DNA of 64,000 bases from an uncultured Rhizobiaceae group bacterium (GTDB lineage Bacteria > Pseudomonadota > Alphaproteobacteria > Rhizobiales > Rhizobiaceae). The notes under the pieces were generated by a model that had not been told where the DNA came from, searched no databases, and was given only the letters and a program-made list of their open reading frames with translations. The position numbers and the translations under genes were made by a program. The DNA is taken from positions 62,001 through 126,000 of the forward strand of contig CANMVS010000001.1 in NCBI GenBank assembly GCA_947501445.1, in the 5' to 3' direction. How positions within the stretch are numbered: the stretch's first letter is position 1; each line of letters begins with the position of its first letter. This document shows, piece after piece, positions 1 through 64,000 of the stretch.

Positions 1-2
1 AC

Positions 3-188
3 CTCGACCTTTGGGCCAAACGTGCACAGCACTGGGCACAGGGGGGAAACTGTACGGATCTTGCGCTAAGTGCACCGGATCATACTCCTGAAAAACAACC
101 GCGCGATGTATTCGTCTACTTTATTCATGAGGGCAAAATTCGCGCGCCGCAGGCGGCGATGGCCATGCAACAACGATGTGATATTTAA
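3..188 (+). CDS. C-terminal end of a DUF72 (YecE-like) protein, partial
   Basis: The window opens inside this gene; only about 61 codons and the TAA stop are present, in frame 3. The segment DVFVYFIHEG followed by RAPQAAMAM resembles the conserved C-terminal end of DUF72/YecE proteins, a TIM-barrel family of unknown biochemical role. The stop is followed after 16 bases by the chorismate mutase gene, so the two may be co-transcribed. The family call rests on this short tail only. Confidence 0.6.
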   Translation, partial: LDLWAKRAQHWAQGGNCTDLALSAPDHTPEKQPRDVFVYFIHEGKIRAPQAAMAMQQRCDI

Positions 189-204
189 AGCGCCAGTGGA
201 GTGA

Positions 205-531
205 ATGATTGAAATGACGCAAATAAAACTGAGTCGACCGGAAGAATGCTGCGATATGGCTGACGTGCGTCGTGAGATTGATCGGCTGGATTGCGAACTG
301 ATGAACCTGTTGGCTAAACGGGCGGCTTACATCGACCGGGCGGCTGAGATCAAGCACCGTTCAAACATCCCTGCTGATATTAAATGGCGGGTTGAAGAAG
401 TTGCGCAGAACGCGCGCCAGAATGCAAAACGGCATGGGCTTGATTGTGATTTTGCCGAGACCCTTTGGCGCGGGTTGATTCAATGGTCCATTGATCGGGA
501 AAACACGATAATGGAGCCAATCGGCAAATAG
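205..531 (+). CDS. Chorismate mutase, AroQ (type II) family
   Basis: The 108-residue product is an all-helical AroQ-type chorismate mutase, which rearranges chorismate to prephenate for phenylalanine and tyrosine synthesis. Visible family signs are the first-helix pattern VRREIDRLD (residues 21-29, with the usual Arg and Asp), a LLAKR stretch near 35-39 and Lys50 in the expected active-site spacing. The protein stands alone and is not fused to prephenate dehydratase or dehydrogenase. GGAG lies just before ATG 205; ATG 214 is an alternative start with a longer spacer. It follows the DUF72 gene at short distance. A role as an isochorismate-pyruvate lyase (PchB-like) cannot be excluded from sequence, but no siderophore genes are nearby. 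Confidence 0.85.
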   Translation: MIEMTQIKLSRPEECCDMADVRREIDRLDCELMNLLAKRAAYIDRAAEIKHRSNIPADIKWRVEEVAQNARQNAKRHGLDCDFAETLWRGLIQWSIDRENTIMEPIGK

Positions 532-555
532 CAACCGGAAGGAATACCCTGGCGG

Positions 556-897
556 TCAGGGCTGACTGGCATGAACAGCGAGCCAGACGGTTGCTGGATG
601 TGACTGTGTCCAGGTAACCCGGTGGCGGCAATGCGCCGGAAGTAACAGCCAGTCTCCCACTTCAAGCCGGCGCTCTTGTGGTTCGCCCTCTATTTGCAAA
701 CGGGCGCTTCCGGCAACAACCATGACCCATTCATCCTGTGCCTGATCATACCACGCGTCCAAAGGTGTCGTTTGACCGGTTGAGATAATCCGTTCGATAC
801 GAAGATTGGGGGTGACAAACAAATCATCAAACTGCTCATCAGACGAATTGGATCCGGTAATACCGTCGAACAGATTTCCAATCGGGATTTCAACCAC
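556..897 (-). CDS. Small cupin-domain protein
   Basis: About 113 residues with a single cupin fold: a motif-1-like stretch around WYDQAQDEWVMVVAGSARL and motif 2 around LEVGDWLLLPAHCRHRV. Cupins of this size are often metal-binding sensors or small enzymes; no substrate can be read from the sequence. I place the start at GTG 897, which overlaps the stop of the upstream nnr gene by eight bases, a typical translational-coupling arrangement. A longer frame reaches 969 but would run deep into nnr. Linkage to nnr suggests a shared transcript and not necessarily a shared function. Confidence 0.7.
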   Translation of the reverse strand: MVEIPIGNLFDGITGSNSSDEQFDDLFVTPNLRIERIISTGQTTPLDAWYDQAQDEWVMVVAGSARLQIEGEPQERRLEVGDWLLLPAHCRHRVTWTQSHPATVWLAVHASQP

Positions 898-2425
898 GAT
901 CCTTCTCACTTGTATCAACTGCACTGGCAGTTCCGGCACTAAAAATACCTGTCGCTGGAATGTTTTCAACCAGTGTTTCGGCGGTCAGACCTTCTCCGGC
1001 GCGGTGCCCGGCCAGACCATGCATGTAAGCGGCTGCAGCAGTTGCCGCGAATGGTGCCATACCTTGTGCCAACAAAGCCCCAATAATTCCAGCAAGACAA
1101 TCACCCGAGCCTGCAGTTGCAAGCCAGGCTGGTCCATTTGTATTGATCACCGCCCGTCCATCCGGAGCAGCGACAACCGTATCTGCACCCTTGTACAGGA
1201 CAACCCCATTGCTGCGTTTTGCTGCCAGTCTTGTTCGATCAATTTTTGACAGCGTTGAATCTGCGTAGAGACCCGGGAACAACCGTGAAAACTCGCCATC
1301 ATGGGGTGTCAGCACCAGGCGTGTCTCTCCACGCACACAAGTGTTAAACAAGCTGGTAGTTTGACCACCAAATGACGAAATTCCGTCTGCATCCAGAACC
1401 AGTTTTCTATCGCTTTCAGCGATCATCAGTGCAAATTTTCGCGCTTTTTCGCCGACGCCAAAGCCAGGACCGAGCACGAATGCACTGTACCGGCGATCTT
1501 CCAACAGGCTTTCCAGATCGGCTTCATTGTCAATCTTGCGCTGCATAACCGCCGTTAGATGTGCTGCATTGGCAGCAACTGCAGAGCCCGGAGACAAAAC
1601 ACTAACCAATCCCGCCCCTGCCCTCAGCCCGGCCGAAGCTGCGATCCGGGCAGCCCCGGTTTGCGCAAACCCGCCACTAAATACCCCCAGGTGGCCGCGC
1701 TGATACTTGTGCGCATTGCGATCAGGCTGGGGGAGATCACCTGCCCATAATGCAGGTGAATTGAGCCACAGGCTGTCACTATGGCTTACGATCAGTCGTT
1801 GGGGAATTCCGATATCAGCGACTTGAACCGCCCCGCATAATTGCCCACCTGGCATCAGGAAATGACCTGGCTTGGGCGCTGCGAAGGTAACGGTGAAATT
1901 CGCACGAAGAGCGGCACCCATAATCTGTCCGGTATTGCCTGAAACGCCCGAGGGTAGATCGACTGAGACCACAGGACAGCCTGCCGCTTGTATGTGTTTG
2001 AATACTTCGGCCAGTTGCGTACCTATGTTGCGCTCGAGCCCGGCACCAAAAAGCGCATCAACGACAAGCCACCCAGGTGAAACTTCGAAATCATCAATGG
2101 GTACGACCAATTTGTTCCAATCCCGAAATGCCAGCAGTGCATCGCCTTTCAGGACAGAAGGATCAACTGTGGAATACACACGCACCGCCATACCGCTGGT
2201 GTGCAGCAGCCGAGCGACAATATAGCCATCACCACCATTGTTGCCCGGACCGCAAAGGATCACAGCGCCAGTGACTGCCGAATAGTTCTTCAGGACACAG
2301 GCTGCCACTGCAGCACCTGCTGCATTCATAAGGTTATAGCCAACAATACCGGATTGAATGGCGGCCCGGTCAACCTTGGTCATGATTTCAGGCGACAGAA
2401 TTTCAGACTGATCGTGCGCTCTCAC
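890..2425 (-). CDS. nnr: Bifunctional NAD(P)H-hydrate repair enzyme (epimerase and ADP-dependent dehydratase)
   Basis: At 511 residues this has the standard two-domain length. The N-terminal YjeF_N half (about residues 1-215) carries the GPGNNGGDGYIVARLL phosphate/nucleotide loop and interconverts R- and S-NAD(P)HX. The C-terminal half (about 225-495) is a ribokinase-like fold with the GAARIAASAGLRAGAGLV segment, VLGPGFG and the catalytic-region motif GSGDCLAGIIGALL, and dehydrates S-NAD(P)HX using ADP. Together they repair hydrated nicotinamide cofactors in the cytoplasm. It is the first gene of a minus-strand pair with the cupin gene and diverges from glnB, sharing the 370-bp intergenic region that follows its start. 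Confidence 0.93.
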   Translation of the reverse strand: MRAHDQSEILSPEIMTKVDRAAIQSGIVGYNLMNAAGAAVAACVLKNYSAVTGAVILCGPGNNGGDGYIVARLLHTSGMAVRVYSTVDPSVLKGDALLAFRDWNKLVVPIDDFEVSPGWLVVDALFGAGLERNIGTQLAEVFKHIQAAGCPVVSVDLPSGVSGNTGQIMGAALRANFTVTFAAPKPGHFLMPGGQLCGAVQVADIGIPQRLIVSHSDSLWLNSPALWAGDLPQPDRNAHKYQRGHLGVFSGGFAQTGAARIAASAGLRAGAGLVSVLSPGSAVAANAAHLTAVMQRKIDNEADLESLLEDRRYSAFVLGPGFGVGEKARKFALMIAESDRKLVLDADGISSFGGQTTSLFNTCVRGETRLVLTPHDGEFSRLFPGLYADSTLSKIDRTRLAAKRSNGVVLYKGADTVVAAPDGRAVINTNGPAWLATAGSGDCLAGIIGALLAQGMAPFAATAAAAYMHGLAGHRAGEGLTAETLVENIPATGIFSAGTASAVDTSEKDRG

Positions 2426-2594
2426 TCAATTTACCTTCGTCAATAACGCGTTATTTTCAACCTATAACAATGTTGTAGTCGGGTCACTGTCAGGTCTCGG
2501 ACCACCTGTCAGCAGTTATGCATATTTTTTAGGCAATTGCCTATAAATTAGCCAATCCACGACGGCTATTTATTAGGCAGATGGTGACAATTGA

Positions 2595-3134
<540 letters not shown>

Positions 3135-3292
3135 TTTTTGTTGTTTTTCGCCAACGTGAAAAATCCAAAAGCCGAAAAACAATTGAGGTGGTCGGCAAAC
3201 GCTTCCAATCTGCAAAGCAGAACCAGGAACGTCGCTTGATTACCCCAGCACACAGAAATAACTGAAATTCCAATTCAAATGAGGAAAAATAA

Positions 3293-4702
3293 ATGACTAG
3301 TGCCTCTGATATTCTCAAGCAGATGAAAGACAACGATATCAAGTTCGTTGATCTGCGTTTCACGGACCCACGTGGAAAAATGCAGCATCTGACAATGGAT
3401 GCCGGATTGGTCGACGAAGACATGTTTGCCGAAGGCATCATGTTCGACGGCTCATCGATTGCAGGTTGGAAAGCCATCAACGAATCCGACATGCTGTTGA
3501 TGCCTGACGCAGCGACAGTTCATACTGATCCATTTTTTGCGCAATCAACACTGTCTGTCATCTGTGATATTCTGGACCCCGTGTCAGGGGAGCCTTATGG
3601 TCGCGACCCGCGTGGGACAGCCAAAAAGGCTGAAGCTTATCTGCAGGCATCCGGAATCGGTGATTCCATCATGGTTGGTCCGGAAGCAGAATTTTTCGTA
3701 TTTGATGATGTGCGTTTTTCTGCTGATCCCTACAACACCGGCTTTGCGGTGGACAGTACAGAGCTGCCATCCAACAACGACACGTCGTATGAAATCGGTA
3801 ACCTTGGCCACCGTCCGCGTACAAAAGGCGGCTATTTTCCGGTGCCACCAATCGACAGTGCCCAGGACATGCGTTCAGAAATGCTCACTGTTCTGACTGA
3901 AATGGGTGTGACTGTTGAAAAACACCACCATGAAGTTGCAGCAGCACAGCATGAGCTTGGCATCATGTTTGACGCCATGACACGCAATGCCGACAAAATG
4001 CAGATCTACAAATATGTGGTGCATCAGGTTGCCAATGCCTACGGCAAAACGGCAACCTTCATGCCAAAGCCCGTATATGGCGACAATGGTACCGGTATGC
4101 ATGTTCACCAGTCGATCTGGAAAGATGGAAAGCCAGTCTTTGCTGGTGATGAATACGCCGGCCTGTCAGAAAACTGCCTGTTTTACATTGGCGGCATAAT
4201 CAAGCATGCCAAGGCGCTCAATGCCTTCACCAACCCGTCGACCAACTCGTACAAGCGTCTTGTACCAGGGTTTGAAGCACCGGTTCTTCTGGCCTATTCT
4301 GCCCGCAATCGTTCAGCCTCCTGTCGCATCCCATTTGGTTCATCACCAAAATCCAAGCGCGTTGAAGTTCGTTTCCCCGATCCGACAGCGAACCCGTATC
4401 TCGCCTTCGCAGCAATGTTGATGGCCGGTATGGACGGCATCAAAAACAAGCTGCATCCGGGTGAAGCCATGGACAAGGATCTGTATGATCTGCCGCCTCA
4501 GGAACTCAAGCAGATACCTACGGTTTCAGCCTCACTGCGTGAAGCTTTGGAATGTCTTGCAGAAGACAACAAATTCCTTACAGCCGGCGGTGTCTTCATG
4601 GAAGATCAGATCGAATCCTACATCGATCTGAAAATGGAAGAGGTCATTCGCTATGAGCACACACCTCATCCCGTGGAATACGACATGTATTATTCAGTGT
4701 AA
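3293..4702 (+). CDS. glnA: Glutamine synthetase, type I
   Basis: This 469-residue enzyme makes glutamine from glutamate, ammonia and ATP and is the main entry of ammonium into metabolism. Length and sequence are those of class I-beta enzymes: the [11 protein letters not shown] segment, the [10 protein letters not shown] metal-site region, the [10 protein letters not shown] catalytic stretch and the NRSASCRIP region. Tyr398 in LYDLPPQE is the expected adenylylation site, so activity is probably controlled by GlnE in response to the P-II protein encoded just upstream. GAGGAAAA before the ATG serves as ribosome binding site. A rho-independent terminator follows at 4723-4755. Confidence 0.97.
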
Positions 4703-4722
4703 TTTTTACTGATCTATAGCTG

Positions 4723-4755
4723 AAAAGGCCGGACCGGATGGTTCGGCCTTTTTTG
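4723..4755 (+). terminator. Rho-independent terminator after glnA
   Basis: AAAAGGCCG and its complement CGGCCTTTT, with additional pairs inside, form a strong stem that ends in a run of T. It begins 20 bases after the glnA stop and is oriented to end the glnB-glnA transcript. Confidence 0.85.
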
Positions 4756-4768
4756 TTCTGGAGCTACC

Positions 4769-4862
4769 CGGGTTTTACCAGAATCGGCAAAGCCTGAGCG
4801 CATCAACAAAATCAAAGACCGATACCGTTGTCCCGCTTCAGACAAAACGTCAAACGGCTTAA
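4769..4862 (+). repeat. Dispersed two-hairpin repeat, copy 1
   Basis: First of five related intergenic copies in the window. It is the most diverged: the left hairpin is decayed, but the central CATCAACAAAATCAAAG block and the right-hand part ending in GACAAAACGTCAAACGG are clear. It lies between the glnA terminator and the 3' end of the alpha/beta hydrolase gene. Confidence 0.75.
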
Positions 4863-4931
4863 TTTTCCCGTACGGTAATATTTGCTCAAGGAATTTGCGG
4901 CTCGACAACCGCAGCGTCACGCACATTGTGC

Positions 4932-5855
4932 CTATTGCGCAAACATCCAGTTGAGGGTGTCACGCCAGTCAATCATGCGAATGGGTGTTCCATGACTGCC
5001 GGTGTTAAAGAGCACAAACCGAATGGGGTAGACATCGTCAGAACCATTTCGAACGCGCTGGTATAACGCCTGTTGATTGCGCCAATCATAGACCGGATCC
5101 CCGCTTCCATGCGCCAACAGCACCGGAACATTGGCATGATAAGCGGCGCTGCTTGTAAATGTATCATCACCGGTGCCACCCAGAATTACGATACCTGCAA
5201 GCCTTGAGGAAATACCCGGGTCATTACTGCCACTCCAGCAAAGAATGCTTCCCATGGATCCGCAAGCCAATACAATGGGTGCTTTCGGTGAGACCTGGCG
5301 GATATAGGTGACCAGTGTTTGCAGATGTGACAGACCGCGTGAATCAAAACTGGGAATTGTCGGCGCGTAGTAGACCCCGCCGTTTTTGGTGACGAGGTTT
5401 TTCAACCTGTTGAAATTGCCGCCAAACGTCCAGTCTTTGACACCCAGACGCCTGTCACCGCCGCGCCCATGCACAAAAATAACCGCAAATTTGGCCTTTT
5501 TGGACGCGCCCACTTCATAGGCTTCCACACTGTGGTTTTGCGCTTTGATGGTGATTGCCCGCTGCTGCCGTTTGGCCCGCAGGGATACGTATTTGCCCTT
5601 TACCCTTCTCTCCGGCGTCTGATCACGCTTGTGTATGTCCCGCGCTTTTTGATAATCGACCTTGAGGTATGCACCGTTATCCCGACTGTCCAGAATTCCC
5701 GGATAGCCGAATAATTTGTTTTTGTAGGCGCGCAGCTGAATCGTCTCCGCCTGTGCTGCACTCAAATGGGCACCAAAAACAACGATACCTAACAATAAAA
5801 TGCAGTACGGGCGAAAGAGGCGCACGGGGATTCCCATCAACTTGGTCGATTCCAT
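4932..5855 (-). CDS. Exported alpha/beta-hydrolase-fold protein
   Basis: About 307 residues beginning with a signal peptide: basic start, hydrophobic ILLLGIVVFGAHL and a likely cleavage after SAAQA. The mature part has the oxyanion-region motif VHGRGGDRR, a nucleophile elbow ACGSMGS, and a late His in NTGSHGTP, consistent with a serine hydrolase acting in the periplasm. The substrate is unknown. I prefer ATG 5855, which puts the signal peptide at the N terminus; a GTG at 5903 would add 16 residues. The gene is monocistronic and converges with glnA. Confidence 0.75.
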   Translation of the reverse strand: MESTKLMGIPVRLFRPYCILLLGIVVFGAHLSAAQAETIQLRAYKNKLFGYPGILDSRDNGAYLKVDYQKARDIHKRDQTPERRVKGKYVSLRAKRQQRAITIKAQNHSVEAYEVGASKKAKFAVIFVHGRGGDRRLGVKDWTFGGNFNRLKNLVTKNGGVYYAPTIPSFDSRGLSHLQTLVTYIRQVSPKAPIVLACGSMGSILCWSGSNDPGISSRLAGIVILGGTGDDTFTSSAAYHANVPVLLAHGSGDPVYDWRNQQALYQRVRNGSDDVYPIRFVLFNTGSHGTPIRMIDWRDTLNWMFAQ

Positions 5856-6212
5856 AATGCTTTTTTCCCCCGAATAGGCAATAGGTGCAACAGCAGATGA
5901 CACGATACACTTCTTGCACTAACGTTATTTTGACCGCAGGTGCCAGGGTGAACCTCACCATCTGCAGGAAAGACAGATTAATACCGTTGCCGACGCCGAA
6001 TGGGAATCGCCCGTGACCTGTCAGGCGTTGGACAGTGGGACGCATATTCTGGACATCAGGCCGGGTCTTCCCGGTCATGTCTGCGGCATGCATGAAACAA
6101 GAGGCGATCATCAAAAATTTTCAGTGTCACATTGTCTGCCTGGGCCCGTCTGGTGACCGATGGCTGCATTGGACCTGAACATTCATTACAATTGCAATCG
6201 AGGAGAGCAACC
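5856..6212. other. Intergenic region, no gene recognised
   Basis: Between the divergent hydrolase gene and gcvH. It must hold promoters for both, but no clear -35/-10 pair stands out. I looked for a glycine riboswitch before gcvH and saw no tandem aptamer pattern. An open frame here in other phases has no protein-like features. Confidence 0.4.
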
Positions 6213-6581
6213 ATGACAAATGTCTATTATACCGAAGATCACGAATGGATCAGCGTCGAAGGAAACAACGCTGTCGTCGGAATTACCGAACATGCGCAGG
6301 AGCAACTGGGGGATATCGTATTTGTCGAACTGCCGGAAGTTGGCACGACGGTGGCCAAGGCTGACGCTATGGTGGTTGTTGAATCGGTCAAAGCAGCATC
6401 CGACGTCTATGCGCCTGTCGACGGAGAAATTGTTGCTGTAAACGATGCACTGGAAGGAGAACCAGGTCTGATCAATGACGCAGCAGAAGCCGGCGGATGG
6501 TTGGTGAAAATAACGCTTGGTGACACATCGCAGCTTGAAACTCTTATGGACAAGGCGGCCTATCTGGCGACCATCGGATAA
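6213..6581 (+). CDS. gcvH: Glycine cleavage system H protein
   Basis: The 122-residue product is the lipoyl carrier of the glycine cleavage system, shuttling the aminomethyl group between the P, T and L proteins. The N-terminal YYTEDHEWI and the lipoylation motif ESVKAASD with Lys60 are diagnostic. GAGGAGAG precedes ATG 6213; an upstream in-frame start at 6132 would add residues not found in the family. The usual neighbours gcvT and gcvP are absent on both sides, so this is an orphan gcvH that must work with subunits encoded elsewhere or chiefly supply lipoyl groups. Confidence 0.95.
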
Positions 6582-6679
6582 AGTCGAAGGCAACGCATTG
6601 CAGGAAAAGCATCTGCGTCTCTATTTGTCCCTTGGTGAACGACCAGGTGGATGAAACGGAACATAAATCATACAAAACA

Positions 6680-6700
6680 GGTCCCGCGATCGTCGGGACC
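6680..6700. terminator. Hairpin between convergent gcvH and lpxB
   Basis: GGTCCCG and CGGGACC form a perfect 7-bp stem around a 7-base loop, about 100 bases after gcvH and just before the lpxB stop on the other strand. There is no strong T-run on either side, so a bidirectional terminator role is only probable. Confidence 0.5.
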
Positions 6701-6711
6701 AACAGTAGATA

Positions 6712-7917
6712 TCAGTGCGACCATTGCCCCCTGCAAAGATCAAGGACGGTTTCTGCAGCTATATCTGCGGGTGGTCGATCCGTCTGCATCAGGTTACGCA
6801 CCCGGTCAAAATCTGCCAACATCTGGATACGTTCATTTGAATCGGTCATTAATCGTTCGAGCCGTCGCGCTATGAGACCGGGCCGTACACTTTCGTTGAT
6901 GTATTCATTGATCGTGGGATAATCTGCGATGAAATTGGGAAGCGCGACGGTCCATGTTGTTACACGCTTCATAATGAGTTTTGCCAGCGGATCCAATTTG
7001 TAGGCTGATACACAGGGCAATCCACAAAGTGCCAGTTCCAGCAACACCGTACCAGATGCAGCCAAAGCAACATCGGCCTGCCCAAACGCCCGCCACTTGT
7101 CTTCCAAACCAGTTGTAATCGTTACCGGCACCGTCCAATCGGACACCGCTGCCACTATGTCCTGTTCAAGGCGCGGAAGCGTTGGAATGTGAAAGGTCGT
7201 TCCCGGTTTGCGTTCAGCCAGGGCATGTGCGGTTTTGGTAAAATCGGACAGCAATCTCTTAAGTTCACCCTTGCGCGACCCTGGAAGAACAAGACACATG
7301 GCCGGATTGTCTTCATGCCCATGCACTGGTTTGGTCCGGGCTGTTGCGCGCGCACATTGGCTTTCATATGCCTGTATAAGCGCCGGATCATTGGCCAATC
7401 TGTGGCCAACATAAGTCACGGGCGGTCCCTTCAGCTCACGAACAATTTTTTCTTCAAAGGGAAAGATTGCCAGAACATGATCTACATAATGCGTCATTGC
7501 CAAAGCACGCTCGGGCTTCCATGCCCACACCGTGGGGCAGACATAATTGACAACCGGCATATTCGGTAATTGTGCCCGAACCTGTTTTGCAACCCTGTGC
7601 GTAAAGGCTGGGCTATCAATAATCACCAAAACATCGGGTTTGAACTGCACGATGGACCGCACAGTGCGTCTGATGTGACCCAGCAGTTTTGGCAACTGTG
7701 CCACGATTGCACTCACGCCTATGATAGACAAATCATGATAATCAAAAAGCGAAACAAGACCCTGTGCTTCCATCGCATCGCCACCAACACCAACAAGTTC
7801 CAATTGTGCTGATTGCTTTTGTGCCAGGGCCTTTAACAGATCACCGCCCAACAAGTCACCCGACGGTTCGCCTGCAATGATTGCAATCTTCAAGGATGAT
7901 GCCTTTGATGTCGCCAT
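6712..7917 (-). CDS. lpxB: Lipid-A-disaccharide synthase
   Basis: This 401-residue GT19 glycosyltransferase joins 2,3-diacylglucosamine-1-phosphate to UDP-2,3-diacylglucosamine at the inner face of the cytoplasmic membrane. Visible family features are the N-terminal IIAGEPSGDLLGGDL, the VNYVCPTVWAWKPERA segment, YVGHRLAND and VLPGSRKGEL, and the late LELALCGLPCVSAYK. It is the last gene of the lipid A cluster, starting 14 bases after the lpxI stop, and receives the product of that neighbour directly. Confidence 0.96.
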   Translation of the reverse strand: MATSKASSLKIAIIAGEPSGDLLGGDLLKALAQKQSAQLELVGVGGDAMEAQGLVSLFDYHDLSIIGVSAIVAQLPKLLGHIRRTVRSIVQFKPDVLVIIDSPAFTHRVAKQVRAQLPNMPVVNYVCPTVWAWKPERALAMTHYVDHVLAIFPFEEKIVRELKGPPVTYVGHRLANDPALIQAYESQCARATARTKPVHGHEDNPAMCLVLPGSRKGELKRLLSDFTKTAHALAERKPGTTFHIPTLPRLEQDIVAAVSDWTVPVTITTGLEDKWRAFGQADVALAASGTVLLELALCGLPCVSAYKLDPLAKLIMKRVTTWTVALPNFIADYPTINEYINESVRPGLIARRLERLMTDSNERIQMLADFDRVRNLMQTDRPPADIAAETVLDLCRGQWSH

Positions 7918-7931
7918 TGGAGTACGCCCGT

Positions 7932-8816
7932 TCAGGAGTTGCCTGCAATCTGATCTCTGTCCATACCAAGTACAAACAGACCCAATCTGTCTGCTTCGAA
8001 GATAACGTCTGAGCGGTCGAGGATAAAAGCCCTGCCCGCCTCAACCGCAACACCGGCCAAACCGGCTTCATGGGCGTTTCTGATCGTATCAGGACCAATT
8101 GACGGCAAATCCGCCCGTACGTCCTGCTGTGGTTTGCACAGCTTTACAAGGACACCCTTACGTTTGCTTGAAATTCGCCCAACAGTGCGAAGTTCGCCAA
8201 TACGTTGCAGCATACCATCGGTGCCTTCAGCAGCTTCCAGTGCAACGATACGCCCCCCTACGGCCACAGCGCCCTGACCGACGTCCAGTTTGCCAAGTGC
8301 AATCGCGCCTGCTCCGGCTGCGGCGATGTTTTGCCAGTCCAATTTGGTTGGTTCACTGCTAGTAATCGGTCCAACGGTAGCCAGCAGATTGGGGACAATT
8401 TCCTGCGCACCGACAACCCTGCAGTCAACACTTTCCATCAACGAGATCACCAGCCGCAGCAACTTGTCATCACCGGCACCACGAACTGCGCTGATGATGT
8501 GCGGTAACGCTGGTATCGTTTTCAGCGGCACACGTATGTCGGCAATTTCAGGGCGCCGGTCAACACCACCCGACAGAATGACGCGTGCAACTTTGTTATC
8601 CCGCAGCAGTTTGAATATTCTGGCAGCATCTCCGACACTGGCAAAAGCATGTTCAAACTGATCAGATATTTCGTCAACTTCACCGGTCAGGCCAATGATG
8701 AACGGGTCATCATCGGCAGCTCTTGCCGCATCGGCTATATGGAAAGGCAGAGAACCACGGCCTGCAATAATGGCCAATCGTCCGTCGCGCGCAGCAGCAC
8801 TGCCTTCAACGTCCAC
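7932..8816 (-). CDS. lpxI: UDP-2,3-diacylglucosamine pyrophosphatase LpxI
   Basis: This 294-residue protein belongs to the LpxI (DUF1009) family, which replaces LpxH in many alphaproteobacteria and hydrolyses UDP-2,3-diacylglucosamine to lipid X plus UMP. Family features are the N-terminal LAIIAGRGSLPFHIADAAR, the ILSGGVDRRPEI stretch and the C-terminal VKLCKPQQDVRADLPSIGPDT. Translation starts at GTG 8816 with AGGG upstream, five bases after the lpxA stop. It fills the step between LpxD and LpxB, and no LpxH or LpxG is seen. Confidence 0.93.
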   Translation of the reverse strand: MDVEGSAAARDGRLAIIAGRGSLPFHIADAARAADDDPFIIGLTGEVDEISDQFEHAFASVGDAARIFKLLRDNKVARVILSGGVDRRPEIADIRVPLKTIPALPHIISAVRGAGDDKLLRLVISLMESVDCRVVGAQEIVPNLLATVGPITSSEPTKLDWQNIAAAGAGAIALGKLDVGQGAVAVGGRIVALEAAEGTDGMLQRIGELRTVGRISSKRKGVLVKLCKPQQDVRADLPSIGPDTIRNAHEAGLAGVAVEAGRAFILDRSDVIFEADRLGLFVLGMDRDQIAGNS

Positions 8817-8821
8817 CGGCC

Positions 8822-9634
8822 CTATGCCCTTTTATCCTTGGCAGCCGATGCCAGACCGCGATGACTTTCTGCATCCATGAATGCGAAGAGATCCACCAGC
8901 GCTGGAACGCCCTCATAGTCATCCCTAATTTCAGCGAGATTTGCACGCACGGTACCGGTGCCGTGAAAAATCTGCTTGAAAGCTTTGCGAACCCGATGAA
9001 TCTGCGGCTTGTCCATTCCAGACCTGGACATCCCGATAATGTTTAGACCGCCCAAAATTCCCGGGTTCCCATTCAGCATTCCGAAGGGAATAACGTCCAG
9101 GCTGCAGGCCGCCAGCCCACCAATGAATGCATGGTGCCCTACGCGGCAAAATTGGTGCACAGCAGCACCGCCACCCATTATCACGCGGTCACCGACGTGA
9201 ACGTGGCCACCCAACATTACATTGTTGGACAGGATGACATTGTCGCCGACCACACAGTCATGGGCTACATGAGAATAGGCCAGAAACAACGAGTTGTTTC
9301 CGACGACGGTTTTCCCGCCAGCATCCGGCATTCCCGTATGCATCGTGACACCTTCACGGATGAGACAACCTGTCCCGATCTCCAACGCAGTCACTTCACC
9401 TTTGTAATTGACATTTTGTGGTTCTGCACCCAGTACGGCTCCAGGAAAAATATTTGTTTCCGCCCCGACTGTCGTCTTGCCTGTCACGACTATGTGGCTG
9501 ACCAATTTTATATTGTCACCAAGCGTAACGTCAGACCCAATGTGGCAAAACGGACCAATCACGACGTTCTCACCAATATGTGCGCCTTCATCAATAATTG
9601 AAGAAGGATGTATTCTGGCGGAAGCCGCGATCAT
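8822..9634 (-). CDS. lpxA: UDP-N-acetylglucosamine acyltransferase
   Basis: LpxA transfers a 3-hydroxyacyl chain from acyl-ACP to UDP-GlcNAc, the first lipid A step. The 270-residue product is a left-handed beta-helix enzyme: hexapeptide repeats from residue 4 onward, the conserved [12 protein letters not shown] region, the catalytic-His region [10 protein letters not shown], and a C-terminal helical domain after [12 protein letters not shown]. Its ATG overlaps the fabZ stop by four bases (ATGA), so the two are translationally coupled. Both compete for the same 3-hydroxyacyl-ACP pool. Confidence 0.96.
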
Positions 9635-10104
9635 TGAGAACTACTTTCTTCTATTACAAGCATGGCACCTACGTCGGCTTCGGCAACCCTTGCGCCCTCG
9701 ACCTTCGCTTCGCAATGGAATTTCCAGATCGTGCCGCGTTGTTTGATTTTCTTAACGTGATACTCAACACGATCACCAGGCAGCACCGGTTTGCGAAAAC
9801 GGGCGTTGTCAATCGTCATGAAGTAGACGAGGCTGGATTTTTCGGTTTGTGTCCTTGCACAAATAGCACCCGCCGTTTGCGCCATGCCCTCAATCAGCAA
9901 GACACCCGGCATAACAGGCGTTCCCGGAAAATGCCCCATGAATTGTGGCTCGTTTGCAGTGACATTTTTAATGCCAACCGCAGAATTGTCAGCATCTATG
10001 TCAACAATTTTATCCACAAGCAGGAAGGGATAGCGATGCGGCAACAGTTCCATAATTTCAAGTAGATCAACCGTTTCCAATACTCCGGTCTTGTCGTCGC
10101 TCAT
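9631..10104 (-). CDS. fabZ: 3-hydroxyacyl-ACP dehydratase FabZ
   Basis: At 157 residues this hotdog-fold enzyme dehydrates 3-hydroxyacyl-ACP in fatty acid elongation. Conserved are [12 protein letters not shown] near the N terminus and the active-site block [20 protein letters not shown], holding the catalytic His and Glu. It overlaps lpxD upstream and lpxA downstream by four bases each, which is the standard arrangement that balances lipid A and phospholipid synthesis. Confidence 0.96.
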
Positions 10105-11159
10105 TTGCTCGCCCCCTTTTTGCCAGATTTCCCAAACGCACGTGCGTTAATTTCCGCCATGTCCTTCAAAAATGCCCGTATGGGTCGCGCTGGAATGCCA
10201 CCCCAACGGGCACCTGCCGGCACATCGCCAACAATTCCGCTCAATCCCGCAATCTGAGCACCATCACCTATCGTAATGTGTCCATTAATGCCGGCACCAC
10301 CGCCAATCATCACGCCGTCTCCAATTGTTGCGCTTCCAGATATGCCTACCATACTGACAATGACGCAGGAACGTCCGATTTTTACGTTGTGCCCGACCTG
10401 AACCAAATTATCTATTTTGGTTCCTTCCCCAATGACTGTGTCATCCAGCGCCCCACGGTCTATGGTCGTATTGGCGCCAATCTCAACATTGTCCTGAATA
10501 ATTACGCGGCCGATTTGCGCAATTTTTGTCAGCCCCGTACTTGACGGTGCATAGCCAAATCCATCCTGCCCGATCCGAACACCCGGATGAATAATCACCG
10601 AATTTCCAATCAACGCGTGCTGGATGGTGACATTTGCCGTAAGACTGCAATCTCTGCCAATGCGACAATTGGGACCGACAACAACGCCAGGCCCAACAAT
10701 GCTTCCAGATCCTACAACAGCGCCGTAGCCAATACAGGCTCCGGCCTCGATGCAAACATTGTCTTCCAGAACAGCCGTTTCGTCGATATGGGCCAATGGT
10801 GACACCCGAGCGCCACTGGTTATTCGTCCGGGTTTCAATGCATCAGGAAACAGCAACTGCGCGGCAAGTGCGAAGGTGGATTGTGGTTTTTTTGATACCA
10901 GAGCGATGCAGGCATCCGGAATCAATTCCGCCAGATCGCCGGTACATATCACTGCGGTGGCTTTCGCGTTCACCAACATTTCCGTGTGGTTTTTGGACGC
11001 TATAAAAGATAAATCACCCGGTCCTGAACGTGCCAAGGGCGCCAGGTTGCAGACACTTGCGTTGTCAGCATCACCATGAACTATCTCAGCGCCAATTGCG
11101 GCAGCAAGCTCTGAAACAGTTATTCCACTATGCGGTGAGAAAAAACGGCCATCATCCAT
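10101..11159 (-). CDS. lpxD: UDP-3-O-acylglucosamine N-acyltransferase
   Basis: LpxD adds the second hydroxyacyl chain to the 2-amino group of UDP-3-O-acyl-glucosamine. The 352-residue product has an N-terminal uridine-binding domain, then a long left-handed beta helix of hexapeptide repeats (about residues 110-300) with the catalytic-His region [10 protein letters not shown], and a C-terminal helix. It is separated from bamA by 94 bases that contain a strong hairpin and overlaps fabZ. No skp/ompH gene lies between bamA and lpxD, unlike the enterobacterial order. Confidence 0.95.
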
Positions 11160-11172
11160 ACTGATACGAATT

Positions 11173-11201
11173 CAGGGTCTGCCACATGTGGACAGACCCT
11201 G
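11173..11201 (-). promoter_or_regulatory. Strong hairpin in the bamA-lpxD spacer
   Basis: CAGGGTCTG pairs with CAGACCCTG and the inner CCACA with TGTGG, giving about 14 base pairs with one bulged A. No T-run follows on the minus strand, so it is more likely an attenuating or mRNA-stabilising structure that sets the ratio of bamA to the lipid A genes than a full terminator. Confidence 0.5.
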
Positions 11202-11253
11202 CCATTAGCTAACTTCGGTTGTTGCTGAACAATACAGCACCGAATTTTGATTA

Positions 11254-13575
11254 TTAGAACCGCCCGGATGTACCAAAGCGGAACACTTGAGTTTCGTCGA
11301 AATCTTCTTTGGCAACGGGAAAGCCAAGATCAAACCTCAAAGGACCAAAAGGTGAAGACCATATGATACTGCCGCCAACCGACGCACGCCATTGCATGCT
11401 CTCGCCATTTACAGTCGCACCACCCAAATTCAGGCTTTCACCGAAAAGAGTTGCTGCATCAGCAAATACGGCGCCACGCAAACCAAAGTCACGCGGAACA
11501 ATCGGTATCGGGAAACCAACCTCTGCAGTCGCATTGAAATAGGTTGTACCACCAAGTGCATCACCGAATGTATCTCTTGGGCCTATACCCTGGGTCTTGA
11601 AACCACGGATTGTTTCACCGCCAATGAACAGTTGGTCAAATACACGCAGATCCCCGGACGTTGGAACAACATAACCACCACCGGCACTCAGCAATCCAAC
11701 GATATCGCCATAGTCGGAGATGGTTTTATAGTAGCTGGCCTTTGCTGTGGCCTTGAGGAATTGCGCATCACCACCTAGCCCGGCAAATTCGCCGGTAATT
11801 CGAGCAAATATGCCTTCACGTGGAAGCGTTTTGTCATCAATTGTATCGTAGATCAATGAACTGGAGACCGAGGATTTAATCCACGGGCTGTTGTTCAATG
11901 CATCCTGAATAGGAAATGATACGGGGTTTCCGTTGCCCTTATATTTTTCCTGACTATAGGTATAGGCGAGCACGGTGCGCAAACGGTCCGTAATTGGAGC
12001 CGCGACCCTCAATGTTATGCCGGTTGTTTCGATATCGTAATTGTCCTGAGAGGTATCTTCAGTCCGCGACAAATCAAAACCGGCAGCGACCCTGTAGCCA
12101 AGGAAATATGGCTCGGTGAACGCAAGCGTATAAGTACGTGTATCGGTACCACCACCAACAGCGACCTTAATGAATTGACCACGACCAAGGAAATTTCGCT
12201 CGGAAATACCGATCTCGGCAGTGGCGCCACCGGAACCGGTGGAATAACCGGCACCAATCGAAAATTCACCCGTTGACTGATCACGCACATCAACAACAAC
12301 AATCACCCGGTCCGGCTCTGAACCCGGAGACGTTGAAATATTGACGGCCTGGAAATATCCAAGCGCTTCAAGCCGCTTTTTCGCACGCTGAATCAGCACC
12401 TGATTGAACGCATCACCTTCACTCAGATCAAACTCACGCCGGATGACATAATCGGCAGTACGCGTATTGCCTCTAATTTCGATCCGTTCAATATAAGCCC
12501 GCTGCCCCTGATCAATCAAATAGGTGACCGAGATCGTGCGATTTGCAAAATCCCTATCACCGCGCGGCGTGACCTGCGCAAATGGATATCCATCACTTGC
12601 AGCCGACTCAGCGATGGCAATAATTGATTCTTCAACTTTCTCAGCACTGTAAACAGCACCGGTTCGGCTGGCCAGATGCCGCCTTACGCTGTCTGGATCG
12701 ATGCCAGACACAGTACTGTCGATACTGATGTCACCGAAGGTATAGCGATCACCTTCATCCATGGTGATTGTAATGATATAGTCACCACTGACCGGATCAA
12801 CTTCGGCCGAGGATGAAATTATCCGGAAATCCGCGTAACCACGATTGTAATAAAACCGACGCAGGAGCTCTTCATCTGCACGAAGCTTGTCTGGGTCATA
12901 AACGTCCTTACGTGACAGAAACGCAAGAATACCCGACCGCTTTGTTACAATCACATCCGACAGGCGGCCATTGGAATAGGCTTTGTTGCCGACAAAATTG
13001 ATTGAAGCGATCTTGGTGCGATCTCCTTCGCTGATTTCGAAGGCAATATTGACGCGACCACCGGCCAGATTAACAACCTGGGTCGTTACAGTCGCGTCTC
13101 CGCGCCCGATACGATCATAGGCCTCTTTGATGGCCTCCGCATCATATTCCACGGTCGTCTCATTGTACGGCCCCAATGGCTTCGACTGAACGACGGCCTC
13201 AAGCTGCTTGTCTTTGATCTTCTTGTTACCATTGAAGACAATCTGATTGATAATCAGGTTTTCCTCAACGGAAACGACAAGGCTCCGGCCACTCTGATTG
13301 ATGCGAACATCGGAGAACAATCCGGTGGCAAACAACCGCTTGATCGACTCATCTATGTCGGAATTATTAAAATTCTTACCAGGCACAATGGTAATATTGC
13401 CGCGAACTGTATCTGCATCAACACGCTGATTTCCACGCACGACGATCACACTTACGACCGCAGCTTGCGCGACCTCAGAAGCAGCAATCAGAGCAACCCC
13501 CGCCCCACTGACTGCTACACAAGTGGAAAGTGCCAGCGCTGAAACTGCGCCTAGTAACTTTGAACCGGCCTTCAT
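11254..13575 (-). CDS. bamA: Outer membrane protein assembly factor BamA
   Basis: This 773-residue protein is the core of the BAM machine that folds beta-barrel proteins into the outer membrane. It has a signal peptide (cleavage likely after AQA near residue 38), POTRA domains over about residues 40-430 and a C-terminal Omp85 barrel with FIGGETIRGFKTQGIGPRD, close to the conserved loop-6 motif, and a terminal Phe (FGTSGRF), the usual outer membrane signature. It follows rseP on the same strand after a 246-bp gap without another gene, which probably contains its own promoter. Confidence 0.96.
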   Translation of the reverse strand: MKAGSKLLGAVSALALSTCVAVSGAGVALIAASEVAQAAVVSVIVVRGNQRVDADTVRGNITIVPGKNFNNSDIDESIKRLFATGLFSDVRINQSGRSLVVSVEENLIINQIVFNGNKKIKDKQLEAVVQSKPLGPYNETTVEYDAEAIKEAYDRIGRGDATVTTQVVNLAGGRVNIAFEISEGDRTKIASINFVGNKAYSNGRLSDVIVTKRSGILAFLSRKDVYDPDKLRADEELLRRFYYNRGYADFRIISSSAEVDPVSGDYIITITMDEGDRYTFGDISIDSTVSGIDPDSVRRHLASRTGAVYSAEKVEESIIAIAESAASDGYPFAQVTPRGDRDFANRTISVTYLIDQGQRAYIERIEIRGNTRTADYVIRREFDLSEGDAFNQVLIQRAKKRLEALGYFQAVNISTSPGSEPDRVIVVVDVRDQSTGEFSIGAGYSTGSGGATAEIGISERNFLGRGQFIKVAVGGGTDTRTYTLAFTEPYFLGYRVAAGFDLSRTEDTSQDNYDIETTGITLRVAAPITDRLRTVLAYTYSQEKYKGNGNPVSFPIQDALNNSPWIKSSVSSSLIYDTIDDKTLPREGIFARITGEFAGLGGDAQFLKATAKASYYKTISDYGDIVGLLSAGGGYVVPTSGDLRVFDQLFIGGETIRGFKTQGIGPRDTFGDALGGTTYFNATAEVGFPIPIVPRDFGLRGAVFADAATLFGESLNLGGATVNGESMQWRASVGGSIIWSSPFGPLRFDLGFPVAKEDFDETQVFRFGTSGRF

Positions 13576-13821
13576 TGGCTTATTTTACCCTTTTATCCCG
13601 ACATCCCCGAGGTGACCCGACAAGCGACTCCAGCCTCCCCGTCGTTTTACAGTGTTTTTAGCCACAAGCAAGCGATACCGTTAATTTCTGTTTACTAACT
13701 TGCAATTAGTGGCGATTCCGCAACGCATGCCATCTAACATGCCTAACAGATTGTTACCAATAACAAATATGCCACAGTCCATTCCAATCAATCACAATTA
13801 AGTTTTGCTGCTTTGCGAAGA

Positions 13822-14955
13822 TCAGCGAAAAAAAGAGGACACGTCATTCCAGGTGGCAAAAACCATCAACAGAAGCACAAGACTCATCCCGATTTTATAC
13901 GCGAACTCCTGTGCTTTCGGACCAACCGGCCGACCACGCACGATTTCAATCGCATAAAAGACCAGATGGCCGCCATCAAGAACGGGAATTGGGAACAGAT
14001 TCAACAGGCCGATTGAAACGGACAGTACCGCAGCGAGTTGCAAAAGTGCACCAAGTCCAATTGTCGCCACCTGCCCTGATATTTGCGCGACTTTTATTGG
14101 CCCGCCCAGTTGATCGGCTTTTTCGCGCCCTATTATGATGTTTTTGATATAGCCAAGACTTCGCGTCACGATGTACCAGCTCGACTGCACTCCTTCACTC
14201 AGTGATTGGAGTGGGCCCAATTCCAGCTGACGGTAGTTTCCGGCCGTCTGGTCTGTAGCTGCACCAATGCGCCCCAACTCAATCTTATTGCCGAACTGAT
14301 CTTCAGTTTCGGTTCGTTGGGGAACAATTGGCAAATCAAAGATGCGCCCGTCACGGCTCACCTGGATCACTATATTCACCTCGGGGCGTGGCTCGACGTA
14401 ACGCTTCACGTCGTCAAAGGTTTCGACAGGCTGACCATCAATTGCCACAACCTTGTCACCAGCCTGCATACCGGCCTGTTCAGCTGCACTTCCGGGCATC
14501 ACCTGCGATATAACAGGATCAAAAATCGGTTTACCATACAGATTGAACATGACAGCAAAAACAATGATGGCAAAGATGAAATTGGCGATTGGACCAGCCG
14601 CAACTGTTGCTACCCTCTTCCAGACATTGGCACCCGGAAACGATCTGGAACGATCTGCATCATTCATAGCGCTTACCTGAGCGTTGTCGGGTGCACTTGC
14701 CGCATTTTCGTCTCCGTAGAACTTCACATAGCCACCCAACGGAACAGCAGACAATCTCCATCGCGTTCCATGCCTGTCATCAAAACCGGCGATTTCGGGT
14801 CCAAAACCAACCGAAAATGTCAGGATTCGAATGCCACACCAGCGCCCAACAAGATAGTGCCCCATCTCATGTACAAAAACGACGATGGTCAGCACAATCA
14901 GAAAGGGTAACATTATCCCGATCAGAAAATTGTAAATCGATATCAGGAATTCCAT
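13822..14955 (-). CDS. rseP: Site-2 membrane metalloprotease RseP/MmpA family
   Basis: A 377-residue intramembrane zinc protease that cleaves membrane-bound anti-sigma factors or, in Caulobacter, polarity proteins (MmpA). The zinc motif HEMGH lies at residues 29-33 in the first membrane segment. A single PDZ domain spans about residues 145-200 (GSAAEQAGMQAGDKVVAIDG), and the second active-site motif NLFPIPVLDGGH is near the C terminus in another membrane segment. It sits between cdsA and bamA. In many relatives dxr lies at the cdsA side; here the gap is only 27 bases and dxr is absent. Confidence 0.94.
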   Translation of the reverse strand: MEFLISIYNFLIGIMLPFLIVLTIVVFVHEMGHYLVGRWCGIRILTFSVGFGPEIAGFDDRHGTRWRLSAVPLGGYVKFYGDENAASAPDNAQVSAMNDADRSRSFPGANVWKRVATVAAGPIANFIFAIIVFAVMFNLYGKPIFDPVISQVMPGSAAEQAGMQAGDKVVAIDGQPVETFDDVKRYVEPRPEVNIVIQVSRDGRIFDLPIVPQRTETEDQFGNKIELGRIGAATDQTAGNYRQLELGPLQSLSEGVQSSWYIVTRSLGYIKNIIIGREKADQLGGPIKVAQISGQVATIGLGALLQLAAVLSVSIGLLNLFPIPVLDGGHLVFYAIEIVRGRPVGPKAQEFAYKIGMSLVLLLMVFATWNDVSSFFR

Positions 14956-14982
14956 TCAATCAGTCCATTTCTCGGAAATTTT

Positions 14983-15825
14983 TCACGGCCCCAGGAGTTG
15001 AAGCGCAATATTGTTGCCGCCACGGGAAATCATGAGATTTCCCGAAAGCAGGAGACCAACTGCAAATGCTACGAATGCAGCGATGATTACACTATCCATC
15101 CGGTCCATGACACCCCCGTGGCCAGGGATCAGAGATCCTGAATCCTTGACACCGAATCGGCGCTTCAATCCGGACTCCAGCAGATCTCCCAATTGACCGG
15201 AAATCGACAGGATTGCCGACAGGGCCACGACCCAGGCGATTGCGGACGGCGTCATCAGGCTGGCTGCGACAACCCCACCAACAATGCCGCCTAGCAAACC
15301 GCTGAAAAAGCCAGACCAGGTTTTTTTGGGTGAAATGGAGGGTGCCAGTTTCGGGCCACCAAATTGTCGGCCGCCGAAAAAAGCAAACACATCAGTAGAC
15401 CAGATAATTGCAAATATGAAGATTATCGCGGCGAACCCATATCCATCGCCTGAATTCCTCAGCTCAGAAAAGGCAACGCAAAAAAAGCTCGCATATAATA
15501 TTCCAGCGGCGGGCCACCAGGCAATGCCTCTTATCTTTGACAGGATGCCCACCACAGCGGCACCACACATGGAGATGGCGACACCAAGTGGACCATAACC
15601 CGCCAGAACACAAATTCCAGTGGCTGTTATGGCTGCGCTGCCAGCCAGCCAAATAATCCTGTCAGGCTTTTGAGCCAGAACGATCCTGTACCACTCAAAA
15701 AAAACAAGTGCCATTATACCAATGGAAAGAACATCAAACAGCAGACCACCAATCCAGGTTATGAGCAGGACCAGAATACCCAGTGTGACTCCCGATATTG
15801 TTCTGACCAGGACCTCATTACTCAT
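14983..15825 (-). CDS. cdsA: Phosphatidate cytidylyltransferase
   Basis: CdsA makes CDP-diacylglycerol, the precursor of all phospholipids. The 280-residue protein has several membrane segments and the C-terminal signature region from SGQLGDLLESGLKRRFGVKD to the GHGGVMDRMDS motif, which holds the metal-binding residues. Its ATG at 15825 shares bases with the uppS stop (TGATG), indicating coupling; a TTG three bases earlier is less likely. Confidence 0.94.
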   Translation of the reverse strand: MSNEVLVRTISGVTLGILVLLITWIGGLLFDVLSIGIMALVFFEWYRIVLAQKPDRIIWLAGSAAITATGICVLAGYGPLGVAISMCGAAVVGILSKIRGIAWWPAAGILYASFFCVAFSELRNSGDGYGFAAIIFIFAIIWSTDVFAFFGGRQFGGPKLAPSISPKKTWSGFFSGLLGGIVGGVVAASLMTPSAIAWVVALSAILSISGQLGDLLESGLKRRFGVKDSGSLIPGHGGVMDRMDSVIIAAFVAFAVGLLLSGNLMISRGGNNIALQLLGP

Positions 15826-16550
15826 CAAGAACCCAGTGCCAAATCAGGTTCTGCAATATTACCGAACCGTCGGGTTCTATTTTGGTATACCTGCAATGCT
15901 CCCTCAAAGGCGGAACGATCGAAATCAGGCCACAGGCAAGGCAGAAAAACCAGCTCGGCGTAAGCGGCCTGCCAAAGCAGAAAATTGGAAATACGCTGTT
16001 CGCCGCTTGTGCGAATAAGCAAATCAGGATCCGGGATATCACCGGTATCAAGCGCTGCACTCAGGGTCTTTTCGCAAATGCTGGCTGGATCCAGATCACC
16101 ATTCGCAGCTCTGGTTGCAATGAGCCGTGTTGCCCGCACAATGTCATCGCGTCCACCGTAGTTGAATGCGATAATAAGCTCGAGTGCTGAATTCTCCTTC
16201 GTCAGTTCCTCAGCCTCGGTCAGCAGAGCCAGAATATCCGGCTTGAGAGACATCCTTTCCCCGATAACCCGAACTCTGACTTTTTCCCGATGCAGTTCAG
16301 CCAGATCTCTGCGTATAAAAAACTTCAGCAGTCCCATGAGATCATTGACTTCGGCTTGTGGCCTATGCCAATTTTCTGAAGAAAAAGCAAACAATGTCAA
16401 ATATTTAACGCCGAACTCGCCAGCAGATCGTACGGCTTCACGAACCGCTTCCACACCCTTGCGGTGACCCGAGGTCCGCGTTTGCCCACGTCTCTCGGCC
16501 CATCGACCGTTGCCGTCCATAATGATGGCTACGTGTTGGGGCACGTTCAA
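15825..16550 (-). CDS. uppS: Undecaprenyl diphosphate synthase (cis-prenyltransferase)
   Basis: UppS elongates farnesyl diphosphate to the C55 carrier used in peptidoglycan and O-antigen synthesis. The 241-residue product opens with [13 protein letters not shown], containing the catalytic Asp and diphosphate-binding region, and continues with the [15 protein letters not shown] and later [19 protein letters not shown] motifs. It lies between frr and cdsA and overlaps the latter by its stop codon. Confidence 0.96.
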
Positions 16551-16598
16551 TTGATTGTCTCCATTTCGGAAAGTCTGGCTGCCTTCATGCCGTCACCG

Positions 16599-17159
16599 CT
16601 AAACCTGCATGATTTCGGTTTCTTTATCACTCAGCATACGATCAATTTCGGAGATTACGTCATCGGTCATTTTTTGCACTTTTTCTGATTGTGCATGACT
16701 GTCATCCTTGCCGATATCGCCATCTTTTTCTGCCTTTTTCAAGGCATCCATGCCATCACGGCGAACATGGCGCACGGCAACACGTCCATTTTCCGCATAT
16801 GTATGCGCAACTTTTACCAGCTCCTTGCGCCGTTCTTCATTAAGTTCCGGCAAAGGTATGCGCAAATTGGCGCCATCCGTAATCGGGTTTAATCCAAGAT
16901 TTGATTCTCTGATGGCCTTTTCAACTGCGCCGACCATTGACTTGTCCCAGACTGAAACCATTATCATGCGCGATTCCGGCACAGTAATATTCGCCACCTG
17001 ATTAAGCGGCATCTTTGAACCATAGGCATCAACCGATACAGGATCGAGCACATTGGCAGAGGCGCGCCCAGTACGCAGTGCGGCAATATCGCTTTTGAAT
17101 GACGAGATTGCACCATCCATGCGGCGTTTCAAGTCGTTAAAATCAGCACCATCAGTCAT
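16599..17159 (-). CDS. frr: Ribosome recycling factor
   Basis: The 186-residue protein has the family's usual length and splits post-termination ribosomes together with EF-G. Conserved regions are the N-terminal helix with [20 protein letters not shown], the [16 protein letters not shown] segment and the C-terminal [12 protein letters not shown] helix. It lies in the rpsB-tsf-pyrH-frr order found across bacteria, followed by uppS after 48 bases. Confidence 0.96.
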
Positions 17160-17272
17160 ATCTTCTACTCCAAAACCCGGAAAGGTGTCTTACCGACAAT
17201 CCAATTCAACCTCAATAGACGCCCAATGGCCTGTCGTCCGCAAAAAGTGTCAGCAGACTTAACATTGGATAA

Positions 17273-17995
17273 TTATGAATCATTCACAATAGTAGCACGT
17301 CCATTCCCCTTCAATATATCTGCAAACCCGCCTGCTTCATGAATGGAGAAAACAATTATTGGAATAGCATTTTCCCTGGCAAGCGCCACGGCTGCCACAT
17401 CCATCACAGCCAGCCCTTTGTTCAACACCTCATCATGAGTCAATGTTTCAAAACGCTCGGCGTCTGGATGTTTTTTGGGGTCTGCAGAGTATATTCCATC
17501 AACTTGTGTACCCTTGAAGATGGCCTGCGCGCCCATCTCTGCCGCTCGCAATGCCGCGGCAGAATCGGTGGTGAAAAACGGATTGCCCGTGCCACCGGCA
17601 AAAATCACCACACGTCCCTTTTCAAGATGGTGCAAAGCAGCACGTTGCGAAAAGCTCTGGCAGATTTCGGGCATGGCAATGGCCGAAAGCACTTCGGTAT
17701 CGATTCCCAGCTTTCTCAGCGATGTCGCAAGCGCCAGCGCATTGATAACAGTTGCCAACATTCCCATATGGTCGCCGGTAACACGGTCGCCACCTTTGGA
17801 TGCAACCGCTACGCCCCTGAAGATATTGCCGCCGCCAACAACGACACCGACCTCCACGCCCATGGCGCGAGCTTCGGCTATGTCAGAGGCAATTCTGTCC
17901 GCAACCGCGACATCTATTCCAAATCCCTGCTCCCCCATCAATGCCTCGCCTGAGGCTTTCAACAGTACACGTTTGAATATGGGTTTTTCGGTCAT
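17273..17995 (-). CDS. pyrH: UMP kinase
   Basis: This 240-residue amino-acid-kinase-family enzyme phosphorylates UMP to UDP and is the hexameric bacterial type, usually regulated by GTP and UTP. Recognisable are the RVLLKASGEALMG phosphate loop, VVVGGGNIFRG, the GDHMGMLATVINALAL region and FAGGTGNPFFTTDSAAALRA. It follows tsf after a 131-bp spacer with a strong hairpin and precedes frr. Confidence 0.96.
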   Translation of the reverse strand: MTEKPIFKRVLLKASGEALMGEQGFGIDVAVADRIASDIAEARAMGVEVGVVVGGGNIFRGVAVASKGGDRVTGDHMGMLATVINALALATSLRKLGIDTEVLSAIAMPEICQSFSQRAALHHLEKGRVVIFAGGTGNPFFTTDSAAALRAAEMGAQAIFKGTQVDGIYSADPKKHPDAERFETLTHDEVLNKGLAVMDVAAVALARENAIPIIVFSIHEAGGFADILKGNGRATIVNDS

Positions 17996-18033
17996 TGCTG
18001 CTTCCGTGAAGATGTTTCATGCCGGATACACGA

Positions 18034-18061
18034 AGGGCACTGCGTTGTCACGCAGTGCCCT
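18034..18061 (-). terminator. Hairpin between tsf and pyrH
   Basis: AGGGCACTGCGT and ACGCAGTGCCCT form a perfect 12-bp stem with a 4-base loop, placed just before the pyrH ribosome binding region. The minus-strand sequence after it lacks a clean T-run, so it may be a partial terminator that lowers pyrH expression relative to rpsB and tsf. Confidence 0.55.
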
Positions 18062-18126
18062 CGAATAATCACCAAATAAATGTCATCAGCAACGAAGCGC
18101 TGAAAACAAATCGTATCACGATCAAA

Positions 18127-19050
18127 TCAGCTTTGAGCGACCGCAGCAACTTCAGCTGCGAAATCACTTTCTTCTTTTTCAATGCCCTCACCAAGCTGAA
18201 GGCGCACGAAACCAACAACGCTTATAGGGGCACCAACAGAAGCTTCAGCTTCCTTGACGGCCGCTTCAACGCTCAGGTCCGGATTAACCACGAAACTCTG
18301 AGACATCAGCGCTACTTCCTGGAAGAACTTGCGCATGCGGCCTTCAACCATTTTCTCAATGATATTTTCAGGCTTGCCCGATTCGCGTGCCTGTTCGGCA
18401 AAAATCGACTTCTCACGCTCGGCCACCGCTGCATCAACATCGGCAGATGTAACAGCAAGCGGGTTTGTAGCTGCCACATGCATTGCGACCTGACGACCAA
18501 TTGCAGACAGCGCTGCTGGGTCACCCGATGACTTCAACGCAACAAGCACGCCAAGTTTACCCAGTCCGTCTGCAACGGAATTGTGAATGTAACTTGCGAC
18601 AACCCCTTCCCCGACGGACAGCATGGCACTGCGCCGCAGGTTCATGTTCTCACCGATCGTGGCGACGGCATCCGTGACAGTTGCAGCAACTGATTTGCCG
18701 GTTGACGGATAGGACGCTGCAGCAACAGATTCAACGGTGCCATCGGTGGCAAGGGCAACCTGCGTAATGCCGCGAACCAGTTCCTGGAATGCATCGTTGC
18801 GGGCAACAAAGTCTGTTTCCGAATTTACTTCAACAACAACTGCCTTATTGCCATCAGAAGCGACACCAATGAGCCCTTCGGCTGCCGTGCGACCCGATTT
18901 TTTGTCAGCTTTGGCGATTCCCTTGGAACGTAGCCAGTCGATGGCTGCTTCCATATCGCCATTGTTATCAATAAGCGCTTTTTTGCAATCCATCATGCCT
19001 GCGCCTGACTTTTCGCGCAGCTCTTTCACCTGAGATGCAGAAATACTCAT
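18127..19050 (-). CDS. tsf: Translation elongation factor Ts
   Basis: EF-Ts is the nucleotide exchange factor for EF-Tu. The 307-residue product begins with the UBA-like domain ([22 protein letters not shown]) and contains the TDFVARN motif that contacts EF-Tu at about residues 79-85. I start it at ATG 19050, which gives the canonical N terminus; the frame is open a little further upstream. It follows rpsB after a spacer with a terminator-like hairpin. Confidence 0.96.
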
Positions 19051-19115
19051 AATTGCCTCTTTTAACGGAGTGCGGCACACCAAGTGAGGCGCGCCATGTT
19101 AGTTTGTGCACAAAA

Positions 19116-19146
19116 CTGAAAAATGACCACGCAGCTTGCGCGTGGC
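19116..19146 (-). terminator. Terminator-like hairpin between rpsB and tsf
   Basis: On the minus strand CCACGC pairs with GCGTGG and the stem is followed by TCATTTTTC. It lies 25-55 bases after the rpsB stop. As tsf has no obvious separate promoter, this probably acts as a partial terminator between the S2 and EF-Ts genes. Confidence 0.55.
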
Positions 19147-19169
19147 CAGATCACGCTTAGACGTCAATG

Positions 19170-20018
19170 TTATGACGTTGGTGTTTCGGTTGTTTCGGGC
19201 GCTGGTGCTTCTTCGGTCGCTGCAACTTCTTCGGTCGCTGCAACTTCTTCCACTACAACTTCCTCAGCAACGATCGCCTCTTCAACAGGGGCCTCTACAG
19301 CCGCACCGACATCAATTCCCGCTGCGCCCTGCTGGCGCGCAATTCCGTCCAACGCTGCTTTGGCAACAAGATCGCAATACAGCGATATCGCACGGGCAGC
19401 ATCATCATTGCCCGGAATTGGGAAATCAATCGGATCCGGGTTGCAGTTTGAATCGACAATCGCAACAACTGGAATGCCAAGTCGTTTTGCTTCCTGAATG
19501 GCAATCGATTCCTTGTTGGTATCGATGATAAACATCAGGTCCGGCGTGCCGCCCATATCACGGATACCACCAAGAGCACGCTCAAGCTTGTCGCGTTCGC
19601 GTTCAAGATTAAGGCGTTCTTTCTTGGTAAAGCCCTGAGCATCGGCTGCAAGTAATTCGTCAAGTTTGCGCAAACGCTGAATCGAATGGGAAATAGTTTT
19701 CCAGTTTGTCAGCATACCACCAAGCCAACGGGCATTGACGTAATACTGGGCTGAACGGCGGGCTGCATCTGCAACCAGTTCTGACGCCTGGCGCTTGGTG
19801 CCAACAAACAAAACGCGACCACCACCAGCAACCGTATCACTCACCAGCTGAAGCGCTTGTGAGAGCATTGGAACCGTCTGGCCAAGGTCGATAATATGAA
19901 CGTTGCTTCGATCACCAAAAATGTATTGTTTCATTTTCGGGTTCCAGCGGTGAGTCTGGTGACCAAAGTGTACGCCTGCTTCTAGTAGCTGGCGCATGCT
20001 GAAATCAGGCAATGCCAT
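19170..20018 (-). CDS. rpsB: 30S ribosomal protein S2
   Basis: The 282-residue protein carries the S2 fold from [22 protein letters not shown] to the [19 protein letters not shown] region. It is longer than the common 230-260 residues because of an acidic Ala/Glu/Val-rich C-terminal tail (about residue 235 to the end) with a direct repeat [22 protein letters not shown] stands at the right distance before ATG 20018, which fixes the start. A 5' leader of about 200 bases precedes it and is a plausible site for S2 autoregulation, though no known motif was identified. Confidence 0.96.
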
Positions 20019-20234
20019 GCCGTGTCTCCTTTTCCGGTTGTACCTCCGTGAAGCGTCAGCAGAAATCTGCCACCGGCGGGATCGATCGGATTTCTCCCGA
20101 CCTGCCCCATGCTCCACGTGTGGAATGAGCGGTTCCGTACAGTGCCTGTCAGTAAATATCAAGCGGAAAACACTAATTATTGTCCGGGATTATTAGGCAG
20201 CCTGCTGACGCACCATCGGTTTCGTCAATTTCAA

Positions 20235-21779
20235 TCACCTCATTGAGAGTGAAAGCACCCAGTATATAAGTGCCGACAGGACAGCCGCCGCAGGCACAGT
20301 AACGACCCAAGCAGCAATAATCGTCAGGAAATGAGAACGGCGTACAAGTTTACGACGGCGCATTTCAGCTTTATTGATCACCGGCACCTCAGGCAATGTT
20401 CCACCGCTGTGCTTGGCAATATACTGACGTCTGCGCTTGGATTTGCCCGTATACCACTCGCGGAAAAATCCAACACCGAATACAGCGCCAACAGCGATAT
20501 GCGTCGAACTGACGGGCAAGCCCAATCCAGAAGCGATAATCACGGTTATGGCCGCAGAAAGCGCAACGCAAAAGGCCCTCATTGGATTCAATTTGGTTAT
20601 CTGCTGCCCCACCATACGAATGAGTTTGGGACCAAACAGCAGTAGTCCAAATGAAATTCCCATCGCACCGATGACCATGACCCACAGCGGTATCGTCACT
20701 TTTTCCGCTATTTCACCAATGCCTGCTGAGTGTACGATGGCTGCCAAAGGCCCGACGGCGTTTGCGACATCATTAGCGCCATGGGCAAAAGACAAAAGCG
20801 CAGCAGAAAACACCAGTGGAATTGCAAACAGTTTTCGTAGCGACTGGTTACGATTGGCCAAGCCTTGCGATTGACGGCGAATGACCGGCCGCAGAATACC
20901 CCAGGCTACAAAAGTCGTGGCCAATCCGAACAACAGTGCGGTCTGCAGGTCGATTTTGATAATCTTCTTGATGCCCTTGAGGGCAAGATAAGTTGCAAAG
21001 GCGCCGGTCATAATGGCTATCAAAATGGGAACCCACCGCCGCGCAGCAGCAATCTTGTCTTCCTGATAAATTATGAAAGTTTTGATCAGCGCCAAAAACA
21101 GTGCAGCAATAAGCCCGCCTATCAGTGGTGAGATTACCCAGCTTGCGGCAATTTCGGCCATTGTTGGCCAGTTAACGGTCGACAATCCGGCGGCGGCGAT
21201 CCCTGCCCCCATAACCCCGCCAACCACAGAATGCGTTGTTGAAACCGGCGCACCCACCCAGGTTGCAAGATTGACCCAGACAGCAGACGATATCAAAGCA
21301 GCCATCATTGCCCAGACGAATGCATTGCTGTCGGAGAATTTTGCCGGATCAATAATTCCCTTCGAAATTGTGCTTACGACATCACCACCCGCAATCAGCG
21401 CTCCGCTGCTTTCGAAAATGACAGCAATGGCAAGGGCAACGCCCATGGACATGGCATTGGATCCAACCGCAGGACCGACATTGTTGGCCACATCATTGGC
21501 GCCAATATTGAGTGCCATATAGGCACCCACGACGGCCGCCGCGATAATAACCACAGATCCGGGGGCACCAGTGACAAAGAAACTTGCAAACACCAGCGCA
21601 AAGGCCAGAAAAATGACGCCAAGTCCAAGTCCGACAAATCGACGGGAAACAAATTGCGCCGCAAGTTCAACCCGGGCAATCTTGTCCAGGTCTTTGTCCA
21701 GCGTAACTTTATAGTAGTCTTTGGGAGGTTGTGACAATGCGCTACCCGATCGTTTGCATATGGACAAAACGACGGGCAA
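20235..21779 (-). CDS. Inorganic phosphate transporter, PiT family
   Basis: A membrane permease of about 500 residues with roughly ten to eleven hydrophobic segments. Both copies of the PiT signature are visible: GANDVANNVGPAVGS near residue 93 and GANDVANAVGPLAAI in the second half, plus the paired APVSTTHSVVG and LPVSSTHIAVG loops. The family couples phosphate (or metal phosphate) uptake to protons or sodium. The start is uncertain: the longest frame begins with TTG 21779, and TTG 21737 is an alternative. The DUF47/PhoU-like partner often found next to pit genes is absent. Confidence 0.9.
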   Translation of the reverse strand: MPVVLSICKRSGSALSQPPKDYYKVTLDKDLDKIARVELAAQFVSRRFVGLGLGVIFLAFALVFASFFVTGAPGSVVIIAAAVVGAYMALNIGANDVANNVGPAVGSNAMSMGVALAIAVIFESSGALIAGGDVVSTISKGIIDPAKFSDSNAFVWAMMAALISSAVWVNLATWVGAPVSTTHSVVGGVMGAGIAAAGLSTVNWPTMAEIAASWVISPLIGGLIAALFLALIKTFIIYQEDKIAAARRWVPILIAIMTGAFATYLALKGIKKIIKIDLQTALLFGLATTFVAWGILRPVIRRQSQGLANRNQSLRKLFAIPLVFSAALLSFAHGANDVANAVGPLAAIVHSAGIGEIAEKVTIPLWVMVIGAMGISFGLLLFGPKLIRMVGQQITKLNPMRAFCVALSAAITVIIASGLGLPVSSTHIAVGAVFGVGFFREWYTGKSKRRRQYIAKHSGGTLPEVPVINKAEMRRRKLVRRSHFLTIIAAWVVTVPAAAVLSALIYWVLSLSMR

Positions 21780-21875
21780 ACTGCGGGAAAGACAGCACCA
21801 TCCAGTCGCGTATCTGATGCTTTAGGCATTCGCAGCGCATGGAGCAAGTTGTTGATCTGATTCATCTACAGATAT

Positions 21876-22352
21876 TTATGGATCGAATTCCGAAATCAAC
21901 GCCTTCAATTGTGGTTCGTTAACAAAATCCACAGCTTCTTCCTGACTGAACCATTGCCTGTGCCGCTGGTCAATTTCCGGATAGCCGCTCTCCAGCCGTT
22001 CAACCTTAAGTGCATATACTCGCACCGAACATTGAACCGGCAACCCGCCGCGCATCCATTTTTGATAATCATATGTGCCGAGTGGATCATCTTTGATCTG
22101 ACCAAAAACCCCGGCCTCCTCATAGGCTTCACGCGCTGCTGCGCCAGAACCGGACATTTTGTCCATGGCCCAGCCCTTGGGCAGTATCCAACGCCCTGTA
22201 CCCCGGCTGGTAACCAGCAGGAATTCAACTCGGTCTCCGGTTTTTCTGTAGCACAAAGCAGCATATTGTAACGGCGCAGGCCGACTGACCATGAGACTGA
22301 GGTATTGTGCTGCTGTATTCCAACTTTCCATCAGAGCGGACATTTTATTCAT
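21876..22352 (-). CDS. Nudix hydrolase
   Basis: A 158-residue Nudix-fold protein. The box reads PKGWAMDKMSGSGAAAREAYEEAGV: the catalytic REAYEEAG core is intact, while the upstream acidic position is replaced by Ser, as in the diadenosine/diphosphoinositol phosphohydrolase-like subgroup of proteobacteria. Substrate is unknown. It begins on the minus strand 157 bases from the end of the EipB-like gene and is followed by the phosphate transporter after about 100 bases. Confidence 0.85.
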   Translation of the reverse strand: MNKMSALMESWNTAAQYLSLMVSRPAPLQYAALCYRKTGDRVEFLLVTSRGTGRWILPKGWAMDKMSGSGAAAREAYEEAGVFGQIKDDPLGTYDYQKWMRGGLPVQCSVRVYALKVERLESGYPEIDQRHRQWFSQEEAVDFVNEPQLKALISEFDP

Positions 22353-22509
22353 CTTGCTATGGTTTGTTCTTAACTGTCATCACCCATATGGTGATACAAA
22401 AATCAAAACAAAACCTTTCGCCCTGTTCTGTGCGCACAAAGCCATGTGATCATTCGGCCAATCTGACAATACTCTCGCATGTGATTGTATGCTCTGAATT
22501 GTAAAGATT

Positions 22510-23325
22510 TTAACACCCTTCACCTTCAAATGTTTCGAGTGAAGCGAGGGTGCCCTTGAGCGCAAATTCGCCATAATCCATGATGAGATCACGGGTAATC
22601 CCATTTTCATACAGCTTGAAGGAAATGCGGTAGATTGGCGTCCCGTCATCATTTTCCGTGTCATCAAAATATGCGATGGTTACTGGCCAGGTTGGTTCTT
22701 TTGCCAGACTTCCGGCAACTTCCAGCTCCTGGTTCTGGTCAACTGGTTTTTTTGCAGCGCCCACGACACTTGTCGTCAGCATCACCTTGCGCCCTTCATC
22801 CGAGCCGTCAAACAATTGCGACTGGAAAAACCGTTCCCCGTTTTTAGCGTTCTCAATCAGCGACACCATCTGCGCCGTCGGAAATTGTGCAGCCTCCAGA
22901 ACCAGCTTGTCAGGACGTGGCGTTGTCAAATCCACCGAGATACCTGCATCATCCGTTTTCGCGCTACCGCGAACCTCAAGATCCAGCTTTTGATTGACAT
23001 ATGATTTTGTCAGAAAGCGAAATGTGCCCTCCTCCAGATTTTCATAGGTTGTTGTCTGCTGGTCAGTAAGCCTTACGGTCTCGCCTGTATCAAGCCGCGT
23101 GACAAATCGAAATCCCACTGTGTATCCGTCGCACGATGAACCGTTGAATTCATACACCATGCGTCCGGACATTGATTCTATGCCGGAACGCTCTGATGCA
23201 TTCTCCAGTTCCAGATCATATACTGCCCTGTGCGGCACCAGTGAATTGGCCACACCCGCATGGGCTGTGCCGATGGTCGCTGCAGCCAAACCGATCGGTA
23301 GAAGAGTAATCAATAACGAACGCAC
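22510..23325 (-). CDS. EipB-like cell envelope integrity protein (DUF1849)
   Basis: A 271-residue exported protein with signal peptide (cleavage near AHA, residue 23), then the family start VPHRAVYDLELENA and the GRMVYEFNGSSCDGYTVGFRF segment. EipB of Brucella is a periplasmic beta-spiral protein needed for envelope integrity and has one disulfide linking an N-terminal Cys to one near the C terminus. Here Cys65 and the very last residue, Cys271, are in those places. The family is common in Hyphomicrobiales, which supports the lineage call. It is divergent from the RidA-like gene. Confidence 0.85.
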   Translation of the reverse strand: MRSLLITLLPIGLAAATIGTAHAGVANSLVPHRAVYDLELENASERSGIESMSGRMVYEFNGSSCDGYTVGFRFVTRLDTGETVRLTDQQTTTYENLEEGTFRFLTKSYVNQKLDLEVRGSAKTDDAGISVDLTTPRPDKLVLEAAQFPTAQMVSLIENAKNGERFFQSQLFDGSDEGRKVMLTTSVVGAAKKPVDQNQELEVAGSLAKEPTWPVTIAYFDDTENDDGTPIYRISFKLYENGITRDLIMDYGEFALKGTLASLETFEGEGC

Positions 23326-23477
23326 ACGAATTTTCCTTCTTCAGTTGCAGGCGACATGTTACACGGCATTGCGACAAAAAGGAGAGAGTGATTCAATTAT
23401 TCTCTTCACTGCAATACGGCGAATCACTAAACACCAAATGCGAATATGCTACAAATGCCCATACCATGGAGTTATTG

Positions 23478-23945
23478 ATGTCAAAATCAATTGCCGAGCG
23501 CCTTGCCGACATGAAAATCACGCTACCCGATGCACCTGCACCGGCGGCCAAATATGTTCCCTATTCTTTTGTAGGTTCAACGCTATATATATCGGGTCAA
23601 TTGCCGATGATTGGCGGATCAATCACTACGACCGGACACCTGGGTATCAATGTTGATGTTGAGGCTGGTCAGAAAGCCGCCGAAATTTGTGCGATTAATA
23701 TACTGGCACAGGCCAATGCGGCACTGAATGGCGATTTGGAACGCATCGTTCGACTTGCCAAAATACACGGTTATGTCGCGTCCTCGGCGGACTTCACGGA
23801 GCAGCATCTGGTGATCAATGGCGCATCTAACCTGCTTGTTGACATTCTTGGAGAGCGCGGCATGCATGCCCGTGCCGCCGTAGGCATGGTCTCCTTACCG
23901 CTGGCCGCAGCTGTAGAAATCGACGCCATTTTCGAAATTGCATAA
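23478..23945 (+). CDS. RidA/YjgF-family protein
   Basis: About 155 residues with the YjgF/RidA layout of the longer proteobacterial subgroup: YVPYSFVGSTLYISGQLPM, then the conserved GHLG, the AEICAINILAQANAAL helix and a C-terminal SLPLAAAVEIDAIFEIA. Classical RidA deaminates reactive enamines using an Arg near the IPR motif; this protein lacks a clear equivalent, as in the YjgH/YoaB-like clades, so deaminase activity is doubtful. GGAG seven bases before ATG 23478 fixes the start. It heads a plus-strand trio with the phosphodiesterase and acyltransferase genes. Confidence 0.85.
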   Translation: MSKSIAERLADMKITLPDAPAPAAKYVPYSFVGSTLYISGQLPMIGGSITTTGHLGINVDVEAGQKAAEICAINILAQANAALNGDLERIVRLAKIHGYVASSADFTEQHLVINGASNLLVDILGERGMHARAAVGMVSLPLAAAVEIDAIFEIA

Positions 23946-23973
23946 ATCACCCTGAAGAGCAGGAAACATTGTG

Positions 23974-24696
23974 ATGTCACATCATTGGATTACCGGAAAC
24001 CCAATCGCCCACCGTGGCTACCATGACTTGAATAACAAGGTCTGGGAGAATTCTGTCAGCGCATTCAGGCGCGCCATCGAAGCTGACTTGCCGATAGAAT
24101 GTGATCTGCAATTATCCGCAGATGGTGTTGCTATGGTCATGCATGATCCCGTTACACAGCGACTTTGCGGCATAGATGGAAATGTCCGGGAAATGACAGC
24201 GGAAGACCTTCGCTCACTGCACATCGGCGGCACCGGTGACCGTTTATCAAGCCTGCGTGAAGTTTTGCGACTGGTGGATGGAAAAGTTGGCCTTATTCTT
24301 GAACTGAAACCCCAGGATAATGACGTTGCCGAACTGTTTGCACAAAAGGTTCTGGAAGACCTTGAAGGATATCAGGGTAACGTTGCGCTGATGTCCTTTG
24401 ACCGGCAGTTGGTGGAATGTCTGCTGAATGCCGAAACGCGCTGGCCGATCGGTCTGGTTGCAAGGGAAAAGTCCGATGCAGATCGGGCACGGAATATGAA
24501 GGCGCTGGAATTGGACATAAGCTTTGTCTCGTTTTGTGTGCACGATCTGCCAAGTCAGTTTATTGCTGCGGCCCGCGCCAAGGGATTGCCGGTAATAACC
24601 TGGACCGTATCTGATCAGATTACACGCGAGGCGACCTATAATTTTGCTGACCAGATGACCTTTGAAGGATTTGACCCGCTAGCCTTGTCAGCCTGA
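23974..24696 (+). CDS. Glycerophosphodiester phosphodiesterase
   Basis: A 240-residue GDPD-fold enzyme that hydrolyses deacylated phospholipids to glycerol 3-phosphate and an alcohol. The active-site parts are visible: AHRGYHD (His, Arg), ENSVSAF (Glu), ECDLQLSADG (Asp) and MHDP (His). There is no signal peptide, so it acts in the cytoplasm. GTG 23971 directly before ATG 23974 could also start the gene; AGGA lies at the right distance. It follows the RidA-like gene by 28 bases and precedes the acyltransferase by 22. Confidence 0.92.
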   Translation: MSHHWITGNPIAHRGYHDLNNKVWENSVSAFRRAIEADLPIECDLQLSADGVAMVMHDPVTQRLCGIDGNVREMTAEDLRSLHIGGTGDRLSSLREVLRLVDGKVGLILELKPQDNDVAELFAQKVLEDLEGYQGNVALMSFDRQLVECLLNAETRWPIGLVAREKSDADRARNMKALELDISFVSFCVHDLPSQFIAAARAKGLPVITWTVSDQITREATYNFADQMTFEGFDPLALSA

Positions 24697-24718
24697 TTGC
24701 AAGCCATACATAGAGCAC

Positions 24719-25939
24719 ATGACTGATACCCGCATGTCACACGAGATACAATCAAACGACAGCGGCAAAGCTGAATTTCGTATCCGTATCGCCAATTCAT
24801 TCAGCGAAATTGACGCCAAAAAATGGAGCGGTCTGACTGGAACAAGTGCATCGTCACATGAGGACACATACTATAATCCTTTCGTCTCGCATGCCTATCT
24901 GTCTGCCTTGGAGGAAACCGGCTGCGCAACAGCCCAGTCGGGCTGGTTGGGTCAGCATTTGCTGCTTGAAACTGAATCCGGCGAACTCCACGGAGCCATG
25001 CCTGCCTATGTGAAAAACCACAGCCAGGGGGAATATGTTTTTGATCACGGCTGGGCAGATGCATTTGAGCGGGCTGGAGGACACTATTATCCAAAACTTC
25101 AGTCATCCATTCCTTTTACGCCGGCAACCGGCCCGCGCCTGCTTGCTGGCATTGGCAGGAACCGCTCCTACGTGCAGGCTGCGCTGACAGAAGGTTTGAA
25201 GGCGCTAACCGACAGACATGGCCTGTCATCTGCACATGCGACATTTGTCCCTGATGATGAGATAGCAGTATTTGCGGATCACGAATATCTGTGCCGAAAG
25301 GATCAGCAGTTCCACTTTATAAATCCGCAATATCAGTCCTATGATGCGTTTTTGGCCACCCTTGCGTCGCGCAAACGCAAAGCTCTGAAGAAGGAACGGC
25401 GCGTTGCACTGGAAAACAATATTGCCGTGGAGTGGCTCACTGGCGATGATTTGACCGAGGAGATCTGGGACATTTTCTTTGGTTTTTATCAGGATACCGG
25501 TTCCAGAAAGTGGGGGCGCCCCTACCTTACACGCGCGTTCTTTTCCCGGGTTGGTGAGACAATGGCCAATGACATTTTACTGATCTTGGCAAAACGGGAT
25601 GGACATTATATCGCCGGAGCCATCAATTTTATCGGCTCGGATACCCTGTACGGCCGCCATTGGGGCTGTGTCGAAGACCACCCCTTTTTGCATTTTGAAA
25701 TCTGCTACCACCAGGCCATCGATTTTGCGATTTCACGAGGACTGGGAGTCGTCGAGGCCGGGGCCCAGGGCGAGCATAAATTATCGCGCGGCTATCTGCC
25801 GGTTACAACCCATTCTGCACACTACATAACTCATCCCGGATTGCGCGAAGCTATTGCGGATTATCTCGTTCATGAGCGCCAGGATGTGGAGAACATGGGT
25901 GATATATTACGCCAGCATGGCCCCTTTAAAAAAGCCTAA
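24719..25939 (+). CDS. GNAT/FemAB-like acyltransferase, DUF482 (COG3146) family
   Basis: The 406-residue protein matches the DUF482 family of predicted N-acyltransferases: an N-terminal NPFVSHAYLSALEETG block, PAYVKNHSQGEYVFDHGWADAFE, the SSIPFTPATGPRLL segment and a C-terminal GRHWGC...GAQGEHKLSRGYLP region. The fold is a duplicated GNAT unit related to FemAB; the substrate is not established. As the third gene of a tight plus-strand group it is probably co-expressed with the RidA-like and GDPD genes. Confidence 0.85.
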   Translation: MTDTRMSHEIQSNDSGKAEFRIRIANSFSEIDAKKWSGLTGTSASSHEDTYYNPFVSHAYLSALEETGCATAQSGWLGQHLLLETESGELHGAMPAYVKNHSQGEYVFDHGWADAFERAGGHYYPKLQSSIPFTPATGPRLLAGIGRNRSYVQAALTEGLKALTDRHGLSSAHATFVPDDEIAVFADHEYLCRKDQQFHFINPQYQSYDAFLATLASRKRKALKKERRVALENNIAVEWLTGDDLTEEIWDIFFGFYQDTGSRKWGRPYLTRAFFSRVGETMANDILLILAKRDGHYIAGAINFIGSDTLYGRHWGCVEDHPFLHFEICYHQAIDFAISRGLGVVEAGAQGEHKLSRGYLPVTTHSAHYITHPGLREAIADYLVHERQDVENMGDILRQHGPFKKA

Positions 25940-26150
25940 TTCGTTGATGCGAAGTATTTATGCACGTTCGCGTTTTGATAGGCGGTAGATCACTGGCGAG
26001 GTGCTGATTGAAAGAATAGGTCAACCCGCATTTACTACCCGATGCAGCGATTTTGTGAAGACAACCCGCGCAAGACCAGCCGGCACTTGTCATTGGATCG
26101 ATGATATGGCCCAATTTCAAAAACACCCTCTTGTGTAAACGCAATGGGAG

Positions 26151-26513
26151 TTACTTTTTTACCTTATTCGCCAGCGCCTGTTGCGTCGCTCGCAATGTTC
26201 CCAAAAACAGTTGCGCCCGTTCGATCTTGTGTTCCACCTCGGCAATTTTGTTTTGAAGAAAAGCGTCTGCATCAAATGTGTTGCCATCGGCATATTCGAG
26301 CTGTCGCAGGAACATTTTCAATTCAGCGATGGTGAAACCGGCATTTTGCGCTTCACGCACCATTTCTAGGCGCGCGACAACCTCCGCATCATAGGTACGA
26401 TATGAATTGGTGCGCTCATTTCCCTTTGTCGAATTGATTAATCCATTGCGCTCGTAAAACCGAATTGTGTCCCGACTTAATCCGGACCGCGCCGCAACCT
26501 CGCCTATGCGCAT
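26151..26513 (-). CDS. MerR-family transcriptional regulator
   Basis: A 120-residue MerR protein: N-terminal winged helix-turn-helix MRIGEVAARSGLSRDTIRFYERNGLI, then a dimerising coiled coil from about residue 75. It has no cysteines, so it is unlikely to be a metal or superoxide sensor of the MerR/SoxR/CueR type. Translation starts at ATG 26513, and the gene diverges from the small zinc-ribbon gene. A perfect 15-base dyad overlaps the -35 region between them, the normal arrangement for a MerR regulator that controls itself and its neighbour. Confidence 0.88.
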   Translation of the reverse strand: MRIGEVAARSGLSRDTIRFYERNGLINSTKGNERTNSYRTYDAEVVARLEMVREAQNAGFTIAELKMFLRQLEYADGNTFDADAFLQNKIAEVEHKIERAQLFLGTLRATQQALANKVKK

Positions 26514-26536
26514 AAAACCTCAAACCTCCAAAACCA

Positions 26537-26565
26537 TTGACAATGGTCCATTGTTAGCATTAAAT
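26537..26565 (+). promoter_or_regulatory. Promoter with MerR-type dyad before the zinc-ribbon gene
   Basis: TTGACA at 26537-26542 is followed after 17 bases by TTAAAT. The perfect inverted repeat ACAATGG-T-CCATTGT at 26540-26554 overlaps the -35 box and spacer, where MerR dimers bind. Confidence 0.55.
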
Positions 26566-26652
26566 TCCACAAGAACAAAATATCGGATCAAACATGTCGG
26601 ATTTATGCGCGTAACGCAAAGGATCCAGCAGATCTGGACAGGAGCAACTGAT

Positions 26653-26910
26653 ATGGGTGGCAAATGCCAAAGCTGCGGAATGCCTCTGAACAAGGATGAA
26701 AACGGCGGCGGGTCAAACCAGGATGGTTCAAAAAGCAAGATTTACTGCTCGTTGTGTTTCGAAAATGGCATGTTTTTGCACCCGGATTTTACCGCACAGG
26801 AGATGCAACGATTCTGTGTCGATCAGCTTGCCAAACGCGGCATGCCAAAGTTCATGGCCTGGATTTTCACCCGCGGCATTCCAAAACTTGACCGTTGGAC
26901 TGCCACTTGA
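26653..26910 (+). CDS. Putative zinc-ribbon protein
   Basis: An 85-residue protein starting MGGKCQSCGMPLNKD with a second pair YCSLCFENG, i.e. a four-cysteine zinc ribbon, then a basic helical C-terminal part. Such small proteins are widespread, often beside MerR regulators, and their function is unknown. AGGAG precedes ATG 26653, which removes about 60 residues of unlikely upstream frame. It is the probable target of the divergent MerR gene. Confidence 0.75.
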   Translation: MGGKCQSCGMPLNKDENGGGSNQDGSKSKIYCSLCFENGMFLHPDFTAQEMQRFCVDQLAKRGMPKFMAWIFTRGIPKLDRWTAT

Positions 26911-27050
26911 AGCCATTTTGTGATGAAATAAAACAATATTTTGATCAGGAGCGCTTGTGCGCCGGCAGATTGACACTGTGATTGCTGGCTTGTGTGGTGA
27001 ACTCGGAAGGCTGCGTGGCATCGTTGCCGGGTAAGATCGTTGCTGCGGCT

Positions 27051-27153
27051 AAAGCGATTCAGGTTTTGACGGAATCGGCAAAACCTGAATGCGTCAACAA
27101 AATCAAAGGCCGACACCGTTGTCCCGTTTCTGACAAAACGTGAATCGGTCTAA
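27051..27153 (+). repeat. Dispersed two-hairpin repeat, copy 2
   Basis: The best-preserved copy, 103 bases. Left hairpin: TTCAGGTTTTG and CAAAACCTGAA around a 10-base loop. Centre: GTCAACAAAATCAAAGGCCG. Right: CCGTTTC and a partly matched GAATCGG around TGACAAAACGT. Confidence 0.85.
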
Positions 27154-27192
27154 CGGCATACATTCTGGTGTCGGTGCCTGCAGGAACTCAAA

Positions 27193-27365
27193 TTACCTGG
27201 CTGGGTGTAATCGCAGCCAATGGGTAACAATGGCAACCCCTTGCGTGCGAATTGCCATACACGCTGCATAGTTCACCTGATAATATACATGTCCAACGGT
27301 ATCTAACTGAATATCTGCTTCCTGGAACACACCCGTGCGTAATGTCCGATTGAATCGACAACTAT
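27193..27365 (-). pseudogene. Possible decayed gene fragment
   Basis: A stretch of about 55 codons open on the minus strand, ending HWLRLHPAR-stop, with protein-like composition but no start codon and a stop just upstream. I cannot name the family. It lies in the 690-bp gap between the zinc-ribbon gene and the secreted protein. Apart from this and repeat copy 2 I see nothing else in the gap. Confidence 0.25.
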
Positions 27366-27604
27366 CGATAGGCGCGCTTCAATCACACACAATGATCGGA
27401 GACCAAAGGCCGTTAGGTATGTGTTGGTTTCCCCGACATGTTCCTATTTTGTACTCCTGACAATGGAGCTATTGCAAGCCTGTTTTTCTCTGCATTCGAC
27501 AGTGCGCATAAATATTAATCGCAATAATGATCGTATTCACTATTCCATTTGAAATATATTTGTGCCTATATTGATGGAATACATTATTTCGGAGGTACAA
27601 AGGC

Positions 27605-27988
27605 ATGATTTCAAGATTGATTAGAACAGCACTTGCGACTTGCTTGGTGGTGGCAGGAACGACTACGGGGTCGATCTCTCATGAAAGTGTTACATGGATT
27701 CCCAACAATCTAGTCCCCGCCTTCGCCCTACCCGCTGCCCCTCCCAGCATGGTCCCTATGGTTGTCTACGTACCGGCACAACAGATGCAGCCTGCCGTGC
27801 CACCACACACACATGCACCACAGGCAGCGCAGGCAGCACAGACGATTGATGCAACGCATTGTTCAATTAACGACGTGGCTGTGCTGACACAGGATGCGCC
27901 GAGCTGTGAGAAAGCTGGTGGGGAGGTTGTTGCGGAGAGGGGCTCGTTTCACCTTGTCCTCCCATTTCCTGCCGGATCAGGGAGTTAA
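27605..27988 (+). CDS. Small exported protein of unknown function
   Basis: A 127-residue product with a signal peptide (RLIRTALATCLVVAGTTTG, cleavage probably in the following Ser/His stretch), a Pro/Met-rich segment, a His/Ala/Gln-rich patch (PPHTHAPQAAQAAQ) and two cysteines (THCSIND and PSCEKAGG) that could form a disulfide. GGAGG precedes the start. No family was recognised. It is the last plus-strand gene before the prophage and runs towards its lysis end; whether it belongs to the phage is unclear. Confidence 0.6.
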   Translation: MISRLIRTALATCLVVAGTTTGSISHESVTWIPNNLVPAFALPAAPPSMVPMVVYVPAQQMQPAVPPHTHAPQAAQAAQTIDATHCSINDVAVLTQDAPSCEKAGGEVVAERGSFHLVLPFPAGSGS

Positions 27989-28009
27989 TGATTAGAAAGG
28001 TGCTCGTGT

Positions 28010-28279
28010 TTATCGCTCAACAGCCTTCAATATCCGCTCCAGTGTCTTTGATTGCTCCTTTTGAAGCACTTCAATCCCGGTCAGGCGTTCACGTACATCG
28101 CCTGCCCGGTTTTCAATACGGTCCACACGATCCTCAATATCGTTGAGGTTTTCAGCATTGGCCGAAACAGTCGTTTGCAACGCGCCATATCCGCCAGCAG
28201 CAGCACCCAGAACGGCAAGGACCCCGAATACTGACAGAAACAATTTGAGGCTTATCCCGCCCGGTGCTGGATTGGTCAT
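28010..28279 (-). CDS. Phage membrane protein with coiled coil
   Basis: An 89-residue product with one hydrophobic segment (LFLSVFGVLAVLGAAAGGYGAL) followed by a charged heptad-like helix (NLNDIEDRVDRIENRAGDVRERL). It is the last gene of the prophage late transcript, sharing a base with the stop of the preceding gene. The layout resembles phage lysis accessory or haemolysin XhlA-like proteins, but no firm family match can be made. Confidence 0.6.
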   Translation of the reverse strand: MTNPAPGGISLKLFLSVFGVLAVLGAAAGGYGALQTTVSANAENLNDIEDRVDRIENRAGDVRERLTGIEVLQKEQSKTLERILKAVER

Positions 28280-28665
28280 TAACTGTTCATCTCCGGTGGG
28301 AATATGTCTTTAAACGGCTTGCCGAATACGGCCAATGCAACGGTCTCAGCGGGTAGACCACTTTTGATGAATGCAACCTGACAGCCTTCTTTGGACATAA
28401 GCCAGGCAACAGAACTGCCACTTTCATCAATCAGGAAAAGAACCGATCGTTCATCCGTTTCACGCGATACCAGTTTGGTGACGTAACGCACGCCTTTCGA
28501 CTGGCCGACATTGGCAATATGGGCTTTGACCTCTGCCATTGATGTGCCGGGAAGACATTTGCTGTCACTCGGCCAGGCGCTGCCCAACATTGCGCCGATC
28601 CACAAAGCCGCGAAGAACCCGACAATGAGCAGGTTGCCGAGCTTTTGTTCCTGTTTCGTCATCAT
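28279..28665 (-). CDS. Phage membrane-anchored protein, unknown
   Basis: 128 residues with an N-terminal hydrophobic anchor (LLIVGFFAALWIGAMLGSAW) and a soluble C-terminal part with two cysteines. The layout suggests one membrane pass with the rest in the periplasm. It sits within the lysis block one base after the o-spanin gene. Function is unknown; it is not a recognised holin, which would have more membrane segments. Confidence 0.6.
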   Translation of the reverse strand: MMTKQEQKLGNLLIVGFFAALWIGAMLGSAWPSDSKCLPGTSMAEVKAHIANVGQSKGVRYVTKLVSRETDERSVLFLIDESGSSVAWLMSKEGCQVAFIKSGLPAETVALAVFGKPFKDIFPPEMNS

Positions 28666-28666
28666 C

Positions 28667-28891
28667 TCAGCCTTTCCGTTTGCACACAGCCAGCCATGCA
28701 GCGTTGTGCTGTTTGATCTGTCTGATTGTTTCGGGAGTGTCCGTATCGGACCAGGCGACCGGCTCGAATGAGCGACAGGCCACTGTTGTTACATCAGGGC
28801 CGCTTGAACCCGTCGTCGTCGTGCAGGCCGTCACCAGTGGCGCTATGGCCAGCATCGCGGCGCGCGTCCTGTGCTTTACCAATAAGGTCAT
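28667..28891 (-). CDS. Probable o-spanin lipoprotein (Rz1-like)
   Basis: A 74-residue precursor with a lipobox LVTAC about 23 residues from the start and a short polar mature part. Outer-membrane lipoprotein spanins join with an inner-membrane partner to disrupt the outer membrane at lysis. The start region is embedded out of frame in the end of the gene for a single-pass membrane protein (28794-29057), the usual overlapping Rz/Rz1 layout. I choose ATG 28891 because it places the signal sequence at the N terminus. Confidence 0.65.
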   Translation of the reverse strand: MTLLVKHRTRAAMLAIAPLVTACTTTTGSSGPDVTTVACRSFEPVAWSDTDTPETIRQIKQHNAAWLAVCKRKG

Positions 28892-29057
28892 TGGCTTCCA
28901 CCCATTGTTTGTTGGATTGTTGGAGGTTTTTGACGCGCTCTGCCTTTTTGCCAGCGGCAAATACGCGCCAGATGAAACCGAGCACGGCAACAACACCGGC
29001 CACGATCAGCGCCAGCGTGCCGGAGCCACCCGACAGCAGGCCCATAAGCGTGCTCAT
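28794..29057 (-). CDS. Probable i-spanin (Rz-like)
   Basis: 87 residues: one N-terminal membrane segment (TLALIVAGVVAVLGFIWRVF), then a charged helical region (KKAERVKNLQQSNKQWVEAN) suited to a coiled coil in the periplasm. The 3' part overlaps the candidate o-spanin gene in another frame by almost 100 bases. Its start overlaps the stop of the holin-like gene. A holin role is an alternative for so small a protein. Confidence 0.6.
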   Translation of the reverse strand: MSTLMGLLSGGSGTLALIVAGVVAVLGFIWRVFAAGKKAERVKNLQQSNKQWVEANDLIGKAQDARRDAGHSATGDGLHDDDGFKRP

Positions 29058-29212
29058 GTGTTTGGCACCGCCCAGATGGCGATTGATCCAAGCCCGCCGA
29101 CAATCAGGCTGGCCGTGGTCTCATCGACACCCAGATCAATGCCCCAATAGTCACGAATGAAGTTGCCGGCCATCATGGCGACAGCAACCCAGAGCTTGTT
29201 GTACTTGCCCAT
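29054..29212 (-). CDS. Holin-like small phage membrane protein
   Basis: A 52-residue protein beginning MGKYNKLWVAVAMMAGNFI and ending SLIVGGLGSIAIWAVPNT, with a weakly hydrophobic first half and a clear second membrane segment. Small proteins of this form with a GVWAVPN-like end are common next to phage endolysin and spanin genes and are often called holin-like. It overlaps both neighbours by a few bases (TGATG upstream, ATGA downstream). Confidence 0.6.
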   Translation of the reverse strand: MGKYNKLWVAVAMMAGNFIRDYWGIDLGVDETTASLIVGGLGSIAIWAVPNT

Positions 29213-29415
29213 CAGCCCGCCCCTCCACTATCAAGCAGCGCTTTCTTGGCGCGCTCAATGTCGTAGATTGCGGCGCCAGTATCTGGCAGTGAACACATGA
29301 ATGCATCGTTGCCAGCCATATCAACGCCGATCACAACAACGCGCTGGAACTTGCCGATTGCTCGCATGAGCAGGTCGTCAGGTTTGTATTCTTCAAATGG
29401 TTCTGTGTTGGTCAT
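29212..29415 (-). CDS. Small phage protein of the lysis block
   Basis: 67 residues, no signal or membrane segment, containing VVVIGVDMAGNDAFMCSLPD. Its ATG overlaps the endolysin stop (ATGA), and its stop overlaps the holin-like start, so it is translated in a chain with them. No function is recognised. Confidence 0.6.
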   Translation of the reverse strand: MTNTEPFEEYKPDDLLMRAIGKFQRVVVIGVDMAGNDAFMCSLPDTGAAIYDIERAKKALLDSGGAG

Positions 29416-30218
29416 TTGCTTTTCCCTTTGAATAGTTGGCCGATAATGCGAATGAGAGCAGCCCAGAAGCCGCCATTCCGAGTCACTGGCGCGCTTGGTG
29501 GGGTTTTGGGAGGTGTTGGTGCCGGATCGGATGTGTCGGGCTGTGGTGGCTTCGGTGTGGGGATTGGAGCCGGATCGGTTGTGATCGCTCCATTCCAAGG
29601 GGTGTCCTTGATCCGTGACCACTTCTGCAGCGCTTCCGCCATTTTTACGTGGTAATTGTTCCGGCGATACCCAGACCCATTGTAACCACCGGCAAATGCG
29701 CGACAGCTTTCTGGATCGCCGGGTTTACAGAGCCGTAATTCATCATCCAGCTTGGCGCTCAAGATGAAATTGACTGATCCCTCAAGCTGGTTTTCCTCGT
29801 CATCCATAAAGGCGCGAACCATCGATTCAACGTCTGCATATCCGGCAAGCCTGTAATTGAACCCCATGACCTGACCGAGGCCCCAGGAACAGGACAACAG
29901 CGCCGCCCGGGCATCAATTTTCATGGCGCGTGCCAGCTTTCCGTATTGAGCACTTTCCTTGCCGTACCCACCGGCACGTTTGTTGGCCAAGCCCTCATTG
30001 ATCGCTCGTTGGCGCTTGCCTGCCGCAACGTATTTGTAGAATTTGTGTCGCTCGAAAAGAATGCGTGGGCGGCCTTCACTATCAAAGCCACTGCCCCGTG
30101 TTTCAACATCAAGGAACATGTGAATATGGTCCTCACCGACGCCAAGGAGCTTGCCCAATCTCGGCAAATCAATATCGTCAAGGCGCTTTGCAGCGCCCCG
30201 GAAACCGTTCCAAGTCAT
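29412..30218 (-). CDS. Phage endolysin, N-acetylmuramidase (DUF3380) domain
   Basis: About 268 residues. The N-terminal 190 or so form an N-acetylmuramidase domain, with the probable catalytic Glu in FLDVETRGSGFD, RPRILFERHKFYKY and SWGLGQVMGFNY. A Pro/Thr-rich linker follows, then a hydrophobic and basic C-terminal tail (GFWAALIRIIGQLFKGKSK) that could be a membrane anchor or amphipathic helix. It cleaves peptidoglycan at lysis. I start it at ATG 30218 after AGGTG; a start nine codons upstream is possible. It heads the lysis block, preceded by a terminator at its 3' side region 30244-30267 that ends the upstream cargo transcript. Confidence 0.82.
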   Translation of the reverse strand: MTWNGFRGAAKRLDDIDLPRLGKLLGVGEDHIHMFLDVETRGSGFDSEGRPRILFERHKFYKYVAAGKRQRAINEGLANKRAGGYGKESAQYGKLARAMKIDARAALLSCSWGLGQVMGFNYRLAGYADVESMVRAFMDDEENQLEGSVNFILSAKLDDELRLCKPGDPESCRAFAGGYNGSGYRRNNYHVKMAEALQKWSRIKDTPWNGAITTDPAPIPTPKPPQPDTSDPAPTPPKTPPSAPVTRNGGFWAALIRIIGQLFKGKSK

Positions 30219-30243
30219 GTTTTCACCTGTGATGTTTGAATAC

Positions 30244-30267
30244 AAAAAAGGCCCCCGAAGGAGCCCC
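30244..30267 (-). terminator. Rho-independent terminator before the endolysin gene
   Basis: On the minus strand GGGGCTCC-TTCG-GGGGCC is followed by six T. It is the first of four closely related terminators between 30244 and 31192 and isolates the cargo from the lysis block. Confidence 0.8.
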
Positions 30268-30397
30268 GTAGTCGTGCAACAGTCGTTTATTAAAAAAGTG
30301 TAATTTGAAACAAATTTGTGCGTGGTTATATGGGCAATGATGGAGCCACATAATCAAGTAGCTCATATGCCATGCGCGTACATTCTGTGTGGCATTA

Positions 30398-30435
30398 GCC
30401 GGGGCTTGCCTCCCCCAAAACGATGCAACCCCGGC
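30398..30435. repeat. Long isolated hairpin
   Basis: GCCGGGG pairs with CCCCGGC and, one base in, TTGC pairs with GCAA, around a 15-base loop. It lies in the 290 bases between the first two terminators, where no convincing gene is seen; the longest start-to-stop frame on the minus strand is about 15 codons. Confidence 0.5.
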
Positions 30436-30475
30436 GCTTCATTCAATGAATGTCATCGGTTTCCAATTTGGATAC

Positions 30476-30498
30476 AAAAAGGCCCCCATCAGGGAGCC
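30476..30498 (-). terminator. Terminator after the first lasso-leader gene
   Basis: Minus strand GGCTCCC-TGAT-GGGGGCC followed by TTTTT, 40 bases after the stop of the 44-residue peptide gene. Confidence 0.8.
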
Positions 30499-30538
30499 TC
30501 ACATTCATCGATTATAATATTACTTGGTGTGCTTGCTG

Positions 30539-30673
30539 TCATTCCGGTTTTGTATCTTGCGGCACACCTGAGATCGTTAGTATAGGCGCTTCCCCAAGTG
30601 TAGGCGCTTTCGCAGCAGTTATTTTTCGAAGGTTTCCGCGCTTGATTACAATTGGCTTTTCATATGTCTTCAC
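30539..30673 (-). CDS. Candidate ribosomal-peptide precursor with lasso-type leader (copy A)
   Basis: A 44-residue product starting (GTG) VKTYEKPIVIKRGNLRKITA. It fits the lasso-peptide leader pattern Y-x2-P-x-L/V-x3-G-x5-T exactly: Tyr4, Pro7, Val9, Gly13, Thr19. If cleavage follows residue 20, the core begins AKAPTLGE with Glu at core position 8, a position used for the macrolactam ring in known lasso peptides. A GGGGG ribosome binding stretch precedes the GTG and a strong terminator follows, so the gene is a self-contained unit. No lasso cyclase or leader peptidase gene is in the window. The leader match and core geometry are seen; lasso formation is inference. Confidence 0.6.
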   Translation of the reverse strand: MKTYEKPIVIKRGNLRKITAAKAPTLGEAPILTISGVPQDTKPE

Positions 30674-30831
30674 GCTCAACCCCCATTAAGGTACAGAATC
30701 ACTTTAGTTCACGCACAAATGAAGGTCAAATTCAGTAACAATAACTGAACATCTTTACGTTTACTTGGGGCCTTTTGCCACCATCCATGCAGCGTCCAAT
30801 TGTCTTCTGTCCACTTGTTGAATTTGGATAC

Positions 30832-30858
30832 AAAAAAGACCCCCGTTAGGGAGTCTTG
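30832..30858 (-). terminator. Terminator after the second lasso-leader gene
   Basis: Minus strand AAGACTCCC-TAAC-GGGGGTCTT with six T, about 35 bases after the stop of the 39-residue peptide gene. Confidence 0.8.
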
Positions 30859-30891
30859 ATTATTCAGTCGTATTTGAGCAGATAATGATAA

Positions 30892-31011
30892 CTAGTTATC
30901 ACCACCCAATCGCGGACGACGAAAGCCTGAGATCGGCACTTTGATTTCTTGAGCAGCGATTTTACCAATGTTTCCACGCTTGGTTACAACTGGCTTTTCA
31001 TATGTCTTCAT
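30892..31011 (-). CDS. Candidate ribosomal-peptide precursor with lasso-type leader (copy B)
   Basis: A 39-residue paralogue of the neighbouring copy, starting MKTYEKPVVTKRGNIGKIAA. Tyr4, Pro7, Val9 and Gly13 of the lasso-type leader are kept but the Thr at 19 is Ala. The C-terminal half diverges completely in sequence except for a shared ISG, and is basic (GFRRPRLGG). No Glu or Asp falls at core positions 7-9 with the same cleavage point, so it may be a different product type, a decayed copy or a regulator. It has the same GGGGG ribosome binding stretch and its own terminator. Confidence 0.55.
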   Translation of the reverse strand: MKTYEKPVVTKRGNIGKIAAQEIKVPISGFRRPRLGGDN

Positions 31012-31170
31012 GCTTAACCCCCATTAAGTTACAGAATCACTTAAATTCATGCACAAATGAAGGTAAAATTCAGTAACAACAACTGAACATCTTAACGTCT
31101 ACTTGGGGTCTTTTGCCACCGTCCATGTAGTGTGCATCTGTCTTCTGTCTGCTTGTTGAGTTTGCATACC

Positions 31171-31192
31171 AAAAGGGCCCCGTTAGGGAGCT
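31171..31192 (-). terminator. Terminator after the methyltransferase gene
   Basis: Minus strand AGCTCCC-TAAC-GGGGCCC with TTTT, weaker than its three relatives. It lies about 35 bases after the FkbM-type gene stop. Confidence 0.6.
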
Positions 31193-31224
31193 TCGCATTC
31201 ATCGAATATTAAATTGTAAATCTG

Positions 31225-32022
31225 TTACCGCCACCAGATTTCAGGCATAACAATGTCGTCCAGATCAGGCACATTCCTTGTATCAAGCGCATGTGGAAGG
31301 TTAAACCTCAAGCCATTCGCCAATTTGGGAACGCGATCATTTCTAATGTATGTGACCTCAAAGGTACGTGGAACCTGGATGCCATGCTTTGATGCAATGC
31401 CACAAAGGTTGTTTGGATGGACATGGGCTATAGAAAAAACGCTATGAATTTTGTCGAAGATCGCTCTTATTAACGGCAAACTCCTGCGTTGCAAAATTTT
31501 CTCCAGGTCATGAAACTCAATTACCATAATACGAAATTGCTGCAGCACATCTATCGTAGTCTCTGCAAGCACATCATATTCTGCACTTTCTATATCCATC
31601 TGCAAAATGGCATTTTGAGCACGTTGCCCGTCCAGTTTATTCTTCATCCAAGAGGTCAGGGTCAAAAAGTCTTCGTTGTCTATTGCACCCAAATATTTTT
31701 TCTCAAAATCAAAAAACTCGTTTTCAAACGGTGGACCATCAACACTCGCATCAGCCATAAACGATTTTATTTGATAATTTTCTGCCAACCATTTTTCAAA
31801 ACCGGCAGTTACATCGACTCCCGGCGAGAAACAGCAATCAACGTCTTGCAAGTCGTCCGGAATCAGATATCCGCCATCTCCAGTACTTCCAGCGCGTATC
31901 AAGTCAACGGACACAATTGCGCTCCTAAAGGAATCTATCAGTGCCAGAACCTCTTGCTTTGGCGCATACTTTCGATAACTCACCTTCGGTTTAAGTATTT
32001 TCTCAAGAAGCGGTCTACTCAA
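31225..32022 (-). CDS. FkbM-family methyltransferase-like protein
   Basis: About 265 residues with a Rossmann-type SAM methyltransferase pattern: GSTGDGGYLIPDDL, CCFSPGVDVTAGFEKWLA (motif I region), MDIESAEYDVLAE (motif close to the FkbM M/LDIEGAE signature) and IMVIEFHDLE. The family O-methylates sugars or small molecules. The best start is TTG 32022, with GGAG eight bases upstream; no ATG fits. It is AT-richer than the phage structural genes and lies as cargo beside a glycosyltransferase and the lasso-leader cassettes. Confidence 0.7.
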   Translation of the reverse strand: MSRPLLEKILKPKVSYRKYAPKQEVLALIDSFRSAIVSVDLIRAGSTGDGGYLIPDDLQDVDCCFSPGVDVTAGFEKWLAENYQIKSFMADASVDGPPFENEFFDFEKKYLGAIDNEDFLTLTSWMKNKLDGQRAQNAILQMDIESAEYDVLAETTIDVLQQFRIMVIEFHDLEKILQRRSLPLIRAIFDKIHSVFSIAHVHPNNLCGIASKHGIQVPRTFEVTYIRNDRVPKLANGLRFNLPHALDTRNVPDLDDIVMPEIWWR

Positions 32023-32095
32023 TTTTGATACTCCATGAGCGCTGCGGACATTAAACCACAAAATGATGGTTATTGATGCTGGAAAGTAGCGATAA

Positions 32096-32926
32096 TTATC
32101 TTGCGGTTGCAGTTGGTAATTTCTCGGGAAGCTTGTGCCATTTGGACAAAGGTTTGTGCCAGAACGGCCCATAGTAGACTTTCCCCAAAGAAAGCAGCGC
32201 AGCGATGTAACTGAATGAACTTTTTGCTGTTATCAGGCAATCCGCTGCCACCAAACCCGAAATGGTCGCCAATACATCAGAATTCAGCTCAAACTCACAG
32301 TTATCTGGTAACCCGTCAAAATTACTTTCTACGCCCTCAGAAAATATCCTGACCTTTGCGTTTGGATGACGTCGTTGAACGTAATCAATCTTTGCTGCAA
32401 CGACCGCGTTGGTTTCAAAGCGATTAAGGTTTTGTGAACCGGAAACGTCACCTCTGCGTACGTGTACTGCGATCACAGCACTATCATATGTCCTGATGGG
32501 AAGATTTAGATTTTCTCTAATTTTACCAATTATATTCAAGTATTTATTTGTGTTTCTGTCTGCAAATCGGTGAAAACATGTCTGTGCTACTACGGCAGGC
32601 TGTCCCTGGTAGCCATCACAAATTGTCATCCCGTCAACAATCGGGACATTTTCTGGTGGAGCGACACAATCCGCTCCAAGATTAAACCCAGTTTCCCACT
32701 CGCTCAAACCTTCCCCCAAAGGCGTATGGTAGTAAGGAATGCGAGAAACGTGACTAAATAAAAGCGCAGACAGAATTGCATGCACCTGCGCGCCACCTCG
32801 ATCATGTCTTTTGGAACATGTAATCCCGATAATATTTTTCCGATATTTTTTGTTTGCCAATATGCGCGAGAAATCTCCTGCTTCTTGGTATCTGAGTAGT
32901 CTTTTTTGGGACACAAGCGGGAACAA
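32096..32926 (-). CDS. Glycosyltransferase, GT11/fucosyltransferase-like
   Basis: A 276-residue protein with the donor-binding motif HVRRGDV (residues about 153-159) and a C-terminal AADCLITAKSSFSYIAALLSLG, both typical of alpha-1,2-fucosyltransferase-like enzymes (GT11 and related). The N-terminal GGAQVHAILSALLFSHVSRIPYYH also fits. Donor and acceptor are unknown. It begins with TTG 32926 behind AGGGG. It is followed by the methyltransferase, and the pair may modify a cell-surface glycan, as phage-carried serotype-converting genes do. Confidence 0.65.
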   Translation of the reverse strand: MFPLVSQKRLLRYQEAGDFSRILANKKYRKNIIGITCSKRHDRGGAQVHAILSALLFSHVSRIPYYHTPLGEGLSEWETGFNLGADCVAPPENVPIVDGMTICDGYQGQPAVVAQTCFHRFADRNTNKYLNIIGKIRENLNLPIRTYDSAVIAVHVRRGDVSGSQNLNRFETNAVVAAKIDYVQRRHPNAKVRIFSEGVESNFDGLPDNCEFELNSDVLATISGLVAADCLITAKSSFSYIAALLSLGKVYYGPFWHKPLSKWHKLPEKLPTATAR

Positions 32927-33086
32927 AATCTACCCCTTCTCAAATTCTCAAATTTACTCTTTGCAACCTGATAGTGCCCGCTACGCTTGAATGCAACAAA
33001 AAAGCAGATGAAATGGAGGGATCGGATCAATGAATGTACTTGGCTCCCAACCAAGCAGTGTCGTACCCACTGAGGCTGGGCGGTCC

Positions 33087-33458
33087 TTATTTAAGGTTCA
33101 CTGCCGCCATCCATTCAGTATCGATTTGCGCAGGGGTTTTCCCCAGTGGAGCCACCAGGGACACAAGCAACGGGTGATCACGTCGATATGACGTTGCGTG
33201 CCGGAATCTGCACCTGGCCGTTATCCGCTCGTTTTGGTCAGATTCAACCGTGTCAATTGCTGCGTCCACCTTGGCCTCGCCCAGGCCGAGTTGCTCAAGG
33301 AACGTGAAGAACTGGAACGAATTTAACGGGTGCTTTGTTGGATCCAGTTTTGCAGCTTTCAAGGTTGCTTGGATTGCATCCGATTCTGCTTTGCGGGTTG
33401 CCTCTTGATCAGCAGTCATTGTGACTTTTTTACCATTCACTATTTTATGTTCTGGCAT
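33087..33458 (-). CDS. Phage protein following the tail fibre gene
   Basis: About 123 residues beginning MPEHKIVNGKKVTMTADQEA, mostly helical and charged. It starts two bases after the tail fibre stop, a place often taken by tail fibre assembly or chaperone proteins; the sequence itself is not diagnostic. ATG 33458 is chosen because the longer frame would lie inside the fibre gene. Between it and the glycosyltransferase are about 160 non-coding bases. Confidence 0.6.
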   Translation of the reverse strand: MPEHKIVNGKKVTMTADQEATRKAESDAIQATLKAAKLDPTKHPLNSFQFFTFLEQLGLGEAKVDAAIDTVESDQNERITARCRFRHATSYRRDHPLLVSLVAPLGKTPAQIDTEWMAAVNLK

Positions 33459-33460
33459 GA

Positions 33461-34474
33461 CTAATTCGCTTTCAATCCATACAGTTTTGCATTGGCAATG
33501 GAAATATTCCCGGTACCCATAAAAATGCTTATTGCGTTGACGGCTTCGGCCGCTCTTCTGGTTCCAACACCATACCAACCAATAGGTCCCCAATCGTTGT
33601 CAGCGCCCACACCCCAGAATGTCATAGTTGTTCTGGTGGATGGATTCATTGGATCATATAGGTTGATCTCGAATGCATTGTCGGCGTTTTCATCACTGGC
33701 AACTCTGGTACTACCTTCGGTGCCAGTAATCTTCACGACAGAATCTGAACCATCTGCTATTGCATTTTGTCCGCCACCGTTTAATCCCATAACTATCCAA
33801 CCATAATCAGCACTGCCGCTATCAAAATTAACACCATTATTGGTAGACGTTCTAATTTGCAGGTAAGTGTTACTAGATGCAGGCCTCAACCCGGTAATCA
33901 CAACTTTGTACTCAATGTACACCCCCGACAATCCATTGAAATCAATGGAGGCACTGTTGGACGCAGTCGCGGAACTAACAAGCTCCCACGCGCCACCGTC
34001 ACTGAGCGCCTCAACAGCCTGTTTCACCCTCTGAGCCGTGAAGGCCCGTGTCGTTGTTGAGGTCCCTGCCTCGGCTTCTGACTGGCCAATTGTCGCAAGC
34101 CCTAATGTGGCCCGTGCCGCTGCTGCATCGGCATCATCAATGAGCGACCGCCCAAATGAAGTAAAGGTCGCAAGACCAGCCACACCGGAGCCCGTATAAT
34201 AAGGCAAACGATCTGCAGCACTGGTCAGGCCAGCTATTGCCGCCAGATCCGCATTGTGGGCTTGAATGTCCGTTCCAACGTTCAGACTGAGCGCTGTTTT
34301 GAAAGCAGCAAGGCTTGATGCACCAGTGCCACCAACCGTTACGGGTCTTGGTGTGTTCAAATCGTTGGCGACATCATCAATCACCGAATTGAACTTTGCA
34401 GATTCTATCGTCTGGCCTGCCACAGCCGTTGTATTTGCAGGCTTTGAGTAAATGCCTGATCCATCTCTGGGCAT
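33461..34474 (-). CDS. Phage tail fibre / tail spike protein
   Basis: 337 residues beginning MPRDGSGIYSKPANTTAVAGQTI, the usual start of short-tailed phage fibre proteins, then DDVANDLNTPRPVTVGGTGASSLAAFKTALSLN, a common fibre linker, and an Ala/Ser/Gly-rich beta part (about 170-337) that would bind the host receptor. GGAG stands seven bases before ATG 34474. A decayed copy of its 5' end lies about 700 bases upstream (35145-35205). Confidence 0.8.
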   Translation of the reverse strand: MPRDGSGIYSKPANTTAVAGQTIESAKFNSVIDDVANDLNTPRPVTVGGTGASSLAAFKTALSLNVGTDIQAHNADLAAIAGLTSAADRLPYYTGSGVAGLATFTSFGRSLIDDADAAAARATLGLATIGQSEAEAGTSTTTRAFTAQRVKQAVEALSDGGAWELVSSATASNSASIDFNGLSGVYIEYKVVITGLRPASSNTYLQIRTSTNNGVNFDSGSADYGWIVMGLNGGGQNAIADGSDSVVKITGTEGSTRVASDENADNAFEINLYDPMNPSTRTTMTFWGVGADNDWGPIGWYGVGTRRAAEAVNAISIFMGTGNISIANAKLYGLKAN

Positions 34475-35561
34475 GTCTTTCTCCAATAAAAGGAACCACA
34501 AGGGGCCTCGTTAACTCTCAATGTTCGGTTGTGTCAGGTTTTTGGGCCAACCAACTGAGAGGCAAGTTGTGCTCGACCTGTAATTCTATTCGGGGCGTTT
34601 ATGTTAGATTTGTTACCGGTAGTTGTGTTCTCAGGCCGTCTGTGGCCGGGTATGAAACGTCTGAAACAACGGCATTTATCAGGGCGAGTGGAAAGTCTGT
34701 AAAGACTGCAAAATGCAGTCAATCGCCAAAAAAAATGTTTTGTTAAAGCAAACACCGCCTGTAGTGGCAGCCATCAGGTTGTTGATAGCGAAAGCCATGC
34801 CGGCGACTTAATCGCTGATATGGTTTCCGGACCAGTCTCTTGGTATGGGATGGCCTTCCAATGTAGTCCGTCAGACGGGAAGTCAGCAAAATTCCCATTT
34901 CGAGGCAATACCTATACACCAGCTCCGGTGGCGATATCCCAGCCTAAAAACGTGTAAGACTCATCAACGATCAGACAGTCTGTAATTGTACATTTACGGG
35001 AATTAGCGGTCAGACAACGAGAACGAACTGCCATTGATTGGGTGGATGTCTTCATCCAGTTGGCTCTTTCTGAATATATCAGTTCCTCCTACTTATATTG
35101 CGTGGATGAAAAACACCGTTCTGTCTTTCCTGGCCGCTTAGAGCGTTTGGAGGACTCTGTTGTGGCGCCCGGCACTGCCGTTGTATTGGCAGGTTTTGAG
35201 TTAACGCGATCCACCTCCGGACCTATTTGTCTCCCAAAATCAGTTGCCAGAGAGCCTATGTGTGTGCGGGAGTTATCGATTTTGAGAACACGACCAGGTC
35301 CAATGCCACTTGATAAATACCCTGGTGTGTCAAGAAGGTCAGGTTCAACCCAATCGGTAAGCACGGTTTTTCCAAATTTTTGTCGACGTAATCAGACCTG
35401 CCTGACATTGCCCCTGGCTCCGACGCACTGGCCAGTTCGGAGCGCCATAATCCTTGGCATGGGTGCCTGCATCCCATCGATTGGAGATTTAACACCCCAG
35501 CGGTGCCGCATATGGAACGCGACCGCCATTTGGGTTTCGTCGATTTGTCTTCAAAGGGCGG
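34475..35561 (-). pseudogene. Decayed phage segment with a partial fibre-gene copy
   Basis: About 1.1 kb without an intact gene. On the minus strand at about 35145-35205 the peptide SKPANTTAVPGATTESSK copies the start of the intact fibre gene, out of context. Protein-like pieces at 35089-35364 and 35256-35495 lie in different frames and seem to be parts of one broken gene. A stretch near 34690-34750 on the plus strand reads WKVCKDCK but has no gene context. Confidence 0.5.
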
Positions 35562-36410
35562 CTACTGCCCAAGCCCCAATCTTCTAAGCACTGCCTCAAG
35601 GACTCGTTGCTTGCCCGATAACTCTACATTGTTTTTCAAGGTGGATGGCTCTGAAGCGCGTGGAGGTGCCATCAACCGGGAGGCCGGGAATTGGGGTGCT
35701 GAATTCCTGGGAATGAATTGCCCCGCCCCGGGTCGTGGTCCAAGGTTCCTCATTGTACTTGGGCGCGCTGTACCCGCATTGCCTCTGGGCCCGTGCAGTT
35801 CGCCAGCCTCATATAGGGGTATCCTTTGCATCCCGTCAAAATTCGGTGCTGTCACCCTGTGTTCATTCCTCGGTTGCGTGTCGGTCGATGGATTGGCAAT
35901 CTCATTTTGGTAGGCACGAAATGCTTCATCGCGTGGAGATGGTATCGGAGCATCAAACCCCGTTGCCGGATTGCGCTCGATACTTCGCGATTGATTTATG
36001 CGTCGCTGCTGGCTTGATTCCGGATCTTTCGGATTTTCATAGTCGTGCAAAATGGTATCGGATGCCTCTTCTACCGTATCATCACGGCGCAAATCCCGCA
36101 TTACATAATTGTGGTTCCCCTCCAGCTCATGCTTCAAAAAGCCGTAGTTTGCTTCATAGGAAGCAGGGTCGAGATTGTTTTCAGCTGCATAGGCTTCAAA
36201 CTGACGTCGGCGCCGCCCGGTCCATTGAGCATAGCCGTAACCACCACGCTCCCCCGGCTTAAAATCTTTATGCTCCTGAAGGGTTCTAAAACCACCTGAC
36301 TCGTAACTCAAATTGCCAACAATGCCAGCCGCCTGGGCCCGGCTTATACCAAGGTCCCTCATTAGATCGTTCATCAAACGGCCGGCGATCTCTTCGTCAT
36401 ACTCTCTCAT
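35562..36410 (-). CDS. Virion lysozyme (phage tail lysozyme domain)
   Basis: About 282 residues. The first 140 are a tail-lysozyme domain: LMRDLGISRAQAAGIVGNLSYESGGFRT (probable catalytic Glu), GGYGYAQWTGRRRRQFEAYA and KHELEGNHNYVM. The rest is a low-complexity Pro/Arg/Gly-rich tail. Such enzymes locally open peptidoglycan during DNA entry. GGAG before ATG 36410 decides the start over longer frames that begin upstream at 36575 without a ribosome binding site. Confidence 0.78.
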   Translation of the reverse strand: MREYDEEIAGRLMNDLMRDLGISRAQAAGIVGNLSYESGGFRTLQEHKDFKPGERGGYGYAQWTGRRRRQFEAYAAENNLDPASYEANYGFLKHELEGNHNYVMRDLRRDDTVEEASDTILHDYENPKDPESSQQRRINQSRSIERNPATGFDAPIPSPRDEAFRAYQNEIANPSTDTQPRNEHRVTAPNFDGMQRIPLYEAGELHGPRGNAGTARPSTMRNLGPRPGAGQFIPRNSAPQFPASRLMAPPRASEPSTLKNNVELSGKQRVLEAVLRRLGLGQ

Positions 36411-36629
36411 GTTAACTCCATTAAATCGATTGTGTTGATGTGCGTGTGTTTTCGCCCAGTTGCTGCCTGCTGTAAAATCACCGCTGCCGGGTGTGTTGAA
36501 TGTATCGGGCATTTGGATACGTGGTTGCACCTGACCATTTCCGCCGCGCAAGAAAGTGCAGAAACCACTGGTCACCAGGCCCTAATCGGGTGCGCTTTGC
36601 CTTGGATGGGCAGACTTTGCTGATTCTGG

Positions 36630-36941
36630 TTATCTTTTACGTCGTGGCAGGTGCAGTTTGCTTGCAGAATTAAACAGGGCCGCAGGCGCATCGGGTCTTG
36701 CCGGTTCACTCGTTGTGACCAGTCCTCCAGCATCCGCCAAACGTTTCATTTGCCGGTTGGCACGATTGAGTCCCATACGGCCGCCAATGGCCTGCCCAAG
36801 CACAGAAAGCCCTTCGCCAACATTGCGCGGTGTCTGGCCGCTTGCACGCGCAAGCATGGATTCAGCCATTTTACGCCGCCGTTTCAGAGCGTCGTAGGTT
36901 AGGCCGGTATCTCCACCGAATATGTAGGGATTTTTTTGCAT
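36630..36941 (-). CDS. Phage structural or ejection-associated protein
   Basis: About 103 residues beginning MQKNPYIFGGDTGLTYDALKRRRKMAESMLA, then RNVGEGLSVLGQAIGGRMGLNRAN. Proteins with this start (NPF/YxFG, GLTY, R/K-rich helix, VGEGL) are common in short-tailed phages between tail tube and lysozyme genes; their role is not established. The protein ends rather abruptly, so truncation is possible. The 328 bases between it and 37270 hold nothing I can assign. Confidence 0.6.
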   Translation of the reverse strand: MQKNPYIFGGDTGLTYDALKRRRKMAESMLARASGQTPRNVGEGLSVLGQAIGGRMGLNRANRQMKRLADAGGLVTTSEPARPDAPAALFNSASKLHLPRRKR

Positions 36942-37269
36942 TGTTTTTTCCATCGTTTGAAAATCGGACACCTGGTTTCCAATCGGGCATGCCTCGCATG
37001 CCATCGAGGCACGTAACCCAATTGAATATTCAAGCGAAATTTGTTTGATTGCCGCTGGCTTGCGCAATTGATATTTGCGCTATTTTGCTTCCAACATGAC
37101 TGGGAACATATCAAGAACTTTTTATTGACAATGCTATCGTTTGATACTAAATTACCCAGCGGGACGGTGAGTATCCATGCGGGTGTCAGGAGCCAAGCTC
37201 CGATGTGGACGTAAAGCCCAAGCAATTCTTATTCAGAATTGACGCGGCCTGGCAATGCCCCGTCCCAAC

Positions 37270-37618
37270 CTATTTCTTCGGTAGCCAGTATAGAGTTTTT
37301 AATTGGAGCGATATATCTCGCATTTGGTGTGGTTGATGGCTTCCCCTCAGTGCTTCTCCTGCATACATCCAATTTCCGTCAACCTCCAGTCTTTTGAGAA
37401 ACACCAGTTCACCTTTAGCGTGCCTGCCTTTTGCAATGATTTCGCCATCTTTCAGCACACGCGGCACATGCTTGAAATCCTTGACAGTAACCGGGATTAT
37501 GTCTCGCCCATGATCCCTGAGAAGGTGCTGTACCGCCTTGCTGGATACAACCCTTGTGGCTTGGCCGTAATTATCCGGTGATCACGGCAATCAGCTTACC
37601 GGCCAGCGGCTTGTGCAT
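37270..37618 (-). pseudogene. Frameshifted remnant of a BECR-fold (barnase-like) nuclease domain
   Basis: From MHKPLAGKLIAVITG the frame breaks near 37575-37584; with one base removed it continues through QATRVVSSKAVQHLLRDHG and DIIPVTVKDFKHVPRVL to the stop at 37270. The second part has the pattern of phage-borne barnase/EndoU/ColicinE5-D/RelE-like nuclease domains: HLLRDHG, then DF..VPRVLKDGE, a beta strand with LVFLKR, WMYAGEA and a final LKTLYWLPKK. As it stands only a GTG at about 37463 could start the in-frame remainder of 65 residues. The family assignment is from pattern memory and tentative. Confidence 0.4.
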
Positions 37619-37756
37619 CTTGTTCGTGCTGTTGCCTGCATGCGCGATCTATATGCTTCCTGGTGAAATCCATGACTATTGGGTTGTCGGATATACTTGC
37701 GAAGGGATTTAAATGAAACCATCTGTGCGCATTCACCATCCGGCAATCTCCCATAG

Positions 37757-39697
37757 CTAAGGGGAAACGTCTGGCTGATCAAATATAACGCCCAAAGAGG
37801 AAAGCTGTGTTTGCGCACCTCTCAATTCATCATTTTTCTTCGAATTGTAGTATCCGTGTGAATAGACGGGCAGCATTTTCCCTTCCTGAGAATATTCCAG
37901 ATTAAGCGCCTCCAGAAGTCGCTCCAATGATGCCATTTGTTTGTCTGTGAGCTCTCTGGATGTATAATTGCCCAGGAAGGAAATGCTGATATTGTCAGTG
38001 TTATGTGATATGGCATGAGCCCCCTCATATTTCAGATCTCTGCCCTGATAGATTGTCCCATCTTTGCCGATCATAAAATCATAGCCGACATCAGCTTTGT
38101 TCATTGCATCAGACACAAAAGGTAACAACCTGATGCTACGCACCACGATGTTCTCTTTGTTTCTGTGCCGTTTCTCCACACCTTGTGGCGTCGTATACCA
38201 ACCTGAATGGTGCACCGTTATTTTGTTATAGGGTACATTTGGTGTCCGGTCGGGTTCCAGTGGATCGCGGCCTGTAAGGTCAGGCGGGTATTGCGCCCAT
38301 TCGTCTCTTTTGACGATCTCGACGCCATGGAAGTCAAATGTTTTTGAGGGTTTTACCGGTTGCCTGATATCACCCGCGACATCAAGAGCATTGGTTTCGT
38401 AGCCAACCGGGATCGCACCGAATTGCCCGGGATAACGTGCTGACGATACCCGTCCCACCGGAACTCGCCGTCCTTTGATTTCGCTCAGGTCATCACCGTA
38501 GTAGGGTTGCTGCTGGTACGAACGCGGCCCGTTTTGATTCACAAGGTTGTGATGCCCACGTTGAGAGGATTGTTTGCCCGGCGGACCTGATTGTGCCTCC
38601 ACATTATGAAGCAAGCCGGGAGCCTGCTGCCCCTCCCGGCCCCCGGTTTTTACGGATTTACCGTCAGGCATCAACTGGTTTTCTCCAAGGCCAAACAATG
38701 AACCGTAGTCAACCATGCGGATACCATTTTCATTCTTCAAAACAGCATCAGGACGCTTTTTCTCTACTTCCTGTGCCATCACACCGGTATGTTTGGGAGC
38801 ATCAGCAGGTTCGTCCTTGTAGCGATATTCATAGAGTTTGTGTCCCTCGAGTTTACCCACCGGTTTAATGTCTTTTTTAACACGCCGATCTGAAAAAGCC
38901 GGGCTGCTGATAATACTCGCACCAAGTCCAAACAAACCGCCCAGAAGGCCTTGTTTCTGCGCCTGCTCCTGTTGCCAGATGCCCAGGCGCTGCGCGTATT
39001 CATTGTTGATGATGCCAGCCACATCCGTTGTCGCAATGTTTGGCATACTGGTGTTGACATAGTTGGGCTGGCTGACCTGCGAACCGGACAGCAGGGCCGA
39101 TATCTCGTTGACCTTCTGGTTGCGCTCGCCCGATATCGAGTTTTGCGCCTGACCATACATATTGCCATAAAGATTATCGCGTGCATTGGAACGGTTATCA
39201 CTGAACTCGCTCATTGCCCGTGTGTATGCATCTGATCCGAGCTTGATCCCCTGATTGGACAATTGCGTTTCATAGTCCGATTTCTGATTGTTCCACTGTT
39301 TGTCAAAGTCATCCATATGGTGGGTGTTGATATAGTTTTGGACATTCTCGGTTGACAGATCGATGGGCGTGGCAAGGTGGTCTCTCAACTGGCCGGATTG
39401 TTCATTGGCAAGACCGGCAAGGTTAAATTGCGCGCTGTCCGTTTCATCCTTGATGGCCTGTTGATTGTCGGAAAGCGTTTGTGTGGCCGTAAACCGGGGT
39501 ATCTCATAGGACTTGCCCGTATAGGGATCATTCCAGGTATAAGTGTCCGTCTGGTCATAGGTCAGCGAACCGTCTGGCGTTACCTGATTGACATTGCCCA
39601 AAAAAGCATTGGCAACAGCCGTGCCGACATTGGTGGATGTGGACGCTGCAGAGGTTTCCCTGGGATCAGGCGGCGGCGGTGCTTTTGACTTGCCCAT
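37757..39697 (-). CDS. Tail protein with internal S74-type chaperone domain and C-terminal amidase domain
   Basis: 646 residues in three parts. Residues 1-265 are a Gln/Asn/Ser-rich structural region. Residues about 269-340 match the start of an intramolecular chaperone (peptidase S74) domain: SDRRVKKDIKPVG, LYEYRYKDE and HTGVMAQEV. Residues about 490-645 resemble an N-acetylmuramoyl-L-alanine amidase (PGRP type): KITVHHSGW (His496 and His497), GYDFMIGKDGTIYQGRD, GAHAISHNTDNISISFLGNY. The usual CPG zinc ligand near the end is not seen. S74 domains normally end a protein and cut themselves off before the Ser; here the cut would release an amidase. Confidence 0.72.
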   Translation of the reverse strand: MGKSKAPPPPDPRETSAASTSTNVGTAVANAFLGNVNQVTPDGSLTYDQTDTYTWNDPYTGKSYEIPRFTATQTLSDNQQAIKDETDSAQFNLAGLANEQSGQLRDHLATPIDLSTENVQNYINTHHMDDFDKQWNNQKSDYETQLSNQGIKLGSDAYTRAMSEFSDNRSNARDNLYGNMYGQAQNSISGERNQKVNEISALLSGSQVSQPNYVNTSMPNIATTDVAGIINNEYAQRLGIWQQEQAQKQGLLGGLFGLGASIISSPAFSDRRVKKDIKPVGKLEGHKLYEYRYKDEPADAPKHTGVMAQEVEKKRPDAVLKNENGIRMVDYGSLFGLGENQLMPDGKSVKTGGREGQQAPGLLHNVEAQSGPPGKQSSQRGHHNLVNQNGPRSYQQQPYYGDDLSEIKGRRVPVGRVSSARYPGQFGAIPVGYETNALDVAGDIRQPVKPSKTFDFHGVEIVKRDEWAQYPPDLTGRDPLEPDRTPNVPYNKITVHHSGWYTTPQGVEKRHRNKENIVVRSIRLLPFVSDAMNKADVGYDFMIGKDGTIYQGRDLKYEGAHAISHNTDNISISFLGNYTSRELTDKQMASLERLLEALNLEYSQEGKMLPVYSHGYYNSKKNDELRGAQTQLSSLGVIFDQPDVSP

Positions 39698-40151
39698 GTG
39701 ATTTCACCTCGAATTTGTTTGATTTCCAATCGTCATCCGTAAGCGTATTGATCAGCTCATCCTCATGACGCCCCCGAAGCCGGGGAATGCGGTAGCTTTT
39801 GAAGCCATACGATTTCATGATGCGGCTCATGGCCGTGTTGCCCGGCGCAGTGCGCAAAACCACAATTTGCGCCCCGATCTGCTCAAAACAATAGGCAAAC
39901 ATTGCATGCAGCACTTTGCGTGTGAGCCAGCGCTTGCTGGTTGATGCCGCTGACATTTCAATGGCGCCACTGTCAGGCTGCCAGTTGTGAAACACGACAA
40001 CAGCAATCAGCCGGCCATGGTGTGAAACACCCATTGTGGTGAAGTTCTCGAAGCTTTTGTCTTGTCCTGGCCAAATCTGATTGGCACACCATTCAGCCAT
40101 TTCCCTATTGGTGGCGCGGTTGAACCTGCCGCCCCAAATGATCTTGCACAT
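39666..40151 (-). CDS. GNAT-like phage protein
   Basis: 161 residues that resemble the GNAT acetyltransferase proteins placed between tail tube and tail protein genes in several short-tailed phages: AEWCANQIWPGQDKSFENFTTMGV, LIAVVVFHNW, IEMSAAS, KVLHAMFAYCFEQIG and GFKSYRIPRLRGRHEDELI. Substrate unknown. It shares one base with the upstream gene's stop and overlaps the 646-residue tail protein gene by 32 bases. Confidence 0.65.
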   Translation of the reverse strand: MCKIIWGGRFNRATNREMAEWCANQIWPGQDKSFENFTTMGVSHHGRLIAVVVFHNWQPDSGAIEMSAASTSKRWLTRKVLHAMFAYCFEQIGAQIVVLRTAPGNTAMSRIMKSYGFKSYRIPRLRGRHEDELINTLTDDDWKSNKFEVKSHGQVKSTAAA

Positions 40152-41749
40152 CAGACCATTATCCCGCCGACTTCATACAGAAGATGCAGAGCAATCAGAC
40201 GCATATGCGGGGTGGGGGTAACACCCGATGTAAGTTGAACCTGTGGTGCAATGGCAAAGCCGTTTTTACCGATTGATGACCAGCGGGTTTGTGTATCAAA
40301 CGCTATTCCAGCATCCCATGTCGCCTGATCCCACAGGCCGGAATCCCATGTATCGCTGATGTATTCGGCTATTGAATTGGGTGCAGGTGGCAGCGAAACC
40401 GCATAGTCTGTCGAAACTGTTATTTGCGGGTTTACATGGCGATCTGCGGTAAAAACGGTACGGGCTGAATTGATAATCTTCTGTCTGCCGGGCGATTTCA
40501 GATGACTGAATGACCAGACACAGGTTGCCGTGTAGGGCATGCCGTTGTCATTGCCGCCGACTTCCATTTGCAGAACCTTGCCGTCGCTGGTGCCAAAGTG
40601 ACCGATGTTGCGAAACAGGCCGAGCGAGCGGGTATCCCACCCGGTGTAGCGCGCCCAGGCACCGGTTTCCAGATTAACCACGAAGCAATAGGCCTCTGTA
40701 GTTTCATTAATCACAGGCAGGGATACGACCGCCATGTTGTTGGCGGGCCATTTCAATACCTCCCAGGCGATTGACTGCCTGGCATTGACTTGTGCCTTCC
40801 ACTCAGGCTCGATATTGCGGGTTATGGCTGACAGGGAAAGTGCAGCGCTGTCTTTCTGGATTGCCTGCGTTAGCGGCACCAATCCATCTTCTGTTGCAAT
40901 CACAAGATCACCACCGGCTTTCAACGTGGCATTCATGCCCAGCGGTGGCGTGATCTCGTAAACACCCACTTTGCGCCAATCCGATGTACTGCCTGGGTTG
41001 GTGCCTTCATAAATGGCCACTTCGCCCGTGGTGGATACAAAAACGCATTTATCGTCCAGCCCGTCTCCGCTATCGAGTGACCATGTGCCGCCAAACAGCA
41101 AGGCACCGCCTCTTTTGAATATGCCTGCAAGGGAAAAGGTTGATGCTGCCCCGCCGATACTGTCCACTGGCAGATACCATGCGTTCATGGTGTCTTTCTC
41201 GATGAAGAGCAGCCGGTTTGCAAAGACCCAGACGAATGACAGGTCCGACGTGGCAACGCCGGTTATGGCCGGCGTTGAAACACCATTGATGGCCGTCCAG
41301 GTGCTGCCGTCATAAAGCAAAGCCTCATCAGCGCCATTGACCGCGTAGAGGAAATCACCACCCACGGAATTGATTGGAACCGTCGAATATTCACCTGCTG
41401 TCTGACCCGATATGGCTGGCGTTGGAATAACATCAGGATCGGCCACAATGGAGATATCAAATATGTTGGATTGATCAGCAGCGAAGAACTTTTCAACGGA
41501 TCCGGTTTTATAGGTAAACAGACTTGTGACCGCACCAGTTGATACAGTCGCATAGAGCCTTGAGCCACCACGCAGGCGCACATCTGTGGTGGTTGGAAAC
41601 CAGTTATCCAGCACATAGGCCCCTGCTGGCTGTGAAGCGGCAAGGTTTTCATTCCTGATCCAGCCACGCACAGGCGGCACAAAGGTTTCATCCCGTGTCT
41701 GTGCCCTTGCCGGGCCGGGAGCCGCAACACGGCGAAAATTGCGCCTCAT
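40151..41749 (-). CDS. Tail-tube / packaged-DNA stabilisation protein (tail tubular B-like)
   Basis: 532 residues, almost all beta strands, starting with an Arg-rich segment and VPPVRGWIRNENLAASQPAGAYVLDNWFPTTTDVRLRGGSRLY, a pattern seen in tail tubular protein B and gp10-like DNA stabilisation proteins of short-tailed phages. Its position directly after the adaptor gene, with a 4-base overlap, fits this. It would form the tail tube nozzle that closes the portal. Confidence 0.7.
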   Translation of the reverse strand: MRRNFRRVAAPGPARAQTRDETFVPPVRGWIRNENLAASQPAGAYVLDNWFPTTTDVRLRGGSRLYATVSTGAVTSLFTYKTGSVEKFFAADQSNIFDISIVADPDVIPTPAISGQTAGEYSTVPINSVGGDFLYAVNGADEALLYDGSTWTAINGVSTPAITGVATSDLSFVWVFANRLLFIEKDTMNAWYLPVDSIGGAASTFSLAGIFKRGGALLFGGTWSLDSGDGLDDKCVFVSTTGEVAIYEGTNPGSTSDWRKVGVYEITPPLGMNATLKAGGDLVIATEDGLVPLTQAIQKDSAALSLSAITRNIEPEWKAQVNARQSIAWEVLKWPANNMAVVSLPVINETTEAYCFVVNLETGAWARYTGWDTRSLGLFRNIGHFGTSDGKVLQMEVGGNDNGMPYTATCVWSFSHLKSPGRQKIINSARTVFTADRHVNPQITVSTDYAVSLPPAPNSIAEYISDTWDSGLWDQATWDAGIAFDTQTRWSSIGKNGFAIAPQVQLTSGVTPTPHMRLIALHLLYEVGGIMV

Positions 41750-42441
41750 GTGGTGATACTCCGTGGATAGGCCTGTTTCACATCGCCGGGCAACCGCGCC
41801 TGGCCAATGCGGATCATCCGTGAACCCTTGTCCTTGGCGACCAAATGTTCCTTGCGCATTTCATAGGTGTCCAGGTCTTCCTGATAGGGAAGTCCCTTGT
41901 TGGCGCGCCATTGCCAGATCATGCCATGGCGCAGCAGAGCGTTATCCAGCCGGAATGTGTCGTCGTCTGCTGTGAACGTGGCTTGATTCACTGTACCGGC
42001 AGTCGACACAACCTGATTGGACAGGAAGAAATATTTGGCTGTCACACCATTGGCCAAGGCCGGTTTGATATGCATCTGCCCGCCGTAGATCGTCCAGGCA
42101 TTCACCACAAAGTCAAAGGACTGCACCTCAAGCCCAAGCCATTCATCCGTATCGGTGATGGGTGACAGGGGCGTTTCGAGCGACGAAGACCAGACCTGCG
42201 CTTTTTTTAGCATTCTGTCGTAGCCGCTCGGCAGGTTAAAGGCTTGCGTTGAACCATCGCCTGTCAATGTTGCCAGTGTTTTCAATGCCTGCCAGTCATG
42301 AGCCTGTAAAATTCTCTCCGCCAGATCATTGGCCAGTGTTGCAAGCTCTATGTGCTCGCGGGTGGTGGACGCCATGACAGCGGTCGGTACGTCAAGGCCA
42401 ATCACCTTGCACACGTCCTGTATGACGGAGAGAACAGTCAT
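41746..42441 (-). CDS. Head-tail adaptor (tail tubular A-like)
   Basis: 231 residues with the layout of portal-binding adaptor proteins: an N-terminal helical part (VCKVIGLDVPTAVMASTTREHIELATLANDLAERILQAHDWQAL), a beta segment (FNLPSGYDRMLKKAQVW) and a C-terminal helix HGMIWQWRANKGLPYQEDLDTYE. Adaptors of this type assemble on the portal after DNA packaging. It overlaps the tail-tube gene and directly follows the 240-residue protein gene. Confidence 0.7.
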   Translation of the reverse strand: MTVLSVIQDVCKVIGLDVPTAVMASTTREHIELATLANDLAERILQAHDWQALKTLATLTGDGSTQAFNLPSGYDRMLKKAQVWSSSLETPLSPITDTDEWLGLEVQSFDFVVNAWTIYGGQMHIKPALANGVTAKYFFLSNQVVSTAGTVNQATFTADDDTFRLDNALLRHGMIWQWRANKGLPYQEDLDTYEMRKEHLVAKDKGSRMIRIGQARLPGDVKQAYPRSITT

Positions 42442-43164
42442 TTATGCAGCCTCGTTTTGCTTGGTGAGGGTTGCGTTGAGTTCATCGGCAAGCAGCATCA
42501 CCTTGTCGTGGCCGCACATGTGGTGTGGTTTCTCGCCGCCGCTCTCGACAATCCAGTTTACAATGTCTTCCTTGGCCCATTCGGCGAAGGGTGACAGCGA
42601 TGGTGGTGATGTTTGAGCAGGTGCTGCCTGTCCATTCATTTCAGCCATTTGCGCCTGCAGGGCTTCCATCTGGCTCTTGAGTGCCGCATTTTCAGCAGCA
42701 AAGCGCGTCACATCAGCCGAACCATTTGCACTCTCAAGCCAGGCCGTAGCCTGATTTTTCAATTCACGCGCGCCCATGCCAAGGCGTGTCAGGTTCTGGC
42801 CGTCCAGGCCGGAAAGGGCTTCAGCTGAGTGAATGCCTAATGCCTGCAGTTCCCTGGTTTTTGCAGCATTGATAAATGGCAGTTCCTTGATCGGCGTGCC
42901 ACTGCCAATAAACTCGATGCCAGCCTTGAAAGCCTCATAGGGTTCACGGTGTAGCTGTGCATAGGTCAGCCGCTGATTGCTGGCTGCATCACGCACAGAG
43001 CTGGCAGAGTTCGCCGGAGCAACGAGCACCGACTTCGGATCGCCTGCCGCCTGGCATTTGATCATTTCAACCTCTTCAAAAATCGGCCGGCCAGCCTTGG
43101 CAGATGCGTTCTTATCTTCAACTGTGTCCATGTAAAACGTGACATGCAGATGGGAGAAATCCAT
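42442..43164 (-). CDS. Phage head-region protein with coiled coil
   Basis: 240 residues: a beta-rich N-terminal part (FSHLHVTFYMDTVEDKN), a helix-hairpin-like region (TRELQALGIHSAEALSGLDGQNLTRLGMGARELKNQA) and a coiled coil (ENAALKSQMEALQAQMAEMNG). Proteins with this content are found next to capsid genes in related prophages; some carry it as a minor head or assembly component. Function is not known. Confidence 0.6.
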   Translation of the reverse strand: MDFSHLHVTFYMDTVEDKNASAKAGRPIFEEVEMIKCQAAGDPKSVLVAPANSASSVRDAASNQRLTYAQLHREPYEAFKAGIEFIGSGTPIKELPFINAAKTRELQALGIHSAEALSGLDGQNLTRLGMGARELKNQATAWLESANGSADVTRFAAENAALKSQMEALQAQMAEMNGQAAPAQTSPPSLSPFAEWAKEDIVNWIVESGGEKPHHMCGHDKVMLLADELNATLTKQNEAA

Positions 43165-43260
43165 AATTCTTGGTCCTTCTGAAAGACATGCGGAATATTA
43201 GCGGATAACAAAAAGGGCGACCCGAAAGCCGCCCTCAATTTTGATTATGTGGTGCCTGCT

Positions 43261-43533
43261 TTAAGCGGCAGTCTTCTGGATCCATGCGTAATCATTCGCA
43301 GCCAGTGCCACGCCTGTACGATTGGTCCAGTCACCGGCGCCAGCGGCCACTGTCATGGCAGGCTCTGTCAGGACAGCGGTTGCATCGTCAGCAATGGCAC
43401 CTGTCGCCCTTGCATAGATATAATCATGTCCATCATTGCCATGCACAACAGTGCCAACAGCAAAGCTTGGTGTGGTTTCCACCTTTGTGAAGGCCACGCC
43501 AACCATGTTTTGATTTACGGAAGTTGCAGTCAT
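43261..43533 (-). CDS. Small head protein, possible decoration protein
   Basis: 90 residues, Ala/Thr/Val-rich and beta-type, with no charge clusters. It lies 15 bases after the major capsid gene, where short-tailed and lambdoid phages usually encode head decoration or stabilisation proteins. The assignment rests on position and size. A 96-base gap with the ribosome binding site for the next gene follows. Confidence 0.55.
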   Translation of the reverse strand: MTATSVNQNMVGVAFTKVETTPSFAVGTVVHGNDGHDYIYARATGAIADDATAVLTEPAMTVAAGAGDWTNRTGVALAANDYAWIQKTAA

Positions 43534-43548
43534 TGTCTCAGCCCTCCT

Positions 43549-44556
43549 TTAAGCGCCGGTATTGCTGTCGTAGAGCTTTGCAACATGCAGCGGATTGTTG
43601 AGCGTCAGATTTCCGTAAAAACCAATATGCTGAACAATGGCGTCCTGATTGACAGGAGCCTGTTTGCCGCCGAACTTCACAAAGTTACGATCAGGGTGGA
43701 AGCGGAACCGCAAAGCCTTGCTGTCGAGGAAGTATGTGGTATCGGCTGGCATGGCCGAACCAATCCCGCCTTCCAGAACAACATCAACCGACTTGCCGGC
43801 GCCGTAGTATTTCAGGTTGGTGAAACCAAGCTTGCCCAGCTCGTTTTCATCCTGAATACGCTGGATGGCGGTCGTTGCGCCGGTATAGGCAATATAGTGC
43901 TCCTGCGAGCAGCAAATGCAATCGGGTCCCTTGGTGCCGCGGCTGCGCTCAATCATGACGTTATCAAAGATCGTCTTGATCGTGGTGGAATCCACCTGGG
44001 TAATTCCTGTAAACGCACTGTGTGCATCATAGGACGTTGTACGCCAGATGGCATTGTCCGCCCGTGAGATACCGCCGTAGGTGCCCGAGTTCACCGTTGT
44101 CGGAATGGCAAGCTGCAACCCGCCAATCTGGTTGTTTGCCGTGCCGTCCGCATGAAGATCTTCCACAAAGCGGTCAACAAGCTCCTGTTCAGCCGCCATG
44201 ATGTGCTCTTCAAGAATATCCTTGAGCTGGTTTGAACCGGAGTTCTTTAGAATATCCTCACCGGACAGGGTGACGGACACCGCCGCCAGCTTGGCCGTGA
44301 ATTCCGCATCATTGAACAGTTCGGCTGGGCTTGGGTTGAGATACTGATAGCCTGAATAGCGGGTATAGGTTCCCGATTCATTGTAAAGAAGACGCTCACG
44401 GATCGTTGGCCCGGAGAACTTTTTGAATCCGCCCTTCTTCTTCATCAGATAAAGAATGGCGTTCGAGTTCGATACCAGGTCCTGATAACCTTTGGAACGA
44501 TCCTCAAGCGCCAGCGAAAACGCCTCCTGAAGGCGCTCATTGCTGTTAAGTGCCAT
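43549..44556 (-). CDS. Phage major capsid protein
   Basis: 335 residues, with MALNSNERLQEAFSLALEDRSKGYQDLVSNSNAILYLMKKKGGFKKF at the start (shown here in part) and later LYNESGTYTRYSGYQYLNPSP, LSGEDILKNSG, AEQELVDRFVEDLHADGT and FDNVMIERSRGTKGPD. This is the pattern of HK97-fold coat proteins found after scaffold genes in short-tailed prophages of proteobacteria. A separate scaffold gene lies directly upstream (44584-45699), so no maturation protease domain is expected in it. Confidence 0.82.
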   Translation of the reverse strand: MALNSNERLQEAFSLALEDRSKGYQDLVSNSNAILYLMKKKGGFKKFSGPTIRERLLYNESGTYTRYSGYQYLNPSPAELFNDAEFTAKLAAVSVTLSGEDILKNSGSNQLKDILEEHIMAAEQELVDRFVEDLHADGTANNQIGGLQLAIPTTVNSGTYGGISRADNAIWRTTSYDAHSAFTGITQVDSTTIKTIFDNVMIERSRGTKGPDCICCSQEHYIAYTGATTAIQRIQDENELGKLGFTNLKYYGAGKSVDVVLEGGIGSAMPADTTYFLDSKALRFRFHPDRNFVKFGGKQAPVNQDAIVQHIGFYGNLTLNNPLHVAKLYDSNTGA

Positions 44557-44583
44557 GATTGGCTCCTGTAGAGTTTGCTTGTG

Positions 44584-45699
44584 TTACCCGATGCCAAGCG
44601 ATGCAAATGCATCGTCAATGGCTGCACGGGCTGTGGCAGGTGGCTTGCGGTTGGCCGGGTTTGAGCCGGTGCCGGGTGCACCTGATACGGAGAGTTGGCC
44701 TTTGCGGGTATGAGCCGCTTCGGCTTGAGGGTCGCGGGTCTGAGCCGCTTGCTGTGCAGTTGCCCATTGCTGCGAACCCGGATTCAACCGGTCTGCCAGC
44801 TCATAGGCCTCCTGCAGGTCCTGTGCGCGTCCGCTATCGAGAAAGAACGTCATGTCATCGCTCAATTCATCAAAGCGCGGATTGGATAGCGCAAATTCGT
44901 CAATTTGTGACTGTACGACTTGGATAGACTGGTTTGTCAATGTGTCGGATACACCGCCAAGCTGTTGCTTTAGCCCGCCAATCTCCTGCTGTAGCTCATG
45001 AATGATGCTGTTTTGCTGTTGTGCATTCTCATCAGGTGTCTGACCCAACACATGTGCTGCAACACTTTGCAGATCTGTGCCAAGATTCCGGCAGATCGTG
45101 TCCAGCCCTTGCACCGGGTCCCTGGCCAGTAATTGCTCCAGACCCGTATAATGCCCAACAACGTCAGCAAAGTTCTGACCGGTCTGCTGCAGTTGTTCAG
45201 CAAAGGGCCGAAATTCCTCAAATGCCTCCGCACCAGCCTTGTACCGCTCCAGGCCAGCGGAAAACTCCTTCTCCATACGGTGCACTTCGGCACGCACTTC
45301 AAGCGGGGCATCTTTCCAAACCCCCTTTGCGTCAGGCGAGAAGCGGTTCGGCGCATCACCGAATGAGCCGGATTTATCATTCTGCAGCGCTACAGTATCT
45401 TCGTCCTGCTCTTTTGAGTCAGCAGATTTTGCTTTGAATGTGCCATCAGGATTCCGCTCGCGGTCACCAGCAGGCCTTTCGTCTGTTTTAGCCCCTGTGG
45501 CCCCATTGACCTGCTTTTGCACTCCTGTGGCCTTCTGTGGCGATTGATCAGTATCCATCTTGTCAACGGCATCAAAGGCACGATCAATCGCATTGCGTGG
45601 CGTGGCCTCAATGGCTTGCGCTTCTGCTGCAGGCTGTGCTTCGGGCATGACTGTAGGCTCAACCGCTTCCACGGCTGTTGCTTCATTTTCGATTTCCAT
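44584..45699 (-). CDS. Phage scaffold protein
   Basis: 371 acidic, mostly helical residues rich in Gln, Glu and Ala: a disordered N-terminal 100 residues (Ala/Glu/Pro-rich), RFSPDAKGVWKDAPLEVRAEVHRMEKEFSAGLERYK, EFRPFAEQLQQTGQNFADVVGHY and a coiled-coil middle with INSIIHELQQEIGG-like helix, ending in a basic, Ala-rich tail that would bind coat protein. It precedes the capsid gene by 27 bases, which is the standard order. Confidence 0.78.
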   Translation of the reverse strand: MEIENEATAVEAVEPTVMPEAQPAAEAQAIEATPRNAIDRAFDAVDKMDTDQSPQKATGVQKQVNGATGAKTDERPAGDRERNPDGTFKAKSADSKEQDEDTVALQNDKSGSFGDAPNRFSPDAKGVWKDAPLEVRAEVHRMEKEFSAGLERYKAGAEAFEEFRPFAEQLQQTGQNFADVVGHYTGLEQLLARDPVQGLDTICRNLGTDLQSVAAHVLGQTPDENAQQQNSIIHELQQEIGGLKQQLGGVSDTLTNQSIQVVQSQIDEFALSNPRFDELSDDMTFFLDSGRAQDLQEAYELADRLNPGSQQWATAQQAAQTRDPQAEAAHTRKGQLSVSGAPGTGSNPANRKPPATARAAIDDAFASLGIG

Positions 45700-45725
45700 T
45701 GTTCACCTGTCTGAGAGGTTGCGGG

Positions 45726-46073
45726 TCAGGCGCCAAGGCCTGCTTGGGAGAATGCTTTGCCAATCGAGGCTTTGACGGCCTGCCGATCTATCGTCACTTC
45801 CTTGCGCTTCGGATTGGATAGGCTGCTGTCGTTGCCGACCTCAACGTAACTCTTGCCCTCGCTGTTGCCGCTTGGTCGGTATGTCGCGCGCAGGGCTGCT
45901 TTGCTGTCATACATGCGACCATCCAGTTGCGACTGAACCGGCTCCATGCTGTCATTGATCAGCATAGGCGCGGGCAGATCAGAAGCAGTTAATACGCGCT
46001 CTGGCATGCAGTTGTGCGGCCATGCCTGCGGATTGTGCCAGCCTTTGCACACACGGCAAAAACGCTCAGTCAT
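45726..46073 (-). CDS. Small phage protein with putative zinc knuckle
   Basis: 115 residues starting MTERFCRVCKGWH and continuing AWPHNC, a CxxC...HxC arrangement that could bind zinc, then MLINDSMEPVQSQLDGRMYDSKAALRATYR and a KRKEVTIDRQAVKASIGKA end. Proteins of this kind are regularly found between portal and scaffold genes of related prophages. Function is unknown. It overlaps the upstream 425-residue gene by four bases. Confidence 0.6.
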   Translation of the reverse strand: MTERFCRVCKGWHNPQAWPHNCMPERVLTASDLPAPMLINDSMEPVQSQLDGRMYDSKAALRATYRPSGNSEGKSYVEVGNDSSLSNPKRKEVTIDRQAVKASIGKAFSQAGLGA

Positions 46074-47347
46074 GCCACCAGTAACAATGTTTCAATATCA
46101 CCATCCTCTTGCTGCTGTTTGATTTCGGCTTCCATCGCATCAACATGCTGCGTGAGTGCATTCAAACCTGCTTCAATTCCGGCCAGTTTGCGCGATTCAC
46201 TGGCTATCCGTGCTGCTTGTAATTCGTCGGCGCTGGTTTTGGCTGCTGGTTTTTCACCGAACACCGAGTCAAAGGCGCGATCAAGGGTGGTTCGCCGGGC
46301 ATCTTCCCATGCCTGGCACTGTCTTTGGCCCTCGCGGTCGCCTCTGTCCCGCCACCGAGTGTCAACAAGTCCAGCGATGCCAGTTGGCGATCGCTCAATC
46401 TGTTGTAAGGTCTCACTCAGTGTTGGTGTTGAAACCTGCGTCTGCGCCTCAATATTGTGAGCCACCAGCGCCTGAACCTGGCCCACATCTGGAGAACTGG
46501 TTTCACTTGCTACCTCAACACCATTGGCAGCCAGAATATGCGCTAGGCCCAACGCAGGCGCGGATAACTCGGCAGTTGATTCAACATTGGTTGCTGCAAG
46601 CCCGTGCTCCTGCCCAACAGCTGGGCTTGAAACCTCTGTGCCTGATTCAACATCATTGGCCAGTAATGCATCAGCACTGGCAGTCGCAGGGGCGAGTGCA
46701 ATATATGCAGTTACCCATTGGGTGCTGCCACCTGAGAGGCCAACAAATTCATTATCGATCTCACCGGCTATTGCCTTGTCGAATGTAGCGGCCGCACACG
46801 AAGCAGACGCATTACCACCGCCTGGGGGGCCATTGTCATTGTCATACCGTTCAGTCCAGCCAGCGGGCCAGGTCGGAACAATGGGCGATCCAGAGTTGCC
46901 TGATTCTGCGCAAATTGCGCCGACAACAACACAATCTGCTACACTTGTCGTAACCCCGAATGGAAAATCAGCAAACGCACTGGCACCATCAAAGGGTGTT
47001 TCAGTGCCACTCGCATTTATTGGGCTGGCGTTATCCACGCCTGAGAACCGCAGTAGCGCAAAAGCAGCCCTTTCGCTGCCTGATACAGGCGAAATTGTGT
47101 AACTGACTGGCTCAGTGCCATCGCAAACCCGATACTGGAAGCCGCCCCGGAATGTTCCTCCGGCCCCGGAAACCGGACCACCAAACAAGTCTGTAAAACC
47201 CGTAAGTGTGCTGAACCCGGCTGTACCATCAATATCACCGACAAAGACAAGAGCGTCTCCAGAAACGACACCTGCCGGTTTGGCCAGTGATCCCGATGAG
47301 GCATTATCCAGATGGCCGGATGATACGCTCTCAAAAACAACAGCCAT
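46070..47347 (-). CDS. Phage virion protein with internal repeats
   Basis: 425 residues. The N-terminal half (1-225) is a beta-sandwich-like region rich in Gly/Ser/Ala (FRGGFQYRVCDGTEPVSYT, FALLRFSGVD, WVTAYIALAP), similar to short carbohydrate-binding or fibre-like modules. Residues about 232-335 contain four tandem units of about 26 residues with the theme LxANxVExxTExSxPxxGQ. The last 90 residues are a charged coiled coil. The start of the coiled coil may link it to the head. No known family is assigned. Confidence 0.6.
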   Translation of the reverse strand: MAVVFESVSSGHLDNASSGSLAKPAGVVSGDALVFVGDIDGTAGFSTLTGFTDLFGGPVSGAGGTFRGGFQYRVCDGTEPVSYTISPVSGSERAAFALLRFSGVDNASPINASGTETPFDGASAFADFPFGVTTSVADCVVVGAICAESGNSGSPIVPTWPAGWTERYDNDNGPPGGGNASASCAAATFDKAIAGEIDNEFVGLSGGSTQWVTAYIALAPATASADALLANDVESGTEVSSPAVGQEHGLAATNVESTAELSAPALGLAHILAANGVEVASETSSPDVGQVQALVAHNIEAQTQVSTPTLSETLQQIERSPTGIAGLVDTRWRDRGDREGQRQCQAWEDARRTTLDRAFDSVFGEKPAAKTSADELQAARIASESRKLAGIEAGLNALTQHVDAMEAEIKQQQEDGDIETLLLVA

Positions 47348-47350
47348 TTC

Positions 47351-47719
47351 TTAAGCAGCATCCCGAATGGTGAGGCTGATTGCATCCAGCGTGAACGCAT
47401 TGCCGCTGGTAACAGCCTGTGAGGCTGTCAGAGCCCCGGTAGCAATCAGAGTATCGGATCCATTGGTGAGCGCCCAATGTGTGGCTGTGCCCGTCGCTGT
47501 GACACTGCCATCAGTAATGGCCGGGACAATCACCCGCCGCCCATCCGTTGCACCGGCTTGTGTGGAACCTGTGTTGAGAGTTGTCTTGTTGCCGAGCGTG
47601 AATGTGCTGGTTGCGGCAGAATAGGATGTTGGCTCCTGCGAACAGATATCAACCCGTGTACCGTTAGCGTCAGCGTAATCAAGACCCTGATCAAATACTT
47701 CATCATTGATGTAAGCCAT
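47351..47719 (-). CDS. Small phage virion protein
   Basis: 122 residues, rich in Thr, Ala and Ser and beta-type, with YINDEVFDQGLDYADANGTRVDICSQEP at the start, a form often seen among small head-associated proteins of short-tailed prophages. It shares one base with the portal stop and is followed after three bases by the 425-residue protein. Function is unknown. Confidence 0.6.
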   Translation of the reverse strand: MAYINDEVFDQGLDYADANGTRVDICSQEPTSYSAATSTFTLGNKTTLNTGSTQAGATDGRRVIVPAITDGSVTATGTATHWALTNGSDTLIATGALTASQAVTSGNAFTLDAISLTIRDAA

Positions 47720-49950
47720 TATCGTGCCACCGTTTCCACACCGATTGCCTTGCCCTGTTCATCACGAACAACGCGCTTTGGAGCATTTAAAGACTGAGCC
47801 AGATCTCCCAGGCCTTCCGCAATGGACGCCTGATTTTCACTCACCGTTTGCACCATTTGGGAAATGGCGTTGAACTGCTCGCGATTACCTGTCATGGCGT
47901 AATCGGGAGACCGTCCGGCCTTCACAAGCTCCTTGTTAACCTCTGCCGCCTTGGCATTTTCATCCGCATCCCTGGCATTGGCGATCTTCTGCGCTTCCAG
48001 TTCAAGCTTTCTGTCCTCTGTGTCCTTGCGCATAGCCAAATCCTCCTTGCGCAACGCCATATCGGCCTTGTATTTCTCAGCCTCGGCCTTCATTTTTTCC
48101 AGTTCAGGATTGGGCTTTGGCTGGCCTGCAACCTGTTTCATGTTGTCGGCGAATTCCTCAATTGCACCCTCAAGCTGGCGACCGGACCTGAAAGGTGCCG
48201 TCGCAAACTTGAGCACTTCCGCCGCAAATGGTGCCGCATCTGGCTGCGCCTGAACCAATGGCCCCAGCTGCGCCAGCGCGGTCGCAAGCGCGCCCATGAA
48301 TTGAGTCACGGCTTGCTGATTGGCCTGTTCATCTGGTTGGATGGTGGAATCTGTCTCAATGTCCAGGGTGAACGGCCTCATGCGCTCCTGTTGCAGGAAC
48401 TGCAACACCTGTTCAATGGTCACAGTGCCTTCAAGCTGTTTGATTTGCGCCTGTGCCTGCTGCACAGCCTGCTCAGCCTGTTGTTTTAGCTTTGGGTTGC
48501 TTTGCAACTGCTGAATCAACTGCGGGTTCTGTTGAACCTGTTGCGCCTTCTGCTGCACCTGTTGGCGAATACCCTGTATCTGCTGCTGCACCTGTTGCTG
48601 TTTGGGTGCTTCCTCATATTGGCTCATCGCCATGATGGTTTGAGGTTGAAAGTTCTCAGAGATGATTTCACCGGCGATCCGTGTCACGTCTCTGGCAATG
48701 CGCACCAGTTCATTCTGTCGATCCCGCACACGCACCGAACCGTATTGGCTCTTGAGTTGCTGCGCGCCGAGCGTTTCATTCGGATTTGTCGCCCCACGCA
48801 TAATGTCGGAAAGGCCAGTGATTTGATAAACGTCCTCAATCAACTGCCTGCGCAAAGCAATCAACTGCGTGATGACCTGTGCAATTTCAGCCACTGGCAA
48901 CCAGACAATGCTGTCTTTCAACGCCGCACCGCCCAGGGCTGCGGTATTGGGCACCGGTATCAACAGAGCGTTGTTGTCTGTCTTTTTGAGCGCCGCTTCA
49001 ATCGCATCGCTCAATTCCTCGACACCAGCAGAATAAAAACCCTTCATCCGCAGAGCTTCGGCCAGTGCAGATATACGCGCTGTCATTTCGTTGATTTCCT
49101 CGACCTGGTCCCGATAGTAGACAAAGTCCGGCACCGGTATGAGTGATCCGCGCTGCAACGTGCCATAGGCTGGCCGTGGGCATGGAAAGAATTGATCCAG
49201 CGATAAAAACGGCTCCTGAATATCGAGCACATCCTCCATGCCGTCAGCCACCCAGACAACCACGCCTTTCACCTTATGCCATATCTCCCATACAGCAGCT
49301 TTCATCTGCGTGGCCGGTTGTTCGTCATCACTCTTGTCCGGCTTGTCTGTGAATGTGGCTTTCAACCATTCATCGCCAAACCGGGCCAGCCCATCCTTGC
49401 GGGTCAGCCATGAGCGCCGGGCAACCCAACCGACCTCTTTCCATTTGCGGGCAACCTCATGGGCAAAATCTTTGCGGTCCACATGGTCATAAGTCACACG
49501 TTCGCTCTGCTGGTCGGCCTCATAGCGAAGCCACACAACACCGCGAGCATTGGTCGCCAGATCGTCACGCACATGGCGCATGGTCACGTCAATGTCTTCA
49601 AGATCGAATGAGGTGATCAGTGTGCGCTCAAGTACCTCTGACGCATGTCGGTTGATTTCCCTGCGGTCCCTGAAGCGGCTAATAACAACAGGCACGGGAG
49701 GCCGGGAATAGATCGAGGGTTTGAGCACCTCGAGGTTGGCCCAAAATATCTGAAACTCACGTTCCGAATGCATAGCCGCCTTGTCTTCAAGACTGGCATA
49801 AAGCTTGTCTATCTTGTCACACACATCATTGTATTTAGACGTGGCTTTTTCATAGACCCTGATATCATCCATCCAGGGTTTTGCCGCACGCCTGCCGGCA
49901 AACGGATCTTCCTGCTGCTCATCCGCCGCTAGGTCATGTTCATCAATCAT
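47719..49950 (-). CDS. Phage portal protein
   Basis: 743 residues, matching large portal proteins of short-tailed phages: KYNDVCDKIDKLYASLEDK, EFQIFWANLEVLKPSIYSRPPVPVV, HVRDDLATNARGVVWLRYE, IEDVYQITGLSDIMRGATNPNETLGAQQLKSQYGSVRVRDRQNE and a very Gln-rich segment (about residues 440-500), then a helical end. The dodecameric portal is the DNA channel and the dock for terminase. Its start region has been partly duplicated 1.8 kb upstream. Q-rich tracts are common in this protein type. Confidence 0.85.
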   Translation of the reverse strand: MIDEHDLAADEQQEDPFAGRRAAKPWMDDIRVYEKATSKYNDVCDKIDKLYASLEDKAAMHSEREFQIFWANLEVLKPSIYSRPPVPVVISRFRDRREINRHASEVLERTLITSFDLEDIDVTMRHVRDDLATNARGVVWLRYEADQQSERVTYDHVDRKDFAHEVARKWKEVGWVARRSWLTRKDGLARFGDEWLKATFTDKPDKSDDEQPATQMKAAVWEIWHKVKGVVVWVADGMEDVLDIQEPFLSLDQFFPCPRPAYGTLQRGSLIPVPDFVYYRDQVEEINEMTARISALAEALRMKGFYSAGVEELSDAIEAALKKTDNNALLIPVPNTAALGGAALKDSIVWLPVAEIAQVITQLIALRRQLIEDVYQITGLSDIMRGATNPNETLGAQQLKSQYGSVRVRDRQNELVRIARDVTRIAGEIISENFQPQTIMAMSQYEEAPKQQQVQQQIQGIRQQVQQKAQQVQQNPQLIQQLQSNPKLKQQAEQAVQQAQAQIKQLEGTVTIEQVLQFLQQERMRPFTLDIETDSTIQPDEQANQQAVTQFMGALATALAQLGPLVQAQPDAAPFAAEVLKFATAPFRSGRQLEGAIEEFADNMKQVAGQPKPNPELEKMKAEAEKYKADMALRKEDLAMRKDTEDRKLELEAQKIANARDADENAKAAEVNKELVKAGRSPDYAMTGNREQFNAISQMVQTVSENQASIAEGLGDLAQSLNAPKRVVRDEQGKAIGVETVAR

Positions 49951-50350
49951 AATTCAATACTCGTGTTGCTGACTGTTGTGGCGGACCTTCAAGCACCCAT
50001 GAACTCCCACATGTAGAGATGGCTTACTTGGTGCTTGTTTATGCAATGTGATCCCGCAGTTAATCGCAGTTTCCCGAAGGGATCAGAACCGTGGCTGCAG
50101 ATGTCGTGCAATGGTGTCGTGTTGGTCTGCATACTGTCATTTCGCTTGCGCACGCATATGCGCAGTCGCGCCATGCCGACCTGAACACAATTGGTATTGT
50201 TAACTTGGCAAATCGGCACCAGCTTTCCGATAGCCCTTATGGGATCAGCCAGATTTGCTGGCACACAGGTATGCAGCGTTTTACATCAAGTCCCATGAGG
50301 ATAAACGGGCGCTGTATGGCACCCTGCCCAAGTCTCACATCTTAACATTA
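49951..50350 (-). pseudogene. Decayed copy of the terminase 3' end
   Basis: About 400 bases similar over their length to 51779-52195, the last part of the intact terminase gene, for example the shared blocks GATCCCGCAGTTAAT, AGAACCGTGGCTG and CGCCATGCCGACCTGAACAC. Several frame-breaking changes are present. It directly precedes the intact portal gene, so it is what is left of the original terminase end before an insertion. Confidence 0.7.
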
Positions 50351-50390
50351 TGTCGGAGTTAGTACCGCAACCTGTGTGAGATTGCATGGC

Positions 50391-50537
50391 ATGGTGACGG
50401 ATAACGCAGCCAGTGAAAACAGCTTCACTGAAAATGCTCTTGCTCAAGTGGTTACCGTCCCGGACCATGCCGCAGGAAAACAACTGCACTGCAACATCAA
50501 GGACCCTGTTATTCTTGAGATTACATCTATTACTTAA
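50391..50537 (+). CDS. Possible short reading frame, adhesin-like fragment
   Basis: A 48-codon frame starting MVTDNAASENSFTENALAQ, slightly reminiscent of cadherin-like adhesin repeats (ExSFTENA...VTVPDH). The open frame extends upstream of the ATG and there is no clear ribosome binding site, so it is more likely a gene fragment brought in with the insertion than an active gene. Confidence 0.2.
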   Translation: MVTDNAASENSFTENALAQVVTVPDHAAGKQLHCNIKDPVILEITSIT

Positions 50538-50623
50538 TTGTAACGATTTTATACATTGAATTTACCGTAATAATCCACATCTCAGACATGCAATCAATTG
50601 GAAATCAAACAAGGACTAGTAAA

Positions 50624-50788
50624 ATGACAAACGCAAAAAACACTGCACGAGCCGAATTTGGCAAAGCGCACAACATGAAAGGATCCGGCAATAATCAGTC
50701 TGCAATTGCTTTGGCAAACGAAATGGAAAAAGTCGCAGGCGGAGTCGGCTCATGCCGTTGGAGCTTCCCTCTGCCTTCGTGCGGCTGA
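50624..50788 (+). CDS. Candidate double-glycine peptide precursor with two-cysteine core
   Basis: A 54-residue product, opposite in strand to all phage genes. The first 40 residues form a polar helical leader ending IALANEMEKVAGG, the typical Gly-Gly cleavage site of peptides exported by C39-peptidase ABC transporters. The remaining 14 residues, VGSCRWSFPLPSCG, contain two Cys eight residues apart that could form a disulfide or thioether loop. AAGGAC before ATG 50624 decides the start. No transporter or modification gene is in the window. The leader motif is seen; export and modification are inference. Confidence 0.55.
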   Translation: MTNAKNTARAEFGKAHNMKGSGNNQSAIALANEMEKVAGGVGSCRWSFPLPSCG

Positions 50789-50945
50789 GTCATACATCCA
50801 TGACAATCCGCAATTGTTCAGCCGGCCCCGCCAGGCTGTTACTCCAGGTTGAGGATAGTCGCTGGAGGGTGAAGCCGTATGTTTTATAAGAACGCCCTTC
50901 ATCGGGTGCTGTTTAGACCCCCGATTGTCGGCAGATGACTGTATC

Positions 50946-51049
50946 AAAGCAATTCGGATTTTGACGGAATCGGCAAAACCTGAATGCATCAACAAAAATC
51001 AAAGGCCGACACCGCTATCCCGTTTCTGACAAAACGCGAAACGGTCTAA
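50946..51049 (+). repeat. Dispersed two-hairpin repeat, copy 3
   Basis: 104 bases, close to copy 2 across the whole length, with the GACGGAATCGGCAAAACC hairpin arm, the CATCAACAAAAATCAAAGG centre and the CCGTTTC-GAAACGG right hairpin. It stands at the 3' side of the second Gly-Gly peptide gene. Confidence 0.85.
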
Positions 51050-51051
51050 TC

Positions 51052-51079
51052 AAAAACGGCCCCTTCCTGGAACGGGCCG
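51052..51079 (-). terminator. Rho-independent terminator after the second Gly-Gly peptide gene
   Basis: Minus strand CGGCCC-GTTCCAGGAAG-GGGCCG followed by TTTTTG. It lies 64 bases after the stop of the 48-residue peptide gene, so that gene is a transcription unit of its own. Confidence 0.75.
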
Positions 51080-51142
51080 CTATCTCATGGCACACAGCCA
51101 AAAGGGAATAACGCAATAGGCGTTGCTGTAATCGCGTTACAG

Positions 51143-51289
51143 CTATACGCCCATTCCCTTATTTTGCATCGTGTCATAAAAGGCTCCACCTGCAGCCTTT
51201 TCCAAAGTTTCTGCAGCTGCTGGCTCTGCTTTGCCATCCTGTTGGTTTTTCTGGGTGGTCTGTTCTGGTTGTTTTTTAGAATCGGACAT
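51143..51289 (-). CDS. Candidate double-glycine peptide precursor without cysteines
   Basis: A 48-residue product: MSDSKKQPEQTTQKNQQDG, an Ala/Glu-rich stretch, then ETLEKAAGG and the 13-residue end AFYDTMQNKGMGV. The LEKAAGG segment parallels MEKVAGG of the neighbouring plus-strand peptide, and the Gly-Gly pair lies at a similar distance from the C terminus. GGA before ATG 51289 and a strong terminator downstream support a real gene. Repeat copies 3 and 4 flank it at about 575 bases spacing. Without Cys or many Ser/Thr the core would be an unmodified short peptide, perhaps a signal. Confidence 0.5.
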   Translation of the reverse strand: MSDSKKQPEQTTQKNQQDGKAEPAAAETLEKAAGGAFYDTMQNKGMGV

Positions 51290-51549
51290 TGTTCCATCTC
51301 CCGTCATTGCGTGCCACGCGCGGCATCATAATTGCATGTAATATGCTGTCTACGTCAATTGATGTGGTGGCAAATTCCGTGAGGTACAAGCGACATAATT
51401 ATTAACAATCGGACATGTTTCAATCTGTACAGTCTGAAACAGCGTGTTTATGCCCTCAACTGGTGTCCTCGTCTTCCTGTCGAATAACTTCCCAATCGGA
51501 ATTGAGTGGGGCAATGTTTATGGCCAACTACCCGTTACGCCATCCAGTT

Positions 51550-51778
51550 CAGGCGAATGCCGGTTGATTTCCCTTTGATTCTTGAAGCAACCTGTTACAG
51601 CAGGCGGTTTCACCATTTGGAGCAAGCCAGGTTTTGACGGAATAGGCAAAACCTGTGTGTATCAACAAAATCAAAGGCCGACACCGTTGTCCCGTTTCTG
51701 ACAAAACGTGAAACGGTATAGGGTTGGCCGCAGACCTGTTGGCAAATGGGTCATCCGTCGCAAGGTCATACTCATCAA
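51550..51778 (-). pseudogene. Decayed copy of the portal 5' end, interrupted by repeat copy 4
   Basis: Two pieces match the intact portal gene. One at about 51550-51610 shares GGTTGATTTCCCT and AACA/GCAGGC-type blocks with portal bases near 49650-49695; one at about 51721-51778 matches the first 70 bases of the portal gene (GGTCATACTCATCAATTATAA against GGTCATGTTCATCAATCATAA). Repeat copy 4 sits between them. Confidence 0.6.
51621..51720 (+). repeat. Dispersed two-hairpin repeat, copy 4
   Basis: 100 bases with a perfect left stem (AGGTTTTG and CAAAACCT around ACGGAATAGG) and a right stem CCGTTTC and GAAACGG. It interrupts the decayed portal copy, which shows that the element can insert. Confidence 0.85.
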
Positions 51779-53131
51779 TTATAACTCAATTCTCGTGTTG
51801 CTTACTGGCTGTGGCGGACCTTCGAGCACCAATTGGCTCCCAATACGCCGGGATGGCTTTATCGGTGCCGGTTTGCGCTGTGTGATCCCGCAGTTAATTG
51901 CAAATTCCCCGAAGGCATCAGAACCGTGGCTGTTGATATCATGCAATGGCGTTGTATAGGTCTGCATGCTGTCATTCCACTTGCGTGCATACCGGCGCAG
52001 GCGTGCCATGCCGACCTGAACACGATTGGTGTTGTTGAAATGGCAAATCGGTAGCAGCTTTCTGACCGCGTTAATACGATCTGCCGGCTTTGTCGCCACA
52101 CCGACATGCAGCGGCTTTACGCCAAGCCCAATGAGGGTCAATGAGCGCTGTTTGGCGCCCTGCCCCCACTCCCGTACCTTCACATCATGCGGGAGATAGT
52201 GACACCCGTACAGATATGGCTGCATGCGTCCTATCTCGATCATCTGTGACGAGGCTTCGAGAATATCCGGGTTTAACTCTGGCAATGCGTCCTTGACGAT
52301 CTGTTCAGCACCTTCATTGCTCACCTCGTAATAGTCGATGACAAACACCTGCTGACCATTGTCTTGGAAGAACCAGATGGACGTATAATCATCGACCCCA
52401 ATATCCCATGCCGTTTTAACTGGAAGACATGGGTCATGTGGAAAATGTCCAATCCGCCCTGTCTTTTCTGCCGCATGCATCAGCTTGGCATAGTATGCAC
52501 CCTCGGTAATAATTTCATACCCGCCACCCCAGACATGTTCAGCTGTCTCGGGGTCAGATGCGTAATCGTCGTCCTTTTCCTGCCGCAGCACTTCAGGCAG
52601 CCAGGGGTTGTCATTCCAATTGACCTCTATACACGTACCGTCCGTCATTTGGCGACCGCCACGGAAGAACTTGTCAACCGCATCGGTGTCGTGTCTGGGG
52701 TTCCAGGAAAACCAGATCTCCGAACCTTCCTTGCGGATTGTCGGTCGCAACAACTTAAGAGAATGGGCCGAAAGCGTTTGCGCTTCCTCCACCCATGCGA
52801 TGTCAAAGCCTTCCAGTGACTTGATGTTCTCGGCGTTATAGGACTGCATGCCCTTGAAGATGATCAGCGAACCGTTTCTGCCGCGAATCTCTGTTTCCCG
52901 AACATCAAAGAAACCTCCAATGCCGAGTTTTTTAATCTTGTCCTTGAGCAGCTGGCGAACCGATTCCTTCAAGCTGTTCTGTACCTCACGAATGCAGGCA
53001 GCTCTCGTCTCTGCAGCGTAACAACGCGCCAGCAGCAGTTCGGCAAAGAAATGTGATTTCGCCCCTCCACGGCCACCATAGGCTCCCTTGTAACGAAAAC
53101 GCCCAATCAGAGGCGCAAGCTTTCTGGGCAC
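51779..53131 (-). CDS. Phage terminase large subunit
   Basis: About 450 residues. The N-terminal ATPase has a Walker A GGRGGAKSHF (about residues 19-28), a Walker B region SLEGFDIAWVEEA and the motif TIRKEGSEIWFSWNP; the C-terminal RNase-H-like nuclease carries WDIGVDDYTSIWFFQD (first catalytic Asp) and LPHDVKVREWGQGAKQR. It packages DNA into the procapsid. The longest frame starts at 53209 inside the upstream gene; GTG 53131, after an AAGGA, is a better start though not certain. The last 400 bases have a decayed copy at 49951-50350. Confidence 0.85.
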   Translation of the reverse strand: MPRKLAPLIGRFRYKGAYGGRGGAKSHFFAELLLARCYAAETRAACIREVQNSLKESVRQLLKDKIKKLGIGGFFDVRETEIRGRNGSLIIFKGMQSYNAENIKSLEGFDIAWVEEAQTLSAHSLKLLRPTIRKEGSEIWFSWNPRHDTDAVDKFFRGGRQMTDGTCIEVNWNDNPWLPEVLRQEKDDDYASDPETAEHVWGGGYEIITEGAYYAKLMHAAEKTGRIGHFPHDPCLPVKTAWDIGVDDYTSIWFFQDNGQQVFVIDYYEVSNEGAEQIVKDALPELNPDILEASSQMIEIGRMQPYLYGCHYLPHDVKVREWGQGAKQRSLTLIGLGVKPLHVGVATKPADRINAVRKLLPICHFNNTNRVQVGMARLRRYARKWNDSMQTYTTPLHDINSHGSDAFGEFAINCGITQRKPAPIKPSRRIGSQLVLEGPPQPVSNTRIEL

Positions 53132-53147
53132 ACCAATTAACAGAACA

Positions 53148-53441
53148 TCATTCCTTAGGGTCGACAATGGCGAACTCAATACGTGTCTTGATGTTGGTAT
53201 GATCCACACCGGTTACCTGCATTGGCAGAACCTTTCCGATAAGCGTTGCGAATGTGCGCGGCTCTTCAGTTGCCAAAAACAGGCAATAGCCGACCAGCCC
53301 ATCCGCTCCATTTTTGTCACTTCCGGCAAGTACAGCAGCCTGTATCAATGCATCCTTCAGCAGAATTGTTGTTTTATCTGCACCAGCCTTTTTGACCAAC
53401 TCATCGGGTTTGTCGGGCACCCGTGTTCTCGTCCGGGACAT
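53148..53441 (-). CDS. Phage protein preceding the terminase (possible small-subunit role)
   Basis: 97 residues beginning MSRTRTRVPDKPDELVKKAG, then TTILLKDALIQAAVLAGSD and GLVGYCLFLATEEPRTFATLIGKVLPMQV. Proteins with the ALIQAA...GYLxxxA...F..L.GKVLPxQV pattern are regularly found upstream of terminase large subunits; an HTH typical of small terminases is not evident. ATG 53441 is chosen over a longer frame to 53519. About 290 bases without a gene separate it from the chromosomal lyase gene. Confidence 0.65.
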   Translation of the reverse strand: MSRTRTRVPDKPDELVKKAGADKTTILLKDALIQAAVLAGSDKNGADGLVGYCLFLATEEPRTFATLIGKVLPMQVTGVDHTNIKTRIEFAIVDPKE

Positions 53442-53734
53442 AAGACTACCTTTTGTTGGAATAACGTCTCCATGCGCCGCCGTGAACCGGCATAGACAAT
53501 CGAATTGACAGCCGTCCAAATAGTCAGCGGCACAGACGCAAATATGTGATGTTATTTGGTATGGATGTGTTTATAGGGAATTTGTGGACACGGCACTATG
53601 CCGAATTCGAACTGCAAGCGCCATGCACAGTCCAGTACGACTGCAAGCCATTGATACCGTTTCAGATAATGGCGCGTAATTTTTCCGAATACCAAAGCGA
53701 TTAAAGCGCAGAGACACTCAATGGTGCAGGAAAA

Positions 53735-54565
53735 TCAGTTTCTGTTCCCGGTCATATACCGCCGTGCGTCGGCATCAGGCAATGCTTCCACCGCATAGCC
53801 AAATGTTCCATGCTCACGTACTTCATGGGCTGCCCGTATAAAACCGCCCAGTGCGGCACGGGCAAATGATCCGCCAACGCTGATACGTTTCACACCGGCC
53901 TCTGCAAGTTGCGCAACAGAATAATTGGGACCGGAAAGCCCCATAACAACATTGACTGGTCGATCGAGCGCACAACATACCTGCCTAATGGCATCAAGTT
54001 CAGGCAGACCAGGTGCGTACAAAACATCAGCCCCGGCAGCTTCAAATGCTTTCAAACGTGCTATTGTATCTTCAAGATCAGGGCAACCATGCAGAAAGTT
54101 TTCGCAACGCGCTGTCAACAGGAATGGAAGATCCCTGGCAGCTTCTGCTGCTGCTGCAACCCGCTCCACGGCCAGATTAAAATCGTATATCGGCGTATCA
54201 GTCAGCCCGGTCGCATCTTCAATAGACCCGCCAACCAATCCAGTTGCGCAAGCAAGGCGGATTGTCTCAGCACACACATCAGGTGTATCGCCAAATCCAT
54301 TCTCAAGATCGGCAGATACCGGAAGGCAGGTGGCTTCAACAATTTCAGACGCATTTATTAACGCCTCATCGCGGCTGATCTCAACTTGAGAATCACACCG
54401 CCCCATGGAGAATGCCAATCCCGCAGACGTGGTTGCCAGACAATTATAACCCAGACTTTCCAGGATCATTGCTGAACCAGCATTCCACGGATTGGGAATT
54501 ACAAAAGCTCCGGGTTTCTCGTGACATGCCCGAAATTTTTGATACTTGTCTTCCTGGTTGGTCAC
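53735..54565 (-). CDS. Isocitrate lyase/PEP mutase-family enzyme
   Basis: 276 residues forming a PEP mutase-type TIM barrel: VIPNPWNAGSAMILESLGY, ATTSAGLAFSMG, PVSADLENGFGD (metal-binding Asp/Glu), GGSIEDATG, LTARCENFLHG and VVMGLSGPN, all found in the COG2513 carboxy-lyase/oxaloacetate hydrolase-like group. The KKCGH active-site Cys loop of true 2-methylisocitrate lyases is replaced here by the region around LTARCEN, so the precise reaction is open. It is a lone gene next to the prophage edge. Confidence 0.8.
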   Translation of the reverse strand: MTNQEDKYQKFRACHEKPGAFVIPNPWNAGSAMILESLGYNCLATTSAGLAFSMGRCDSQVEISRDEALINASEIVEATCLPVSADLENGFGDTPDVCAETIRLACATGLVGGSIEDATGLTDTPIYDFNLAVERVAAAAEAARDLPFLLTARCENFLHGCPDLEDTIARLKAFEAAGADVLYAPGLPELDAIRQVCCALDRPVNVVMGLSGPNYSVAQLAEAGVKRISVGGSFARAALGGFIRAAHEVREHGTFGYAVEALPDADARRYMTGNRN

Positions 54566-54655
54566 AGTTCATTCTCCTGAATTTCGAATCGACACGTTAG
54601 AACATACCATGAACGAACAACCAGACAAATCTGACTTCCAAATCGGATCGATCAT

Positions 54656-55282
54656 TCAGTAGAGATTGTCTTTTTCGTCGTCATCGACAAACTTGCTGAT
54701 CTGTTCCAGCGACATATCAGTTTCAATGCCTGTTTTTAAAGCCTGTGCCAAATTTGGCAAACCATCGAGAGACGGCCATTTCTCCTTGCGCCAAAGCCCC
54801 GAGCGAATGACCGATTTTGAGCATTGAAAGAGAACACCCTCAACATCAATGATCAGCGCAAGATGTGGTGTTTTACCGTTCAACGCCATACTTTCAAGGA
54901 GTGCCTGATCGCGGAAAATGCTGGCCTTTCCAAAAACACGGAGTGTTTCGCCCTTGCCCGGAATGAAAAATATCAGCCCGACATCCGGATTTTGCAGGAC
55001 ATTGACAAACGTATCAACACGTCTGTTGCCAGGTCGGTCTGGCACGGCAAGCCGCGTATCACTCAGAATCTTGACGAACCCGGGTGGATCCCCCTTTGGC
55101 GACACATCAGTTTTGCCTTGTGAATTGGCAGAGGCAATTACAACGAAGGGGCTACGCCGGATAAACACTTTGCTGTTTGCATTTAACTGAGGTGACACCT
55201 TTCGTTGCAACAGTTCCAAAGGTTCCTCCACAACCGCGCGCAATTGCTCTTGAGATGTAATCGCATTCTTCAGTTCTTCCAT
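54656..55282 (-). CDS. PPOX-type FMN-binding protein (MSMEG_1061-like family)
   Basis: 208 residues: a split-barrel flavoprotein with SPFVVIASANSQGKTDVSPKGDPPGFVKILSDTRLAVPDRPGNRRVDTFVNVLQNP (shown across its parts), the FMN-site signature of this family, and VGLIFFIPGKGETLRVFGKA. It probably reduces small molecules or protects from reactive compounds; no substrate is known. It is 90 bases from the lyase gene on the same strand and may be co-transcribed with it. Confidence 0.82.
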   Translation of the reverse strand: MEELKNAITSQEQLRAVVEEPLELLQRKVSPQLNANSKVFIRRSPFVVIASANSQGKTDVSPKGDPPGFVKILSDTRLAVPDRPGNRRVDTFVNVLQNPDVGLIFFIPGKGETLRVFGKASIFRDQALLESMALNGKTPHLALIIDVEGVLFQCSKSVIRSGLWRKEKWPSLDGLPNLAQALKTGIETDMSLEQISKFVDDDEKDNLY

Positions 55283-55489
55283 CGGTTACCCGTTCCTGAT
55301 ATCAACAATATGTTTCCTCTATTACTACTCCCCTTTTTGGGAACTTGCGACGAATTAGAGGTCATTTCTTAAAACCGACAATATTGCTCAACCAGTGCAC
55401 CCGCGCAAATATGAAATGCTGCATTGAGTTTTGCAGCAAAATAAGCAAGCTACATATCAGACAACAAAATCGGCACGTCAGGCAGAGCG

Positions 55490-56137
55490 ATGGAATGGAT
55501 TGAAACGCTGTGGCAAATACCTGGCATGGTAAACGATGCCCTGTGGTTTGATCCGTCCGTTTACAACACCAAACTGATGACGGATCAAAGCCGGTTTCAA
55601 TCAACACTCATCGTATTTCTGGCAGGAGCATCCCTGTTGATCGGTCAGTGTTTTGCACTGTTTCTTGTTTCTGCCTCACCGGCCGGGTTTATCATGGGTT
55701 TGATCTTCAGCGGCCTTTCACTGACTATTCGATTGGGCCTTTGGGTTACGTGTTCAGTGGCCGCTGCTGCACTATTGTTCGGTGTCGTTTCTACTCCCTG
55801 GGACCTTATTTCGGTAATATTCGTTGCTACATCACCGCTGGTATTCGGCTTTTTGGCGGTTTTGCCAAGCATCGGGATCATCATTCTTTACGGATTGTAT
55901 GGATGGACGTGCCTGACAATGATGTATGGGATGTTTTACGGTGCGCAGGTGCCTTTTCTTCCCGGTGCTGTATGCATGATAACCGGCTGGCTGGCTGTGT
56001 CCTTGCTTGAACGCATGTTCTTCACCAGGAGCAAAGCAACAAGAACAGGCGGGTTTCTTTTTGCCACCCGTCAATTGTCCCGTTATTCGTCTGACCAGAT
56101 CCTGGACTTTGTAAAACAAAAGGTTCAGGGACGATGA
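55490..56137 (+). CDS. Integral membrane protein of unknown function
   Basis: 215 residues with about five hydrophobic segments between residues 38 and 175 and a basic, Ser-rich C-terminal tail that would be cytoplasmic. No known transporter motif is seen. Its stop overlaps the start of the hydrolase gene by four bases (ATGA), so the two form an operon, and the proteins may act together at the membrane. Confidence 0.65.
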   Translation: MEWIETLWQIPGMVNDALWFDPSVYNTKLMTDQSRFQSTLIVFLAGASLLIGQCFALFLVSASPAGFIMGLIFSGLSLTIRLGLWVTCSVAAAALLFGVVSTPWDLISVIFVATSPLVFGFLAVLPSIGIIILYGLYGWTCLTMMYGMFYGAQVPFLPGAVCMITGWLAVSLLERMFFTRSKATRTGGFLFATRQLSRYSSDQILDFVKQKVQGR

Positions 56138-57135
56138 GCGAGCTGCAGCAGCTTTTGTTTGGCTTTGTTCTGGTTTTGGGTGTGACCCTGTTTGTCGCCC
56201 TCGTCACAGCACCTTTTGAAGCCATGTCATGGTGGTCACACTGGACAGCGAATCCATTGGATGCACCCGCCGCTACAGAACCTGAACAATCGCCAGTGGT
56301 GAACGCTCTGAATACGACAAAAAGTAAGGCAACAGTTTTTTACGTGACAGGCATTGGTACAATGGCCGGTGATTTTCATCCTGAGCTTGAAAAACACTTT
56401 CTTGACGAGCTGAAACGAATCCTCCCATACGTCACAGTAATTGACAATTTTTTTCCCTATTCGCCCGCGGGCATACCCTTGACCGGCCAGCGTATCTTTT
56501 CACGGTTCTGGCGGTTTTCGGGCAGGCATCGGGCATTCGTTACAAAAACACTCATTCGTCTGCGCAACATGTTCCAGGTTCTCGTCGCGGCAGACGGGCG
56601 TTACGGTCCAATTTACAGTGCCGGCACGTTTCGCACCATGAAGCAGAAACTATTGACCAGCGGGCACAGTGAGCAGTCACCGCAACCCATCATATTGCTT
56701 GGATACAGCGGTGGTGCAGAAATTTCACTGGGAGCAGGTCCATTTTTACGACCTGAGTTCAAAGGACGATTGACGCTTCTGTCGCTTGGTGGTGTCGTGT
56801 CATCACATGCGGGTGTTTCGTCTTTTGACCGCATCGTTCACATCGAGGGGTCAAAAGATCGCGTGTCGCGGCTGGGCGGTTTGATCTTTGTTCATCGCTG
56901 GCCTGTGTTTGGCAAATCGCACTGGAACCAGGCGCGAAAAAACGGCCGGATCTCCGCAATTCCAATGCCCGGCATGTCCCATAACGGACCCGGCGGCTAT
57001 CTGGATGATACGCTGGAAGACGAAGGAAAGAGCAACCTTGCCCAGACGCTCATGATCGTCAAGGAAACGGTTGATCAGGAAATCCGGTCAAGTCGCAAAG
57101 ATCCGCACGCCATCCATCCAAATTTACTGTTGTAG
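56134..57135 (+). CDS. Membrane-anchored alpha/beta-hydrolase-like protein
   Basis: 333 residues with an N-terminal membrane segment (FGFVLVLGVTLFVALVTAPF), then a hydrophilic domain with VFYVTGIGTMAGDF, a nucleophile-elbow-like ILLGYSGGAEISLGAG (Ser of GYSGG), HIEGSKDRVSR and a late MPGMSHNGPGG with His. This fits a serine hydrolase of unknown substrate held at the membrane. Coupled to the upstream membrane protein. It converges with the AI-2E transporter gene with a 12-base overlap of their ends. Confidence 0.65.
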   Translation: MSELQQLLFGFVLVLGVTLFVALVTAPFEAMSWWSHWTANPLDAPAATEPEQSPVVNALNTTKSKATVFYVTGIGTMAGDFHPELEKHFLDELKRILPYVTVIDNFFPYSPAGIPLTGQRIFSRFWRFSGRHRAFVTKTLIRLRNMFQVLVAADGRYGPIYSAGTFRTMKQKLLTSGHSEQSPQPIILLGYSGGAEISLGAGPFLRPEFKGRLTLLSLGGVVSSHAGVSSFDRIVHIEGSKDRVSRLGGLIFVHRWPVFGKSHWNQARKNGRISAIPMPGMSHNGPGGYLDDTLEDEGKSNLAQTLMIVKETVDQEIRSSRKDPHAIHPNLLL

Positions 57136-58209
57136 CTCTGCCTTGCCGGTTTTGCCGTCCTCGGCAAAATGCCCATTTTGGGACAATAAAATGGCGATGG
57201 GACGCGTCGGCTGAAATGCGGCCAGCACAATAACCACGACTGACGTCATCGGAACAGCAAGAATGGCGCCGCCGATACCCCAAAGTGCATACCACACGGT
57301 CAATGATATGAGCACGACAAATGGACTAAGGTTCATTGAGCGTCCCAGAAGCCTGGGCTCAACAACACCGCCCATGAACATTTGCGATGCTGTCAGACTT
57401 ACCAGAACAATCGCAATTGGCTGAAACGCACCAAACTGCGCAGCTGTCAGGAGAACCGGAAAGGCTACGCCCACCATGGAACCAACATAGGGAATGTAAT
57501 TGAGCACACCGATCAGGACCGCAAAGAACCCGGCGAAGTCCACGCCAATCAATCGCATACAGATATAGCTGATCACGCCCAGCAATACATTTACGACGGT
57601 CTTTACCGTCAAATACTCGCCGATGCGCTGGTTGATTGTACCAACCATATCCATGATCTGCTTGGCGTCTTTCGGTGTTGTCGCTGCCAGGACGATTTTT
57701 CGGCTGAAATGCAGCCGTTCCGCCAATAAAAAACTTGCATACAGGAATACGACAAACAGCTGCCCACCAAGCACCGATACAGATGTCACCGTCGTACTTA
57801 TGATCCTTTGAAGATCAATCTCGCCAAGCAGCAAATTTCGAATTGTCCCCCAGGATGGCTCATCATCAACACCCAACGTCTTTGCGATGTCTCCGACAAA
57901 ACCCAGCAATGTGGCCTGATACTGTGGTGCCAGTGCGATAACCTGCTGAATATTAGCGGCAAACAACAATACCAGCAGCACACCCAGCAATATGAATACA
58001 AGCAACGCAACCACATGCCTGAGCCACAAAGGTATCAGCGCGCCGATCACCGGCACGCGGCCGACACTGGTCGCCATGGTGCTCAAGACGTAAACCGATA
58101 TTATACCCGCAATAATCGGTATGAAGATCGGTTTTCCAATTCTGAGGATAAAACCCACCATGATGGCGAACGCAAGACCATAGACCAGATTTTGAAATCG
58201 GTTACGCAT
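57124..58209 (-). CDS. AI-2E family transporter (PerM-like)
   Basis: 361 residues with about eight membrane segments and the family pattern: IGKPIFIPIIAGIISVYVLS near the start, a long loop, INQRIGEYLTVKTVVNVLLGVISYICMRLIGVDFA, and GVLNYIPYVGSMVGVAFPVLL followed by the VEPRLLGRSMNLSPFVVLISLTVW block. Members export small molecules or act as Na+/H+ antiporters; the substrate here is unknown. It diverges from the FUSC gene over a 180-base region. Confidence 0.88.
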   Translation of the reverse strand: MRNRFQNLVYGLAFAIMVGFILRIGKPIFIPIIAGIISVYVLSTMATSVGRVPVIGALIPLWLRHVVALLVFILLGVLLVLLFAANIQQVIALAPQYQATLLGFVGDIAKTLGVDDEPSWGTIRNLLLGEIDLQRIISTTVTSVSVLGGQLFVVFLYASFLLAERLHFSRKIVLAATTPKDAKQIMDMVGTINQRIGEYLTVKTVVNVLLGVISYICMRLIGVDFAGFFAVLIGVLNYIPYVGSMVGVAFPVLLTAAQFGAFQPIAIVLVSLTASQMFMGGVVEPRLLGRSMNLSPFVVLISLTVWYALWGIGGAILAVPMTSVVVIVLAAFQPTRPIAILLSQNGHFAEDGKTGKAELQQ

Positions 58210-58389
58210 TGATCTGCTTCAGCCCCTGTATCATCGCCAACAACTCATCATGAAATAGACCCACAATTGCAATTAAACACAAGTCCCATACTCAGTTAAC
58301 GCCTGCGATTGTTGTAATTTCAACGCTTGTTATTGGTGACTACCATGCCTAATGATAGTTCAAATGCATGGTACAGCCGGATGCTTTGA

Positions 58390-60429
58390 ATGGCACTTAT
58401 GAAATCTGTTTTACGTGGATTTATGGCCTATGATCCAGGTGGTATCAACACTGTTCGCGGCGCGCAAATAGCGTTGGCAGCCGTTTGCGCCAGCCTCGTC
58501 ATGTACTGGTTGCACATTCATTTCAGCCGGTTCTCTGTTCCCAATCTTACCATTGTGTCGGCAGCAGCTGCCGCATACGGCTTGCTTTTTATCACCCCGG
58601 GCAACCGTTGGGCGGAATACCGCTCGTTATTGCAAAACACGGCTGTGCAACTGGCTATTCTGTCGTCTGCCATATTGGTAGGATGGAGAAACCTTGATCC
58701 AACCGGCACACTTGTTGCCGTTGCATGGGTACCCGTTATCGTTGCAGCCTTTTATGTGCGGCGATACGGTATTCGCGGCACCCAACTCGGCAATGTTGCT
58801 GCGCTGACATTCATGTTTCTGGTCATTTTGAATCCATCAAGGGAAACCGCCTATTGGATGCCGCTGGCTGTAATTGTGGGTTTTCTTTCCGCAACTGTTC
58901 TGCGCTCAATCGGATGGCGTCCATCCTCGTCAAAGGCATTCAATCGCGAAAAGCAGGCACTGCTTCAGTCATTGGGCCAACGATTGACGAAAGTTGTCCA
59001 GCAACAGGGTTACACATTCCGTGTCTGGGACTTGCGTGAACAATGGATGCGTCTTGCCAAACTCTCAAAGCTTGCAACGCACCAGAACCCTGATGGCAAA
59101 GCGCAGGTCACCGCAGATGTGGTCAAAGTGCTCAGGGTGCTTATGGCAGCACAGTTTCTTGCAGATCTGTTCGGCAAACTCACCGATCAACAGCGCCACC
59201 AACTTGTCAACACAACTGCCTTCAAACCCATTCAACAGGCAATCTCTGATGCGCTCAATGCACCAGATGATGTTGTTGCAAATGCCCACGCCATTGTCGC
59301 GGAGTTGCGCCAGACAATTGTGGGCAGCACCTCAGCACACAGCAATTCAGACGATCATCACCTGCTGCAGCTTTACTCCGGCTACCTGCATATTATTGAA
59401 ATACTGGACAGCAAACAGAATCCCGCGCCACCGATACCAGCGAAAGAAGCGAAGCCAATAGTTACAGATTGGTCCAAACGGGTCGCCAATAGACTGGCTC
59501 TGCAGGGATTGGTTGCAGCGTCCATTACAACAGCAGCTTCCATTCATTTTGAACTTCAACACGGTTATTGGGCAACACTTACCGTCGTAATGATTATGGT
59601 TGGAACCGTTGGTGCCACAACGCAAAAAATCGTAAAACGGGCGGTCGGAACTTTCATCGGCGTTATTGCCGTATTGCTTGTGCAAACTATTCCCCATTCC
59701 GACGTGTTTCAGCTTGTCACAGCCCTCATGGCCTTCGCCGCAATTTTCGCGACCCTGGAGCGCAATTACGTGTTGTCCTGCGCTCTTGTCGGCTATGCCG
59801 TTCTTGGCGGGTCACATATTCTGGGTGGATTGGGCCCTGCAGAAGAAATATCGCGCGCATATGATACTGCAATTGGTGCGGCGTGTGGACTGGCGGCTGC
59901 CTGGCTGCTTTTTCCCATTCGTACCGAGGACAGGCTCGGCGAAATGATAACCTCTCTGATTGACAAAACCGCAGCCTATATTCAATCGCTAGGCGACGCC
60001 GAACAGACGGATAGAAACAGTCTTGCCGGCATTGAGGAAAATATGGGTCAGCTGGCCGCTGCCATTCCTGAACTCGAAGTTGAGCGTATGATGAGGCTGC
60101 AGCCGCCACGATTTCTTCGTCGGCAACTTGCCTATGCGGATGCGATGACCGCACTGGCATCACACTACAGTGATACAAGAACCAAAGCGTTCAAGATTGG
60201 CTCCGGCACCCAAACACTTCAATTTATCAACACGATCCAGTCGCAGTTAAATGCATGTTTCTGCGATGTAATGGGTTTGAATGAAGCAACGTTGGAAAAA
60301 CTTCATCAGCTACCGCTTCCCGCACCCAAATCATCCACGCCACGTGAAGTACTCCTGCTTATTAATCTGCGCTATTGTGCATACCGCATGGCTTTGATGC
60401 TTTTTGAACTTAACAAACTAAAATTCTGA
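58390..60429 (+). CDS. FUSC-family membrane transporter (aromatic acid exporter-like)
   Basis: 679 residues in the duplicated FUSC layout: an N-terminal block of about six membrane segments (residues 20-180), a helical cytoplasmic region, a second block (about 375-530) starting LALQGLVAASITTAASIHFELQHGYWATLTVVMIM, which contains the conserved GYWATLT, and a helical C-terminal domain. The family includes AaeB and YccS-like exporters. No periplasmic adaptor (AaeA-like) gene is adjacent. Translation starts at ATG 58390. Confidence 0.88.
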   Translation: MALMKSVLRGFMAYDPGGINTVRGAQIALAAVCASLVMYWLHIHFSRFSVPNLTIVSAAAAAYGLLFITPGNRWAEYRSLLQNTAVQLAILSSAILVGWRNLDPTGTLVAVAWVPVIVAAFYVRRYGIRGTQLGNVAALTFMFLVILNPSRETAYWMPLAVIVGFLSATVLRSIGWRPSSSKAFNREKQALLQSLGQRLTKVVQQQGYTFRVWDLREQWMRLAKLSKLATHQNPDGKAQVTADVVKVLRVLMAAQFLADLFGKLTDQQRHQLVNTTAFKPIQQAISDALNAPDDVVANAHAIVAELRQTIVGSTSAHSNSDDHHLLQLYSGYLHIIEILDSKQNPAPPIPAKEAKPIVTDWSKRVANRLALQGLVAASITTAASIHFELQHGYWATLTVVMIMVGTVGATTQKIVKRAVGTFIGVIAVLLVQTIPHSDVFQLVTALMAFAAIFATLERNYVLSCALVGYAVLGGSHILGGLGPAEEISRAYDTAIGAACGLAAAWLLFPIRTEDRLGEMITSLIDKTAAYIQSLGDAEQTDRNSLAGIEENMGQLAAAIPELEVERMMRLQPPRFLRRQLAYADAMTALASHYSDTRTKAFKIGSGTQTLQFINTIQSQLNACFCDVMGLNEATLEKLHQLPLPAPKSSTPREVLLLINLRYCAYRMALMLFELNKLKF

Positions 60430-60610
60430 CGCGGCAAATTTTCTTCAAACAATGTCGGCAACACGGTTTTGACTGCCTTTTCAATAATTTTTGATTCCTG
60501 CAAACGGTTATTTGTATTTACATTGCAGACCAATGCAGTACCTTATGTATTACTGTATAATACCGATTCATTTCGGCTATTAATTTATTTTATTGAAAGA
60601 TGGGCTGAAG

Positions 60611-61711
60611 ATGACCCGCATTATGATTAATGAGCTCGCAGAAATGCCTCGTGTGATATTTCAATCGACAATAAAAACTGGTTGCATGGCCCTGCTGGCC
60701 AGCACAATGTTGTTTCCAGCTGCACTTGCTGCCAAAGATGTCGGCCCGACAAACCATCTCCTTGCGTTGGCCGGGTGCCCACCTTGGAAAATTATTGACG
60801 GTGATCCCGACCTGACGCGCAAAATGGCACAGTCCTGCTCCAGTGATGTACAGCTTATCGTGCCTGAGCTTCAAAAAACCATGTCCATTGATCCGGCAAA
60901 TACAAGAACTGTCCTCGATGCACAGGCGCATTATGACAATGTGGTCAGCGCGATCAAACAGCTCGCTTCAGATACAGGCCCAGGTGACAGGGTTGTTATC
61001 TATGTGAACTTCCATGGCGGCGTCATGAATTCCGTTTACAGGGGAAAAGCATCAGGTGATGAAGCCCTGGCGCTCTACACTGATAGTATTCCGGCCAATT
61101 TGGGCGATGCCACTGACGACGGCCCATGGATGTCAATGAAGGAGCTGCGTGATCTTATTGATACCATTAATGCTGAAGAGGTCGTTGTCATTCTTGAGGC
61201 ATGCGAATCCGGTGGCGGCTTTGATGATTTTCGCTACAATCTGCTGGAGCGCTACAAAGGCGGATGGAAGGGTCGCGAAGCGGTCATTTTCAGCACTTCG
61301 GCAGCCCAGGCTGCAACATTTACAGATGACAACAAAAATGGACTTTTCACATCCAGGCTCGCAGAAAATCTGTCAACCGGCAATTTCGAGAACATAACAG
61401 ACGCGGTCCGCCAATCCGGAATTGAAACACACCGAAAGGTAAGAAACCGCTGCCTTGAGGAGGATGATGTGGGCAATGGGCTGAGTTTTCTGGAAGACAG
61501 TGACGGGTATTTTGAAGGATGCACGCAGGAGCCCACAATTTACGATCCATTCGGTCTGCTGGACGACATGCAACTCGATGGCAGTTCCGAAAATTCCACT
61601 TGGCTCAAGAACTATGCAAATGCCAGGGCAGCAATGGAAAAGCATCTCAAATCCCCGGATGATCCGTTTGCCTGGACCAAAAATATTCAATCGGATCCAT
61701 TTGCAAAGTAG
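60611..61711 (+). CDS. Exported caspase-like (peptidase C14) protein
   Basis: 366 residues with a signal peptide (KTGCMALLASTMLFPAALAAKD). The catalytic dyad of the caspase fold is visible: His135 in YVNFHGGVM and Cys198 in VVVILEACESGGGF, both at the end of hydrophobic strands. Thus it should be a cysteine peptidase acting in the periplasm or at the envelope, a bacterial orthocaspase. The C-terminal 90 residues, with three further Cys, are not part of the fold. A TTG start at 60593 is possible; ATG 60611 seems better. Repeat copy 5 follows. The gene is alone, without a partner of the Ca2+ or NLR type. Confidence 0.8.
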   Translation: MTRIMINELAEMPRVIFQSTIKTGCMALLASTMLFPAALAAKDVGPTNHLLALAGCPPWKIIDGDPDLTRKMAQSCSSDVQLIVPELQKTMSIDPANTRTVLDAQAHYDNVVSAIKQLASDTGPGDRVVIYVNFHGGVMNSVYRGKASGDEALALYTDSIPANLGDATDDGPWMSMKELRDLIDTINAEEVVVILEACESGGGFDDFRYNLLERYKGGWKGREAVIFSTSAAQAATFTDDNKNGLFTSRLAENLSTGNFENITDAVRQSGIETHRKVRNRCLEEDDVGNGLSFLEDSDGYFEGCTQEPTIYDPFGLLDDMQLDGSSENSTWLKNYANARAAMEKHLKSPDDPFAWTKNIQSDPFAK

Positions 61712-61774
61712 CCAATCAATCAATGGCCCTGGACCGGCTATTTTGGCAGCTGGACACGCGCAGCGTATTTTTGT

Positions 61775-61868
61775 GGCAAAACCGTCAACGCATTGCCGAC
61801 CTGAATGCATCAACAAAATCAAAGGCCGACACCGTTGTCCCGGTTCTGACAAAACGTGAGACGGTCTG
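61775..61868 (+). repeat. Dispersed two-hairpin repeat, copy 5
   Basis: Core and right hairpin (CATCAACAAAATCAAAGGCCG to GTGAGACGG) match the other copies. In the left arm 17 extra bases separate GGCAAAACC from CTGAATGCATC. It lies between the caspase-like and ClpP-fold genes. Confidence 0.75.
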
Positions 61869-61995
61869 CTGTCACAATACGCCACTGAGGAAACCGGGAC
61901 AAACATTCAGCAAGCTGGTTTGCCGCGGATGCATTGGGGACCGAAATCTGCGGCGGCCTCAGATTTACCAGGTATAAACTGCCAATTCATCCCTG

Positions 61996-62898
61996 ATGCG
62001 CTACATTGTGGCCATGACATATTTCACGCAACATTGGATGGGGCTGCATTCTTTCGCACGGTCATTTTGGATGAATTTTGCAACGCCGCGGATCGTCTTG
62101 TGGCTTGCGCCGTTTGGCGATTGGATATCGGGGCCCCTGCCCGTTTGGGCATTCGTCCTCCTGACCTCAGCCGACATTCTGTTTTTTACATGGCAGACAA
62201 TCGGTGTTTTGCGGAGCGGGGAAAGGTATTTCGCAACCAGAGGCTCCATGGCTCCAGTCTGGGGGGCATATATCGCAATAGGCGTCGCAACGTTCGCACT
62301 GGCCGTCCAATCGTTGACGCTGTATCGCTTTACGGGAATGCCACCCGACACTGAGTTGTTCACCACCCGCATGAACAAGCAACATGCTGCACAATATTCA
62401 CTGGAAGTGTCAGCTGATGGATTGACGGCATTTCTTGACGGTACGATTGCGCTTGGGATATCGCGCAACATGGGTGCGTATTTACTGGCGCATTCAAATA
62501 TCGAAACGCTTGTGGTGACAAGCAAAGGTGGAAACATTTATGAGGCGCGTGGCCTGGCAAAAATACTCATGGACAACGACATAGGTACCCATGTGGTTGG
62601 CGAATGCAGCTCAGCCTGCACCATTGTCTATCTGGCTGGACAAACGCGCACGATGGGCCCCCTGGGCAAATTGGGCTTTCATGCCTATCGATTGGACTCA
62701 TCCACATCCATGCCAAACGTAGACATTGAAAACGAACAGGAACGCGATCGATTGTTTTTTAGCCAAAGAGCAGTGAATCAGGACTTTCTACAGAAAATCT
62801 TTACGCGATCGCACAACTCAATCTGGTTTCCCGACACCATCGAGCTTTTGACCTCTGGTGCCGTTCACAAGATATCGGACGATCCGTTCCGGCGTTGA
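61996..62898 (+). CDS. Membrane protein with ClpP/SppA-like periplasmic domain (COG3904-like)
   Basis: 300 residues: three or so membrane segments in the first 125 residues (IVLWLAPFGDWI, VWAFVLLTSADILFF, AYIAIGVATFALAVQSL), then a soluble domain of the ClpP/crotonase fold, with TLVVTSKGGNIYEARGLAKILM (oxyanion region) and VVGECSSACTIVYLAG, where the Ser of the CSSAC motif is in the place of the ClpP nucleophile. This suggests a membrane-bound serine protease of unknown target. ATG 62014 is an alternative start six codons later. No operon partner is seen. Confidence 0.75.
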   Translation: MRYIVAMTYFTQHWMGLHSFARSFWMNFATPRIVLWLAPFGDWISGPLPVWAFVLLTSADILFFTWQTIGVLRSGERYFATRGSMAPVWGAYIAIGVATFALAVQSLTLYRFTGMPPDTELFTTRMNKQHAAQYSLEVSADGLTAFLDGTIALGISRNMGAYLLAHSNIETLVVTSKGGNIYEARGLAKILMDNDIGTHVVGECSSACTIVYLAGQTRTMGPLGKLGFHAYRLDSSTSMPNVDIENEQERDRLFFSQRAVNQDFLQKIFTRSHNSIWFPDTIELLTSGAVHKISDDPFRR

Positions 62899-63070
62899 CG
62901 CCAAGGCATTGCCGTCTCCTGGCGCATTCCAATATTCGATCAGACGCGCATCTGGCTTAAAATAAAATACGCGCGCCACAATCAAGCAGCTCGCGTATCT
63001 TGGTAGTCGTACAAGTATGCCGCACTCGGTTCCGTTGAAATGCTATCCAGCCGGAAACCTGGGCAATTCC

Positions 63071-63526
63071 TTACTCGCCGCGCTTGTGACCAAGCTTCAT
63101 GTCGCGGGCCAACCTTGAGCGTTTCTCAGCATAGGCAGGTGCAACCATTGGGTAGCTGGCAGGCAAGTTCCATTTAGCCCTGTAACCTTCCGGGCTCAAG
63201 CTGTGGTAGGTCATCAAATGACGTTTGAGTGACTTGAATTTCAAGCCGCACTCAAGACAGGTAATCTGATGCTCCTGAAGAGACTTCTTGATATTGACAG
63301 CAGGCTTCTGCTGAACATCAGGTTTTGAGTCTTCTCCAACTGTTGTTGATCCCAGTGCAGAATGCACTTCGGAAATCAAATGTGGAAGGTCACTGGTCTG
63401 CACTACATTGTTACTTACATATGCTGCAACAACATCGGCAGTCAATTCTACAAGCCGGTCGTCCCGGCCCTCTTCTAGGGATTCATTCATTTTGCGCCTC
63501 ATAATTTTTTCAAGTTTACTATCCAT
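63071..63526 (-). CDS. MucR/Ros-family zinc-finger regulator
   Basis: 151 residues. N-terminal helices (DDRLVELTADVVAAYVSNN) mediate oligomerisation; the C-terminal half has the single zinc finger CLECGLKFKSLKRHLMTYH followed by the family motif SPEGYRAKWNLPASYPMVAPAYA. MucR/Ros proteins are almost restricted to alphaproteobacteria and act as H-NS-like silencers of surface polysaccharide and virulence genes by binding AT-rich DNA with T-A steps. The upstream region is very AT-rich, which fits autorepression. The zinc ligands are the two Cys and the two His of the motif. Confidence 0.95.
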   Translation of the reverse strand: MDSKLEKIMRRKMNESLEEGRDDRLVELTADVVAAYVSNNVVQTSDLPHLISEVHSALGSTTVGEDSKPDVQQKPAVNIKKSLQEHQITCLECGLKFKSLKRHLMTYHSLSPEGYRAKWNLPASYPMVAPAYAEKRSRLARDMKLGHKRGE

Positions 63527-64000
63527 AACTCACCAATTCCACAGTTACGCTGCATGAAATCGAGAATGTGAGCTACAATTGAATGTCTACAAGATACTAA
63601 GTAATTTATCAATATAAAAATTCAAGCCACATTCCATGTTACTTATATATATTACCATAATTTAATTTTTAAAACCCCCCTTGAAACATATTTCTCTCTG
63701 TACTAGCGAGATGGTTTGTGTACAAATGATCAAAATTAGCGTTATTTCAGTAAGAATATACGGGAAATGCGCCGAATTGTGGGAAAACATATATATGTCA
63801 TTGACGTCACTGTGAGTATTGATGGCGCGAATAAAAGTTCATTTCCCCTCAAATTTTTGCGTGTTTTGACACTATTTCTAGTGGAAAACCCGCATTTCAA
63901 AATCTATTTTGTTCATTGCAAACACAATTCGGGCATTGATTCGAGGTACTAACATTAGTGTTCACTGACAGCAGTGATGAGCAATTTTCGGGTAATTTAT
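63527..64000. promoter_or_regulatory. AT-rich region upstream of mucR
   Basis: About 470 bases without a convincing gene. Long AT stretches with many T-A steps (for example TTACTTATATATATTACC near 63640-63660) make it a probable MucR target. A 61-codon frame at 63767-63952 has no ribosome binding site or family features. Confidence 0.45.

Follow-up and report, generated by a model that had tools for sequence, protein, structure and literature searches.

Two short tandem genes on the minus strand of the window (the whole stretch of 64,000 nucleotides of Rhizobiaceae DNA analysed here) encode peptides with lasso-type leaders, and we consider it likely that they are prophage-carried precursors of a cyclase-free RiPP system, matured in trans to linear, probably phosphorylated peptides. 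As we picture the pathway, a discrete RRE encoded on another contig (C18) would bind the leader at Tyr(-17), Pro(-14) and a hydrophobic residue at -12; the HprK-like kinase of the same locus would phosphorylate a Ser or Thr of the core, whose phosphate the NTP_transf_5 protein may then decorate; and a B2 cysteine peptidase would cut after the x-Ala border. Since no enzyme able to link the N-terminus thus freed to a side chain was found, the product would stay linear; it may be acylated, in the window's species, by the acyl ligase, ACP and GNAT encoded nearby. The scattered precursors of this genome, two of them in prophage cassettes and one in an apparent decayed sister prophage, would all be served in trans by one maturation locus.

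Precursor genes and their cassettes

Both leader-peptide genes are real. The initial annotation described a tandem pair with the leader spacing Y-x2-P-x-V-x3-G, each gene having its own ribosome binding stretch and terminator, and this description holds: the two open reading frames lie in tandem on the minus strand, both leaders have that spacing, a GGGGG stretch stands upstream of each start codon, and a terminator-like hairpin follows each gene. The features of the cassette region are:

30892-31011, minus strand: precursor P_A, 39 aa, ATG start; leader residues 1-20 ending IAA; core QEIKVPISGFRRPRLGGDN
30539-30673, minus strand: precursor P_B, 44 aa, GTG start; leader residues 1-20 ending ITA; core AKAPTLGEAPILTISGVPQDTKPE
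30952-31181, minus strand: upstream copy of a 230-nt duplicated unit (leader codons 1-20 and 5' region, into the preceding terminator)
30614-30843, minus strand: downstream copy of the unit, 86% identical to the upstream copy
30836-30857, minus strand: terminator-like hairpin after P_A
30479-30500, minus strand: terminator-like hairpin after P_B
31177-31191, minus strand: weaker terminator-like hairpin before the P_A cassette

The GTG of P_B at 30673 is in register with the ATG of P_A, whereas the open reading frame listing begins at a TTG at 30679 and gives 46 aa. The 1.2-kb cassette region has six terminator-like matches, of which two are nested within others, where shuffled sequences have 1.4 on average. 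The two cassettes form a direct repeat of 230 nt with 86% identity and a spacing of 338, and the core-side end of the repeat is exactly the codon of the predicted last leader residue: P_A and P_B are a tandem duplication in which DNA similarity ends at the predicted leader/core border.

The genome contains two further copies. P_A as sole query retrieved P_B at 7e-4 and the other two at 1e-8 and 1e-6, and a four-copy profile (which contains each copy that it retrieves) matched P_A, P_B, C18:65458-65577 and C19:120004-120117, all at 2.5e-20 or better, with the next match at 1.9. With 51 of 60 nt identical between the leaders of P_A and P_B, the proposed conservation of leaders is borne out; the accompanying statement that the C-terminal halves differ fully goes too far, as I-S-G followed by F or V is common to the cores of all four copies. 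The lasso RiPP family leader peptide model NF033521, an annotation of the leader only that is silent on the product, has a cut-off of 19 bits, which P_B (20.8) and the C19 copy (21.1) pass; P_A gave no match even at E<=10, and the C18 copy was also without a match. These further copies, the prophage setting and the enzymes elsewhere in the genome had all been overlooked in the initial annotation.

A putative maturation locus on another contig

Neither a cyclase nor a leader protease had been seen near the two genes, and reliance on enzymes in trans had been suggested. Both points stand up: genome-wide searches with PqqD, Asn_synthase and Transglut_core3 gave no match inside the window, and an RRE and B2 locus with the fourth precursor is found on C18, a contig different from that of the window in a draft assembly of 110 contigs (99.18% complete). 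The C18 precursor lies about 3 to 6 kb from the genes for the RRE, kinase, NTP_transf_5 protein and B2, and 0.6 kb from a ligase gene. The PqqD-type RRE (44 bits, cut-off 23.4) adjoins the B2 peptidase (NF033537, 50.8 bits, cut-off 33); the NTP_transf_5 protein scores 78.5 bits (cut-off 31.2) and the HprK-like kinase 23 bits, under Pfam's 33.3. Closer to the precursor stand genes for an AMP-binding ligase and a GNAT, as well as one that matches ACP weakly (19.4 of 20.8 bits). By these matches the locus appears to encode an RRE, B2, kinase, NTP_transf_5 protein, acyl ligase, GNAT and ACP, without an AsnB-type cyclase. The B1 RRE and B2 expected of a lasso-peptide genome are present here, in trans.

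For the kinase, 22 proteins (from the best 80 of 111 loci described below) were aligned, and His142, the P-loop residues and Asp182-Asp183 are invariant among them. The published account of BsfK gives its motif as His-Gly-Lys-Ser-Asp-Asp and reports that it phosphorylates core Ser3, a reaction accelerated by its RRE (PMC10368454); in pseudomycoidin, a kinase and a nucleotidyltransferase are reported to phosphorylate and glycosylate a Ser (PMC8498205, PMC9266682). Measured against that account, the present kinases are like BsfK in their invariant His, P-loop and Asp-Asp motif, and unlike it in that His142 lies 23 residues before the P-loop Lys instead of 21 and that the first P-loop Gly of BsfK is Ala in at least 90% of the 22 aligned. 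In a profile search against solved structures, HprK chains matched at 5.6e-5, the match being confined to the P-loop region. Membership of the kinase in HprK_rel_A was considered and rejected (31.7 bits against a cut-off of 200).

Co-occurrence of precursors and enzymes among relatives

Narrow queries for relatives of these precursors return the genome of origin: P_A was found in 1 of 61 genomes and profile A1 in 1 of 385 genomes of the class, the own genome each time. Of 297 genomes sampled from the family, 21 match the B2 of C18 when it is used as query. A wider profile, A2, was built from 40 peptides of 12 genomes, its rows chosen by pattern and eye from loci near B2, and by this profile 24 of 394 family genomes are precursor-positive (of one search run at E<=10, with numerous chance matches, low E-values alone were taken into account). 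B2 is present in 23 of these 24, namely 20 in the 297-genome sample and additionally G001, G720 and G725; the exception, G562, is without B2 and has a weak precursor match (8.6e-4) with an internal stop. When the 12 source genomes of A2 are excluded, 8 of 9 B2-positive genomes are precursor-positive as against 1 of 276 B2-negative ones (Fisher 8e-14, a value that presumes that the genomes of the B2 sample are also in the 394-genome precursor sample and that ignores kinship). Two genomes of the same genus (G002, G003) have neither precursor nor B2 at the thresholds used, and one genome with a weak B2 match, G492, is not precursor-positive and has an AsnB-type motif nearby.

Among 20 neighbourhoods fetched and searched by tblastn, the RRE was found in 16, the kinase in 19 and NTP_transf_5 in 17, one (L058) having B2 only; an SGGxDS motif occurs in a single neighbourhood, L063, which has the weakest B2 match. 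A second set, the named loci, consists of the best 80 of 111 B2 relatives with flanks of up to 8 kb, several of them cut by contig ends; most are from Mesorhizobium, others from Hoeflea poritis, Nitratireductor sp. XY-223, Oricola indica and MAGs, and few are from outside Rhizobiaceae. In these best 80 of 111, the RRE, B2 and kinase occur together in all 80 and NTP_transf_5 in 79, an SGGxDS cyclase-motif ORF occurs in none within the flanks of up to 8 kb, and a precursor lies within the fetched flanks in only 38.

The same counts bear on the possibility that acylation is the defining modification, the ligase, ACP and GNAT acylating the N-terminus freed by B2 and phosphorylation being minor. 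The ligase, GNAT and ACP genes do adjoin the RRE and B2 in the window's species, and they occur in 8 of the 20 neighbourhoods, including the four of the window's genus (L044-L047). Yet the trio is present in only 7 of the 80 named loci (best 80 of 111), every one of which has the kinase, and a Ser or Thr in every short core (see below) suits a kinase better, which leaves acylation as an unlikely principal modification. Phosphorylated linear products, with acylation as a possible addition in the window's species, remain our preferred reading.

Leader register and core composition

The precursor family has a largely constant leader geometry. With the border Ala counted as -1, the Pro-to-Ala spacing of 138 of 158 unique precursors gives Pro the position -14 and Tyr -17, and position -12 is hydrophobic (L, V, I, F, M and A counted) in 152 of 156, the border being undefinable in 2 of the 158 peptides (2 of 117 in an earlier set). 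The register reported for RRE binding by lasso leaders is Tyr(-17), Pro(-14), Leu(-12) (PMC10368454). Conservation of a Y-P-G pattern in homologues had been put forward as a check on the initial annotation: the Y and P are kept across the wider A2 family, and the G is not. The leader/core border reads TA in 83 of 115 precursors, so that the family has the YxxPx[L/V/I] leader with Thr at -2 that is used to recognise lasso precursors; P_B, ending ITA, conforms, and P_A, ending IAA, is itself without Thr(-2).

The cores vary, as the proposed diversification would have it, yet they have a common composition. Cores longer than 45 aa (three per set) were excluded, and the counts are descriptive, the cores being counted as they stand although they may be related to one another. 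All 153 cores contain Ser or Thr (Ser in 142). Ser occurs at core positions 3-6 in 118 of the 153, against a shuffled mean of 74.5 and a maximum of 92 in 1000 shuffles; SG is found in 66 (shuffled mean 26.2), and [PVI]SG in 39 (shuffled mean 8.0, maximum 17 in 500). Several Mesorhizobium cores among L161-L236 carry collagen-like GPSGPxGPxG runs.

Cyclases in this assembly and in relatives

Among the possibilities raised initially was a cyclase-independent use of the leader, together with a genome-wide search for lasso B and C proteins and RRE domains. That search places the RRE and B2 on C18 and yields no C cyclase: the lasso cyclase model NF033535 has no match in this draft assembly at E<=0.001, and the Asn_synthase model matches three proteins only, which from their sequences we take to be MnmA-, ArgG- and TilS-like. 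That the draft yielded no lasso cyclase of the AsnB type agrees with cyclase-independent use. A full-length Asn_synthase protein is present in 11 of 11 relatives examined and missing from this assembly (G000), by loss or through an assembly gap, and a cyclase could be missing likewise.

When NF033535, a narrow model, was compared with 24 genomes, some match at E<=0.001 was obtained in 21 (G000, G545 and G626 had none), and matches above the cut-off in 5 of the 24, all Mesorhizobium, in which the true lasso cyclase lies 9-29 kb from B2. Among seven scanned full-length Asn_synthase proteins of relatives, one scores as lasso cyclase and the other six as asparagine synthase. Beside the cyclase of G630 and of G683 stands a canonical precursor (GGGG...D, with the D at core 9); the ORFs of the G630 cyclase stretch, read by eye, include an NTP_transf_5-like protein, the cyclase and an ABC transporter, with no second B1/B2, and the family B2 search finds a single B2 in that genome. 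In those Mesorhizobium the RRE/B2 pair may be shared, serving a lasso peptide too. Because these cyclases lie near B2, "cyclase-free" is true of the locus and not of all genomes; by NF033535 the term applies to 18 of 23 B2-positive genomes (G492 apart). One Mesorhizobium stretch (L301, 5142-12672) holds a canonical lasso cluster, with a D9 precursor, cyclase, ABC transporter and, by eye, an NTP_transf_5-like gene; it is without visible B1/B2 of its own and lies 9.4 kb from the RRE/B2 locus.

Might P_A and P_B nevertheless be true lasso precursors, their ring closed in trans by a cyclase that the assembly or the models missed? The leader, RRE and B2 are all of lasso type, five Mesorhizobium genomes have a bona fide cyclase at the distances just given, the assembly is a draft, and the P_B core, with Ala1 and Glu8, alone could form an eight-residue ring. 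Against this stand the NF033535 result for this assembly, the identities of its three Asn_synthase matches, and the restriction of cyclases over the cut-off to 5 of 24 genomes. The cores themselves also speak against it: ring-acceptor Asp or Glu at core positions 7-9 occurs in 20 of 153, which is chance level (shuffled mean 18.8), 94 of the 153 have no Asp or Glu at all, and P_A has none at 7-9. With no detected cyclase and ring acceptors at chance, we reject a lasso product as the first reading; a knotted product is not supported for P_A and P_B, and lasso peptides proper are quite improbable here.

Relation to known systems

The linear, phosphorylated reading has a described parallel in the Linear Polyphosphorylated Peptides (LPP) of Popov et al. 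2026 (PMC13381572), which are linear and phosphorylated at Ser3; according to the authors they occur in Bacillota only, and a cluster holds one to three precursors. As far as that description extends, LPP and the present system have in common a discrete RRE, an HprK-like kinase, an NTP transferase and no macrolactam cyclase, together with variable C-termini, a YxxP leader motif and a Ser near the core start (Ser3 being the LPP phosphosite). RRE, kinase and NTP transferase are indeed found together on C18, and by motif a macrolactam cyclase occurs in 0 of 80 clusters (best 80 of 111) and, in the smaller set, in L063 only (1 of 20).

The differences, judged from the same description, are several. 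The LPP peptidase is an archaeal-type signal peptidase, whereas a lasso B2 stands in the present locus. LPP clusters have an MsbA-like transporter; here no exporter-sized ABC gene lies near, by motif only, in any of the 80 named loci (best 80 of 111), four of which have a smaller ABC ORF, and among 21 other loci the single such ORF (L049) is part of a neighbouring canonical lasso cluster. LPP hosts are Bacillota, whereas the hosts here are mostly Rhizobiaceae, with dispersed precursors that in the window's genome are in part prophage-borne. Of the LPP leader consensus YxxPxVLxHQxIxFETxxS, A2 matches by eye YxxPx[V/L] only. The terms "rhizob", "alphaproteobacter", "dispersed" and "prophage" are all absent from the main text of PMC13381572. 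Judged by its genes, the window's system seems to work like LPP, but we do not file it as LPP.

Phosphorylated lasso peptides (Bsf, PMC10368454; paeninodin and pseudomycoidin, PMC8498205, PMC9266682), as there described, share the RRE, B2 and HprK-like kinase, and a nucleotidyltransferase (in Bsf and pseudomycoidin) and the Tyr(-17), Pro(-14), Leu(-12) register are as here. What sets them apart is their cyclase C, which in the window's species was looked for and not found, and, for Bsf, a ring between Gly1 and Asp8. None of the literature matches listed, mainly freely accessible papers, names a cyclase-free system of the B2 type from Rhizobiaceae, and the passages of PMC12710340 and PMC11118758 consulted describe none either.

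Prophage carriage

The P_A and P_B cassettes sit in a prophage, because they lie downstream of genes for tail fibre, head, portal and terminase and beside an endolysin gene:

29412-30245, minus strand: prophage endolysin, downstream of the cassettes (phrog_1224, 5.2e-68)
31225-32926, minus strand: FkbM-like methyltransferase and glycosyltransferase family 11 genes, upstream of the cassettes
33461-53519, minus strand: prophage tail, head and packaging genes (tail fibre, major head protein, portal, terminase large subunit)

The FkbM-like match has 20.7 bits, under Pfam's 22.7, and the glycosyltransferase family 11 match 25.3 bits (cut-off 23.9). No integrase is among the 20 window proteins compared with PHROGs, and no tRNA was found within the window. 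An acyl-CoA N-acyltransferase gene of the prophage (39666-40151) belongs to a PHROG classed as moron.

The C19 copy lies near a contig end, and its flanks are colinear with the window: on that contig (L013), 9413-9852 corresponds to window 27730-28162 (75%), 9929-10190 to the P_B cassette (69%) and 10198-10421 to window 33085-33314 (72%). By this alignment the region looks like a decayed sister prophage with a single cassette at the same site. Two minor features recur in both regions. A family of small secreted-looking proteins marked by CSINDVAVLTQ, without a PHROG match, lies near both precursor sites (window 27605-27988; L013 8660-9740). A dispersed repeat of about 70-105 bp is found at window 27048-27152, 50948-51048, 51620-51722 and 61799-61867, these copies being 85-90% identical to the one at L013 1525-1629.

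Prophage carriage of precursors is shown in the window's genome only. P_A compared with phage and plasmid collections gave nothing at E<=1; the fetched stretches of 21 viral contigs with endolysin relatives contain no precursor of at least 10 bits; and the Pfam matches in the flanks of ten plus five dispersed precursor sites include no phage genes. A candidate on viral contig L043 was rejected on reading, as a 121-aa phage protein that begins MKTYEKP by chance.

A conserved leader, variable cores and prophage location would also fit copies that act as decoys or regulators competing for the host RRE, with no phage-coded core matured. The ISG kept in all four cores argues against this, as does the leader-plus-Ser-core pattern shared by the arrays and dispersed copies of other genomes, and such a role is highly improbable. 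That P_A and P_B are unexpressed relics of phage-moved copies, a reading to which the lack of an integrase among the 20 proteins compared and the decayed look of the C19 sister lend themselves, is very doubtful, given the intact frames, ribosome-binding stretches and terminators of both.

Dispersal of precursors

The separation of precursors from enzymes that our preferred reading, maturation in trans, supposes has counterparts in other genomes, in which precursor matches at E<=0.001 were compared with the positions of B2. The genome of G630 is a single contig, and each of its four precursors is separated from B2 by over 1 Mb, also when the contig is treated as a circle; the four of G005 share a contig with B2 but stand over 1.7 Mb from it; and in G626 all 17 are on contigs other than that of B2. 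In G565, G590 and G647, precursor arrays lie beside the enzymes. It is therefore common for precursors to lie far from the enzymes, as in G630, G005 and G626, and their separation in the window's genome is no peculiarity of the assembly. Prochlorosin precursors are dispersed as well. According to the published description, prochlorosins share with the present system many precursors and one solitary promiscuous enzyme (ProcM), and differ in being lanthipeptides with another leader family, in cyanobacteria (PMC10783134).

On a wider and more tentative view, which we hold with somewhat less than even confidence, Rhizobiaceae would possess a library of short precursors spread genome-wide and partly shuffled by phages, which one cyclase-free lasso-type maturase converts to linear peptides that are phosphorylated, decorated and in some lineages acylated, with temperate phages contributing cores of their own to the host's line. 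If the system is as proposed, the use of lasso leader recognition and the B2 peptidase would extend, outside Bacillota, to linear peptides; this could account for the orphan "lasso leader" annotations of these bacteria, and the window would provide a natural example of one maturation locus serving precursors that are dispersed and carried by phages. A direct test becomes possible, of one RRE/kinase/B2 set against dozens of natural cores.

The surroundings of dispersed precursors also recur. On three contigs of one genome (L150, L151, L152) they adjoin outer-membrane beta-barrel genes, and in L137 and L143 patatin genes. Two genomes (L148 4794-5111; L154 4790-5113) encode a Peptidase_S74 (chaperone of endosialidase) domain to which a leader of the precursor type is fused.
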